A stretch of 64,000 nucleotides of DNA from Chrysopilus asiliformis. Its lineage: Eukaryota; Arthropoda; Insecta; Diptera; Rhagionidae. The notes beneath the pieces are model-generated. The model was not told the DNA's origin. It worked only from the letters and a program-made list of their open reading frames with translations, and searched no databases. The stretch covers positions 25,769,684 to 25,833,683 of the forward strand of contig OZ035961.1 in NCBI GenBank assembly GCA_964034945.1, read 5' to 3'. The position numbers were made by a program, and so were the translations under genes. This document shows positions 1 through 64,000 of the stretch, piece after piece (the first letter of the stretch is position 1; each line of letters begins with the position of its first letter).

Positions 1-779
1 AATGCCGAAGCACAGCTCAGGATGGTCGGAAGAACGAAAAGAGATGTCGGTTTATGTTCTCCTTGAACTTCTGCAGGTTATAGTTCGGGGGGAACATATT
101 GGATGGTAAATCATTTCGCGGAATGAAGGAAACCCTAAACTTTACTGTACGAAAACGGGGGCTAAAAGAAGAAGTCGTGCGCGCAAAAAAACAAAAGTAA
201 TCGAGTTTGCAAAATACTGACTCTAAACTTCTCTATTGGCGGAGGTCCTGAAAAAATCTCCATGCTTTCTATATGATATTTCGCTATTGATTAATCTCAA
301 TATTTTAAGGGACTGCTCAGACCAGTCCCTTAAAAAATAAAAACAGTTTTACAATTTTCTGTGTTCTACAATAGGTTTAACAAAGGTTTTAATTTTTGAT
401 GGACCCAACATTATTTTGCAGAAGTTTGTGAAAAAACAAAGCCTTTTTGTTCCTTTTAGCTTTCTTCTTTATTTCCGAAAAAACTCGCGTGTCAATTTTG
501 CGCTATTAAACAAAAAATAATGGAATTACAAAAATCAACTAACAAAAAAACGAAAACAGATGTCATAGAATCTGTCACCTGAAAATAACCCTTAAAATTA
601 CCCCAAATGTTGTAACAGAAGTCTCGCTACACTGTGCGTTTTATTTTCTGCATTTTTTTCTCTTTAGAGTTACATAATAATTAGAGTAAACAGGAATAAC
701 CAAAAAAATAACCCTGCTTCGCACCTACAGTTTTACATGGATTGCGAACCATTGATGAATTACAACATTTGTAAGGGTT
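1..779. other. pb intron 1, left edge, no gene seen
   Basis: AT-rich sequence without a convincing coding frame. It is read as part of pb intron 1 because the pb homeobox exons, which lie downstream of 7018 on the minus strand, are not in the window. Confidence 0.5.
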
Positions 780-978
780 TTTCGTTGCAATCCATCAACT
801 GCAGAGGCCGTGATAGCAATCTAGACCGATGCTGTCTGTAGAACCAAGCGGCAACTCTCACTACTCATTTCGTAAAGCAAGTTGAGTGTCCTTAAAATCA
901 CAGCGTGCCAGAGTCGGGAATTGAACCACCGACCTCCGGAATACGAGCCAAGTACTTTACCACTTGGACTACGCTGGA
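780..978 (-). repeat. tRNA-derived SINE or tRNA pseudogene
   Basis: On the minus strand a tRNA-like head reads from about 978 to 905, with an A box (TAGTCCAAGTGG, 960-971) and a B box (GGTTCAATTCC, 917-927) at normal spacing. The anticodon-loop position reads CTCGTAT, but the anticodon stem has a mismatch and wobble pairs, so a working tRNA is unlikely. Non-tRNA sequence follows the head, as in a SINE body. The left limit (tail) is uncertain and may reach about 690. It lies in pb intron 1. Confidence 0.55.
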
Positions 979-1247
979 AAAAAAAATAATAGGCGATAAA
1001 AGGGAAAAAACTAGAAATATCCTACATAGACCCGTCTATGTGCCGCGATGTCATTCAAATAAGACAAACGCATACCTTTATGCTACATAATAAAAAAAAA
1101 ATGGTGGCTTCCCAAGCAGAATTTTTGTAAACCGTGAATTTGGCGTAGATATATGTCACGGCATTTGTCAACCGCTAACGTCATGGTTGACATAAATGCA
1201 GCTTTGATTTTGCTTTAAATTATTAACCGACTTTTTTTTATAAAATA

Positions 1248-2311
1248 CAGTACAATCGCGATTATATGATCTAATTAATGTTGGGGTGGGTCATATAATC
1301 AAGGTTTTCATATAACCGAGGGTCAAATTTTCTATTTTTTTTTTCAGGTTTCCTTACGTTTAATACAAACAAAGATTAAAGTGTTAAGTATTTTTAATCT
1401 TCTCACAAAAATTTATATTTTGTTAAAGTATTTTAATAAATTTTGTTGTCTAATGCTGCTTATATTTGTTAACCCATTTTTCGACGCTCCTAGACGCGAT
1501 GAAATTTTTTCTTGAAAATTGGTGTTGACGCCAATTTTTTTGGGTCGAATATGACTTTCAAAAAGTTTCAGAATTTTCCGACCAACAGTTTTCCGGAAAA
1601 TTGTGGTAAAAATTCTTAACCACGGCAAATAGCCAATACTCTGATATGCTCAATATGTGGTATTTTTTCCAGAAAAATGTGAAAATTTTTGTTGATTTTG
1701 GAATAAAAATGATCTAAGGGCTCAACCCCTTACTGCTTTGCGGTCCAATCCTCCAAAAAACAAACAAAAATGCGAAAAAAAAATTTGTGGTAAGAATTCT
1801 TACCAATGGCGAAAAACGAGGTCTTCTACATTTCTGTGAAGGTTTTTTGTCTGTTTTGTGGCAAAAATGGGAAAATCCAATCGTGGCGAAAAATGGGTTA
1901 AGACAGCATTTTTTAAGTCTATGCAGCGTTCCGATCTCTGTTGAGTCAACGTCGTTCTCAACAGCCCAATCCAATGCAATATTGAGAGATTTGATCGCCT
2001 CAGTTTGGGTGATAATTTTTTTCAAAGTAAAAATTTCGTCATCCTCACTTTGCTGACAATCGTCTTGATCTACACTAAAATCTTCAACGAGATCTGGAAT
2101 ATCATTTGTCCAAGCATTAAGCTCAAAGTTCACTGCATCCTCCTTTAAAAAAAAAATCCAGTTATTTACTCGAAATAATATCGATTATCACATAATCGAG
2201 GTTTTTTCGATTCGCAATGATCATATAATTGAGGCTTCATACAAATTTTTGGGCAGTCATATAACCGCGAGGTTCATATAATCGCGAGTACATATAATCG
2301 CGATTGTACTG
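1248..2311 (-). mobile_element. pogo/Tigger-like DNA transposon, internally deleted
   Basis: Terminal inverted repeats CAGTACAATCGCGATTATAT at both ends, perfect over 21 bp, are flanked by TA on each side (1246-1247 and 2312-2313), the target duplication of the Tc1/mariner/pogo superfamily. Both subterminal regions carry extra degenerate copies of a CATATAATCGMGG motif, probable transposase binding sites. Length is about 1.06 kb, too short for an autonomous copy. A transposase C-terminal fragment lies inside on the minus strand. The element sits in pb intron 1. Confidence 0.85.
1905..2150 (-). pseudogene. C-terminal fragment of a pogo/Tigger transposase
   Basis: The minus-strand frame reads an acidic stretch (DLVEDFSVDQDDCQQSEDDE) and then a helical segment (IKSLNIALDWAVENDVD) ending near LHRLKK. 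This resembles the acidic tail and last helices of Tigger/Jerky-type transposases. The frame has no ATG (it opens at a GTG), lacks the DDE catalytic core, and runs on into unrelated residues. I read it as the leftover 3' end of an internally deleted element, without function. Identification rests on composition and on the surrounding TA-flanked inverted repeats, not on a database match. Confidence 0.55.
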
Positions 2312-2313
2312 TA

Positions 2314-3094
2314 GTTGGAATGCCATAAATCCAACTTATTCAATGAAACTCCATTTGCCTAAAAAAAGCCACAAGCCCTTCTGGTTTTAATTTTAGTATC
2401 AGAAAACCTAAAACTAACCTCTGCTTTCCTGCTTTCCAGGATTAAGTCTGCTTTACATTTGGACACATAAGTGTTAACTACACTCGGCAAAAATGTATTT
2501 AAATAATTTCGCTAATTATTTAAAGGCTGTCGCTGTATTTACAGTAGTCTCAGCAATACTCTTTAAGAAAAATTAACGTTAAAAAACTCCAATCCATAAA
2601 TTACCAAATCTGGACAAATTAAAGACCTATGGCAATTAAAATTTTTTATAACAATTTCAAGATTTTCGTCCAAAAATTATTTGTACAAAAGCCTTTAAAT
2701 TGTTATAAATTATTAACCCGTAAAGCTGACTAAAACGATCTTAAATTTAATTGAAATCTCCGACATCCGCCCAATGGAATAATTTTAATTTCCTCTTTAA
2801 GATGTGGATTTCTAATCTTAGAATTGCTGGTAAAAGAAAAGACCACTCTTACCCGAATTTGAATTCCTTTTAATGGTAGCCATTTAGCCGGCATACAAAA
2901 GAGTAAATTTTCAATGGATTTCATCGTCTAACAATTAACCGCATCTTTTCCACGTTAAAATTAGCATATTGTCTTGAAGCTTTAAGGATGACTTTACGGT
3001 TAGAGTATTAAAACTAATTAGACAACTCTTTTATTTTCATTACTTTTCCCACTTTTCTCCATTATTATTATTGTTATGAGAGAATGAAGGACTG
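2314..3094. other. pb intron 1, no gene seen
   Basis: AT-rich, non-coding; no repeat family recognised. Confidence 0.5.
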
Positions 3095-3720
3095 TATCAT
3101 TCTGTGTTCATTGTGAACAAAGCAAAAGTATCCTTTCGTTCGGATTGGGATACGATGTCTAATAGACTATCGTCATCGACCGACCATTCAAGGCAGGCAA
3201 ATCTGAAATACGGGGAAAAAGTTCGCGAGAATACTGAAAGAGAACATTGTCCTCAAACTGTGTTTATGGTGTTTGCGTACCCGCAGGACACACCACGGCG
3301 CAATGCTTGTCCAAAAGGATCAATTATTACAAGAAGCGCTATAGGTCTTAAGATAGATGGCCAGATAGAGATGCTATGCCTATAAAGACAAGAGAAAATC
3401 GTAAAAGTATTTCGATGGTGGTTGCTTTTTTTTTGGATTATCGCCGTCGTACAATCTCTTTTCGACCGGCGTAAAAGGACTATTAATTCAGCGTTTACAG
3501 CGGCAGCATGTCGTAAAAAACCATCAACGCAACACCCATCTAGCCTCGCGTCATCATTCTTGCCTGCTGCCGTGCGGCGGTTCCATTTCACAGGAAGGAA
3601 GCCCCAACCTGAAAAAGGACATTACAAGCGAGAAACATTTAACAAACAAACCATCACGGCAGGGATGCTTTTATGCCCTATAATTCAATTATGAAAAAGA
3701 TTTTCTGTAACGTCATCTTG
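3095..3720. promoter_or_regulatory. GC-richer block in pb intron 1, candidate enhancer
   Basis: This block is clearly richer in G+C than its flanks, has no inverted-repeat ends and does not recur in the window. Overlapping open frames on both strands have no recognisable protein content and most likely result from the base composition. Intronic enhancers are known for pb in Drosophila; linking this block to such a role is inference. Confidence 0.2.
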
Positions 3721-5033
3721 TTGATTTTTGGCACAACAGCATATCACAACGCCACACTGTTGTAAGCGAATCTATAAAATTGTAAAAAAGTAATAGAAAA
3801 AAGTTAAATGCGGTAAGACTCGTATTGTTTTCCCTGCTCTGTAACTGCGTGATGAATAGTAAATTTCTTTTTAAAAAAATGAATTGGTAAAAAAAATCGC
3901 CTCAACCCCGAAAAAAAACCCCGTGAATTAAATGTCTGAACCGTGTAAACGTCCAATGACTCATCTAAAATATAGAACTTTTGCCCATTGGAATTTTTAG
4001 ATGAGTACAAAAAAGAATTGAGGGCTCATCTCATATATGAATTTCGTCCTTATTTGATCAACGCCATATGGTCCAGACGACCGGAAAAATGGGGTCCTTT
4101 TTTTAGGTTCAACAACCAAACAATTTTCCTATAGCATCTTTCTGGTTACAATAAGCTTACTTTTAAGTATCTATGGTTTTATTTAAAAAATAAAAAAAAT
4201 GTATCATTTTTTTTGAGTCCCTTCGCTTTATGAAAAATAAACAGTCTTGCAAGTTGTGGGTGATAATTATCGATATTATTTATTGTTTAAACCCAAATAA
4301 CAGTTATATATCATATTTTATAGCGATGCTCTAGGAACATTTCTCATAATTTACGAGCCCTTTTATTCCTTGTTCGTTCCCTTATATTCCCATACAGAAT
4401 TGTTTGGTGAATTATTTAGGTTTATGACAATTTTCACATCATTACAAAGTTGTGTTGAGTCGGAGTCGAAACAAAAAATGTAGTCATATTTTGTGTGTTC
4501 TCTACAATATTTTTTTTAAATTAAAGCCGTTTGAAAATATGTACAGTGGCGGATTTCCACATAGGCACAAAAAGGTTTCCCGATTTTGGGGTCTCAAACT
4601 CGAGAAAAACTATTATTTTAATAGGGCCTTAATTCGGCTACATGGGCTTATGTGGATGTTGGGGCCCTTATGTGGATGTTGGGGCCTTGACATTTTTTTA
4701 AAGCCTATACAAAGCCTTTACAAACCTCTGAAATTTCAAATTTATGACAGCATAGCCCGAAAATTAGCGCCGCCTATTTTAAAACTAATCATTGGTCAGG
4801 AAAATTTTGCTTGCGGCGCATTTTCTTTTGTGGTTTTTGAAATCCAATTTAGCTATTTTATTACATAGGAACTGTAGTGGGCTTGGACGGGCTGGGCTAG
4901 TGCGAGCTTTTGTTAAATTTCCTTAAGCTCTACAGCCTATTTTTAAAATTCTGTCTCTGTTCCTTATATTTTTGAAAGCAACATTTCGTTGCAGCTGTTG
5001 CTGCTGCTGCTGCTGCTCGGTATTGTGTTTCCT
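3721..5033. other. pb intron 1, no gene seen
   Basis: AT-rich with small local repeats: a direct repeat around TTATGTGGATGTTGGGGCC at about 4648-4686 and a short CTG run at 4990-5018. No coding support. Confidence 0.45.
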
Positions 5034-5512
5034 TTTTTTATGCCCGTATGGTGAAACCAAAGGGTATATTAACTTTGTCTTACCGTTTGTAACGCCAAGA
5101 TTCCGTCATCACACACAAAAATGAATTACACCAGTGTGTTTAGAATGATAAAAATAATTAATTTTTGCATGTCCGTCCGTCTGTCCGTCTGTTCGCATAT
5201 CCGTCTGTCCGTCTGTCCGTCTGTCCGTCTGTCCGTCTGTCCGTCTGTCCGTCTGTCCGTCTGTCTGTCTGTCCGTCGGTCCGTCCGTCCGTCCGTCTGT
5301 CCGTCCGTTCGTCTGTCCGTCCGTCCGTCCGTCCGTCCGTCTGTTCGTCCGTCCGTCCGTCCGTCTGTCCGTCCGTTCGTCTGTCCGTCTGGCCGTCTGT
5401 CTGTCCGTCCGTCTGTCCGTCTGTGGCGCGGATTGCGGGCGCACGGATTGAGCTACAGACATGAAAATTTGCGCAGATCCGTTTTTCGTCCGTTTTTCGT
5501 AAAAGAGAACGC
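5034..5512 (+). repeat. Interspersed repeat with CCGTCTGT simple-sequence core
   Basis: The copy opens with a hairpin-like end (CCCGTATGGTGAAACC then AAAGGGTATATTAAC), continues with AATGAATTACACCAGTGTG, then about 265 bp of CCGT/CTGT tetranucleotides (5161-5424), then a tail near GATTGCGGGCGCACGGATTG. The same modules in the same order occur reversed at about 36150-36462, and the hairpin end alone at 19636-19712. The long open frames rich in Pro-Ser-Val-Cys here are translations of the simple repeat. Class unknown, non-autonomous. Confidence 0.75.
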
Positions 5513-5897
5513 TAAGTTACCACGCTCAAAATTATTTTATTGTAATTTAAAATCCTTCATTGCGAAGACTTAGGTGTAGTTTAGTTTCATATGGTTTTTT
5601 AATTATAGAAATTTACTCGTATAAAAGTAAAAATTCTGCTGGTACCGTTTTTTTTACGACACACTACTTATTAATATAACATAGATTGACTGTAGAAAAT
5701 GGTTTTATCGGTTGAATTGTTCAACTGTTATAAACAGAAGAAGTTACAAGTAACGTTCCATGGTGGAGTTTGGTGCACAGGAACTCTGATGGTAAATTTT
5801 TTGTAGCAAACACCGAAAACCAGATCAAACCAAGTTTAGGGGGCCAAGTCAAGTTTAAATAGATTTGTTTTTGTTTAAAATTAATGGAAAACAACTA

Positions 5898-5999
5898 CAG
5901 TGAAACCTGTATAAGACGGAGTTGTACGGGACTAGGTAATTGGTCCCGCTTAGGCAGGTTTTTGGCTTATCCAGAGTTCGGCTTAGACAGGTTTCACTG
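5898..5999. mobile_element. 102-bp pogo-like MITE
   Basis: Inverted repeats of the CAGTGAAACCTGTATAAG type (right end GTCTAAGC variant) flanked by TA at 5896-5897 and 6000-6001. No coding capacity. Belongs with the other TA-flanked CAGTR elements in this window. Confidence 0.8.
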
Positions 6000-7017
6000 T
6001 ACACTTTAAAAGTTTCACAGAAAAAGTAAAGGATGGCCAAATTATTGTTCATATAGCATTTCACCATTTGATTTTGTGTTTTATTTTTGAGGTTCTTACG
6101 TGTTTTATTTTATTTTTTTATATTGTTTAAACAAAAAAATCAGGTTTTTGTGTTAAATAGATCTAAAAAATTCTACGAATCATTAATTTTTATGAAAATA
6201 AAGTTAGTAGAATTGAAAAAAGTCAGCACAAAGTATCGAATACTTTACAGAACATAAAATTGATATTATTTTTAATTTTTTTAAAACAATATTTTCAATT
6301 ATCTGTACAAATTGATAACCAATAGTAATAAAGATATTGAATATCACCTCGAAATTTTCACTTCCATGGCAGTGGTTAAAATTTTGAAATATTTTTTAAA
6401 ATATTTGTGTGAAAAATGTTCCCATTGGAACATATATAGGAAGGTAATGAACCAATATAGGTACCGCCAATAGTCCTTTTATGTTACTTGCTAGTAGGGA
6501 AGGTCACTTCATATGAATGAAAAGCAACGAAGAGAAGAATTGAAGAAAGATCGCATAAAATGAAGAATCTTCTTGTTTTGACAAATGAATCTAAATAACA
6601 GGTTGCTGGTAGATCCTGATAGTCCGATACGTCATTTGTTACATCACTTTGAGTTGTGTTTCTCTAAAGATGAATACAAATGAGGTCCCGGACGGCTGTC
6701 CATCACGTATTCAACGGTCAAACAAGAATATATAAGAAATTTCGATTGTTACAAATGATCGCAAATAACAGATCTTTGACGGTTAACCGATGTGAGAAAC
6801 CGGGAATCCAGTCGATTTTTACCTTTGACGATCTCCGAATAAGTTGCGCGCCGGTAATTTGTTCTATCATTTCGATGGGCGCCAGTATGAAATTCATTAA
6901 TTATAGTTGAGCGTAGAGATATCGAGAAGATTGGGTGATGATTAAAACTCGACACCAATGATGGCAGAATTAAAAGAACAACAAAATAAAAATAAAAAAA
7001 TGATATCTCAGCATTAC
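6000..7017. other. pb intron 1, region next to the splice donor
   Basis: No coding support beyond the donor at 7016-7017. An open frame on the minus strand continues from pb exon 1 to 6749, but after the donor it turns into low-complexity Phe/Tyr-rich residues with no Hox character, so it is read-through of the intron. Confidence 0.5.
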
Positions 7018-7360
7018 CTTGGCTGTTGTTTTTCCTGGACGTTTTCTTCTCCTTCATCCATGGGTATTCGGGCACTGAATCCATGCCGTCAGCTGGTACG
7101 ACCGGATATCCGGGTGTGCCCATTTTCGGGCTTTCCGGACTCAGATGCGTTAAGAATTCGGCCATCGATGGCTGCGAGTTGATGAAGCCGCTCTCCGTTG
7201 TCATCCAGTAAGCTGTGTCCGAACGTTTATCACAGTTGGGTCCCATTTTTGCGCTCAGGGGGGTCGTTTGCCCCGTTTGCACTTGGAGTGGATTCAATGG
7301 CGATTCGGATTTGATTTGTGCTCCCATCTGGGAATCCAAACTACTGCAAACTTCTTGCAT
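7018..7360 (-). CDS. pb: proboscipedia, first coding exon (partial gene)
   Basis: The protein starts MQEVCSSLDS and runs through the blocks IKSESPLNPLQVQTGQT, PNCDKRS, GFINSQPSMAEFL and HLSPESPK to DGMDSVPEYPWMKEKKTSRK. These are the conserved N-terminal blocks of the insect Hox2 protein Proboscipedia; the YPWM hexapeptide (residues 99-102), which contacts Extradenticle, is intact. The ATG at 7358-7360 matches the family start and is preceded by GCTAAA. The exon ends CAAG with a GTAATG donor at 7017-7012, after 114 codons plus one base (phase 1). The homeobox and long C-terminal exons are not in the window, so intron 1 exceeds 7 kb. Pb is a homeotic transcription factor that specifies mouthpart appendages. 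It marks the window as Hox complex, with labial expected to the left and Hox3 to the right. Confidence 0.95.
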
Positions 7361-8713
7361 TTTAGCTTTTAAACGAAGACTATTAATTAAAAATGTGTGT
7401 TCTTACGTAACATTAGACTGTCTGCAGTATCTATTTATCACATTTTTAATATGAGATGCAATCTGAAAGAAGAATAGAAAAACTTGAATTAAATATTTTC
7501 TGTGGATTGAAGTTTTCTGCAAAAAAAAGTTTAGAAAATGTTACAAAATTTTTCAGATATTTTAATTTTTTTAATATTCAACCACAATCTGCAAAAAAAA
7601 AAATATTTTCAGACTTCATGTTTTTTTTAAAAATATAAATTATTTATATTTGTCTAAAAATGATAAAAAAAAAATAAAACAGTGGTTAGGTATTTCATGT
7701 CAATTCTAATTTCGTTTTTAACTTTTTTGTTGAAAAAATTTTTATACGCCTTTCAACAATTCAACAATTTTTTGACACATTTTAAATGGAGGTATTTGAA
7801 GTTGAAATGAAAGAAATATTTCAACAAAAATATTTATTTCGTTTACTAGCCGATTTTTTGGTAGTCTTCCAATTAGCTATTTGTGTAGTATGAAATTATA
7901 TTAAGTAATTTTAAACTAAATTCAAGCCTACAAAAAATTTGAAATTTTAGGGGGAATGTGCTTTTTTAAATTCAAAAAAAAAAATCAAATAAAATCTGAA
8001 CTTTGAAGTTTAGTTTGATATATGGTTTTTCTGAAAGTATTATTTATGCTTTGACCACAGAAATTTTGCAAGTTTATTGCTTATTGGTCATCTCGAATAT
8101 TTTTTGTTTATCTCGAAAAATCCGGTACTTGAATCGAAATTGTGTCGAGAGAAACAAAAAATATTTCAGATGACCTGCTAAAAGCCATAAAACTTTAAAC
8201 TTTATTTAGTATTTAGCGAATTCAGTACTTTTTCGATAATGTAAACACAATAAAAACGGAGATGTTTACTATATTGGATGTGATCACTCTGTCGATGCAG
8301 TTCCATTGCACTAAGATCGCTACATTACAAAAAATCTCGTTTTATATGCAAAATATGTCTTCAAATTGAAAAATGTCTTCAAATTGAAAAGTTGGTAAAA
8401 TATTAAACTCTTAGAAAGTTTCAAATATATAAAGCCTAATACTTTTTACGATTCGAATCTAAAAACATTCACTAATACTTTTTGTCTTTCCACGGTCACA
8501 AAAATTTTTTTTTTAAATAATTCAGGACCGCTGATTTTTTTTTGCAATTTAATTGAAAATGGTGTGTGTATCGCAAAAATTATTATTAATACAAAAAGTG
8601 TTTAAAAAAGGATTTTACACATGAACTTAAAAATTCAATTGGAACACAGCTCTTTCCCGCACAAAAATATTATTTTTTGTGACTTGTCTGAAAATTGTCA
8701 AATTCTTTTGACT
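7361..8713. other. pb 5' leader and upstream DNA
   Basis: The first roughly 100 bp should contain the pb 5' leader. A weak acceptor-like site (ACTGCAG) near 7424 on the minus strand could mean a spliced leader. The rest is very AT-rich with no gene or TATA/initiator pair I would defend. Confidence 0.35.
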
Positions 8714-8781
8714 GCAAAGTGTATTTTGTTCAAAGTGTATTTTGTTCAAAGTGTATTTTGTTCAAAGTGTATTTTGTCCAG
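8714..8781 (+). repeat. Short tandem repeat, 17 bp x 4
   Basis: Four near-identical copies of AAAGTGTATTTTGTTCA head to tail; the last copy has one change (GTCC). No coding frame. Confidence 0.85.
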
Positions 8782-8858
8782 GTTATTCTGAAAATTTGGT
8801 TCAAATCGGAACAGTCGTTTAGTGATCACTAGAGCCTCCGAAAATTGTTACAAACTAT

Positions 8859-9331
8859 GAGGGTATTCACAATCCTCTTTTAATTTTCGGTATTCGGTGT
8901 TTTCGGTAATATTAAAAGACTGAAAATATTCTGCTGTGAACATCCCACAGCACAGATTTGAGAACAGCGCTTTTATTTGATACGTGACCAAATCATGAAC
9001 TGCGAATTTGATTGTCACATACCTTTAAATCCATGTTTGATGTATTCTTTTGAATTTCTAAAATTGAAAAAATTTGCTGTGCGATGAGATTAACCAAAAA
9101 CAAGCGAGAAAATTTGACAACTAAAAACATTACTAGCGCCACCCGCGGTTGATTCTTGATACCGAATAACCGGGCCGGAAAACACGACTTAAGGCATGTC
9201 TACAATTACCGAATCCGGTAATTCATTTTTACATGAACCAAGTTACCGTCTCGGTAAAAATCTGTTAAATTTGACTGAATTACCGAGCGGTAAATTTACC
9301 CGCAATTTAAAAGACGACTGTGAATACCATG
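8859..9331 (-). mobile_element. 473-bp inverted-repeat element, copy 1
   Basis: The ends are inverted repeats around GGGTATTCACARTCCTCTT, and the interior matches, in opposite orientation, the element at 24061-24565 (shared motifs include CGGTAATTCATTTTTACATG and GCACAGATTTGAGAACAGCG). Both copies are flanked by CTAT on the left and TATA on the right, which fits a 3-bp TAT target duplication. Non-coding. Confidence 0.8.
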
Positions 9332-10009
9332 TATATCTAAAAACCGTTGTTAAATTGTTAAAAAATATTGCAAAAAATTATTAAAAAATATTGCAAAAAA
9401 TTGTTAAAAAAATTGTTAAAATTTTTTTTTGAAAAAAATAAAAGTTACTCGTTTTGATACAAAGCAGGTAAAAAAAATGCAACATATGGATACGTTATTG
9501 CATTAGTGTGCACAACGCAAGCATGGGTGGAACTTTTTTACGTGTTTTTTGATGACTTCTCGGGTGTGTAAATACACTGCAGTGCAACGAAAACACCAAA
9601 ATTGTGGAGTATTGCCAGTTGTGACTAATTTTAATTCTCAGGTTATGGTAAAATATTCTTTGGAGGTTTTTTGTACGCATTATTTTCACTGGCCACAATT
9701 TTTTTTAGACTTTTTAACATATTGCTTTTTGTAAATAATTAGCAATTTTTTTAATAATTGTATGAAAGTTGCTATAATTGGGAAAAATTGTTGTTTTCTT
9801 TAAGAACAACCAAAACTTTTTTTCTTTAAGAACAACCAAAACTTGTTTTCATTCAAAACGACCAAAAAGTGTTAAAAATTGTGATTTAAAAATCGTGTTT
9901 TAACAATTTTCTTGTGATTTGGAGGCCCTAGTGATTACTATTTGAAACGTGAGGATGTTATCAAAAAATGTTCTAGCAACGCAATTTGAAAACCATAAGA
10001 CATGTTAAA
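9332..10009. other. AT-rich intergenic DNA
   Basis: Short homopurine/homopyrimidine repeats (TTAAAAAATATTGCAAAAAA twice near 9360-9400; TTTCTTTAAGAACAACCAAA twice near 9795-9840). No gene seen. Confidence 0.45.
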
Positions 10010-10501
10010 TCCTACTAATATATAAAAATGAGTTGGTGTCTGTTTGTCTGTCTGTCTGTTCCTCTTTCACGCAAAAACGGCTGAACCGATTGACTTGAAA
10101 TTTGGCATGAGTGTCTGTGGTAGTTCTGGTTCCAACAACATAGGCATACGGAAAAGTTGCGCGAGGGGTGGGGGGAGTAAGGGGAGGGGGTAAAGTGATT
10201 TCGAAACTTAGTTTTTGCGCTGTGTTACTCTTTCACGGGGAAACTACTGAACCGATTGGCCTAAAATTTGGCATAGATGTTCGCCGGGGGTCCAGCCCCA
10301 ACACAGACTTATTAAAAAGTAGCCCGAGAGGTGGGGGAGTAAGGGGAGGGGATAAAGTGATATTGAAACTTAGCTCTTCCTCTATGTTACCCTTTCGCGG
10401 GGAAACTACCGAGCCGATTGGCCTAAAGTTTAGGTCCAACATAGACCATCAAAAAAAAAATTGAAAAAACTTAACCCGGCAACGACGGGTATGCAAGCTA
10501 G
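10010..10501 (+). mobile_element. Helitron-like non-autonomous element, copy 1
   Basis: The sequence begins TCCTACTAATATATAAAA after an A and ends CTAG before a T, with a short CCCGGCAACGACGGG hairpin about a dozen bases before the end: the TC...hairpin...CTRR layout of Helitrons inserted between A and T. After a CTGT run come about three tandem units of roughly 163 bp, each containing CCGATTGRCYTRAAATTTGGCA and a G-rich stretch. A second copy lies reversed at 38915-39434. The open frames here (GGVRGGGK, FRGETTEPIGLKF) repeat with the unit and are not a gene. Confidence 0.75.
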
Positions 10502-10573
10502 TAATTTATAAAAACTGGCCAAATTTATTTATCCAAGCCGTACTTTTTGTTGTTTCACATTTTTTTTTCATTA

Positions 10574-10644
10574 CAGTGAAACCTCGGATAGTGAATCTAA
10601 AAAACGCTCACAAATCTAGGTGTTCACAAACCGAGGTTCCACTG
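10574..10644. mobile_element. 71-bp pogo-like mini-MITE
   Basis: Inverted repeats CAGTGAAACCTCGG / CCGAGGTTCCACTG flanked by TA (10572-10573, 10645-10646). Almost nothing but the two arms. Confidence 0.75.
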
Positions 10645-10646
10645 TA

Positions 10647-11657
10647 ATTTTAAAAACAAGGTTAAACCGTTTTTATTTTGAGATAGATTAAGATTTTGTA
10701 AAAAAAAATTGTTTCATGTTATACGTCATACGCAAACTAAAAATTTCCTCACGGCATGATACATCATATTTGATATATTTAAAAAAAAACAATTTCGGTA
10801 AAATGGAAAATCGTTTATTTGTGACAATGGATGAACATTGATTTTGATTTCTGGAAGTGTCATTGGGTAAATCCAATCGAAAAAATATTCCAATTTTTCG
10901 ATTAGTGAGGTGAAACTAACACCAAACTTATTGACATCATTAACAGGTAATCGACTTTGTGAAAACTTGATTATTAAAAACGATTTTCGACTTTTCTTGG
11001 ACGTGTTTTCTTTTGATTTCTTTTTGTAATATTTATATGTATTGTATTTCTAGAGTTTATTTAGATCACGGTGCATTAAACTTGTATTAAATGGAGGAAA
11101 AGTCGTTGACTTGCTTGCGGCGTAATTGGCTTCCTGCAGGAAAATTCAGCCTATGCTAGGCGCGCGTTACCCTGCGTTAGGGAAAGTAAAAATGTGTCAA
11201 CCTGTCGCGGGAGAAATTCAAAAATTAAACTTTCAGCATATAAAGTAGTGCATCTGCCTTAAAATTAGAATATATTAAAACTAAGGACTGCGCCCAGAAC
11301 CGTTCATCCCCCATCCACAGGTCGGCCTTCGCCTTCCATGTTCCCGCCGGCTTGTGGCTTTGCATTTTACGCAGTCCCTGGCTGGTCGTTAAATCTACTT
11401 ATCTATATTGGTAAAAAAATCATGACACAACAATAAAATTACTATACATAATGGAATTTCTAAACAGACAAGGCCGCTTTCCTGACGCCTTCGCACTCCA
11501 ATTCCACCACGCGTCCTTCGGCCTCTGGTTCGACTTTTTAAAAGTGCGCACAACTCACAGGGAAATAGTTGGGGTAGATTTTAGTTGGCGAAATATTTCC
11601 CTGAAAAATGACTTCTCGAATTGTGAAAACCGAAACCGAATCCTTTCCGAATTGCTG
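10647..11657. other. Intergenic, no gene seen
   Basis: AT-rich to about 11080, then a slightly GC-richer unique part to 11650. Open frames here have no recognisable content. Confidence 0.45.
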
Positions 11658-11929
11658 CACTCAGAAAAATGTCCAGGTCAACTTTTTGTCAGGTTAACTC
11701 TGACCTTACAGAGGTTTCTGTAAGCCAGCTAGCGGTCAGAGTTAACCTATCTAAGGTCAACTCGTGCAGCTCCCAATGCCCTACTTCACCTGCTGGTGGC
11801 TTAATTTCAGAATTTCTCCGACCACAGGTCAACTCAGTTTTACTTGCCCACATGCAGGCGAACGCGCGCCTGCCCGAGGCCAATTACGCCGTATGTAGGT
11901 CGTCGAGTTAGCCTTCATTTTTCTGAGTG
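11658..11929. mobile_element. 272-bp MITE with CACTCAG ends
   Basis: Perfect 14-bp terminal inverted repeat CACTCAGAAAAATG. Inside, GGTCAACT and GTTAACCT motifs recur in both orientations. The target duplication is not clear (TG on both sides at best). Ends resemble those of the elements at 16841 and 34226. Confidence 0.7.
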
Positions 11930-13399
11930 TGGAGATAGTTGGTGAGGGGGTAGAGATTAGTGGTTGAAAATGTTTTCTTATTGCTGACTTCTCTAAAATT
12001 AAAAACCGGGTCCGAATCCCTTTAGGATTTCAAGAGATATCAGGACAGGGGGAAAGGAAGGAAATTTTTTTAAAAAACAGCATAACCGTCTCAATGGGCA
12101 TAAGCCGCCCTGGATCAACTCATTAGTTGTCAAAAAACCCCTCATCTGAGCGGCTCATTGTTTTTTGAATGCACCGTTAGTTTATGGTGACACATAAACA
12201 TGTCAAAATATATTAAATATTTGAGTTTATATTTTACTCAGTGACATAATTCAGGTAACTTTTTCGCTCCAGGACGATGCTGAGCGACCGAGGTCGCCGA
12301 ATGCACTCAATGCTACTCTGAACCTAACTGTAAAATTTTATTAAAATCAGTTTAATCGTTTTTGAGAAATCCGGTTACAAAAAAAAAACACACTGCCCTT
12401 TATAATTCTGGTAAATGAAACAAGAGAATTCAATGCTTCTAAAACAACGTGTTTATTCTTAGCGGGTCCAACCCCTACTGCCGTATATCCTAAACAACTG
12501 CTAGAGTGTCTTGTACTCTAGTTGACTAGAGTAGCACAATAATGTTAGAATCGTAAAAACTCGAATTCGATTAAAATCTAATTTTAATTTCTCAATGTTT
12601 ATGCATATATTAATTAATAAAATACGCCGCAGGCGATTTTTTATGCATAGAGGCAGTAATTTCTGAGGAATCTGTGCCGCAATCGAAAATTTTTGGGTTT
12701 CGAGGTCAATTTTATTAATGGTTAACAAATACAACATTAGATTGCTTAATTGCGGAACTAAAGTTCAGTTCTCGGGACGCCGTGACAACAAGATTAAATC
12801 CGGGATTGTCCCGGTGATTCCGGGACGTGTGGTCACCCTAACGAAACGGAATACCAGGCGAAAAATGTTTTTGGTAAACAATAGCGTGTGTGGTCGGCTT
12901 AACGTAAAATATGAATAGGTTACAAGGAGAGTCATTGGAAAAAGGACGCTCATGGTGCTAAAAATTTTCAAAAAGAGAAAAAAAGTATTAAAAAAGCATT
13001 ACTTTTTTCTGTGAGTAGAAATCTAAGTTAAATTGTTATAAAAAACTCCCTTTGTAAAGTTTTCCAATCTATTCAATTTTGAAATGTGTGCAGTTTTCAT
13101 GAGGATGTAAAGAGATATTAAAATTAAAAATTCGATTTTTTAAAATTATTTCAGCTTTTTTAAAATATTTTTTTCAAAACTTTTAAAAATACAATTTATA
13201 CCTCTTGTAACCCGTGTTTGTTCGTATTCCAAATGATGCTAAAACTCTGTTGATAAAAAAGTACACAAAACGGTTTTGAAAAAAAAACTGTTACAAAAAC
13301 ACGTGAAACACGAAAAACCTTTCAAAACCGGACATTACACTGGTATAAACAAAGTGAAACTTAAATAATTAAAACAAAGAATTGAATCTATGCTGTAAA
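11930..13399. other. Intergenic, no gene seen
   Basis: Mixed AT-rich sequence; no repeat ends or coding blocks recognised. Confidence 0.4.
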
Positions 13400-15400
13400 A
13401 AGATTGCACAAAACAATTGAAATGTGATTCAATTAGTATTAAACACCTATTATTCACTTTAATATCACCGTTGATCATGTATTAAAGTGCCACCATATTT
13501 TAATTTCACTTTGCGACCACAATTTTAGGTTAGGTTCACCATTTTCAAATATTTCACACATTATAACATTTTTTTTCAAATGACGAAAAAACACCTCTTT
13601 TTTTACATACTATTGCCTATTATAGTGCGTTTAATGGGCACAATTTCTATGGTGAAATCAAGGTGTTTGCAATTGATGAGGGATGAAAAACTATTCGCGT
13701 CACCGGGATTTTCACTAGTTGCACAAATCGGATGAAAATGTCGCCGTGCGAGCGATCAAAGTTTGAACTTTCGACTAATAAAAACGGACAAAAGTTGGCA
13801 ATGTTCAGCCTTCTTGAACAACGTCGATATTCAGTCAGAATTCACTCAAGCGGAACGCGCAAGGTTGGCTAGGTGAGCCCACAATATCTCGTTCTGGTTG
13901 TTTGGAAACGCAAGGTGAGGTGACATGAAACTTGGGTAGGTACCAAAGTATATATCTCGCCGTATTGCGGAGGGTTCAAGAGTTGCGTGGTTTTTTTTTC
14001 ATGCTATTCCAGCCATTATTTTTATGGTGTTTTTTTTTTTGTAAACTGTTTTTGTTGAGTTCTCTTTGTACACTGGATGTGAATAGAAGCAACAAAAGCT
14101 CTTCGCGATTCGCTACATACACACGTTCGAGCATTAAACTGTCAACGGGAATACATGAGGCTGGGACCGCTTATTTCACCTCCACCCACTGCAACACTGC
14201 TTATGTTTCAGTCTAATCGAAAATACTGGTTTTTTACAATGCGAAAAAAAACCAACAAACTGTATATTCACTGTTGATGGCGGCGCACTACAGAACAGCA
14301 AGACGGAATTCAAATGAATCCCGCCATCCAAACGGCCATCACCGCCTTTATTCACATGAACTTTGCATGGCTTCTCCGTATCCTTGTTGAGATTGCATAA
14401 AAAGCGTATCAATCCATGTATGCAACATGACTTTTCGAAAATAACCAACGTCTTGCAAAATGTCAATTTTTCGCGATAAACGATCCACGGGCAACAGTAC
14501 GTCGCTTTGTTATTCTTTTCAGTCCTTTCGCGCTAGTGGCCACAGACCGCAAAAGGATTCGTTCTTTTCTCAGTTCGATCCTTCGGGAAAAACAATCTAG
14601 CAACACCACGTGACCTCACTAACCAATGGAACTGTGCGCACTGAACTTCTGCAAGGGATTCAGCGCTACCATCGGAATAGGGCGTTCCCAGCAACATTCC
14701 ATCACTCCGGAAATCGCTATGGATTTCATGGGTTATGCGCGTTGAGGCGGAGCTTCAGCTTCGGATTGTTGTTGTTTCACAGCGTGAAATGTGGACTCAG
14801 CGCATACAAAATTCGGTATCTTCCCATGAGGTGTGAAAAGTCTCCAAAAATTTGCGGCGCTGATTGGTCTAAAATTGATTCATTCTTCTTGCTTCTCGTG
14901 TTTGCTTAATTCTGAAAGTCGCCGCACGTAAATAAATTGCGGAGACTTTTCGAGTTTTTCTTGTGTTATTTCTGGTCTGTAGACATCTTTTATTTTTGTT
15001 CGAGTTTTTTTTTCACTCAGGTTTCTGACGGTTTTTTCTGTACTTGTTGTCTTGTGTCACGTTTGAAGCGGATCTAGCGGATCGAAATTTTCAATCAATA
15101 AAAACAACTCAAAAATGATTTTCGTGCCTTGAAATTGTGCTTTGACATGAATACGAAGCTGAAACGATGCTTTGTGGACTAAGGAAATTGGAAATTGAAG
15201 TAATTTCGTACGATTAAATTTGTCCAACAACCGGGCTGATAGATAGCGTTTGAAGAAACGCGACTTTAGCAAAAAAAAACGCCGATTTTTTCACAACTTT
15301 TGGGTCCGTTTTGGAACTACCCTCGTTTTCAGAGTCCTCGTCGGAAGAAGAGATGTGGGTTGATCGGATTGTGGTTGCCTACTGAAAAATATAAGACAGG
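13400..15400. promoter_or_regulatory. GC-richer unique block upstream of pb, candidate regulatory region
   Basis: Base composition rises clearly here relative to the flanks and the block shares no repeat family with the rest of the window. Open frames on both strands (13932-14216, 14176-14466, 14610-14909) overlap each other and have no domain character. Near 15300-15400 the minus strand reads an acidic stretch (SSSDEDSENEGSSKTD) behind an acceptor-like site, but the frame soon stops. An inverted pair GAAAAGTCTCC / GGAGACTTTTC lies at about 14836-14950. A regulatory or untranslated-exon role is only inference. Confidence 0.2.
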
Positions 15401-16840
15401 GCATGGTTCAGCCACGTAGAATTTATTCTGTCTGTTGCACACGCTGCCGTCATTACGACGTCATTATCGCAGCCATTAAACGTCTGCGAATTGTAAATTA
15501 CATCACAAACATACACTAAGCAAATAAATACCATATGATTTTTTTTACCTCCTTTAAAAGACCCAAAACACATGCTGGCAAATAGAATTTCGGGTGCCTA
15601 TGCTCTACGTTTAACTACTTATGTTTTATGTATGTACGAGTAGGTATGGGTAATTTTCGGATGCTGCACATATCTACATTCATTCAACATAAATCATGCG
15701 GTGGGTTCAATAATGATGAGTCAAGGTCATGTTGACGTGGTATTAGCAGCATTAGTAGTCGTATAATCATTTGTTATTTTGGTTATGCACCCGGATGTTT
15801 ATATACGTATCTAGCGAATTGCAGGTTCACCTTTAAGGTATTTTCGTTCAGTGTGAATTGATGGGAATGACTTATTAGAGCAATGTGTTTTTATTATTAT
15901 TCTATGAACAGAAAATTACATTGGGGTGGTTGTTGCAAAGTGGTGACCTGGCAAAACCTGTATTTGGCGTCCACTCTTTTCTAAAAAAAATGATAAAACG
16001 CAATATTGTGTATGCTTGGTAATTCTGAAAGGCCGTCCAGAGAGAAGATGTTAGCTTCAATTTTTGTATGTGATTATCTAATTAAAATATCAGTTGTGAT
16101 CAACACAAAACTTTCCTCTGCAATATTTAGTTTCGGAAAAAAGATATAAAAAATAATTTTCCAAATATCTCGAAGATCTTTAAAAACAAGTAAAAACCGT
16201 TAGACAAATAAATGCAGAAAATTTTTATTTTCTTTGAAATTTTATTTTCTTTGTTTTTCCCAAAAGTACATAGTTTTCGAGAAAAAATAGTACTGTCTGT
16301 CTTCGTTCTCGATTCGGTCTCTGTAACGAATACAATAATTTTTTCCCATAGCAGAGAAACTTGCGCCTCAGGCGAAATTTTTATTAAAAGAAAGAAATAA
16401 TTGCGCCGCAGGAGAAAATTTTTAAAGTCCAAATGCAAGTTAACTCATAAATTGGGATTGTCCTCTTTTTCGTCTATTTAAGAGCGTCTGGGGGTATGTT
16501 TGTTCTTACTAAATGCACCCAGGGCAGCAAAATGTACCTTCAACATATTCCCCTAGACGCTTTAAATAGAGGACAATGTCTGGAGAAAAGAAGTCGGGAA
16601 GGAAGTCCCATCTTAAATTGACGTAATAGTTGTTATAGAAGCGTATCTCCATCTTTTGTCCTTTCTGGGGTCCGAATTTGAAGCAGCAAACTTCCAAATA
16701 TCGCCTAAAGCGCCGCGCCGCCTCAGAGAAATGGCCTAGGTGGGCGCATTAATGATGCTATTCTTATTAGATATTCATTATCAAATTTTTATGTTTTTAA
16801 GCGTAGTATTATATTTTTTTGGGGTGTTTGAAAAGAGGGG
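15401..16840. other. Intergenic; includes a nuclear-receptor-like site
   Basis: The sequence TCAAGGTCA at 15721-15729 matches the monomer site of FTZ-F1/ERR-type nuclear receptors. The rest shows no gene. The 16440-16740 part has an inverted pair around GTCCTCTTTTTCGTCTATTTA and TTTAAATAGAGGACAA. Confidence 0.3.
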
Positions 16841-17631
16841 CACCCAGAATAAGTCTTATGGATAAAATCATTGTAAAATTAACAAAAAATTTATCTTATA
16901 TGAACCGACAAAATAATTTTGTTAAATTAACAAAGGGAAATTTATTCCTCGGTAAATGAAAAATTGGTCATATGGATAAAATTATTGTTAAATTAACAAA
17001 ATTTTTGTCAAAATCACAAAAAAAAAAATGTCAATTTGAACACATATTTTTGGAGGGAAATCTTTGTTTAACCAAAAAAATTGTTATTTTAATAAAAATA
17101 AAACTTACAAATGATTTTACCATAACTTACAAATGATGTTTTGTTAAATCAATAAAATAGTTGTGAAATTAATAATACCTGAAAATGATTCGCATAGCCG
17201 AATTGATTCGGATGGTGAATATATAAACTTCTTGTAAGTTCCTATGATCCATCCAATAAACAATTTCTGTAATAGAGAGCAGGAGGAGTTGACACTACTC
17301 TGTCTGACGAGGGCTTCGTCACTCCCATGAGCCCGAAACAAACATGAACCTGCACGGTGATAACACAGTGCCACAGTTGCACTGGACCTAATTCAGGTTT
17401 AACAGAAAAAGAAAAAAAACTTTCACGACTGATAAAGGCAAAGCTAAAACAAAACAAATGTTCATTTCATAATAATACCTGATTTTTCTAATGACAAAAA
17501 ATTGTTGTATTTACAAAATTTTTGTTATTCAGTCAATTCCTTTATCAATTTAACAAAAAAAAAATGGTTGAGATTCCACAAAACAAATTTTATCAATAGG
17601 AACGAGGTTTTTGCTATTATTTTTTTGAGTG
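16841..17631. mobile_element. Inverted-repeat element with AT-rich subterminal arrays
   Basis: Ends are CACCCAGAATAA and its imperfect complement (right end TTTTTTTGAGTG). Each side carries repeated GTTAAATTAACAAA-type blocks, and about 300 bp of non-repetitive sequence (17170-17470) sits in the middle. The plan matches the element at 34226-35270. Short minus-strand frames in the core (17144-17457) have no recognisable domain. Confidence 0.5.
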
Positions 17632-18472
17632 ATATTTAGAGATATACAACTTTTTGTAAAAATATTTAAATCTGAAATTCTAAAAAAAAATCCAAAAAAA
17701 TTACAGTTTTGTAAAACCACTGATTTACTAACGCGATTTTTATAGCTTCTTTACTTTATAGAGCTTATAACTGACATCGATTTATAAAGAATTCTTTTCA
17801 CAAAAACTGCAGAAGCTGGCAAAATAAATTGAACGAAATGGAAAACGAAAATAATAAAAAAGGAGAAATCGATACAACTAATTAAATCGCGAGTAAATGT
17901 CGCAATCCACAATTTCATTGGAATATTTAATTTAATTAAGCAAGGATCTAATTTATTGTTGTATTCAAGAATTCCGCAATCATTTTATCCTTGGCTATCT
18001 TTTTAGTTTCTTATGAGATTGTGGTTAAACTGGGGCGAATATATTTCTCAGGCATAAAATTACCGTTAAGAAGCAACTCAAAATTTTCCCTTTTCCGCAG
18101 ACGTAATAAACTAAAACCCTGCTACAAGGTGCTTCTTCCCAGGATAAAGTACGCACTTAAGTTTCCGTTGAAATTTTGTTTGTAAATGACTCTTTAGTTG
18201 TATTAATTGTCACCACAAAACTGACAACAACATATATTTAGGCTTCATAAGTAATAAATTATTCGTGAATATCTAAAGATGGAAATTAGTTTTATGTACA
18301 AAGTAGTTTTGATATTTTTGATTATTTGGCCGAATACCTTTTGCGGAATTAATCTATTTTTCGGAAAATTGAGAATCCTTTAAGCGATTTTTTTTGTTTT
18401 TGTTGCAGTAAGTTGTATGGAGTTTTTAAAACAGTGGAATTAATGAAAAGCTGACACAGGAGCTGTTTTTAA
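17632..18472. other. Intergenic, no gene seen
   Basis: AT-rich, unique by eye, non-coding. Confidence 0.4.
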
Positions 18473-18930
18473 AAAGCTTTTATTTAGCTTGCCTTCGTAT
18501 CTGTTTGTCTGTCTGTCTGTCAGGGTCAAATCTTGCAATCCAATTTTGACTAAACTTCCAGTCATTCCATTGACTTAATATTTGCAATATTTTCACTACT
18601 TTGTCCTTTCAAGGAAAAGGGTAAGTCCTGTAAGGATAACGTGATTATCCTTTTCCTCTTATTTTCCGGGGAAAATCTCATTTGGAGGTTTTTGGGGTCG
18701 CTGAATTCTGACATTAAAAAATCTGTACGGATAACGACAGGTCCTGTAAGGATAACGTCATTATTCTTTTTCTCAGATTTTCCGGGAAAAATTTCTTTGG
18801 GTGGTTTTTGGGTACGCTGAATCCGATTCTGTGGTCAAAAGGTCCGTAAGAATCACTCAAAAGTAAGGATACATATTCGAAGATTGAAAAGTGGCGAAAG
18901 ACAGACGTCATTTTGGATTTTTAGTTATAC
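18473..18930 (+). repeat. AAGCTTTTATTTA repeat with 117-bp units, copy 1
   Basis: Starts AAGCTTTTATTTAGCTTGCC, then a CTGT run, then AGTCATTCCATTGACTT, then two tandem units of about 117 bp built on TCCTGTAAGGATAACGT and TTTTCCGGGGAAAA. Further copies are at 26183-26930 and 30929-31208, and a reversed end at about 46040-46165. Non-coding and probably Helitron-like, because its head resembles the element at 10010. Confidence 0.65.
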
Positions 18931-19635
18931 TAATCAAATACAAAATGACTAAAAAAAATAAAAAAAAAATAAAAAAAAATGAAAAAAATTAAGAAAAAGC
19001 TTTTATAAAAATGCACTAAAAAGGAAAAAAAAATTTTTGGGCACTGTAAATCAGAAATAAAAGCAAGATAAGAGCATAAAAAATAAAATCAATATTTGTC
19101 TCGCTTTAATGTCTGATTCACAGTGACCAAAAAATTATTTTTTTAATTTTAGTGCATTTTTTTAATCAAAGCTTTTTTTATAATTTTTTAAAATTAATTT
19201 TAGCTTGATAGAAAAGTTAGCTTGATAGAAAGATATTTTCGATGCATTACACTGGATTACACTGGATTACACTATTTTCATATTTTGTTTCTGGTGTCAT
19301 CTAGAAACCAAACTCTAATGGATTTTCTACAAATTTTTAACATAACTAGATTTGGTACAAATTAATAAATTTTCGATTTATTACTGCGAAATCCTTGAAG
19401 ATACATTTTTCTTGCCCTCGGATGAATAAATAGACGATTTGAATTGTCGTTTAGAAAAACAGTTTCAGGAAAATATCTCAACAGAAACAACAGGTTTTTC
19501 GAATTCTCCATATTTAACCATAGAAAATTTTCCAATTCCTTTCAGAATATTTTTTTCGGATTGTTGAGGAAAATTTAATGCATTTTGCTATAATTATTGG
19601 GTATACTAAATCTAATATATGATATATAATATAGA
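18931..19635. other. Intergenic, no gene seen
   Basis: Very AT-rich with A-runs; a short ACACTGGATT direct repeat near 19248-19270. Confidence 0.4.
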
Positions 19636-19712
19636 GTGATGACGGGATCTTGGCGTTACAAACGGTAAGGCAAAGTTAATATACCCTTTGGTTTCACCAT
19701 ACGGGTATAAAA
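19636..19712 (-). repeat. Truncated end of the CCGTCTGT-repeat family
   Basis: Only the hairpin end is present (GTTACAAACGGTAAGGC ... ACCATACGGGTATAAA), reversed relative to the copy at 5034. Confidence 0.75.
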
Positions 19713-21685
19713 TATATATATATTAACAAGTAAGTGTAATAAACCGTTCAATTTCTCGCCAATTAGAATTTTGTAATGTTCTGAAAATGCATTTTATGCA
19801 AGTCGAAATATTATTATTCCAAAGCTAATATTAATCTCACAAATAGCATAACGGCAAGTGGAATTATATTCTATCGTATCCAACTTTCACGTAATATAAT
19901 CTCGACGGAATAATAAAACAATTGATATGATCTTTTTAAGTGAAACGAATCTCCTGCTGCTGTTGTTGCTCCTCTTTCCGGAATCTTGGTCTATACGTTC
20001 CCCCTTTTTTAAACTCTTTACGTTTTTTTCCCGCTTTTCATTTTATATTTGAGCTTATTTTTTCATAATGTAAATAGCGTGTGTACACACGAAAATCCAT
20101 AAGGCACCCCATTTCGATATTAAATGTCCTTGATATGCACGTAATGTGCGTCTTTTGTATGCTTTCATCCTTATAGGTTTAATATTTGAATATCCAGATG
20201 TCGCGTCATTTGAATCGGTTTTTTTCTTCAAAGTTTTTTTTCCTCCGTTTTTGTTCGTTTCCTTGTATCCTTTCTTTTGTGCTCTGTATGGCCCCCGTGT
20301 TTCGTATAAAATGTGCCTTGAATTTATCTTTTCTTGAATATCCTCCTTCAACTTTTCATCAAATGTTCTTTTTTTTGAGTTCAAACTTGAAACACGAAAA
20401 ACACTTTGACTTTTTGTTGCAATTTGGGCTGGTTTTAGTTGTCTTCTTGGACTCTAGCTACAATACTCTAGATACGGGCATCATATTAGTATACAGCATG
20501 CCAGACTCTGATCCCCAACTTCTCAAGATGGGCTTAAGGTTGAAAAAAGTATTCCTCTTACGTGTAGTTTTTTTCGAGGAAGTATAAAATCGGAACTCCT
20601 CTTTGGGTATTTGACGAGTGAACAGTTGTGGATATGTGACTCGATGGCAGTGCGGCATCCGCTAGATTCTAATACGGTCTCTCGTGGAAGAAACCTGCCA
20701 GTTGACATCATTAATCATTTCACGGACGTATGCCCGAGTCTCTTCCCATTTCTAGTATCGTGATCCAGTATATGTTGAGATATATGTGAGTACCTACATA
20801 TCTTTCGTGGAGTAGAGTTTCTATGCCATAAACGTTTAATTCAAACACGATGAGGTATTCTTTTTTTACCAGTGCTGTCCAACGGATTGAAGTTGGTTAT
20901 TTGATGCGGTTGTTGATGCAAACTGCACTTAAGGGGATTGTTTTATAGTAGAAAGTCTAGCGGGAAGCCAACTTAACACAGGTCAAGGTACCAAGCGAAT
21001 CTAGCAGATATGCGATAAAAAACTTTTCTCTTAGGGGGAAAGAAATGCAACGTGCGACAAGAGGAAAGTTTTTTTTATGGAGGTATAGCTTTATTTACAG
21101 GGAATAAATCAACTTGAGAACTTCGTGTGTGGTATAGATAATCCATCAACAGGGTACAACAAACTAAAGTTTTTATTTAAATTCTTGGTTGCCGTTTGCA
21201 AAATGCAATGGATTTTCATATTAAAATAAACTTTTAATCAATAAAGACAAAACATATGTGTTAGAAAAACAATTTAATCGTAGTTAAATAAAAAAATATC
21301 TGATGTGAACAGTACGTGACTTTCTTATACTAAATCTACTTTTTGCATAATTTCCAATAATTTAACCGGCGAATAAAATATTAGTTTATATAAAAATATG
21401 AATTTTTATTTTACAAAATCTGAAATATCTCAATCAAAGATATCAATTAGGGTGAAATGCAAAAAACGGGTTCCCACCAAAAATTGATAGGATCGTCTCA
21501 TTCCAGGACCAAACATGCCTGTAAAATTTCATGGTTCTAGCTCTAGTAGTTTTTAAGAAATCTTGTACACAGGCTGACAAACAGACAGAAAGGCAGTTTC
21601 CTAATAATGCTTCAATCGAGAAATCGAGGGTTGCTCGGGAAATGTTTTTTAGGCAAAATTAAGAGGTCATAATTTTTAATGAATA
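19713..21685. other. Intergenic, no gene supported
   Basis: Open frames on both strands at 20055-20587 overlap and lack domains. 20590-21000 is moderately GC-rich and not repeated in the window. Confidence 0.4.
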
Positions 21686-22630
21686 GGGTAGACCCGGGTT
21701 AGTTGGCGAACAGCGTAAGTTGGCGAACTGTCATTAGTTCATGAAATAATGGTCGTACAGACTTGTGGTTTTGATATGTTGGTAATAATGACATTCCAAA
21801 ACTGTTATTAAATTTTCGCACTAAAATAATATTTGTTTAATGATTTAATGGCGGAAGCACATTTTTTTTGTTAAAAGTAAATTTTTCAGGGCAAATATTT
21901 CTAATTTTTTTTATGGTAAAAAATAAATGTTTCTATAATTTTTTTATGCAAAATCAATGATTGATTATTAAATTTGAATATAAATATAAAAGTTTTTTTT
22001 TAATTGACAATTTTCCACAATATTTTGCACATTTTTGCAAAAAGTACACAAAGCGTAAGTTGGCGAACTAAGGTTTTTCATTTTTTCTCTTTTTTCATGA
22101 ATTTTTTATTGTTTTTTATTAATTTTTAGCAAAATAATGGGTAAACACAAAAGAATAAGTAACAAAGGTGGACATAATATTGAACAAATTTTTCTCGGAA
22201 ATCCGTTTCGAGTCGAGAAGTAAGATTTTATATGTATTCATTGCCATTCAGATATGGAATCGGAGGAGGACGAAAATGAAGACTTCGATGCTTAATTTTG
22301 AATTTTTTTAATTTTTTTATATTTCCCACTTCTTTATTAATCCTTTTTCTTTAAAATAAATAATTTTTTTCACTAAAAAACCATTGGTTTAAATCATTTA
22401 AAAATTTTAGAAAGCTCGCCAACTTACGCTGGCAATTTGAAAACTGGGGCGTAAGTTGGTGAACTGAAAAATCGATTTAGTTCCTTCCCATGAAGCTATA
22501 CCAAAAAATTTTCTTCCACAAAAGTTAGCTATTTCCATAAGCTTTCCATCTGCTTAATTAGACCTAAAAAATTTGCTTGTATGCCTGAGCTATAGCGAGT
22601 TGAAATTCGCCAACTCACCCGGGTCTACCC
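21686..22630 (+). mobile_element. 945-bp TA-flanked transposon, internally deleted
   Basis: Terminal repeats GGGTAGACCCGGGTTAGTTG (left) and its near-perfect complement (right) are flanked by TA at 21684-21685 and 22631-22632. CGTAAGTTGGCGAACT recurs several times near both ends. Inside, a short frame opens at an ATG (22138) reading MGKHKRISNKGG and stops after 28 codons; about 30 bp later another frame reads CIHCHSDMESEEDENEDFDA and stops. This looks like the first and last pieces of a transposase brought together by a deletion. A relative is at 31257-32039. Confidence 0.75.
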
Positions 22631-22857
22631 TACAAAACGTATAAGAAAATAAAAATTAATGCAGTCATTATTTAGTTTTTATGGGGATTAGTATAATAAG
22701 AAAAATCCAAATACATTGAAGCCTCCATTCTGCGTTTTTCTTCTGTATACTCGATAGCCCTCGATAGCCCTCGATGGTGTTTACCTCACATTTTGTTTAA
22801 CGTAACACTGCCAAGCCTATGGAAGTGTCACCCGCCGATTTTTATTTTAAGACCTTA

Positions 22858-23040
22858 AGCCTAAACCACAATTACGCATGCGTGCGTGCGGCATTATTTA
22901 GTTCTGGCATCTAGTAGCCTACTCTACGCGGCACGGACGCGGCAACACGTCTGAGCAACGCGCAATTATACATTTACTCGTAGTTTTTACTTTCACCGCG
23001 TGGGTGCCGCACGCACGCACGCGTAATTGTAGTTTAGGCT
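22858..23040. mobile_element. 183-bp Harbinger-like MITE with GCGTGCGTGCGGC arms
   Basis: Inverted arms of about 37 bp start AGCCTAAACYACAATTACGC and continue with alternating TGCGTGCGTGCGG. TTA flanks both ends (22855-22857, 23041-23043), the 3-bp duplication typical of PIF/Harbinger. Confidence 0.8.
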
Positions 23041-24060
23041 TTATTCTGGCGACTGTCAGTGACCGATGATTAGTCACAACTTGGTCACCATATTTTCGTG
23101 TTTTCACAGTATAATTCCACTACCCTTGTATCTGTATCTGATTTGGGTTTTGAAAAGCTTCCCATTTCTTTTATTACGGAAAAAATTACGATTCGATTTG
23201 GACCTTTAGTTTTCGAGTAATTGCCAAAAAATGCTTTTTTAAAATCGCTAGACATAAACGCTAACATAAATGTATCAATGAATAAAAGATCTGAAAAATG
23301 TATTCTGTTATTTATGATTGAAACCGTAATAATGTTCAGTATCGTATGCCCCTCGGTATTATATACCTGCTTGTTTTGATATCGGTATTAGAGTTTAGGG
23401 ATTTCTCGACTTTTCAGGCTCTCGAGAAATCGGGAAATTGTTTTGCAGTTAAAAAAGGATTATCGAGAATTTCGAGAAAATACTTCAATTATTTGGGGAA
23501 AAAATAAAGAAGTAACAAGTAGGAACATCAACTAAATAAAATGCAAAATTCGAACAAATTATTGTATTACAAATGAATTGTTGAATATTTTTGTCGAGGA
23601 CTCTATCAACAAGACATTAGTGAACTGTGTTATAAAAGGTGTAGCTATCAATCAAATGTAGTTTATAGTGTTGATTGGTTGGCTAGATCAAAGAATGGGT
23701 TAATAAAAATCAAACAATAAAAATATTTATATTTATAGAAACCTAAACGGAACTTACTTCCTGATCAATTTTTGTCATAAATAACATCAATTTCTTGAAT
23801 ATATTCAGATAACTTTTTTTTCAATATGACCTATAACTCGACAATATCAAAATAAATAATATACAGTAAAACCTGTACAAGCCAGACCCTGTATAAGCTG
23901 GAAACCTGATTAAGACGGACACTTTTCAAAATATCGTGATTTTGAAGACGTTTTTCATACAAAATGAACCTATACTAGATGGAACCTGCTCATCGTGAAT
24001 CAGGGCTTTATTTTTTTGCACAAGCGGGACATTTGTTTAATAAGATTTTTTAGAGTCTAT
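23041..24060. other. Intergenic; one orphan pogo-like end
   Basis: At 23864 a TA-preceded CAGTAAAACCTGTACAAG resembles the pogo-like MITE ends, but I could not find its partner. No gene seen. Confidence 0.4.
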
Positions 24061-24565
24061 CAGGGTATTCACAGTCCTCTTTTAAATTGCGAGTAAATTT
24101 AGCGCTCGGTAATTCAGTCAAATTTAACAAATTTTTACCGAGACGGTAATTTGGTTCATGTAAAAATGAATTACCGGATTCGGTAATTGTAGACATGCCT
24201 GGAGTCGTGTTTTCCGGCCCGGTTATTCGGTATCAAGAATCAACCGTGAGTGGCGCTAGTAATGTTTTTAGTTGTCAAATTTTCTCGCTGGTTTTTTTTG
24301 TTAATCTCATCGGACTGATGCAATTTTTTTCAATTTTGATAGCCGTTGCCACAATAGACATTCGAAAGAATACATCAAACATGGATTTAAAGGTATGTGA
24401 CATATTTTACAATTAAATTCGCAGTTCATGATTTGGTCACGTATCCAATAAAAGCGCTGTTCTCAAATCTGTGCTGTGGGATGTTCACAGCAGAATATTT
24501 TCAGTCTTTTAATATTACCGAAAACACCGAATACCGAAAATTAAAAGAGGACTGTGAATACCCTG
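24061..24565 (+). mobile_element. 505-bp inverted-repeat element, copy 2
   Basis: Terminal repeats CAGGGTATTCACAGTCCTCT, extending perfectly to about 25 bp, at both ends, with TAT on each side. The interior matches the copy at 8859-9331 in reverse orientation. The open frames across it are not conserved between the copies and are not genes. Confidence 0.85.
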
Positions 24566-26182
24566 TATATAAGAATGATATCAGATTTAGTATACCGTTT
24601 CTAGCGGATAGAACCAACCGTCTGACCAAAAATATGATTATAGCAGTGTTTTTAGGTACCGAAATTTCAAAATTCAAAAACTTTTGTTTATAAACGAATT
24701 TATATATTCAATTAAGTCAAAATGGTATTTTAGCCATACAGTCGTGGTCAATTTATTATAAATTAGAAGTGCACGTCTGCCACTCCAAAAAAAAAAACTA
24801 AGAAAACAAATTATCAAAACCGCGAATTATTTTTTGAAAAAATCCATTTTTCAGAAATCTGTAAAAGCGTTTGTTGTGATTAACTTAGGAACTATGTCCA
24901 TCGCAATTTTATAAGCCGCCCATTCATTCATCATTTCATTCGATCTGATAAGCCGGAAATAACAAGCCAAGACAGGATGATAAAATTACCCACGCTACAT
25001 ACAATTTTACTAAAAATAAAAGGAAAAAAATAACACGGAAAATTTGATAAATATCACCGCAAACAAAAACGAAAAGCAGTTCAATAGTAAATTGTTGGAT
25101 ATCGTCGGAAGGTCCGCCATTTCAACAGAAAGTATAAAAATCAGTACAGGGAAAAACATGTATTTAAGCCACTGTACTAGTAGCTAAAGTGGCCGCACGG
25201 GTTTCGGGGAAACCGAGAACAAAACAAAAATGTTGATCTACAAAAATGGTAAATTCTAACCGAATCATAAAGAACTTCAACACCCCGCCTATTTCACCCC
25301 ATGATGTGTACCTCAGGAGATTGTATGGAAACGAAAAGAAAAAGTTTCACCTATAACGCGATGACGACCACAACGGCGGAGAACAGTTCCAGATCCAATT
25401 CCTCAAAGGCCACGAACCATCACTGGCAAAGAAGCAAAAAAAGGGCAAAACTTTATTTTTCCGATATCAACTTCAACTTCTTGGGCATACTATGAACGCC
25501 TCTAATTTCGTAACGACAAAATTGTTGCGTGATTTGAGACCATTACAGGTCGGCCGGAATACGTATGTGAATTGTGGATACACCAAGTAGGCAGGCACTT
25601 GGTAGGCATTATAAAAGGTAATCCAGGCATTTCCAAACTCCCATCATATCCGTATAGTTTGTATAGAGTATACTAACTGTGGAGCCGCTGATATACGAAG
25701 AAATACGTAAGCTTGAAATGAATTAAGCCAGAAGCTGGAACACACCATACATTCGACAAAGGCCTCCCGATAAGGAAGAAGCAGAAAAAAAGAAGCATAA
25801 CGCTATAACAAATAGCTGGCACGCACACTCAATTTTATACCACTAAAGTTAAAAACAACCTCATGTTTTTTTTCTGCCCTGGGCATTGAATTAAAACTTT
25901 TAAGGGAAATTCTTTTCATGAATCACAAACGCCAGCCGACGAACAATAATTTTAATTCTTAACCGTTGAACGCTATCACGAATTGATCAATTAACAAGTT
26001 TACTACTCACGCTCATTTCGTGGTAAATTTAACCTGAAACTAGAAAAGTTTAATAATGATTACATTTCCAATAAATAATCTGAAAGTGGTTCCAAATTAA
26101 AAAAAAAATATCCATCTAAATCTCTAAATCCAAATGAAAAACCTCTATTTAAAAAATTTATATGAGATTGGATCATTTTTTT
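24566..26182. other. Intergenic; unique block 25080-25870
   Basis: At 24739 a TA-preceded CAGTCGTGGTCAATTTATT resembles a Tc1-like end with no visible partner. 25080-25870 is GC-richer and non-repetitive with a short plus-strand frame (25301-25495) of no known type; it could be regulatory. Confidence 0.35.
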
Positions 26183-26930
26183 AAAGCTTTTATTTACCTT
26201 GCCTTCGCATTTGTCAGTCAGATTCTAATCTTGTAATCCAATTTGCAGTCATCCGATTGACTTGAAATTTCTCACACATATGTAAGTCCGATGACAATAC
26301 AATATTTTCACTACTTCGTCCTTGTAAGGATAACGGAAGGTCCAGAAAGGATAACGGGATTATCCTTTTTCTCAAATTTTCCAGGGAAAAAATCTTTTTT
26401 TGGGGATTTTAGGGTCGCTGACTCCGATTCTGACATCAAGAAATCTGTAAGGGGTTGCTGAATTCGATTCTTGGGGCTGCTGAATCAGATTCTGGCATAA
26501 AGAAATCTGTAATGATAGTGGAAGGTCCTGTAAGGATAACATAATTTTACATCTCCTCAAATTTTCTGAAAAAAAAACTCATCTTCGGTTTTTGGGGTCG
26601 CTAAATCGTATTCTGATGTTAAGCAGTCGACAGAAGGTCCTGTAAGGATAACGTAATTTTCCTTCTCCTGAAATTTTCCGGAAAAAAATTTTATTTCCGG
26701 GTTTTGGGGCTGTTGAGTCCGATTCTCACATTACGAAGTCTGTAAGGATAATGGAAGGTCCTGTAAAGATAACGTGATTATCCTTTTCCCAAAATTTTCC
26801 GGAAAAAACTCATCTGCGGTTTTTGGGGTCGCTGAATTCGATTCTGACATTAAGAAATCTGTGAGAACGGAAAGTTCTGACAGGATAATGTGATTATCCT
26901 TTTTCTCAAATTTTCCGTCCTACATTACTG
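26183..26930 (+). repeat. AAGCTTTTATTTA repeat with 118-bp units, copy 2
   Basis: Same head as the copy at 18473, including CATCCGATTGACTTGAAATTT, followed by at least five tandem units of about 118 bp (AAGGATAACGTGATTATCC ... TTTTGGGGTCGCTGAAT). Confidence 0.7.
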
Positions 26931-27612
26931 GAACTGCGTATCTCAAGTCATTATCGAGATATGCCGTTATTTCAAAGAAATCAGCATTTTATTTAGCATA
27001 GTTTTATTATAAAGAGTAATTGAGATGGTGCGAATGAGGATCGAATGGGGGTTGCTAGTTTTGGGGCGATTTGCCCCAAAACTAGTCGAGAAAGGGGCGC
27101 GGGGACGAAGAATAAACGTGTGTCGTTGTGCAAGTGTGAGTCACTGCGTTCTACGTGTGTCGTAGAACAGCACAATCGTCTCTGACGTCCAGCTAAGCAA
27201 CAAAGGTTATTGTTATGTGTTAGAGCGGGTTAGGCGTATGCCCTCATTAAGTCGCGTAGACTTACGTTTTGTTTCTTTGCAGGAGTGAACTGGACCGGCG
27301 TGCGACGGAATGGCATCGGACTCGTGCTGCGTGTTAATAATGGACTGTATTATTTTATGTACCGAAATATGAAATTAGAATAAAGAGATTCGTTCCAGTA
27401 TGAAAATAAAAGCCTTCTGACACAATAATAACGTAATTGGAGTATTTTGGCGCTAAACCTACACTACTACCCTAATTTTAAACACAAATTACCAAGAAAA
27501 CAGTAATTTATTGACATTTGGCAACACCGATCCTCAGCGTTGACAAAACAAGAATCCGGTGCCTTTTTTTGCTCTTGCGTCATTTTTGCGGTTTCACGAG
27601 AAGTTGTTTTAA
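26931..27612. other. Intergenic, no gene seen
   Basis: Contains a short inverted pair around TTGGGGCGATTTGCCCCAA (27059-27077). No coding support. Confidence 0.4.
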
Positions 27613-28057
27613 CCCTGAAATCACAATGAACGCGCAACCGACGCGAAACTGTCATTTAAAAGTTTGGTTCCCACAAATTGTTTGAAGTGAGCACAGTGAA
27701 CGTAGAGAACGCAGCTACAACGTAACCGCAACGCAAAAGTTTGCAAACTTCTAACTTTGCCGCAGAATTCTGCGTTGACAGTTCATAAAGTGAGGTTGGA
27801 AAAATGTCGTTCGAGGAAAAATTGATAGCCTTAGTGCAAATAACAAAGATAAAGACCAACAAAGCAAATTATCGCTTCAAAATTATCCATTTTTGTAATT
27901 TTTCCAAGTTTATACCACTTTATATTATGTTACTTGTACTACTTCACGAGCTGCCATTGTGCTCTGCCGCTAGAATTTTGCACTGCGTGACAGTTCAGAG
28001 CGTTGTAGTTGCGTTGGTTTCGCGCTGGTTTCGCGTTCATTGTGCTTCAAGCGTAAG
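27613..28057. mobile_element. 445-bp MITE flanked by TTAA
   Basis: Left end CCCTGAAATCACAATGAACG and right end (complement) CTTGAAGCACAATGAACGCG form inverted arms that continue with CGAAACC-type repeats. TTAA lies on both sides (27609-27612, 28058-28061), as in piggyBac-type insertions, though TTAA is common in such AT-rich DNA. Frames here (27656-28061) follow the arms and are not genes. Confidence 0.6.
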
Positions 28058-28165
28058 TTAATAAGTTAATTATTAAATATTATGTCAAAATGTATTTTGT
28101 TTTGTATGTGGGTATGTACTTTCCTTTCAGTCCTTTCAAAAATAAACTTTTTTAAATATTTTGTC

Positions 28166-28226
28166 TTGGATATGCCCGCGCCCCCCCCTTAAATGTACTC
28201 GCGCCCCCACAGGTTGAGAATCGCTG
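28166..28226 (-). mobile_element. Orphan hAT-like terminus
   Basis: On the minus strand the segment begins CAGCGATTCTCAACCTGTGG and runs into GC-rich GGGGGCGCGAG sequence, a form common at hAT termini. The other end and the 8-bp duplication were not found. Confidence 0.4.
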
Positions 28227-30928
28227 AGCTACACGAAGAAATTGCGATATTTGAATTCATTATATTTTTGCATTTCACCATAAATCGATATCTTTTACCG
28301 TTTTCGAGATATTTCAGATTTTGTAAAATAAAAATTCATATTTTTATATAAACCAATATTTTATTCGTCGGTTAAAATAGTGTAAATTGTGCAGAAACGT
28401 AGATTTTGTATAAGAAAGGCATGTGCTGTTCACATAAGACATTTTTAATATATATGTATGTAAAATTTTAAACTGATCAGACTCACGGTTATTATTTTAT
28501 GGACAAAAGAAGGTTGATCGGACTTGCCCCATTTTAAGTCACATCAATAATGCTCTTTTTAAAGTTAACACATGAAAGGTTCTTTGGGGGAGGGAAAATT
28601 CTATTGGTGTATAAAATTTCATTGAAATTGGTTAAAATTTCATTGCAATCGGATGACACGTCCGGAGATTAGTGTTACCTTTTAGGAAATGTCAATGTAA
28701 CTCTTTTGAAAAAAAATAAAAAAATGAATTCTTTATTATTCTATTATTTTGATTTTTTTTTTTGAATTTAGATTTGATGCAATTCCTTAGAGATTCTTAT
28801 ATTTTGTTATAAAATGATCAATTGGCTAACATTCCTTGGGAATAAACAAACTCATTCAAAAATTTCATCCCCCTAAACCAATTTCACATCTATTACAATT
28901 TACTCTCAATAAACTGTCAATGAATCACATTAAAGTGTGAAATATATGGGAATTCAAGTAACCACCAGCCACCGGCCGATAGCCAAAAGTCAAAGGAGAA
29001 TCGTAAGGACTTTACATCGGAAGGAAAGCCACATAAGAATTTGGCCCGAAGCATTATCAGGAAAACAAGTTTTATGCACTGTGAACAAACAATCTTTAGC
29101 CACAGATGATCTGTCCACCCTCGTTTGTATCCCCTTGAGGTCGCAATTTTCCACAAGGGTTGAAACCAGTAAAGACACATCAGTGACCACTTGCTCATAA
29201 ATCAAATGCCCTTCGGCTTTTAATATAAGTATTTACTATTTTTCGATTTTTGTTTTTATTTTGTTTGTATTTTCTTGTGGCGAGCGTTTCCTTTAGGAAC
29301 ACCACTTTTTAAAACAAAAGCAACAATGAAAGAAAAGGATATTCCAACACCTTCAGTTAACGGTAAGAGGTATCTGAATGACTGCGCCAGCCCAACAACA
29401 AAAAAGGGAAAATGTGGTTCGGGATTCCCATATTCAAGGATCAAGTGCTAAGGATATTTAGTGCTAAGGGATGGCATGTGGGACTGTGCAAGTATTTGAA
29501 TCTTCTCGTTTGCATTGCATGCATGTCACATTTCTTACCTTCTTTCACTTTTTTTCCCTAACTAAGGCGGACATCCAAGAGTAGTAGGTGGATGCATGCA
29601 AAAAGCACTAATTTCGAACACATGGCCCGAAAATAATTTCTCTTGTGGTCAAGTCCTTTTATTCAAATTAAACGTCTCGCAGTTAAACCCTTATTATTTA
29701 AAAATATTTCAAGGCAACCCTTTTTTCTTTAAAGTTAGTAGTGCCGACACTTGTGGTGATTCGCTTGCTCAAGAATATTTTTCACTTCTTTTTTAAAATT
29801 TGAAGTTGTTAAAGTACTGAATTTAGTCTGGGTAGTTTGAGCTAAAATATTAAATTTTGTAATTTAATAAATTTCGGTTTTAAATAATAATAATTGTGGT
29901 TTTTATGTGTATTCAAAAATTTTCTCTCTACTTTCTAATAGAAGATCTATTAAGATTTGGTAAAACAATATTTTGCAATCAATGTATTTCGAAAGAAGAC
30001 TTTCTGAAAAACAATCAATAAACCAAATTTTTTTTGACTACCGTGAATAATCTGCATTGTTTAGAGTTTTTTTTAGCTGTTCTTTATAGTAAAATCGTCT
30101 ACTCTATGCCATCGACTATTTTCAGTAGTCAAATGGCCCCCATATTAAGTAATGCGATTAAATACTTGCTTAAGTCAACATTAAATAAAAAAGTGAAAAT
30201 CTCATCGAAAAATCAAGAAAAAGTCGTTTCGCTATCGTTGGAAACCTCCCAAAGAGTTGAACTAAACTAAAATCGAAAAAAAAAAATCTTTAAAAAAATC
30301 TATTTCGTGTACATGTACGGTTTCTTAAATCGGGTAGCCTTAGGTAGAGAGGCTTATTGTTAATTCAATCACTTAATTGATTTTTGAGTATTTAAGGTTA
30401 TTGCTTATTTTTACTGTCCATATGATCAATGGAGAATAAAAACAGTTCAAGTAGGAGAAAAAAGTTATGAAAATCCGAGTTAGTGCCATCATACAATGTG
30501 GATTGGTTTTCTGTTAATCGGTTTTATAATAGAAAAGTTGAAGTAGAAGATGAACGGACCTTAAGTTAGATTCTTTTATGTGCGATTGATGTGAAAGTAA
30601 TCAATCTTGATTGAAAAATCATCCTCGTTTTTAAGGATTCAAATGTATATACTTAAGAATAATCTATTTGGGCATATGTAAAGTTTTACTAATTTCATTG
30701 TTAATTTAATCGAAAACGTGGTTGATTTTATGAGTCTAGAATAAGTGTTGGCAACACTTGTCGGACTTAAGAATTTATGCGTGATTCTGTTTGAAATAAA
30801 AAAACGATTGTTAGAAAAACAGGAAGAAATAATTATTGCTGAATTGACAAAAATTGTTGTTAAAATAACGAAAAATTCAAAAGATATCTTTAACAGTCTC
30901 ATCAGTCGCAGTTTTTGATAATATTCTA
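28227..30928. other. Intergenic, no gene supported
   Basis: 28920-29600 is unique and moderately GC-rich, with overlapping frames on both strands and no domain; it is a candidate regulatory block at best. The rest is AT-rich. Confidence 0.35.
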
Positions 30929-31208
30929 CAAGCTTTTATTTAGATTGTTTTTTTTTGTCAGTGTGTCTGTTGTCAGGGTCAAATCTTGTAATCTAATTTG
31001 GACTCAATTCCACTTACCCGATTGCTTTTTTTTTGTCGGTTTCTCTGTTAGTGAGGGTCAAATATTGCAATCTAATTTTAGTTCAATTCCACTCATCCGA
31101 TTGATTTAAAATTTTGCACCTATACTTAACTCCGATGACAATGTAATATGTGTATATGCATGTACGAGAAAAAACAAAATGGCGGTAGGCAGACGTCATT
31201 TTGTGCAA
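30929..31208 (+). repeat. AAGCTTTTATTTA repeat, copy 3
   Basis: Head AAGCTTTTATTTAG, then a duplicated GTCAGGGTCAAATCTTGTAATC / GTGAGGGTCAAATATTGCAATC module and ATCCGATTGATTTAAAATTT. Ends near GCAGACGTCATTTTG, as copy 1 does. Confidence 0.6.
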
Positions 31209-31256
31209 ATCGTGTGGAGTTCCAAATGAAAGAGCTTCGGAAAAGAATAATCAGTA

Positions 31257-32039
31257 GGGTTGACCGGGGCTAGTAGACCCACTTTTTATAATCTACTTTA
31301 TAAAAGTTTTACTCTTAATTGTTTCAAGTGTAGTAAAGACGTTTTTGGTTGGTTTATTCAATTGTGTTTCTTAGTCAATCTTTTATTTTGATTAATTATA
31401 AGTGTTTCAAATATTTTTTTTCATTTAAAAAAAAGTTCTTCGAAGAGTCGACTAACCCCGTGTCTGGGGTTTGTTGACTCTGTGAACGGGGTTATTTGAC
31501 TCTATACTTTTTATGGTGAAAATGTGTATATTCTTTAAAAAATTAATAACATTTCAGATTAACTTAAATAAAATTTCATCTAATTTAAAAAAATAAAATT
31601 AATTAACAAAAAAATAAAGGTAATTCATATCAAGTCATTTAACCCCAGTATACTGTGAGTCAACTAGCCCCAAGCCGCCATTTTATTTTTAACACACTCG
31701 TGAAAAAAAATGAAAAAGTATGGGTCAGAAAATGCTGCACTAACTTTTTAACTCATACATAAATTTTCACTTGAAATCACTGACGAGTTCAATACCATGA
31801 AAGTGTAAGCTACAAAACAATTTAATTAACAAGAAAAAAAAAATACTCACACGCTTGAAATTTCGTTTTTTCCCCTCACAGTTCGTTCCAAGAGCACTGT
31901 GGTCTAACGACATTGGTTCACTGATAGCTGTCAGTCGACTGAATAAACAGTCCAATTCACGCAGGTTTGTTCTCAACCGTGGTTGACTTAACCGCAATGA
32001 GTCTACTTACCCCTATAGCCAACTAGTCCCAGTCAGCCC
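31257..32039. mobile_element. 783-bp TA-flanked transposon relative
   Basis: Ends GGGTTGACCGGGGCTAGTAG and complement GGGCTGACTGGGACTAGTTG with TA at 31255-31256 and 32040-32041. Inside, GACTAACCCCGTGTCTGGGG, GGTTTGTTGACTC and similar motifs recur. Ends and motif grammar resemble the element at 21686. A minus-strand frame (31767-31997) has no recognisable domain. Confidence 0.7.
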
Positions 32040-34225
32040 TATGTGCTGAAAACTCAAAAAAAGAGAAATACAAACGTTATATTTGATTTTGGGTCTTACT
32101 AATAAAATTAAATGATAACGCTAAAATAAAAAATAAAAAAAAAAGTTTGAAAAAAGGCATTTATTAAAAAAATGTAACATTGAAAAGAAAAAAAAACTAT
32201 TTTTTTGGGCATAAAAGCGTAAAAATAAAAAAAATAATGTTTTTATCTTGCTATTATTTCTGATACCCAGGGCCAAAAATTTTTTTTTTCTTTTCAGACA
32301 TTTTTTTAATAAAAGCCTTTTATAACGAGCCCAAACACCACCCCAAAAATATACTTTTGGCCGTGCTAAAAAATTGAAACAACTTTTTTTTTTAAAAAAA
32401 GCCTAAAATTGGGCATACATCCAGAGTGGGACATCAAAAGGAGATCGAAAGATGGCAAAAATGAAGTTTGTTAATTTTAAAGTAACTAGAAAATAAAATA
32501 CGGCCAGAGCAGAAACTCTATAAAATAATCTTTTAAACTAAATGTTTTGAGATGCTATTTTTTATTCGCATTTCGATTCATCTACAAAAACATAAAATAA
32601 TAAACCAAAAATATATTTAGAATTTTGCCATTACTTTAATATTTTTCTTTATCATATATTTTTAATGCAATTTATTTTTATATGCTTCTAACTTCTAACC
32701 CACAGAGGATATTAGTCTCTTATACACCGCTTAATAATGATGAGTGGCTCGTGATGTTACTGGAAACCTCATTGGAACGCTATGGTTTTTTTTTCATATT
32801 TTTCATTGGGGTTTATTCATTCTTTAAGAGTTGTCTTATCAACCCTCCTCAACGTTTTCATTAAAATTTTGCGACTTGGTGTTTTTTTTTCTTCTTCAAC
32901 TACGTTCTAACCTGATCTTAAAGAATCATGTCTTCTGGAAGTTGTTAAAGTACCTGTTTAATATTTTTGGTTATCATCTATGGACCGGTAATGATACCCT
33001 AAATGAGTTAATATAAAAAAATATGACAAAGTGGTGTGAAGCCCCTTCAAGATTTCTTTAAAAAGATAACCGCATGCTTTAGCAAATGAAATTTTTTCGA
33101 CCAATTTAAGGGATATTTTTTTCCAAATCTTATTAAATATATTTATCGGTTGTTAGATATGAAAAGCCATAAAAAAAAACTTGCTCAGAGTAGGTACCGT
33201 CGAATTTAAAATTCTGCTTGAGAGAAATTCTAGGGAAATTGGTTAGATTAAAACTTAAAGTTTAATTAACCCTCCGTTATCTAACAATTCAAAGTGCATG
33301 CAAGTATTGTGTATTTCTTAAGGAAGACATCCTCTAAGGTCACGTAATATAATTGTAACAATTACTTGATCATTTGTTATGTGAAGAGCGTGTATGGAAT
33401 ATTATCGGCAAGGACTAATCTAATTAGGGTATCATTTTGCAGCTATACATTACACCGCCGACTGTTTTCACCCCATTCGAAATGAAAATGGTTGCATTAA
33501 GCGCGACAGTGGAATTTTGAATTTACCTTTGGTCACATAAAATCCGTGTATTACACACATTATCAGTTTGGGGGGCTAAATGAAAATTTTAATAATTAAT
33601 TAAGAAGTACAGTTGGATAAAAGAAGCCCCACATAGGTATATTCCCGGTATCACCGCTCAGCAGTAGACGATATTAAAAGAACATTTGTGACAAAAAGCG
33701 AATACGGCTTTTGATCATGTGGATTTGATAATAAAATGATAAAGTAAGAAAGAATTAATAAAACAAATTTTGTAGACCTTGTTGCATTCATATGTAAACA
33801 TCTGAATTAGTAAATTTGGAATTCAGGGTGAGATTTCTAATTAGTCAATAGGATGTAATTTTTTATGTGAGCGAAACTTTAATTTATCATTATAATTAGT
33901 TTTTCATTATGGTAAGTAATTTTTTAACCGTAATAATAGACAATTATTGTGTGTGTTTGTGTTTTATGAAAATATTTCCGACTGAAGAATCTTCGAGTCG
34001 TATGCTTTATGTTTTATTGCAGATCCCAGCACTAACCGCATTGAAAGGTTTATCATCGGAAATTGAAATTGGGGGTGGTATAAAAGTCTACAGATTTTAA
34101 TATATTCTAAGCACAATTAAAGAGAAATTACGCGAGGACAGTAAAACGCCACTGATTTTGTATGTAAAACATCTTAAAAAATACTTCTTACAAGTCACGT
34201 GAAACTTAATATTTTGTTAAAAGTA
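32040..34225. other. Intergenic, no gene seen; unique block 33280-34130
   Basis: Mostly AT-rich. 33280-34130 is unique by eye and carries several TAAT cores (for example TAATAATTAATTAAG), which is compatible with homeodomain binding but not evidence of it. Confidence 0.35.
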
Positions 34226-35270
34226 CACAGAAAATAAAATGTATGTAAATATTACGAAAACGTTTGTTAATATAACGACACCATTTGTCCCCCATGGGCC
34301 GACAACATATTTTGTTAATGGTACGATGTCAATTTTGTTAAGTTTTTGTATTTTTGTATTTCGTTTTCGCAAATATTTTGTAAATATTACAAATATTTTG
34401 TAAATATTACAAATATTTTGTAAATATTACAAAAACAAATCTCTCTTGTTGATATGGAATCTCTTTCTGTTTCTTGCTTAGTGTGTGTTCATAGAATTTA
34501 ATATATGCAACTTACGAGCGGAAATTGTTTTAGTGTGATGACTTCAAAAATTAAGAGATGCGTGTTTGTTTCTGATAGTTTCTATATTGAATATTCGTAT
34601 GGAGGAAATGTTTTATGACGGCCAATATGATGCGAAATGAAAATAATTTATTTTGAATGATTTTTCTTACAAAAACTTCGAACGAATGAATTCTCTCGAC
34701 GAATGTTGTTGTGTTACCTCGAAAAAATACTATTCGCGTTTAGTATTTTTCGAAAATGGGAAAAAATTATCGAAATCTGAAAAAAATGGGCATAAAAAAT
34801 ATTTCAAAAAAGCATTCCAACTAATGTCTAAACTAAGAAATGCTTTCCAAAAACTGATTTTTTGCATCAGTTTTATGAAAAATTATTGGAATCGCTTTAA
34901 AATCGAGTTTTTAGAACTGGCGAATCGACTAACAAAATCGTCGCCATTTTTTCGTCATGCACAAGTGTGGCGCAGTTCTACTAGTAGTCTAATTACCTGT
35001 TGCAGGCATCCAAACATTAACAGCAGGGAATTGGATGCTTACAGCGGCTAATGAGACCACTAATAGAAAATCTTGTGTATCGTAATGACGCCATGATGCA
35101 AATCAGATTTGACAAAATGTACTTCGTAATATTAACAAATTTTAGTAACTATACGAAAAAATATTCGTTAATTTTTTCGTAATATACAAAACTTCAGTAA
35201 AATTTACGAATTTTTTTTTGTTAGGCTTAACAAAACCCATTTTGTAAATAATACATTATTTTTTTCTGTG
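34226..35270 (+). mobile_element. 1-kb inverted-repeat element with AT-rich subterminal arrays
   Basis: Ends CACAGAAAATAAAATGTATG / complement CACAGAAAAAAATAATGTAT flanked by TA on both sides (34224-34225, 35271-35272). Near the left end three 20-bp units (AAATATTTTGTAAATATTAC) stand in tandem (34371-34433); related GTTAAT...TACGAAA motifs are near the right end. The central 600 bp holds a 132-codon plus-strand frame (34653-35051), Lys/Phe/Ser-rich, opening at TTG rather than ATG, that I do not recognise. Confidence 0.65.
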
Positions 35271-36149
35271 TAGTTTTACGAAACCGAAAGAAAAACATAA
35301 TGAATTTAACAAAAACGGTTTGGTCAAATAATTTAAATATTGGATTTCAAAATTTTAAGGACGCAATTGGGACCAGGCGCTTATTTGATTCATTAGTTTA
35401 CTTATTTTGAAATTAAAAAAAAAGAAAAATCATAAGAATAATTTTGATTCTTAAAAAATGGAAAAAAAATCAAGTCGCGACTGGGACTCCAACCCGCGTC
35501 CGTGCAGAACTCTTTTAAACATTGTGAGAAAACTTTTGGAAAAAAAAATTTATTTTGTTTTTTTAGCTTTTATTTATTTATTTTTATAAAATAAAAAAAA
35601 ACTGTGTTGTAAATAAAAACTATAAATAATAAAGGAAAATGAGAAAAAGTATATCTGCGTTATCCTTTCAGGTCCTCCCGTTTCGAATTTTGAAACTTTA
35701 ACACCAGATTCGAGATCAGCGACCCGAAAACCGTCGAGTGAGATTTTTCAGCCTCCCAATGGGCAGGTTTGATTGCAAAAACCAATGTTTTAAAACACAA
35801 CCCCCTATCCACCTCCCGTTTACACCCTGAGAGGTGGATTTTCGAAAGCCCCGCCTTAGTGAGCGTTTCCGTGATTAATGGAACATTATGTGAAAATTTC
35901 AGTTATAACATAACAAAAGCTATAATTGCCAATCTGGCAATTATTGAAAACCCGTATGGTGATATTCCTATCATAATTTGAGCAGTTGTACCAAAATTCT
36001 ACTTTGAAGTCAAACTTTCCAATTAGATTTTTTAAAATTTATTCCAATCGGATTTTGATGTATGGGAGTTTTATGTAGAATCATATCCTAAATAACTTTT
36101 GTTCTTGGACTTTTTTGATAACATGCACCGTTTTTGAGATATTCACAAA
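35271..36149. other. Intergenic, partly related to the flanking repeat
   Basis: 35640-36150 appears to belong to a longer version of the repeat that follows, judging by phrases such as CCGTATGGTGATATTCC and TTTGAGATATTCAC. No gene supported. Confidence 0.35.
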
Positions 36150-36462
36150 AAACATTTTCGTTCGTATGGGGGGTAACCCCCTAATGGTCCATTTTTGCCC
36201 ATGAACGAACTTAGCCTCGCATTTTACGAAAAACGGATCCGCGCAAAATTTCAAGTCTCCAGCTCAATCCGTGCGCCCGCAATCCGCGCCACAGACGGAC
36301 GGACAGACAGACAGACGGACGGACATGCAAAATTCAATTTTTTTTTATCATTCTAAACACACTGGTGTAATTCATTTTTGTGTGTGATGACGGGATCTTT
36401 GCGTTACAAACGGTAAGGCAAAGTTAATATACCCTTTGGTTTCACCATACGGGTATAAAAAT
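36150..36462 (-). repeat. CCGTCTGT-family repeat, reversed copy
   Basis: Same module order as 5034-5512 in reverse: CCGTGCGCCCGCAATCCGCG, a short GGACAGAC run, CACTGGTGTAATTCATTTTT, then the hairpin end ACCATACGGGTATAAA. The simple-repeat core is only about 35 bp here against 265 bp in the other copy. Confidence 0.75.
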
Positions 36463-38914
36463 CCACGATTCCGACAAAAAAAAACAACTATTAATATTAA
36501 AAAATCTCCACCAAAGTGTTTTAAAACACGAATTTTTGATGTTTTTCAACTTCTAGGTTGAGTTTCCCATTTTTTTGGAGTTTAAATGTGCCTTTTTAAA
36601 CCAACTTAGTTGCTCAAGTATCATTTAAACTTCAAAAGCTAAGAGCTAAATTTAATATTTAAGGTTGAAAATTTAAAAATTTCGTAAACAATTTAGTTTT
36701 TGAACTAAAAAGATTTAAAAATTTTATTCATTGTTACAAAAAATTATTAAAATGTTTTGAAATGATTCAAATGTTTGTTTTCACCCCTTAAAATCGTAAG
36801 ATCGGATTCAAGGACATCTCATTTCTGAGGGCAAATTCCCGATAATTCCCTTTTAATTTTTTTTTAATATTGTTAATTATTTTAATTTTTTGTATTTTAA
36901 TAAATTGATATTAATATTAGCTGTTATCTTCTACAAAAATAAAGCTTTTGTTTTCTAGTATTTTTGTTTCAAGCTTTTACTTATGTTCTACAAAATAAAT
37001 AAAAATTTCTCGAAAACGAATTGTATTCATTCATTTTTTTAAAATTATCTCAGGTTCATTTTCTAAGATATTCATTTTCTAAGCTAATAAATAACTTAGA
37101 AACATCTTTTTTTAGCAATTTTGTACCTTAATAGAATACACTTGAAGTAAAAGTCAGGTCAAAGTTGGTCTTTAAAAATTCGAGGCTCCGCAGTTGACGT
37201 CGGAGTAGGGACTTTTTTTTAGAACGACTCCACATCGCTGCTGGTAATACCCACTAAATTCACCCAAGTCTTCACAATTTATATACTTTCTTGTAAATTG
37301 TAGGTAATATTGATATTTGTTTCATAATCTGTTTTGCTTTGATTTATAACAGATAAATTGAGCTATAATTGTCACGCGAAAACGCTATTTATGCATATTT
37401 TATAAGATGTATTCTTTTTATTTTTTTTCATAAAATATTGCGAAAACATATTAATTTGTTAACTTCGCATGCTCGACATAGTAAAATCATGTTTTTTTTT
37501 AAAAAGTTGAATTTATTAAATAAATGTAAATTCTGTGCTCGTTCTTAGGATAGGACCCTTGAGGCATAACCATTGATGATAATTGAATTGAATTTCTAGC
37601 CCATTGCGAAGTATTTAATGTAATGGCGACTAATAATAGGTCGCTAGGAATTTTACATTTGCTATAAAATAGCGGTAATGCATTAAGCAATGATAGGTCT
37701 TTACAGATTTATGATCCCAAGTGCTCATATGTGGAGATATGCAAAAGCAATTTATGATACTTTCTATGGTTTTGATATTTGTTGGCTTCAGTGAAATATT
37801 ACTTTAATACAGGTTATTATTAAATAAAGTAAGAATTACTAATGATTAAGTATTATAAAGTTACAGAAAATGAGCGATTATTGGTGTATGCAATTGATTT
37901 AATTTCATTAGTAAAAACTTGTTGTGTCGCAAAGCTAAGAAAAATGAATAAATAAAATAAAATAAATGGTAATAAAAAAATCTTCGACTTCACGAACCAC
38001 CTTAAACGGATGTTACTCATGTAATCACTTAGCCATGCTGAAGAAACTTTATGTAGTTCAGATAAGTTCAGCTTGTTCTTCATATGAACCGGAAACTATT
38101 TTTCAAGAAATTTTTTACGGTTGGATTTTATGATGTCGTTTTTTCCTTACACGCTTCTGGGTGAATAGTGGACTTTTCATCGTATGTCAAAAGGTAGGAA
38201 AAAAGGTAAAACGGTTTTTCTTTTGACTATAGCAGCATCCAAATGACGGGCGTTTTTCTGCACATTGCGTTCACTTTAGAATTTTTATCACGTTCAAATG
38301 TTATGACATGTCGTCATTGTATATTCGTTGAGCCAAACAGGTGTTGGTTGATAAAATTCTGTGCTTGGCATATCAAAGGGATAAAACACAGGTTTTTTTA
38401 GAGCCCTATAAAATTTTTACAAAACTATGTAGAGCTTTTTAAATGGAACGCATGAAAAATCTGACTAACTCTTTGGTATCATTCGTTATCATTTTGTTAT
38501 AAAATTACCGTCCATGAATAAATAAAGAATTTTTTTTAATGAATTTGTAGCTATAGTCGTTTACAACTAATAGTAGATACTGTAATTAAATTTTGAGGAT
38601 TCAGAGACACTTGGAAATTTAGAATTTAGGAACATGGCATTGCTAATTTTGGGTGGAAAATGCGTGAAGAAATAATCTTGGTACTCTGAAAGGCAGAGAT
38701 AAATCAAGATTGTGGCAAATTGTGCTGCCGATTTTCCGGGAAAGCGTACATAAATTCTCCTATTTTCAAAAAATATCTCTCGAAAGGTTTGTCGTAAATT
38801 CATGATATTTATATCAAAATAGGTTAAAAATGGTCTGATATTTAAAAAAATAATAGCCGAAAAAAAAATTTCACAAAACTTTCTACCGGAAATTTCACAA
38901 AAACCCTTTTCCGA
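36463..38914. other. Intergenic, no gene seen
   Basis: AT-rich throughout; 37280-38100 is unique by eye. The short frames are isolated and without domain character. Confidence 0.4.
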
Positions 38915-39376
38915 TTTACTTTAACCTCTCCCCTTTACTCCCCCCTTTACACGAGATACTTTTAAATGCGTCTATATTAGAGCTGGAACTCTAACGAGCA
39001 CCTGTGCTAAATTTTAGGCTGTTCGACTCGGTAGTTTCCCCGCGAAAGGGTAACATAGAGGAAGAGTTAAGTTTCGAGACCACTTTACCCCCTCCCCTTA
39101 CACCCCCACCTCTCGGGCTACTTTTTAATGGGTCTATGTTGGAACTGGACCCCCGACGAACATCTATGCCAAATTTCAGGCCAATCGGTTCAGTAGTTTC
39201 TCCGCGAAAGAGTAACATAGCGCAAAAACTAAGTTTCGAAATCACTTTACCCCTCCCCTTACTTCCCCCACCCCTCGCGATACTTTTCCGTATACCTATG
39301 TTGGAACCAGAACTACCACAGACACTCATGCCAAATTTCAAGTCAATCGGTTCAGCTGTTTTCGCGTGAAAGAGGA

Positions 39377-39407
<31 letters not shown>

Positions 39408-39434
39408 CCAACACATTTTTATATATTAGTATGA
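38915..39434 (-). mobile_element. Helitron-like non-autonomous element, copy 2
   Basis: Reverse-oriented copy of 10010-10501. On the minus strand it starts TCATACTAATATATAAAA, then a CTGT run, then at least three units of about 163 bp carrying CCGATTGRCYTGAAATTTGGC. The CTAG end is not visible, so the copy is decayed or truncated at its 3' side. A GAGTATAT microsatellite adjoins the 5' end. Confidence 0.75.
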
Positions 39435-40902
39435 GTATATGAGTATATGAGTATGATGATAAGTATGATTTAGCCAATATTATCGAGTGTTGCTGAGGAT
39501 GAAGAATTTTTTCTATAAATAATTTAAATTCTGAAATACTGTCTACAAACATAACTTCGACATTTAACTGAAATTTTATAAGTAAAATTAAGTTACCGGT
39601 AAAAAGAAATACAATAAAAAAGTCTAGTGACTCATAAATTAGTATCGATTCTTTATAAGAAACAAATTCAACGCTCAACTGAATGGTGTTGAATGAAATT
39701 TTGTAACATTTGATCCTAGAAGCACAAAAAAACTCCAACACTCTTCAGTTGATTTTAATTCAACGCCTTTTTGTTTGGAAGAGCAAGAAATTGGAGACAA
39801 CAATTTTTGTACCAGACATGCCAAAGTATGTCGCTCCGCTCGCTCGGATAAGATATTTGTAAATCAACCGAGTCCAGGGACGTACTAGGGATTTTTCGAA
39901 TCAAAAACTTCGACCGTCTGCTACTCACAAAACTGGCACAGATCCTTGAAAGGGTAAACCCACAGGAATAATAGAAGTTAGAACAGATACTCAGTAGAGG
40001 GAAAGTATCTCTGGTGAATGATTTCCTTTGCTTGGGAATTGAAAATCCAACTACACCACTGACTAAACCTGTCAGTCGAGAAGGAACTGAAGAAGATTGA
40101 TGACCGCCATGAAAATTGCAGTAGGGTGGGATTAACCAGGGTTGTGTGTCTGATGTTGTTCCGCTGTATGTTTCCCTAGTTGGATTTATTCCCTGTTTTT
40201 TTTTCTTTCATTTTTTCGCCTCATCGTATTTTTGCTCTTGTCTGTTCTGTATATATTCGTACAATGCGCCTTAACATAATCAAGGATGAGTTTCACTGTG
40301 TCCGTATAACCATGTGTGCACAAAAAGTGGCCGATGTTGAATGTATGAAAAAATATTTCCTTGCGCGGATGTGCATATTTCAATATTTTGCTTTCATATT
40401 TTATGAAATTATACCTTTTTTTGTTAACAATGGAAATGGGAAAAATATTAAACTCTGCTGTTTAAAAAAAAAATCTTTGAATTTCTTTACTTTATGAGTT
40501 AATTTGCAGTAAAAAGGAGTATTTAAAAAAATGAAAAAATATATATGAAGTTAATTTTTAAAAAAATGTTCCGTTCAAGTTCAAACACATAACTTTAAGT
40601 GTTTTTTTTACACTCATTTCAAGTTCAAAGAGATAATTTAAGTGTTGGCTTTTTTACACTCAGTTTTCATATTTAAAAAAGTAATGTAAAATTTGTCGCA
40701 GGGGGGTAGAATAGTTTCCGAATTAACAAAATCCTCAATTGTTTTTATTAGAAAGCAAGTTAAAAGTTGCGAAATTTCATTTTCACGAGACACATATCAG
40801 GAAAAGGCGCTGTTGTTTATACTCTACATGATATATCATAGAAGTGTATTAGATTTAGTTTGTAACGCATCGGGTACAAAAATGAACTACACCATGGTGT
40901 AA
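39435..40902. other. Intergenic, no gene supported
   Basis: A minus-strand frame at 39352-39741 overlaps the Helitron end and has no domain. 40860-40900 is the end of another repeat (AAAATGAACTACACCATGGTG) into which the next element is inserted. Confidence 0.4.
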
Positions 40903-41205
40903 AGCCCAATTCAGAGTAATGATTGCGATTACGATTGCGATTACGATTCAGCTTCCTCGACCAATAAGATCAAAGCTTTCACTTTTCTATCGTTGAAAGC
41001 TTTGATCTCATTGGTCGAGGAAGCTCAGTAGTAATCGTAATCGTAATCGTAATCGCAACCGTAATTTCAATAGTAATTGCAATCGCAGTCGCAATCGCAA
41101 TCGCAATCGCAATCGCAATCGCAATCGCAATCGCAATCGTAATCGTAATCGTAATTATAATCGTAATCGTAATTATAATCGCAATCGTTAGTCTGAATTA
41201 GGCCT
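40903..41205. mobile_element. Foldback element with GATTRC hexamer arms, copy 1
   Basis: Ends AGCCCAATTCAG / complement AGGCCTAATTCAG with TAA on both sides (40900-40902, 41206-41208). Inside lie GATTRC hexamer tracts, then a near-perfect stem AGCTTCCTCGACCAATAAGA ... TGGTCGAGGAAGCT with a short loop, then a long run of AATCGY hexamers (the complement). The insertion interrupts the repeat that reads ACCATGGTG before it and AAGATGACAAAAG after it. Confidence 0.8.
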
Positions 41206-41700
41206 TAAAGATGACAAAAGATTTTTAGTTTCGCATGTCGGTCTGTCTGTCAGTACGTGAATACCATAACTGTTGAAGGGATCAAGTTAGAGACTTAAAA
41301 TTCCTTACAGTTGTATTTCTCGTAAATAGGAAGTTCTTGAACGGGCAAAATCGAACCATTCCTTCCTCCCTCCACCATGCAAACAAAACAGTTTTTGCAA
41401 TTTTCTCCAAAACAGTGAATCATATTGAAAAAAATTATAAAGGTAAAATGTGTTTGGAATAGGATTTCACATTATTTATGCATAGATCAAGATTCAGTTG
41501 CACCATTCCTTCTCCCCTTCCCCATTCAAATGATATAGTTGTTGGTATTTTCTCGAAAACGGTGCATCGTATCGAAAAATTTATGAAGACAAAATGTGTT
41601 TAGAATATGATTTTACATAACCGTTCCATAATTAAAATTTCAATCGCACCACTCCCCCCCCCCCCCCCCCCCCCCCCTCTCCTATGCAAATGGATTTTTC
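41206..41700 (-). repeat. Repeat with 143-bp units; contains a 24-nt C run
   Basis: A reversed relative of 45005-45835: GTCTGTCTGTCAG run, CTTGAACGGGCAAAATC, then units with AATCATATTGAAAAAAATTATA and ACCATTCC...CCATTCAAATG. A 24-base C homopolymer lies at 41654-41677. Confidence 0.6.
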
Positions 41701-41718
41701 CTAGCTTTTCGTTTAATA

Positions 41719-41818
41719 CAGTAGAATCCCGATAATTCGTATTTCAAGGGACCAGCAAATTCATACGAATTAACGGGATATACGAATTATCGGGGTACGA
41801 ATTATCGGGATTCTACTG
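41719..41818. mobile_element. 100-bp pogo-like MITE
   Basis: Perfect ends CAGTAGAATCCCGATAATTC flanked by TA (41717-41718, 41819-41820). Lies about 430 bp upstream of the torso start codon. Confidence 0.85.
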
Positions 41819-41820
41819 TA

Positions 41821-42244
41821 ATAGCAAAAAAATGTGATATCATTATATAGATAAATTTGCAAAAACTGAATTTGAACACAAAAAACTGCTGCACGCCACT
41901 GGTTTTTATGGCATTTTTATTATCGTGTAATTACCCGAGAAATTGGTTATTTATTTTATTAATTTACACCTTTACTTTTCCACACGCTTAAAATGCAGCT
42001 GCGGAAAGGATCAATTATTATGATCACATGCAGGTAGCTTTTATTTGCAATAAGACATTATAACTCGAATCGTTGGGTTTTCCCCAAAATTGGGTTTTAA
42101 GATATTTCAGTTAGCCATTTCTACTATGAGTCGGATTCAAGTCCTTTTGAAACCAGTCTAAATTCGTTTGATCACCAATTAAGTTCAGTTTCATGGCGGG
42201 ATCAATGAATATCGCAAATAAGAATTTTTAAAGCAAATATCACA
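41821..42244 (+). promoter_or_regulatory. torso upstream region and probable 5' leader
   Basis: An initiator-like TCAGTT at 42185-42190 lies about 55 bp before the start codon; no TATA box stands at -30. Between them a short upstream frame (ATG at 42193, stop ending 42231, 12 codons) precedes and does not overlap the torso ATG. The transcription start is inferred only from the initiator match. Confidence 0.3.
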
Positions 42245-44752
42245 ATGTTTAGGAAGCTGATTTGTTGGTTAACATTATTAATGTGTGTTAATTTGATTAA
42301 ATGTCGGGAAATTCGAAGGTATTATAAATCTGCAGCAAACGAAATTAATCAAGACTTTGAGTGTACTTCGAAGTGTTTAATAGAAAATTCACAACTGGTG
42401 TTAAAAGACTGTTTACAAAACTGTATTCCGTTAAATCAAAACAATACAGAAGTACGATTTAATAACAGTTTGAGATTAGTGCCATTATGTCGAAATGATA
42501 CCAGTTTAGTATTGGATTTTAATCATTTAACTTTAAAATCAGACGTTCGACAACAAATAAGCGTTTATGTGTTTTTTGTAGTGGAGAACAATAACCACAG
42601 TTTGACTGGTAAAAATGTTTACCAATCAAAGGACTCTTTAATTGTAATTCGAGATTTACCATCAGGAAAACTTTTCAAGGTCTCAGGACTGGTGATTTAT
42701 AAAACTGGAGAAATTTATCCTGCAGCCGATGATTTTGAAATTGCGACTTTAGAGCGAAGTTTCGTCCCGCAAATGGTTAAAAATGTTACAATGTTTAAAT
42801 TTGAAGAGAGAATGGAAGGATATGAAGCTCTAGTTACCTGGACACCAGGGCCAGACATGACTTGCTTGTATGAAATTGCGTTGTTATCAATCGAGGATGG
42901 AACGGAACTGATCTTGGAAGATGTATGGATTGATAGGTTTAAATACGCTCTACTGGTGAAGAATTTAACTTTCGATAGTCACTACCAAATCGGTATACGA
43001 GGGTTAAACGGAGACACATTTCGGAGTAGTGAAATTCGCTGGAACACATTCAAAACTCCCGCCTGTTCACTGCATTGTCCAGGAACACCTGAGGAGATCA
43101 GTGCTGTTTTAAATCACATTTACGGCAATGTGTTTTCTTTGGACATCACGTGGAACTACAGCGGACCAGCTCCTGATTATTTTCTAATCAAAATTCTTGA
43201 CTTACATGCAAATGAAACGGAACGCGACCCGAATTTAGCATTCAACGTTACTGGATCCACAAATTGCTTATTCCTTCCAAATGTGACACTACAAAGCAGT
43301 GATTTTGAAGTCTGGATAACGTCGTACGCAGCGGAACATCAATTGTCGAGCATGTTTAAAGGATCAACGAAGGAACCCCTTGAACAGTCACAGCGACAAT
43401 TCAAAATCGTTATGATTGCAATTGGTATATCCGGAATTTATCTGATACTTGGATCGATTTGTGTGGTGTGCATTTGTAAAAACACCTGCTCTACTGAAGA
43501 TTGTGTGAAGAAATCAACACCCAATAACGAAACGTTGCAAGTTTTGGACGCCCTATCGAAGTCGTCCTTGTCAATTTTTACACTTGATGACAACCAAATC
43601 CTGGATGACCGCATGGAGATCTGCAAGGGCAGGATTTCACTTCATGAGAAGCTCGGAGAAGGTGAATTCGGTCTGGTAAGGAAGGGAATTTTAAAACTGC
43701 CCGATGACAAAATATGTGAAGTTGCTGTAAAAATGCTCAAGGATAAACCATCGAGTCGAGATCTCAATCAATTCAGACGGGAGATCGAGGTTATGAAATC
43801 CGTTGGCACGCATCCAAATATTGTTAGCATAATTGGTCATTGTACCAGAGATTTGAACGAAATGTGGTTACTAACTGAATACTGTGGATTGGGAAATCTT
43901 CTGAACTTTCTACGGCACCAATGGACAAACTTGAATATTTCCAAGGTTCCTTGTAAGTTTTCCTCACAAACTTCCCTTCACATAGACGTTGAAAGCGTTT
44001 TCAACTTGGACACGTCTCTAACAAATAAATTAAAAGTAAATTACAAATCACTGGAAAACTTCGATAGACAATTACCGATCCTTCTGGAGAATAAATCTTA
44101 CTACAAATTATTAAGAAACCGGAAAAATTTTACCCACACTAACGAACCACCATACGTTATGCCGAGATATCCAATCACCAGCGAATTTCTCCTGAAGGTC
44201 GCCAAGCAAATTGCAGGTGGAATGGAGTTCCTATCAAGGAAGAAAATGGTTCACCGTGATTTAGCAGCTCGGAATGTCCTAATTTCTGATGATGGCACCT
44301 GTAAAATCGCGGACTTCGGATTGAGTCGCGATGTTTACCACGAAAATATTTACAAGAAGACAAGCGATGGAAAGCTCCCGATAAAATGGCTAGCTCTGGA
44401 GTCGATGACACATCAAGTTTACACCAGTCAAAGTGATGTCTGGTCCTACGGGATTCTGCTGTATGAAATCGTCACTTTAGGTGGAACACCGTATCCCAAT
44501 ATCTCCACGACGAATTTATTGAAGTACCTCAAAAGCGGTTACAGAATGGATCGTCCTGTTAGTTGCAGCATAACTTTATACAACTTAATGCTGTCCTGTT
44601 GGAACGAGAATTCATCCAAGCGACCGACATTCCTGGAAATCTGCAATATGTTGGACAATTTTGATTTAATGAAGATGAGCAGTTCATTGATTGGAGTGAC
44701 GGATGTCGAGTTCAAATTGCAACCATTACAACCATTTTGTATCGATATTTAA
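42245..44752 (+). CDS. tor: Torso-type receptor tyrosine kinase
   Basis: The 835-residue protein has a signal peptide (1-20), a Cys-rich N-terminal segment (CTSKCL then CLQNC, about 40-60), two fibronectin-III-like domains (about 172-265 and 276-370) with many N-glycosylation sites, a transmembrane helix (about 386-411) and a split tyrosine kinase. The kinase keeps the glycine loop GEGEFG (about 470), VAVK with Lys495, HRDLAARN with Asp672, DFG with Asp690 and PIKWLALES. An insert of about 75 residues (565-640) splits the lobes, as in Torso and PDGF-receptor kinases. The short ectodomain without immunoglobulin domains favours Torso, the receptor for Trunk/PTTH that acts through Ras-MAPK in embryonic termini and the prothoracic gland. 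The frame is unbroken and has no intron. It lies between pb and a Hox3-class gene, convergent with the latter. A related split kinase is the alternative. Confidence 0.85.
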   Translation: MFRKLICWLTLLMCVNLIKCREIRRYYKSAANEINQDFECTSKCLIENSQLVLKDCLQNCIPLNQNNTEVRFNNSLRLVPLCRNDTSLVLDFNHLTLKSDVRQQISVYVFFVVENNNHSLTGKNVYQSKDSLIVIRDLPSGKLFKVSGLVIYKTGEIYPAADDFEIATLERSFVPQMVKNVTMFKFEERMEGYEALVTWTPGPDMTCLYEIALLSIEDGTELILEDVWIDRFKYALLVKNLTFDSHYQIGIRGLNGDTFRSSEIRWNTFKTPACSLHCPGTPEEISAVLNHIYGNVFSLDITWNYSGPAPDYFLIKILDLHANETERDPNLAFNVTGSTNCLFLPNVTLQSSDFEVWITSYAAEHQLSSMFKGSTKEPLEQSQRQFKIVMIAIGISGIYLILGSICVVCICKNTCSTEDCVKKSTPNNETLQVLDALSKSSLSIFTLDDNQILDDRMEICKGRISLHEKLGEGEFGLVRKGILKLPDDKICEVAVKMLKDKPSSRDLNQFRREIEVMKSVGTHPNIVSIIGHCTRDLNEMWLLTEYCGLGNLLNFLRHQWTNLNISKVPCKFSSQTSLHIDVESVFNLDTSLTNKLKVNYKSLENFDRQLPILLENKSYYKLLRNRKNFTHTNEPPYVMPRYPITSEFLLKVAKQIAGGMEFLSRKKMVHRDLAARNVLISDDGTCKIADFGLSRDVYHENIYKKTSDGKLPIKWLALESMTHQVYTSQSDVWSYGILLYEIVTLGGTPYPNISTTNLLKYLKSGYRMDRPVSCSITLYNLMLSCWNENSSKRPTFLEICNMLDNFDLMKMSSSLIGVTDVEFKLQPLQPFCIDI

Positions 44753-44840
44753 TTGTAAAAAGAATGTATTTTATATTTTAACACATATTGTTTAGCAATA
44801 TATATAAATTTTTAAGATTTTTTAAAAATATATTTTAGTA

Positions 44841-44846
44841 AATAAA
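44841..44846 (+). terminator. torso polyadenylation signal
   Basis: AATAAA, 89 bases after the torso stop codon, in an AT-rich 3' leader. Followed by T-rich sequence. Confidence 0.6.
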
Positions 44847-45004
44847 CGTTTTTGTATCAGCATTAATCACATTTTTTTTTAAATTTTGCTATTATGCAAA
44901 AAAATGCCTCAGTTGTTAAAAACTTTAAAAAGAATTATGAATTTTTAACAGATTTGATGGGTTCTTAAAAAAAATTGAAAATTGGCAATTTTTGTATAAT
45001 TAAA

Positions 45005-45691
45005 ACATAAGAAATGCTACAATTGCCAGGGGCCAATCGTCAAATACTCTATATGATGACAGACAAAATATTTATTTAAAAAAATCAATTTGTATAGGAG
45101 AGCGGGAAAGGAGTGGTCCGATTACATTTTGATTTATGGAACGGTTATGTAAAATTATATTCTAAACAGATTTTGCCTCTATAAATTTTTCAATACGACT
45201 CACGGTTTTCGAGAATATAGAAAAAGTATGCAATTTTTATGGGGGATGGGAGAAGAAGTGGTGCAACTGGATTTTGTTGTATAGATAAGTTATGTAAAAT
45301 CATGTTCTAAACACATTTCATATTTAAATATTTTTTGATACGATGCACAGTTTTCGAGAAAACAGGAAAAAAACATTCCTTTTGTGTGGGAGAGGGGGAA
45401 AGAAGTGGTGCGGTTGGATTTTGATGTATGGTTGGGTTATGTAAAATTCTAAAATTTTCAATATGACTCACCGTTTTCAATATGACTCGAGAAAATAGCA
45501 AAAAACTGCTTCGTTTGAATGAAGGAGGACGAAAGGAATGGTCCAATTTTGCTCGTTCAAGAACTTACCCTAGCCATTTACGAGAAACGTAACTAAACAA
45601 AATTTCAAGTCACTAGCTCAAACCTTTCGAACATTATGGTGTTCACGGACGGACGGATGGATGGATGGATGGACGGATGGACGGATGGACG

Positions 45692-45730
<39 letters not shown>

Positions 45731-45835
45731 GGATATGCGAATATCAAAATGTTTCGTCGTCCCTAATACCCTGGTGTAGTTCATTTTTGTGTCCGATGAT
45801 TGGATTGATGCGTTACAAACAGTATTTTATTTAAA
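45005..45835 (+). repeat. Repeat with 143-bp units and GGAC/CAGA run
   Basis: Begins CATAAGAAATGCTACAATTGC, has about three units of 143 bp (phrase GGATTTTGATGTATGG, then TATGTAAAAT), then GTTCAAGAACTTACCC, a GGACGGAT/CAGA simple run (45648-45730) and GTGTAGTTCATTTTTGTG. Relatives: 41206-41700, 55787-56605, and tail fragments at about 61930-62060. It fills part of the gap between torso and the homeobox gene. Confidence 0.65.
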
Positions 45836-46580
45836 AAAATGTACTAAAAAAATTTTTTTTGGGTGCTGTCAGCCGTTATTGTTTCTAAGTTCGTAAAACG
45901 GTTTTTTGACTAGTTTCAAGCCGTTTAATTTAAGACCCCCCATGATGGGTACCTTGATACAAACCATTTATAACAACATGTCGCCTTACAGTCGCCATTT
46001 TGTTTTCTCACGTATACGTATTTCATATTGTACTTGTGTTGTCACCGGTGTGTCGTATTTGTGTCAAATTTAAAGTCAATCGGATATGTGGAAATAGGTC
46101 AATATTAAACCACAAGATTTAACTCTGATAAACAGACAAACAAAATAAATAAAAGCTTGTAAAAAATATTTTTTTGATTTTTTTTTTATTATTTAAATGA
46201 AGTTCTGTTTACATTATCACAGAACTTATATCATATAGAGAGTTTCACAATTATTATTTCTGAGTAATTACAGTTTTTTTTTTAAATACTGAATGATACT
46301 TCGTATCCAAGAAGTTACACAGGTTGTGAAAGATTTGAAAGTAAAACATTTTATGGATACTATTTTATTTACTATTTAAAATGTATGAACTACTTTACTT
46401 GTTGTTACTCTATATGTATTTCAAAAGAATTCTATAAATTAAAATATATATTTTATATATACTTAAAACCAATTAATTTGATTTATTTTGATTTCAATGA
46501 TCTGGTCTGATACACAAATCTAAATATGCTTAGCATGTTGATTATGCGAATGTTAAATGTTTGCTATTAGTATATTTTAG
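45836..46580. other. Intergenic; reversed AAGCTTTTATTTA fragment
   Basis: 46040-46165 is a reversed head of the 18473 family (AAAGTCAATCGGATATG ... AAATAAAAGCTTG). The remainder is AT-rich, non-coding. Confidence 0.4.
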
Positions 46581-46586
46581 TTTATT
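46581..46586 (-). terminator. Polyadenylation signal of the homeobox gene
   Basis: AATAAA on the minus strand, 130 bases beyond the stop codon at 46716-46718. Confidence 0.5.
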
Positions 46587-46715
46587 TTCTAAATGTTTTT
46601 TTTTGTTTGAATCATAAAATAACTCGAATGTTGTATTTTAAAATACTTAATGTAAAATCGTCAAAGAAGCGAATGTCTGCATAACATTTAAAAAAATGTA
46701 TTGTTAGCATTTGTT

Positions 46716-49700
46716 TTAATTTCGGGTATAAGAATTTCTGCGATTAGTTTTGCGTGTTGCTCCCGTTGACTGGTGATAAGGATTTTCGTACCTTTTCTGT
46801 GGCGGGGGTGGATTGGAGTTGGGTTGGTTCTTAAGCCAATCTACGTAATTGTAAGGATTTGAATAAGAAACATATTTAAATATCGTATCAATTGACATAG
46901 TTGAGCTTGCCTCACCGTTATTATTATTATTCTTATTACGGGTACTATTATTAGTCGGATCAAATAACGATCGTCTTGCTGGATTGTTATCTATTGGAGG
47001 AGCCATAGTCCTTTGTGAGTTCTCATTAAAATTAGGGTTTTCTGTGTTCCTGGCATTTCGTCTTTGGAAATTATTCCCTTTTCCTGAACTACGTGATACA
47101 GGATTATTCCGGTGTGGTACAGGACTATTTTGGAGTGGTGCAGGACTATTTCGGAGTGGTGTAGGGCTATTTCGGAGTGGCGCAGGACTATTTCGGAGTG
47201 GTAGAGGACTATTTCGGGGTGGCACAGGTCTATTTCGGAATGGTGCAGGACTATTTCGGAATGGTGCAGGACTATTTCGGAATGGTGCAGGACTATTTCG
47301 GAGTGGTGCGGGACTATTTCGGAGTGGTGCAGGACTATTTCGGAGTGGTGCAGGACTTTTTCGTAGTGGTGCAGGACTATTTTGACGTGGTCCAGGACTT
47401 CTATGGTTCTCCTTATTGGAATCATCTATTGTAGTATATGTACGAAATGAGAGTCCAGTGGGAGTTACAGGATAAGTTCTTTCGGTTGGTGATTCGGCGT
47501 CAGTCGGGGGAAATTGTAGGGTTACGTTATATATTGGTGCAGTAACATCCTGCGACGCATTACTTCTGTTTTGTCTTCGCTTCCGTTCGATTAGTGCTCT
47601 TCTTCGCCGATCGACGAACCAAGTATGGACTAAGTCTTCTGGCAAGTATATCTTCCTTGCAATTTGAGCTTTCCTTTCCGCACATAACTTGTCGCTCAAT
47701 TGATATTGATGCTCCAGCTCCGTTATTTTTCGTTCAATGCATTCTTGTTCCAAAGATCTCAATGTGCTAATATTGAACTGTGGAATTTGCAACTAAAATA
47801 ATAAAAGAACAACTTTTAATTAGATTATTTATTATCTTCTGTTATTAACTAATTCTAGATTTGTTTATTCTATTTATTTGAAAAGTTACAATAGGGCTAT
47901 TCACTCTTTATCGTAGTTGATTGTAAACTCGTAGAATCGTAAATAAAATCGTAGTTTTTTGACAGTTCTCCATATAAATTTTTTTACAACGAAAACTACA
48001 ATCTACTACACCCGAAGGTATGGTAAAATCGTAGTTTTTGTCGTACTTCTAATAAAGTGAGGTTAAGGCATGTTTTGTGACATGTCAACTTGGTGCCAAC
48101 TCTAAAATGGACATTGGAAAAGCAAGTAAATTAAAGTATTTATATGATTTAGTATAAATTAAGAGTTAAATAATGCTTTAAACAATTTAGGTAAAGAAAA
48201 TAAATAACAGAGTCAAAAATTTATGACAAAACCCACAACCTCTAGTAAAGCGCTGCTCACGCTTTGTTGTACTTTTCCATCGTAGATTTACATTACAATC
48301 TACGATTTTACTATCTACGATCAAGAGTGAATTGCCCTAATATTTCCTTTAAACAATATTCTATTTATTTGAAAAATTATTTTTTCTGCCTAATCGGCAG
48401 ATTTTGAACATTGCATTTATATTTTGTGATTTTCCATGCGAATGCAATAGCATTAATTAAAAAGCCCTGTTTCGGCCCATTTAAAAGAAAAATCCAGATA
48501 AAAAATAATTTTTTTAATAAAAAAAAACAAACAAACAAACCAAAATCTATTTATTTTGAATAGTTTTCTTAATCTAAAACAACAGAAAAGCTAAGGCTGG
48601 CAATTCGACAACAAGAGAACGTGATATTATTCCCAGAACTGAAATATTTTTCCTTGCATATTTTTAGGCGCATATCAATTATTCAGATTTGTGAAGGGCA
48701 AATCTACACTATTCAGTTGTAATACAATAGTTTTCAGCTAGCTTATTTAAATAACTATGTTTTAGGTAATTAGGTAATTTGGGGTTGTTGAATCCGAGTA
48801 GTTTTGCTGCATCAGCTCTAGTTTTTGATATATGGATGGTGACTTTTGATCCTTAAACATTGAACATTGAATACTTTAAAATTCAACCATATTTTTGCTA
48901 AGTTGGTGCAATGGATATTAAAGTCATTTTAGACAACTTTTTCTTTTTAGGAAATTTAGAATTTGAATATGGCAATGGTTTGGCTGTATCAGCTCCACTT
49001 TTTAAGATATAAAGAAACAAAAACTGTTGATTTCCAATTGTTAAGCATTTAAACCAATTTATGTGTCATATCTGAAAAAGTAGAGTTGAATTAACTACTG
49101 CTTGAGTTAACTACTATAAGTTGACTACTGTCAGATTTAGATTAAGCAGCAGTTCAAAATTCACCTGTCATTTCTCAAAAACTAGATCTGATGCTGCAAA
49201 ACCACGGCCAGATTCTGATTCAGCGACCAGAAATTATAAAAAAAAGGATCTTAAATCGCACGCACTAATATAAGTGACGGCTTATGTATTTTAATCCATA
49301 AACCAATGGTGTAGTGAGTACAAAGTAGTATTTGCTCATTTCAGATAAGAATTTGTAGGCTCACTTTAACTAAACTAATAGACAATAATGTACTAACGTT
49401 CTTGTTAACGTTAGTACATTATTGTCTATTAGTTTAGTTAAAGTTTAGTTAAACTCACCCGATTGTACTGTGAATATGGAATTGATGACGTTTGGTATTG
49501 TTGGATCGGAGATTCCTTAATCGGAGCCTCTTGAACTACGGCTGCCGCCCCCTGTATTGCCGGGTCTTGCATTGCGGCCCCTTGCATTTCGAAGTCATCT
49601 GCCATTGCAGGCTCTTGCATTGGCGATCCGTGCATTGGGGATCCGTGCATTGGGGATCCCGGAACTGATGAAATTTGCATTGGCGGTCCCTGGACTAGCA

Positions 49701-49803
49701 AACCTTGCATAGGGAATCCTGGCACTCCATATCCCTGTATTGGATATGCTTGGACATGAATTCCTGGGATTGGATATCCTCCCGGCAGTGGTAAACCATG
49801 CAT
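46716..49803 (-). CDS. Divergent Hox3-class homeobox gene, two exons
   Basis: Exon 1 is 49459-49803 (115 codons; donor CGG then GTGAGT); exon 2 is 46716-47792 (acceptor TTATTTTAG, phase 0), giving 473 residues. Residues 126-185 form a homeodomain that aligns without gaps to a Hox homeodomain: L16, Y20, L40, E42, V45, W48, F49 and R53 are kept, but position 51 is Asp (codon 47610-47612) instead of the invariant Asn, 50 is Val, and the basic arm with Arg5 is lost. Exon 1 is Met/Pro/Gln/Gly-rich with MHGSP/MQG repeats; after the homeodomain come about 14 NSPAPLR heptapeptides (about 246-346), then an Asn-rich tail. One intron just before the homeobox is the usual Hox layout. Same strand as pb on its Hox3 side, so I infer a zen/bicoid/Shx-type Hox3 derivative. 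A spliced leader is possible (acceptor-like TTATTTTAG just before the ATG). Exact orthology is open. Confidence 0.8.
47100..47398 (-). repeat. 21-bp coding minisatellite in the homeobox gene
   Basis: About 14 in-frame units of 21 bp (plus-strand form AGGACTATTTCGGAGTGGTG plus one base) encode NSPAPLR-type heptapeptides. Variation is mostly at one residue (Leu/Phe/Pro). Frames on other strands across it are shadows. Confidence 0.9.
47894..48337. mobile_element. 444-bp TA-flanked MITE in the intron
   Basis: Ends GGGCTATTCACTCTTTATCG / complement GGGCAATTCACTCTTGATCG flanked by TA (47892-47893, 48338-48339). ATCGTAG / CTACGAT motifs recur inside in both orientations. Lies just upstream of the exon 2 acceptor. 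Confidence 0.75.
49363..49444 (-). repeat. Perfect 38-bp hairpin next to the splice donor
   Basis: Arms 49363-49400 and 49407-49444 are exact reverse complements over 38 bp with a 6-base loop (CTTGTT on the plus strand). In transcript order the stem starts 14 nt after the exon 1 donor of the homeobox gene. No transposon ends are apparent. Confidence 0.9.
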
Positions 49804-50082
49804 TTTGTCAAAATAAATCTAAAATAATAATTTTATTTATCATAGTTTATATTCTAACGAATTTTTGTATTTTTTATATTATGCCAAAACATTTTATCAA
49901 AGACGTAAAATATTATATCCTGTAGATACAGAATATTTTTTTGAAGAAATATTTCTAAACTTTTGAATATGTATTTGTATTTGTATTTGTACAATAAAAG
50001 TAGGGGCGTGTTTTCCAAAAAAAATAAAAAGTCGCCGAAATTTGGCTGCTGGTACAGACATTTCCGTTGGTACAGACATTTA
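49804..50082. other. Immediate upstream region of the homeobox gene
   Basis: AT-rich; includes an acceptor-like pyrimidine/AG site on the minus strand about 15 bp before the ATG, so the leader may be spliced. No clear core promoter. Confidence 0.35.
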
Positions 50083-50376
50083 AGCCCAATTCAGACTAAT
50101 GATTACGATTACGATTGCGATTACGATTACGATTGCGATTGCGATTGCGATTACGATTACGATTGAGCTTCCTCGACCAATAAAATCAAAGCATTCCTTT
50201 TCCTATCGTTGAAAGCTTTGATCTCATAGGTCGAGGAAGCTCATTTGTAATCGCAATCGTAATCGCAATCGTAATTGGAATCGTAATCGTAATCGTAATC
50301 GGAATCGCAATCGCAATTGTATTCGCAATCGTAATCGCAATCGGAATTGTAATCGCAATCGTTAGTCTTAATAGGG
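50083..50376. mobile_element. Foldback element with GATTRC hexamer arms, copy 2
   Basis: Ends AGCCCAATTCAGACTAAYGA / complement ACCCTATTAAGACTAACGA with TTA on both sides (one-base ambiguity on the right). Hexamer arms of GATTAC/GATTGC flank a stem TTCCTCGACCAATA ... TAGGTCGAGGAA and loop like those of copy 1 at 40903. Frames of alternating Asp-Tyr/Cys here translate the hexamers and are not genes. Confidence 0.8.
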
Positions 50377-52447
50377 TTATAAAAAGTTTTTATTTTTTCT
50401 AAATTTTTGAAAATGACATCTTGTCGCAATCGCCGAATACCATACGAGTGTTTCGAATCGCAAATTTAATGTAATTAGTTGTTAATGTTTTATACAAACA
50501 AAAACATTGAATTTAGATACGATACGAAGATTCGTATCGTATTCGACAATAGGACCCCAGATGTGAACAGCATATGACTTTCCTTAGCTATATTTAAAGT
50601 GTCCGAAAAAAATATGTGAAAAACAATATTAAAGGATATAAAATTTTCCACATTTTTTGCTACAATGGTTTTTACGGATCTCTACAAATCTCAACGTATT
50701 TAAAAAAAAATAAAGGTTTTTGAAAATTTCTCGGAAACTATGCCCTATTCTGGAAAAATGCATGTAACCAAATTCAAAGAAAATAAAATTTCCTGTATTT
50801 TTTGCTTTAACAGTTTTTTTTGTATCTTTAACGGTTCTCGAGATATTTAGAAATATATTTTTTTTTTGTATTTTTTCAGAACTAAATATTGCAGAGGAAA
50901 AAATGTTGCAGGTTTTCTGTTGATCACAACTGAAATTTCAGAAAATTTCGAAAGAAAACTCTAGGGATTTATAGTAGAAAGATAAACCTATCAAAGTAAT
51001 TGAATTTTTTTCTGCGGACTAATAAAAATAAAAATTTATGCAATAATAAATCATTATCTATTTTGAATTTTTGCTTTTATCTTTTTTTTTGTTTAACAAA
51101 TATATCTGTGTATGTTTTTCCAGTTGGAGTGAAAAACTCATTTCCAAAATAATAAATTTGTTGTTTCATGTCGTCTTTGATCCACAATTTCAAACAAGAT
51201 AATTTAGACGTCACAGTCATTTGATTTGCCTTGTTAGATCAGAGAAAAGACAAAAGCCTCTTCCAAATTGTTTGATAGATGACAAATGACTTGTAGTTGC
51301 CTAGCTTTCCTTACAGTATTTTCTATATCCTGATAATACACCGAAAAAGCCAAGGAGAAAAAAAAACTTAGATTGAATGATGGAGGAAAGCGGAAAGTGG
51401 AGCCACATTTTGACTTATCTAACCCTTTTTTTAGAAGGGCAGAAATTGTGATCCAGCAGAAGCAATTATCCCACATTGGATTCAGTAGGAAGAAAAAAAA
51501 AACACCAACGCATAGTATTAGGGAACAATGCCGGGGATAATGATGGCATTCTGCTTTTCTCTTGTCATCATACATAGAATTGTGTCCCTTATCCTAGTTG
51601 GCGATCTCTGGCAATGGGAAATGATTATAACGACTAGATTCGGGATATTACGTTTCATTTATTTGTTTAAAGCCACAACTAAAATTACAGAATAAATCTG
51701 ACTTGTAAAAGCGACTGGATGTCGCCAAATTGAAAAAAATTCGAGGAAAATTTCTCTATTTCTGTCGTACACGTAAGTAATGTGGAACGGAATGAAGTGA
51801 TATGAAGCCAACTTCCACTTTATATGTGACTGTTGTATATGCAATGAAATTTGAAATCTAGTAGCGCGTGGCTGTTATATGGTCACTGCGAACCGATCTA
51901 ATTACTCCGTGGCCCTTATTATTAAGTAAGCTAGTCGCGCATACTTTAATTGTAATTATGTTGGCATGGGTTAATGAGACTACTCATTGATTTGCCGGTA
52001 TACCGATATGTCTTGAGGTAAAACGTTTTCCCATGCAATGTTTAGTGAAAATTATACGCTTTTCGCTCAAAATATTGTGGCTGTCTTATAAAAAGTCATT
52101 ATGAAATCGCAAATATGTAGTCAATATGAAAGTCATTTACTCGAAAAATGTTACGAATATTTATTTCACTTGATGTGGACATTTTTCAAAACCTTGCATA
52201 ATGTCACGTATTTTCGGTACTTCTATTTGCATTAGAAATTATTTTTTGACAAAAATTATTGATTTTTATTAGATACAAATAATAATTAGGATTTTATTAA
52301 GCTTTAAATTCGTCAGTAATTTATTCAGGGAAAGTAATTTTTCCAAAACTTTGGATTTGCAATGGAATTCTACAAAGAACTTTTTTCGAGTTTCGGAGAT
52401 TAAAAAAAAATATACTGGCATAAAAAACGTCTAAAAAACCTTTAAAT
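50377..52447. other. Upstream of homeobox gene, no gene seen
   Basis: 50380-51110 is AT-rich; 51110-52030 is less repetitive and a candidate distal promoter/enhancer by position only. The minus-strand frame 51234-51575 has no domain. Confidence 0.35.
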
Positions 52448-52903
52448 CGGGCTTGTTCAACCCGCGGGCCGCATGCAGCCCAGGGCACCAATCATGTAGT
52501 CCGACGCGTCTCTGTCTTTCGACTTCGACGCAGCTTTTAACTCTTGACTTCGCCATATCTGCAGCTTGAAATTTCGCGGAATCGTCACTATGAATCGAAA
52601 CGTGATTCTGACTGTCATTCTAGAAAATTTGAAGCTGCTGATATGGCGAAGTCAAGAGTTAAAAGCTGCGTCGAAATCGAAAGGCAGAGACGCGTCGGAA
52701 TACATGATTGGTGCCCAGGACATGTGTGAATGTGGCCCAACAAAAACTGATATATTTACAAACTTTATGAATTAATGAAGTTTAAATTACTTAAAATTGT
52801 TAATTAAGTAAGTTTATATTCTACGTTTTTTTACTAACGTGGCCCAATATAACTCGTCTTCTCCCAATGTGGCCTAGAAAAGCTAAAAGGTTGAAAACCC
52901 CTG
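52448..52903. mobile_element. 456-bp hAT-type element with palindromic core
   Basis: A perfect 8-bp target duplication CTTTAAAT (52440-52447, 52904-52911) flanks hAT-like ends CGGGCTTGTTCAACC and complement CAGGGGTTTTCAACC. Inside, 52487-52718 is a long imperfect palindrome: ACCAATCATGTAGTCCGACG ... CGTCGGAATACATGATTGG with arms over 80 bp. No transposase. Short frames in the palindrome are not genes. Confidence 0.85.
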
Positions 52904-52911
52904 CTTTAAAT

Positions 52912-53444
52912 AATCAAAAAAAAAATTTGCTATAAGAAAAAGTTGTTTAAAAATTGGGAAAATGCCAAACAAAAAAAAAACATTAAACACTCAATGAAAA
53001 ACCTAAAATTCAAAATGTGTTAAATTTCGCTAAAAAAGTAGAGTACCTATTTTTCGCCAAAAAATTGGTTTATTTAATCAAATATTTTTTTTATTTGAAT
53101 TGCAAACTGGATCAACCTAACTGAACTTCCTTACATAGATAACAAAAAATAACTGGAATTTTTTATGCGTTTAATGGCGTATTGGAATGGCCTGCTCTTT
53201 TAGCTCGAAAATTGCTCAATTTAGATTTTAAATCAAAAATAAATTTTTGACAAATTTTTTGTAACAAAATTGTCTTGATAAAGTAGGCAGTCTCGACTCA
53301 AGAGTAGAGCATGCTCTAAATCTGTGATTCGGATTCGCCATAAGTTACAAAATTTGTAAATGTTTTAAAGGTTCTTAGCAATAAAATTAAAAATTTCGTC
53401 AATATTTAGGCAAGCTACATATTTGATGAAAAAAAACCAAAATA
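52912..53444. other. Intergenic, no gene seen
   Basis: AT-rich, non-coding. Confidence 0.45.
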
Positions 53445-53586
53445 TAGTGAAAGCTCCCTTTGCGTACACCCCCCATAGGCGGTAAAATTCATGTTGACCA
53501 AATTCGTAGTTCCAATCTAAAAGTGTTCTGATAAATCGAACAAAAATCTTGGTGCCAAGAGTGTCCGCTTATGGGAGCTTTCACTG
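53445..53586. mobile_element. 142-bp pogo-like MITE
   Basis: Ends TAGTGAAAGCTCCC (first base decayed) and complement CAGTGAAAGCTCCCATAAGC flanked by TA (53443-53444, 53587-53588). Confidence 0.75.
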
Positions 53587-53588
53587 TA

Positions 53589-54660
53589 TACCAAATTTCA
53601 TACAGAAATTTCTTACTTGAAATTCTAACACACAACAAAAACTTTTTGTACACAGAACTCTCAAGGGGCAGGAGCCAGAATGCAGTTAAAATAAGTTCTA
53701 ATTTTATTTAAAAAAAGAAGCTGTTAATATTTAAAATCTACTCGTTTTAAGTAATAAAACTATTTCTTTTAACAAAATTAAAACGTTTGCCGATCGAAGT
53801 TATTTAAAAACTGAACAAAAATATATAACGGTTAAAATTCTATAACGATATTCACAATAGTAATTTATAAAATCTTTTGTTGCAAATTGCGGATTCATGC
53901 AATTGTGAATTCACTTCTTTTATACTTTTTATAAAAATTGCCAAGAATCAGGCTTTGGGGGTTGCCAGATGTTTGATTTCATTTGGAAATTGATTTTATA
54001 TGCCAAAAATTGTATTTTAATTTTAGATTTGGTGAAAGATTTTCTTTATAATTAAAAAAAAATCAGGTTTTTATTTTTAATTCTAGGTGTAAACTAGGGG
54101 CGGCGCTCCGCGACCTACGGCGCCACCCTATTCCTCGACGTTCCTCCATCCATCTTTTTTGAGCCAAACAAATCAAAAATAGATGATCCGATCGAAATAA
54201 AAGAAATTCCTTCGGTGCATGTTTGCCTTCGCTTTCATGGGTGTGTGGACATTGAATACTATTTCCATCACATTGGGGTTATTACCCGAAAATATAGCAG
54301 TGTTTCTAGTTGGTTACAAGCTAGTTTTCTATGGGTTTTTGCGATTTTAGAAGTTATTACCACAGCATACGGGTAATTGACATAACCTAAAAATAAATTT
54401 GAAATCACAATAAACTCCCATGCGTTTTTTTTCAATTAACCATATAGCTTTCTCAATCGGATCATTAAAAAAACTGTTTATATTGGCTTTAATATGGAAC
54501 TAACAGATATTTCTTTAGTTGCTGGTATATAATATTATACCAAGCAGTAATCCAAACAAGACGATTTAAAAAAAATAGTTTATAATATTTTTCGCCAAAG
54601 TTTTGACCCAAAATGATGTGTAAAAACTTTGTGCATGTAAAATAGGATTTTGCGTGCACA
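53589..54660. other. Intergenic, no gene seen
   Basis: AT-rich; a GC-richer spot at 54090-54180 without coding content. Confidence 0.45.
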
Positions 54661-54906
54661 CACTGAAAGAAAATTGTCATTAGATTCAACGAAGAATAGT
54701 AGACGGTTTTGTCTTTAGTTTTAATGAAAAGTATTTCATGTAAATTATTTTAGATGCATTTAAATCAAATACAAGACATTTGTTTTAAATATACCTGCAT
54801 TTAAAATGAATGGTTTGGTATTTGATTTTTACTACTTTCTATTTTAATTCAAATAATAAACTAAATGACTTTTCTTGATTCAACTGGATGCCCGATTTCT
54901 TTCTGT
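54661..54906. mobile_element. 246-bp MITE with CACTGAAAGAAA ends
   Basis: Left CACTGAAAGAAAA and right complement ACAGAAAGAAATC form imperfect inverted ends; ATTAGATTCAAC and its counterpart CAGTTGAATCAAG lie further in. Target duplication unclear. Confidence 0.5.
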
Positions 54907-55786
54907 ATATAAGTACATATAAAATAGGATTTGTATATGTGGGAAAGTTATGTAAAAATCTGTATTTTACACTTTTTTACCTGTGAAAATTTTCCGACTG
55001 ATTTTAAAAATTACTAAAAAAATAGTTTTAAAGAAGAAGCAAATAAAGGAGTTTAAAAACTTTTAAGACTCCGCTGTTAGTGTGAACGATTTCATTATAT
55101 AGAAGGAATCTTTTTCATTTTTTATTTTTTTAAATAGCGACTTTTTCGGTGAGTTTTAATTAGATTAGTCAGCCACAAAAGACAACAAACAATCAAAGTC
55201 AGGTAGAATTGTTCATTAGTAACCATAACAACATCGATTAGAACTTTTCCAACTCTAAGACATTATTTGAGTGCAGTGTCTTATATTTACCTGGAAAAAT
55301 TGTACTCACACTTGAAAAATCCTAGATTTGCCAGTATTGCGATTTCAAACTTTTGTGATCGTCCTGGAGATTAACTTCTATCATTGTGCAATAAAACGTA
55401 TGACTTTATCAGGACTACTTTTTGGATATATTTTATTATACAAACCTTAAAAGTCACTAACAGGTATCTGACCCAGAAAACAATGCAAATATAACGCTTA
55501 GACATCAATTCTGATTGATATCGGGTCTTGTGGGCGACATTCGAGTTATAAAGTGAACTCAAAGCGCCGTCTGGGCGATTCTGTTTACTGTCCATTTGAC
55601 AAGAATATCTAAGGATTTCGCTTTTATGACGATCTACTGGACTTATTTTAATAAAAATATTTCGATTTGTGACCATAAATCTGATAAGTTCATGCATTAT
55701 GGCGGATAAATTTGCATGCTGGCGCCTATAATCTCAACCCAATTCTTATATATATCCAGCCCATAAATTCAAAGACATTTAAAAAC
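54907..55786. other. Intergenic, no gene supported
   Basis: A 108-codon minus-strand frame with an ATG (55371-55697) has no recognisable domain or splice context; left out as a gene. Confidence 0.4.
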
Positions 55787-56605
55787 ATAAGAAAAGCTAC
55801 AATCGCCAGGGGTCAATAGTCAAATACTCTAAATGATGACAGACAAAATGTTTATTTTAAAAAATCCATTTGTATGGGAGAAGAAGGAAGCAGTGGTCCG
55901 ATTGGATTTTGATGTATGGATAGGTTATGTAAAATCCTATTCTAAACACATTTTACCTTTATAAATTTTTTAATATAACTCACCGTTTTCGAGAAAATTG
56001 CAAAAAACTTGTTCGTTTGTGTGGGAGAGGGGGGCGAAGGAATGGTCAACATTTGTCTGTTCAAGAACTTAGCCTTGCCATTTACTTAGCCTTGCCATTT
56101 ACGAGAAACGTATAGATATATATACTCCATGAACTACACCAGGGTGCTTGGGCTGATAAAGATTTTAATATTCTCATTTTCGTCCGTCTGTCCATCTGTT
56201 TGTTCGTCCATGAACACGATAACTGTTTTCTCGAAAACAGTGCATCACATCGAAAAACTTATAAAGATGAAATTTATAAAGATGTTTAGAATATGATTCT
56301 TGAACGGGCAAATTTGGACCATTCCTTCCTTTATCCCCCATACAAATGAAGCAGTTTTTTTCAATTTTCACGAAAACGGTGAGTCATATTGAAACATTTA
56401 TGAAGGAAAAATGTGTTTAGAATAAAATTATACATAACTCATCCATACACCAAAATCCGATCGGACCACTGCTTCTCCCTTTCCCATACAAATGGAATAC
56501 TTTTTTCCTGTTTCCATAAATCTAAATTCAAAACATTTTTGTCTGCTATAATATAGATTATTTGACTATTGAGCCCCTGTGATTGTAGCTTTTATTAAGT
56601 TTAAA
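55787..56605. repeat. Head-to-head pair of 143-bp-unit repeats
   Basis: The left end AAACATAAGAAAAGCTACAA and the right end (complement AACTTAATAAAAGCTACAAT) mirror each other; a plus-oriented copy of the 45005 family meets a minus-oriented one near 56110-56120. The junction contains a tandem duplication of CTTAGCCTTGCCATTTAC (about 56068-56103). Confidence 0.6.
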
Positions 56606-58910
56606 AATATTATTGATCTTATCCAACTATTGTGAATAGTTTTACTTGGATGATCTTTGGCTGATAGATTCTATTCCAGATTTATAGTTCTCAGCTATTT
56701 ACATTTTGTGATTTTTAGTGTTCACGTCTTTTTCTATCGTACTTTGTTGGTTTTTTGGTGTGTTTTTTTGTTCTATAATTTATTAATTTATTTGCACGAA
56801 TTGCTGCGATCATTGAATATTTTCTTGGATTTGAAGAACTCTCATTGGTACCATTTTAAAATTTTTTCTCACATTTTGTATGATTTTTACATTTTATTAA
56901 TTTCAAAAAATTAAAAAAAATCTCGAATTTTTGTCATAACGGTTTAAGAAACCAGTTTAAATTGACGAACTCGACAATGACGAAAATTATGGCTAAAGTG
57001 GCGATAAAGGAAAATTGTTGTTGGCGTACAAATAGTACTTGGTGGCTTTTAGAAGACACTTAGAAATTCTATGATAACAGGGCGATTGTGGTGAGAATGA
57101 ACGGTACCAGTTTATTTATTCAAGTATCCCCGGGGAATGAACTTTTGTTAAAATTTCGTCGGACGTAGTTTCTATGCGCACGTTTCATAAAACTTGTTTA
57201 TAGCTTAGGGCGCGTCATAGGGGCTAGCAATTACATAAAAAAAATCAAATATTTTACGAAAAATTCAAAAATAATTTAACTTTATTGATTTCGACAAAGT
57301 AATAAAAAAAATCTTATTGTCTTAAGCAATTTTTTTTTGTGATACATAATCCATCGAACATCAATAATGTACTTCATGAATCGAAGATTGCTTCGAAATT
57401 CACATAAATTATAAATATGTTGGCAAAAGATTTTGTGTTCGACATTTAAAACTGTTCAAAATGTTAAGAAGAAAAAGTGATGATTCCATTAAGTGGGTAA
57501 TTCAGTATCTGTGAAACTATCAGTATTTCTTTAGTAATTGCTGGGTTTAGTATCATACATAAAGTAAGTTACATAAAAACATAATCTAAACATAGTTGAT
57601 GCTATAAAAAATATAGTGCAACATTCCAGAGAGTCACGAAACCCGCAATTAGGGATGAGTGAGTGAGGAATCCAACTTTTTTCGATTGTATAGAAGACTT
57701 ATGTAAAATCAATTTCTAAGTTTCGCGAAAAAAAATCCAGCATTCTCTAAACAATCGCATAAAATGTTTACATTTGCATTGGAAAGGAAAATTTGTCCAA
57801 AAGAAATTCCTTTTACTCTATATTTCAATCTTTACTATCCTTAACCAAAATTTTAAGTTTCCTGACATTTAATCCACAAGTTTTGTAGTTTCGCTGCAAC
57901 AAACAAACTGGAAATTTATTCCGACAAAATCTTAGATGGCTCAAAGTAAAAATATGTGAAATCAAAATTGATGGTTTAAACAATTTTTTGGTCGAAAAGT
58001 AAAAAAAATTTTTTATTCGAAAAGTAAAAAAATTTTTGGTCGAAAAGTTACCAGTTCTAAAAGCACGTGTTTTGAAAAAAAAATTCGATTTTTTCGATTT
58101 TTTTCGATAACAGTTTTTAGAAGCCAGTTTAAATTGACGAATCAGACAATGAGGAAAATTATGGCTGAAGTGGCGATAAGGGAAAATTGTCGTTTATGAA
58201 ACTTGGAAGAAATCTGACTGGCTCCCAATTTTTTTTACAGAGTGTTTTTGTTTAACTAAATTTAAAAACATACGGGTTTCTTGTTTTGAACAACGCGGCA
58301 TCTTTCAATTTTAAGAGATGCCGCGTGTCATTTTAATCGATCTTTAGTGTAAAACTGGCATTTTTAAATAAATGAATTTATGCGAATTTATCATGATGGA
58401 ACTACACAGCATTATCTATTGACAAGTTTAAAATTAAAACTGCAAAACCCGGATCTTGAAATGGTTTGGCTAGTTATGTCTCTAGTTAAGGAGATACAAT
58501 GAAGATACAAAAAAAATCTAGATCAAAAAAGTGTGCATGTTTTTCTTGATTATCTAAATAACTAAAACTAATTAGCCAAACTGAAGTCAGGTTTGGAATC
58601 AGCGAAGTGAAATCATTCTATAAATTATAATATCATTGGCAACACCGAAAAGGGTTTTTTTTGTTGTTTAATCTTAGGGTTAGTTATAAAACAAAAAAAA
58701 ATTATTTATGGTATATAATTTTAAATTAATGTGTATATAATTTGATTTGGTTTATAACTAACCCTAAGAAAAATTTTTACAAATGAAAAATTAATTTTTA
58801 TTAGAAAAATAAAATGTTTTTTTATGTGAGTTCAAAAACTTACGCCAACTAGGCGTAAAAAGAATTTTTCTAATTAAATATTGCATTCCACAATAATAAC
58901 ATAAAAAGTC
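56606..58910. other. Intergenic with an 85-bp direct repeat
   Basis: Two direct copies, about 56940-57025 and 58110-58195, share CCAGTTTAAATTGACGAA and AAAATTATGGCT...GTGGCGATAA. The DNA between is AT-rich without a gene. Confidence 0.5.
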
Positions 58911-58913
58911 TTA

Positions 58914-59819
58914 TGCCGCGGTCACACGACGCTATTTTGCCAGCCGCTGGCTGCTGTTGGTTAGTAGCGCTGGCAAGTAGCAACAGCAGCCAGCGTACTG
59001 AGAGGGTTCACACAAGGGATGTCAATTTTTTGATAAAACCGGTTTTCGGTTAAACCGGTTTTTAAGACTTCGGTTTAAACCGGACCGGTTTAACCGGGTC
59101 CAAAAGACCGGTTATTAAAACACCGAAAACCGTTTTGTTCAAATTGGGTAGGTTAGACGCAACAAATACACTATAATACAAACAAAAGACGTGAAGTGCC
59201 ATATAAAAAAACACCGAAAAAAACCGGTTAACCGAAGCAAAAACACCGGGTAACCGGTTAAACCGGTTCTTTTTTGACATCCCTAGTTCACACGATTTAT
59301 ACTTTAGTAGCGCTGGCTAGTAGCAAAACAGTGGTTTGACATTTGAATCTGGGAGATTTTCATGAAGGATTCTGTCCAGTGCCGCATTTTTTACATCTCT
59401 TTTTAAGTAACACGCTGAAGAAGCATCCCAGAAACATTCGTATTTTTTGATACACTTCGAAAAATTTTAATATTTGGTCTGCGTTCCACTTTGCTTCCAT
59501 GATACCGTGATATTATTTTCTTTTCTACAATAAAACACACAAGATTAAATAAATAAACGTTAAATAACGACTTACAATAAACAAACTTTACCACTTATTA
59601 GAGTTTTGACAGCTCAGAAACCATGTGACAGGTCACGTGATCCCTAGTAGCGCTGGCAAAGTAGAACGGTCTCTACTTCACTAGCGCTACTAAAATCATC
59701 ACGCTGCTGCTGGTAGTAGCAACGCACTAGGGTTCACACGGTGCTGCTGAAACGGCTGCTAACAGCCAAACAGCAGCCACTAGCGCTGGTAAAACAGCGT
59801 CGTGTGACCGCCGCAAATC
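58914..59819. mobile_element. Foldback MITE carrying a nested hAT MITE
   Basis: Inverted ends CGGTCACACGACGCTATTTT (left) and complement CGGTCACACGACGCTGTTTT (right), with arms full of TAGTAGCGCTGGC and GCTGCTG motifs. It is split by the element at 59014-59285; without that insert it would be about 630 bp. The target duplication is unclear. Confidence 0.75.
59014..59285. mobile_element. 272-bp hAT MITE, nested
   Basis: Ends AAGGGATGTCAA and complement TAGGGATGTCAA flanked by a perfect 8-bp duplication GTTCACAC (59006-59013, 59286-59293), as hAT transposases make. The interior is rich in AACCGGTT-type palindromes. The minus-strand frame across it is not a gene. Confidence 0.9.
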
Positions 59820-59929
59820 TAAGACTGAAATTTTAATATAGAAAAATAAAATTTCAAAAAAAGAAGGAAGTCTGTGCATCTGTCTGTCGGTGGTCTGTCG
59901 ATGGTCTGTCCGCTTTATGTATCATAAAT

Positions 59930-60173
59930 GAGGCGTTAAAAGCTAGAGTGGACCAACCCACATAATCGAGTTTTTGAAGCTTTTCCACTCTGTACTATTA
60001 TTGACTGAAAATTTTTGGAAAAAAAAATCTGTGGACTTTATTACTCAATGTTGAAACGTTTTTTAGTGCATCCAAACATTTTTGTCTAAAAACTCACTCG
60101 CAAGAGTGATTCAAACACAAAAAAAATCACGATTTCTACATGTGGATTGGTCCACTCTAGCTTTTAACCCCTC
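59930..60173. mobile_element. 244-bp MITE with GTTAAAAGCTAGAGTGG arms
   Basis: Inverted arms of about 32 bp (left GAGGCGTTAAAAGCTAGAG, right complement GAGGGGTTAAAAGCTAGAG) flanked by AAAT on both sides, a possible 4-bp duplication. Lies inside a GTCTGTC-containing repeat. Confidence 0.7.
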
Positions 60174-61929
60174 AAATAACTTAACGCGTTGAGCTAGCGA
60201 CTTGTCATTTTTCGTAAAATTTATTTTACAAAAATAGTAGTTTTCTATCAACTTTTGGAAAAGTAATGTTAGCTAGAACAAGTACACCCCATACAGTTTT
60301 TGCTCAAAAACTATGCGCTTCTGAGAAAAAGTGCATATAATCAAATTCAAATAAAATAAAATTTCCTGTAATTTTTCCTTTAACAGGTGTTACGGTTCTC
60401 GAGATATTTGATAGAATATTATTTTTCACACGTTTTTTTTCGAAACTAGACATTGCAGAGGAAAGTTTTGTGTGGATCACAACTTATATTTTATATTTCT
60501 TTTACAACGATAAGACGTTGAGAAATTGTCAATGGTAAAAAAAGATTTGACTACGCCTGGTTTAAGATATATGCTTAACAGGAGAGACTAAAAAAACTAG
60601 AAAGGTTTTTTTGCATACCGCATTTGGATTTTAGAAGTTTGGTCTAAAATTCGGTATTAAGAGATTAACGCGACATGTTAAATAACAAATATTTAATAAA
60701 AAATAGTGTTTATTAATACGTGTCGAATATTTTTCTTAATTCTACAAAGTTTGATTAAAACCAGAGAGTACACAGGCGTAGGTTTGCTTGTAAGGCAATA
60801 TTCGTATTCGCGAATGTTGGAAATCAGACATTCGTGATATCGTTGATAAGAATTTTGAGGATGAATATATGCTAAGTATGCAAAAAATTATCGATATGTA
60901 AAAAAGTCGATAATATAAGTAAAATTGGTAAGATATAGTAAAGATTCCGGATTGTTTTTTTTTACTAAAAAAAAGTCAAGTAAAACAAAAATACCCAAAA
61001 CGAAAACTCCACAGGTGTCATTGATATAGAAAAGACCAACAGCCGTATCGTGGAAATATTGCTGTTATCAAATGAAATATTCAACTGCGTGAACAATGAC
61101 CTTGCAGTACAATGCACCGTGAGCGACGTCTTTTTTAAAAAAAGTGAATCATAAAACCGCATAAATCGACTAACCTAGGTTGTCATAGAAATTTCAAAGT
61201 TATTTTAGTAATATTTCGACTACCTGACCGGCAGGTAATTTTTTAGTGTGCCTTTAAAAAGGCAAGTACGAGAGATTTCTGAATAAACAATTTTGCTAAA
61301 AAGTCAACAAATCTGCAATAACTTTTGAAAGAAGCGATAAACCCACAGTAGACAAAATGTGATCTACAATCAAAAATATCTTTACTTAAAACAATTGAAC
61401 TCGAAGCAACCAACAGGCATTGGTAAGGCGCCGAATTTTTATTTCCATATCATAAAGTGCAGACATTTATAATCCGTTCATTCCAATCGATCCCTTAAAA
61501 GATAGAATATACCTGTGGATTTTATAAACACATGTGAATGATTACCTGTTAATCCCTTAGCATCGTATAATCCATCTAAGCTGAAATAAAACTTCTGCTG
61601 TTTTTTTTTGTCTTTTCGATTAATTAAATAGCTAGAAGATAACTTTATATGAACACGTGTTATTTTATTTGAGAAAATTTTTTTTAGGGGTGTGTCACTG
61701 TGCTTGTTTTATTTCATATTTCCGTTCAAAATGCATTTCAATCTTTGTGATTTCTAAAGAATTTATTGCGGGTGATTAGTTTTATTGCCTTGTTAGTTTA
61801 ATTGTAGTTTAGTTCTAAAGAAATCAAAATCTATACATAAATTCCATGTTTTCAAGCAAATATTTGAAGATTTAAAATTTGTTTTTTTTTCATGCAAATC
61901 TTGTAATTCCAAAACACACAATAAGAAAG
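60174..61929. other. Intergenic, no gene seen
   Basis: AT-rich and non-coding; small frames only. Confidence 0.45.
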
Positions 61930-62500
61930 CCCTTTTGATCCGATCCAATTTTGCCCGTTCAAGAACTTTGCCTAGCCATTTAAGAGAAATGTATCTATAC
62001 AAAATTTAAGCCTTTAACTCAATCATTCCGAATGTCATGGTGTTCACGGATAGACAGACGTAAAAGCCGTGAAAGGAAAAGATGCAGGAAATGCAAAAGA
62101 TGCAGGAATTTTCCGAGAAATTCAAAAAAAAAAATTAATTTGTTTGAAATATTTTGAGATTTGTTAGAAAAACAAAATAGCAAAAAATGTAGAAAATTTT
62201 ATATTCTTTAAATTTGGTTATATTAATTTTTTCACAAAAGAGCATAGGTTTCGAGATATTTTCATAAAACTGTATTTTTTCTAAAAAATGCATCAACTTT
62301 TTCAAACGGTGATAGAAAACCAAGATTTTGGTAGGACTCATTCACAAAAAATTTCAAGTCGCTAGATCAACGCGTTCTCGAGTAATTTGAGATACGTAAA
62401 ATCTTAAATAACTCGAGAACGCGTTTGTCTAGCGACTTGATTTTTTTTCAGACAGACCGACAGACAGACCGGCAGACAGATGCATGAACGTCTTCATAAT
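61930..62500. repeat. Repeat fragments and a 29-bp inverted repeat
   Basis: 61930-62060 matches the tail of the 45005 family (GTTCAAGAACTTTGCCTAGC ... GTCATGGTGTTCACGG). Arms 62355-62383 and 62411-62439 (AAGTCGCTAGA...CGCGTTCTCGAGT) are inverted with two mismatches, followed by an ACAGACCG run: two repeat tails meeting head to head. Confidence 0.55.
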
Positions 62501-63599
62501 TTAAACGGATTTCGTTATGATCAGAAAGTTTCTATCTGCCCCAGTTCTCGAGTCGGTCTCCGTCATAAATACATTTTTTCCCCTCTATAGCATAGGAAAG
62601 TAAAACGGGTTGCGGTGCAAGATGACATCGGGGGGTTTAGCAAGAAGAAAGACAGAAGAAAGCTCGTTCACGTAGTCGATTTCCTTGAGTAAAATTCCAG
62701 TTGATGGGGAATTGCTTTGGCCAAAACTTCAAGTTTAGGAAAATACCGCGATTTCCCGAAATTCTAGTGGGTAACGTTGGAAATTCCTTGTCAATACCTT
62801 TTAGCAGAAAAACTGAGATATTTCCGATCTATTGGATTTTCCGAGACATAAAAAACATTTTTACATGAAAATAATAATTTTCACCATTCCTGCTCAATTC
62901 ACCATTTTTTCCGAATATAATAAAAATTGGGAATTAGTTTTTAAAAATATAGTTGTCATAAAAATTTCGCTTGCATTAAAAAAGTTGATTGGAACTCCAT
63001 TTTTCATAACACAGTTTAACAATTTTAAGGATTTACAACCCAAATTTAACATTTTAAATGTTTTTATATCGAAGTTAAGTTAAACCTTTTTTTGTGGGCC
63101 CTTAAAAAAATCATTTTTTGGTCTGCGGAAAATGTAAATATCTTTTTTGAAAACCTGAAAAATGTTGGGGACCTGCATTTTTTAGGGGGCCAACCTTTGG
63201 GGATCTCCAAAATCTCTGAACTGTGGGGTTTAAGTTTCTAGTTACGCGTCTGGTTTTAGACATCTCCGAATATAGCGACCTATAAATTTTCGGTTTTTTA
63301 AAAGAGATCCTCTAGACTCCTCCGGTAAAAAGTGCTGCGGACCTCAAACACTTTAAGCCCTTAACGTTGTTTACGGGACCGAAAATTGGACCGAACCGAT
63401 TTTATGCGAGTTATCCTAGACCAGCTAGGGTGTGTAAGGAAAGGGCGATGAACTGCAAAGAAAATTTTTAATGGTTCAGAATTAATCAGAAGAAAGAGGG
63501 TTTGTTTCAGTTTTTGTTAGTGATTATATAAAAAGTGTTTTGGGTGGCTTTATGTTTTCAAACTACAACAAAAATTGCACCGCAAGCAAAACCTACTAA
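62501..63599. other. Intergenic, no gene seen
   Basis: Mixed composition, no repeat ends or coding blocks recognised. Confidence 0.4.
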
Positions 63600-63915
63600 G
63601 TCCGGATTCACACGATAAGTTTTTTGATTCACGTCACGGCCAAACGAGGGCAAGAAGGGAGAGATGTAGGAGGGGCGAGAAGTTGGTGAATCACCAACTT
63701 TTGATTCACCATAAGTTATTGCAAGTCCGTTTTCTCTATTCCTTTTTGCTCTCATTCGTACTCGCTCACATTAATTTACGACAAAAACTTGCATAAACGT
63801 CAAAAAGACGCACGTCAAAACATTTACCATGTAAATGACCGTGAATGATTCGTGAATGTTTAAAAGAGAATTGCCGTGATTCATGAATCAAAAAACTTAT
63901 CGTGTGAATGCGGTC
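63600..63915. mobile_element. 316-bp Harbinger-like foldback MITE
   Basis: Ends GTCCGGATTCACACGATAAG and complement GACCGCATTCACACGATAAG, arms continuing TTTTTTGATTCA, flanked by TAA (63597-63599, 63916-63918). GGTGAATCACC palindromes lie inside. Frames across it are not genes. Confidence 0.8.
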
Positions 63916-64000
63916 TAATGAAAAAAAATTATGAAATGAGTCACAGGAGAATTTTTGTAAGAAAAATACGCCCGAGGCAGTAATCTTTAAAGAAACTGCC

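Follow-up and report, generated by a model that had tools for sequence, protein, structure and literature searches.

The Hox cluster of the snipe fly Chrysopilus asiliformis (Diptera, Brachycera, Tabanomorpha, Rhagionidae) contains an extra Hox3-type gene (46716..49803, minus strand), which we call the D51 gene after the aspartate at position 51 of its homeodomain. The gene lies between pb and zen, its gene model is intact, and its homeodomain keeps the core residues and has lost the usual DNA contacts. With moderate confidence, we regard it as a diverged Hox3/zen duplicate whose homeodomain is folded, has given up the usual contacts with bases and acts through protein contacts, as HOPX does.

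Five homeobox genes in the Hox3 slot

We analysed a window of 64,000 nucleotides (C2:25769684-25833683), the 200 kb to its right and 60 further homeobox pieces from the genome. The assembly, idChrAsil3.1, is described as having five chromosomes and 429.05 Mb in 41 scaffolds, with the mitochondrion in addition and a primary QV of 64.0 (PMC12371324); the genome that we searched has 429,065,045 bases in 42 contigs.

The order of genes on contig C2 (Table 1) places five homeobox genes, the D51 gene, zen, c71, c77 and c84, in the Hox3 slot. The D51 gene has the position of a Hox3 gene, between pb (Hox2) and Dfd (Hox4), both named from their homeodomains. The preliminary description of the window suggested looking for a canonical zen further to the right, and one is present 16 kb to the right of the D51 gene. 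It has Q50, N51, M54 and K55 and three exons in its gene model, and its sequence IVDRLL resembles an A-box. Genes c77 and c84 differ by 14 bases in their aligned coding sequence. Zen duplications in other flies are described in a survey of 243 insect species (PMC10914929); its text makes no mention of Chrysopilus, Rhagio, Tabanus, Haematopota or Beris. Among the papers listed in a literature search, none is about Hox3 in Rhagionidae by title, and one may have been missed.

Table 1. Parts of the D51 gene (window positions) and gene order on contig C2
Feature	Position	Strand	Description
Exon 1	49459..49803	-	115 codons from ATG, context GACAAAATG; P/M/Q-rich degenerate repeats
Intron 1	47793..49458	-	1666 b, phase 0, GTGAGT...TTTTAG; 10 codons upstream of homeodomain
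Exon 2	46716..47792	-	358 codons and TAA; homeodomain, NSPAPLR heptad array, Asn-rich tail
Homeodomain	47583..47762	-	60 codons; E5, C8, V50, D51, R52-R55, I58; from Pfam PF00046 and residue checks
Asp51 codon GAT	47610..47612	-	from sequence; one base away from Asn codon AAT
Heptad array	47106..47399	-	in-frame 21-nt tandem units, direct-repeat family D1
lab	C2 25.62 Mb	-	named from homeodomain and place
pb homeobox	C2 25.70 Mb	-	YPWM exon begins near window 7360; named from homeodomain and place
Kinase gene	between pb and D51 gene	+	intronless; from order on C2
D51 gene	C2 25.817 Mb	-	between pb and zen; C2:25816399-25819486
zen	C2 25.836 Mb	+	named from homeodomain and place
c71	C2 25.841 Mb	+	divergent homeobox gene
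c77	C2 25.847 Mb	+	divergent homeobox gene
c84	C2 25.854 Mb	+	divergent homeobox gene
Dfd	C2 26.010 Mb	+	named from homeodomain and place

Gene model and coding evidence

The spliced product of the two exons has 473 amino acids. Exon 1 is open up to a consensus donor (CGG/GTGAGT), and its in-frame codon score is 0.335, compared with a maximum of 0.169 across 3000 intergenic windows; the next frame reaches 0.273. The acceptor of intron 1 is TTTTATTATTTTAG/TTG (TTTTAG/TTG). The intron just 5' of the homeodomain is in phase 1 in zen, c77, c84 and probably c71, whereas that of the D51 gene is in phase 0, and a shared intron identity is thus unsupported. An acceptor-like ATTATTTTAG was seen by eye directly before the start-codon context GACAAAATG.

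Exon 2 is the third longest stop-free run within 264 kb, and its codon usage gives no preference to the coding frame. SPAPLRN-type heptads make up the array; Ser-Pro occurs in 13 of the 14, and their pN/pS is 0.75-0.88 when one degenerate end unit is counted in. A possible AATAAA lies, by eye, about 130 b past the stop codon.

Among the 90 of 500 genomic candidates that were scored, we found no further copies of the D51 gene: exon 2 is the sole full match, and 30 other matches to the protein are confined to its repeats (query residues 229-365). When residues 90-260 were searched against 5.8 billion proteins, none of the 256 candidates scored was a relative at E 0.01, and the same database returned 108 hits for host zen. 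Since the method depends on words of five residues in common, more remote relatives may exist.

A homeodomain with Asp51

The protein has an ungapped homeodomain at residues 126-185, as the preliminary description had claimed; the residues listed there (L16, Y20, L40, V45, W48, F49, R53, V50, D51 and the missing Arg5) are all correct, position 5 being Glu. Pfam Homeodomain (PF00046) matches protein residues 137-180 with an E-value of 1.1e-6 and 28.7 bits (cut-off 22.9). In a whole-genome homeodomain survey the locus scores 32.7 bits and is one of at least 109 matches, a lower bound since 150 of 175 candidates were scored.

Our comparison at position 51 draws on the sequences of 66 of the 109 matches, namely 60 fetched pieces, the D51 gene, zen, c71, c77, c84 and Dfd. 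Asn51 is present in all 47 fetched pieces that reach this position, the other 13 of the 60 stopping earlier at an exon end, and also in zen, c71, c77, c84 and Dfd. Asp51 is found in one of the 53 host homeodomains readable at position 51, that of the D51 gene, and Asn in the other 52, with 43 of the 109 matches unread. Asn51 is in place in 108/108 proteins of our zen search, whose rows were cut by a pattern that holds Asn51 and that all 108 contain, and in 26 of 27 proteins of our bicoid search, the 27th lacking helix 3. The zen set Q50, N51, K55 and K57 occurs together in all 108 zen-search rows as cut with this pattern; the D51 homeodomain has V50, D51, R55 and L57. R52, R53 and basic residues at 54 and 55 are retained, and a basic tail comes after the homeodomain. 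We consider a reading error at Asp51 unlikely because the assembly has QV 64 and Asp51 is one among many altered contact residues. By title, SATB1 and HOPX turn up in the literature on natural homeodomains lacking Asn51.

Core kept, contacts lost

A residue class counted as kept if 50% or more of 114 Hox/zen rows share it. We applied this to what we take to be the core and DNA-contact positions, in lists fixed ahead of counting. The D51 homeodomain keeps 12/12 core classes and 3/14 contact classes (Fisher p 4.9e-5), a contrast to which ascertainment contributes, since it was the core that led to the gene. The contact losses include the Arg3/Arg5 arm and the changes to Val50, Asp51, Thr47 and Leu57. 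The less diverged c71 and c77 each keep 12/12 core and 12/14 contact classes. Altered or absent canonical DNA binding had been proposed for this protein, and the part of that proposal that stands is the loss of the canonical contacts.

Neutral decay of the host zen homeobox to 13/60 identity, simulated in 4000 runs, keeps on average 7.1/12 core and 4.75/14 contact classes. The whole core (12/12) survives in 0.05% of these runs, and the 60 codons remain free of stops in 58 of them (1.45%). The core is thus kept well past drift while the contacts lie near the drift level, which suggests that the contacts are unconstrained and were not specially destroyed. We also simulated drift at the protein level to matched identity, with 1500 runs for each of three zen and two bicoid starts. 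The zen-profile score of the D51 homeodomain was matched in 0, 8 and 2 runs from the zen starts and in 8 and 5 from the bicoid starts; its bicoid-profile score was matched in none of the runs from the three zen starts and in 25 and 2 of those from the bicoid starts. From these comparisons the fold of the homeodomain looks to be under selection, and the simulations argue against a long neutral decay of the gene, a very recent loss being compatible with them.

Predicted fold

With 20 zen-search relatives, AlphaFold2 predicts three helices (H8-32, H38-48 and H52-83; pLDDT 79.5, pTM 0.60). Foldseek finds a best E-value of 0.0056 for this alignment-guided model, with no match under 0.001 in the list of 50 taken from 464 PDB matches; judged by title, almost every entry in that list is a homeodomain protein. 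Single-sequence AlphaFold2 gives two long helices and no homeodomain (pTM 0.45), and the three-helix model therefore depends on the zen alignment. On this modelling, a homeodomain fold is plausible. The first helix in both models begins ahead of homeodomain position 1; the DNA-binding arm in that region is disordered in ordinary homeodomains.

Assignment to Hox3

Scored against class profiles trained on small, uneven sets, the D51 homeodomain reaches 31.8 bits with bicoid, 30.3 with zen, 22.8 with NK and 22.7 with POU, followed by HOX (17.9), SIX/TALE (14.5) and PRD (12.6). The best of 2000 shuffles reach 10.5 bits on the bicoid profile and 11.8 on the zen profile. Row by row, the best score comes from zen (27.9 bits), with bicoid at 25.1 and the remaining homeodomains of the host at 23.7. 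A BLOSUM62 ranking against 42 homeodomains fetched from the host together with zen, c71, c77, Dfd and Drosophila bicoid, 47 in all, puts host zen first (71), then Drosophila bicoid (64) and the next at 62. In the Drosophila bicoid sequence used here, the homeodomain is identical to PDB 1zq3 at every letter over 61 residues. A PDB sequence search returned DUX4 (E 1.5e-4, two stretches), HOXB1 (3.1e-4) and bicoid (0.0021).

In a maximum-likelihood tree of 56 rows the D51 tip branch is 8.81, saturated and without supported placement. The cost of forcing the D51 gene into a group is 1.30 log units for bicoid, 1.81 for host zen and 5.99 for c71 and c77, and AU tests reject none of these groupings (p 0.457, 0.402 and 0.28, respectively). 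Hox3 membership thus rests on position and profile. The A-box IVxRL, which is present in 51/108 of the zen search set, a set including non-zen Hox proteins, is absent from the D51 protein. The earlier view that the gene is fast-evolving and belongs to the Hox3 slot agrees with its place between pb and a canonical zen, with the best scores falling to the zen and bicoid profiles and with long neutral decay being unlikely. Orthology to Shx is not supported, the host being a brachyceran fly and Shx being reported from Lepidoptera (PMC9977156).

Resemblance to bicoid

I13, A32, R54, R55 and I58 are common to the D51 homeodomain and bicoid and are rare or absent in the 108 zen-search rows. R54 and R55 together occur in 26/26 bicoid rows and 0/108 zen-search rows, and are present as well in TALE-type rows of the host genome. 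E59 is shared with the Megaselia and Lonchoptera bicoids and is frequent in the zen set too. The D51 homeodomain has 6 of 22 bicoid-diagnostic residues (shuffle p 0.0027), the next of the 46 other host homeodomains having 5, and its identity with Drosophila bicoid (19/60) is the highest among 47 rows. These bicoid-like residues (R54, R55, I58 and A32) are suggestive only.

K50 and N51 are found in 26/26 bicoid rows (the 27th lacks helix 3), and the D51 homeodomain has V50 and D51 instead. Under simulated drift from zen, the share of runs that reach its bicoid-minus-zen score is 16%, 5.5% and 5.7% for the three starts. The sequence STMSIDTIF resembles the bicoid C-terminal TMDTI by eye and ranks 1910/19543 against shuffles; YIRPYL is absent from the D51 protein and present in only 9/27 bicoid rows. 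With 43 of the 109 homeodomain matches unread, the host may have a canonical bicoid beyond the stretch that we scanned (the window and the 200 kb to its right). Published work confines bicoid to Cyclorrhapha (PMC6177261), and Chrysopilus asiliformis belongs to Tabanomorpha. Bicoid orthology of the D51 gene, which the shared residues and the C-terminal look-alike had suggested, is not established.

Discussion

Since the folding residues are kept and most DNA-reading residues are changed, the D51 protein probably works without ordinary DNA binding. Its homeodomain would be a three-helix domain that still folds and whose usual contacts with bases are gone, and a basic stretch, RRRR..ERKRR, suggests that the protein is nuclear. 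There it would most likely bind or titrate other regulators in the manner of HOPX, with partners at which we can only guess, and its S-P-rich, presumably disordered tail might offer a second interaction surface. Because zen genes act in the early embryo and in extra-embryonic tissue, we propose these as the most likely site of action, the tissue being a guess. HOPX itself is described as a folded homeodomain that lacks DNA contacts and has SRF and HDAC2 among the partners through which it regulates (PMC9179269). The likeness is one of work, not of membership: the two proteins share a homeodomain devoid of its DNA-contact residues, but they are unrelated, HOPX has one extra residue between helices I and II where the D51 homeodomain is ungapped, and HOPX is small (PMC6997107), whereas the D51 homeodomain sits inside a protein of 473 residues.

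Other explanations deserve weight. The D51 protein might be an ordinary DNA-binding transcription factor of changed specificity, in which Arg53-Arg55 and the basic tail grip the backbone and Val50 and Asp51 read a new site. The retained R52, R53 and basic 54/55 and the tail that follows speak for this, and the specificity of a Hox3 homeodomain has shifted before, by Q50K in bicoid (PMC6177261). We nevertheless find it rather unlikely, given that the class is changed at 11/14 contact positions, both arm arginines among them, that all 52 other readable host homeodomains have Asn51 and that bicoid N51A abolishes target expression (PMC10911119). It is unlikely, too, that the gene recently became a pseudogene or is a duplicate being lost as selection on it relaxes, since 473 codons are open with good splice sites, and since 12/12 core classes (0.05% under neutral decay) and a stop-free homeobox (1.45%) would rarely survive, very recent loss being still compatible with both. 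Such a fate would fit the lack of relatives at E 0.01 among the 256 candidates scored, the exon 2 codon usage that is not frame-specific and the heptad pN/pS near 0.8, and some Bombyx Shx copies are reported as unable to encode functional proteins (PMC10914929).

An independent bicoid-like RNA-binding factor, which lost its DNA contacts and gained Arg54, the residue of caudal repression in Bicoid, seems improbable to us. It would explain the five shared residues, the 6/22 diagnostic sites and the 19/60 identity, and bicoid R54A de-represses caudal; however, N51A likewise weakens caudal repression (PMC10911119), drift from zen reaches the same score difference, the best zen row outscores the best bicoid row, the likeness to the C-terminal motif is not significant, YIRPYL is absent (only 9/27 bicoid rows carry it), and the host lies outside the group to which bicoid is said to be confined (PMC6177261). 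We also think it improbable that some other homeobox gene, not derived from Hox3, was inserted between pb and zen. The tree has no resolution, the intron phase differs, DUX4 and HOXB1 outscore bicoid in the PDB search, and the adjoining kinase gene is likely retrocopied, so that insertions do happen in the region; but the nearest other class trails both Hox3 profiles by 7.5 bits or more, the profiles being of unequal size, and the slot already has four other homeobox genes. The boldest reading, which we hold to be very improbable, is that a non-cyclorrhaphan Hox3 duplicate independently turned bicoid-like, dropping DNA reading and keeping or gaining an RNA-facing Arg52-Arg55 quartet. If true, this route would be a natural separation of two jobs that are combined in Bicoid.

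As a diverged Hox3/zen duplicate, the D51 gene can be set beside known Hox3 genes. It shares with zen the chromosomal slot beside pb, host zen is its best BLOSUM match and it scores 30.3 bits with the zen profile, but it is identical to host zen at only 13/60 positions, lacks Q50, N51, M54, K55, K57 and an A-box, and lies on the opposite strand. Drosophila zen2 is likewise a divergent Hox3 copy next to pb; the zen/zen2 duplication is placed within Schizophora (PMC7188484), so the D51 copy would be independent, and the zen2-named rows in our zen search set have N51 where the D51 gene has Asp. Bicoid is also Hox3-derived, shares R54, R55, I58, A32 and I13 with D51 and gives its best profile score (31.8 bits); the D51 protein differs in lacking K50, N51, YIRPYL and a significant C-terminal motif, and in its non-cyclorrhaphan host. 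Lepidopteran Shx genes are, by description, fast-evolving Hox3 copies lying between pb and zen (PMC4207634, PMC9977156), in another insect order than the D51 host; our comparison with them is by description only.

Among the rows that we checked, those for zen, zen2 and bicoid retain the Asn51 contact. Hox3 is the insect Hox slot most prone to new genes, among them zen, zen2, bicoid and Shx. The D51 gene is directly testable, since RNA-seq data exist for the species, among them run ERR13093633 from an adult, and relatives can be sequenced. If, as it seems, selection maintains the fold of this copy and not its reading of DNA, it would mean that a Hox-cluster gene can quit DNA binding, as HOPX did in vertebrates.

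Repeats and insertions around the gene without Asn51

The intron of the Hox3-slot gene without Asn51 holds two repeat structures. The perfect inverted repeat lies 14 bases from the donor, on the intron side, and its stretch has a predicted RNA fold of -56.5 kcal/mol (z -13.8); it could represent a fold-back insertion or influence splicing. The terminal inverted repeats of the MITE-like insertion read TAGGGC[TA]ATTCACTCTT[TG]ATCGTAG, and no second copy was found within 264 kb (the window and 200 kb to its right). The arms of the large inverted repeat are 86% complementary. In a simple repeat array at 5109-5570, several frames are open, with translations of the CPSVRLSV type.

Features in the window and, for c77 and c84, on its chromosome (C2)
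Feature	Position	Strand	Location or relation
Receptor-type tyrosine kinase frame, 837 aa, intronless	42239-44749	+	Between pb and gene without Asn51
MITE-like insertion, ~25-bp terminal inverted repeats	47891-48341		Intron of gene without Asn51
Perfect inverted repeat, 38 bp, 6-base loop	49363-49444		Intron of gene without Asn51
Large inverted repeat, 96-nt arms	50085-50376		GATTACGATTGC-type hexamers as units
c77, divergent homeobox gene	C2:25847129-25848252		Hox3 slot; tandem copy of c84
c84, divergent homeobox gene	C2:25853483-25854585		Hox3 slot; tandem copy of c77

Neighbouring genes

C2:102.725-102.733 Mb matches the kinase frame in exon-sized pieces (65-70% identity, one further at 40%), a pattern suggesting that the frame was retrocopied from a kinase gene with several exons.

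The Hox3 slot of this tabanomorph fly contains five homeobox genes. c77 and c84 are near-identical, with 14 coding differences at aligned positions, and their type carries RRAK in helix 3; the adjoining c71 represents a third divergent type.
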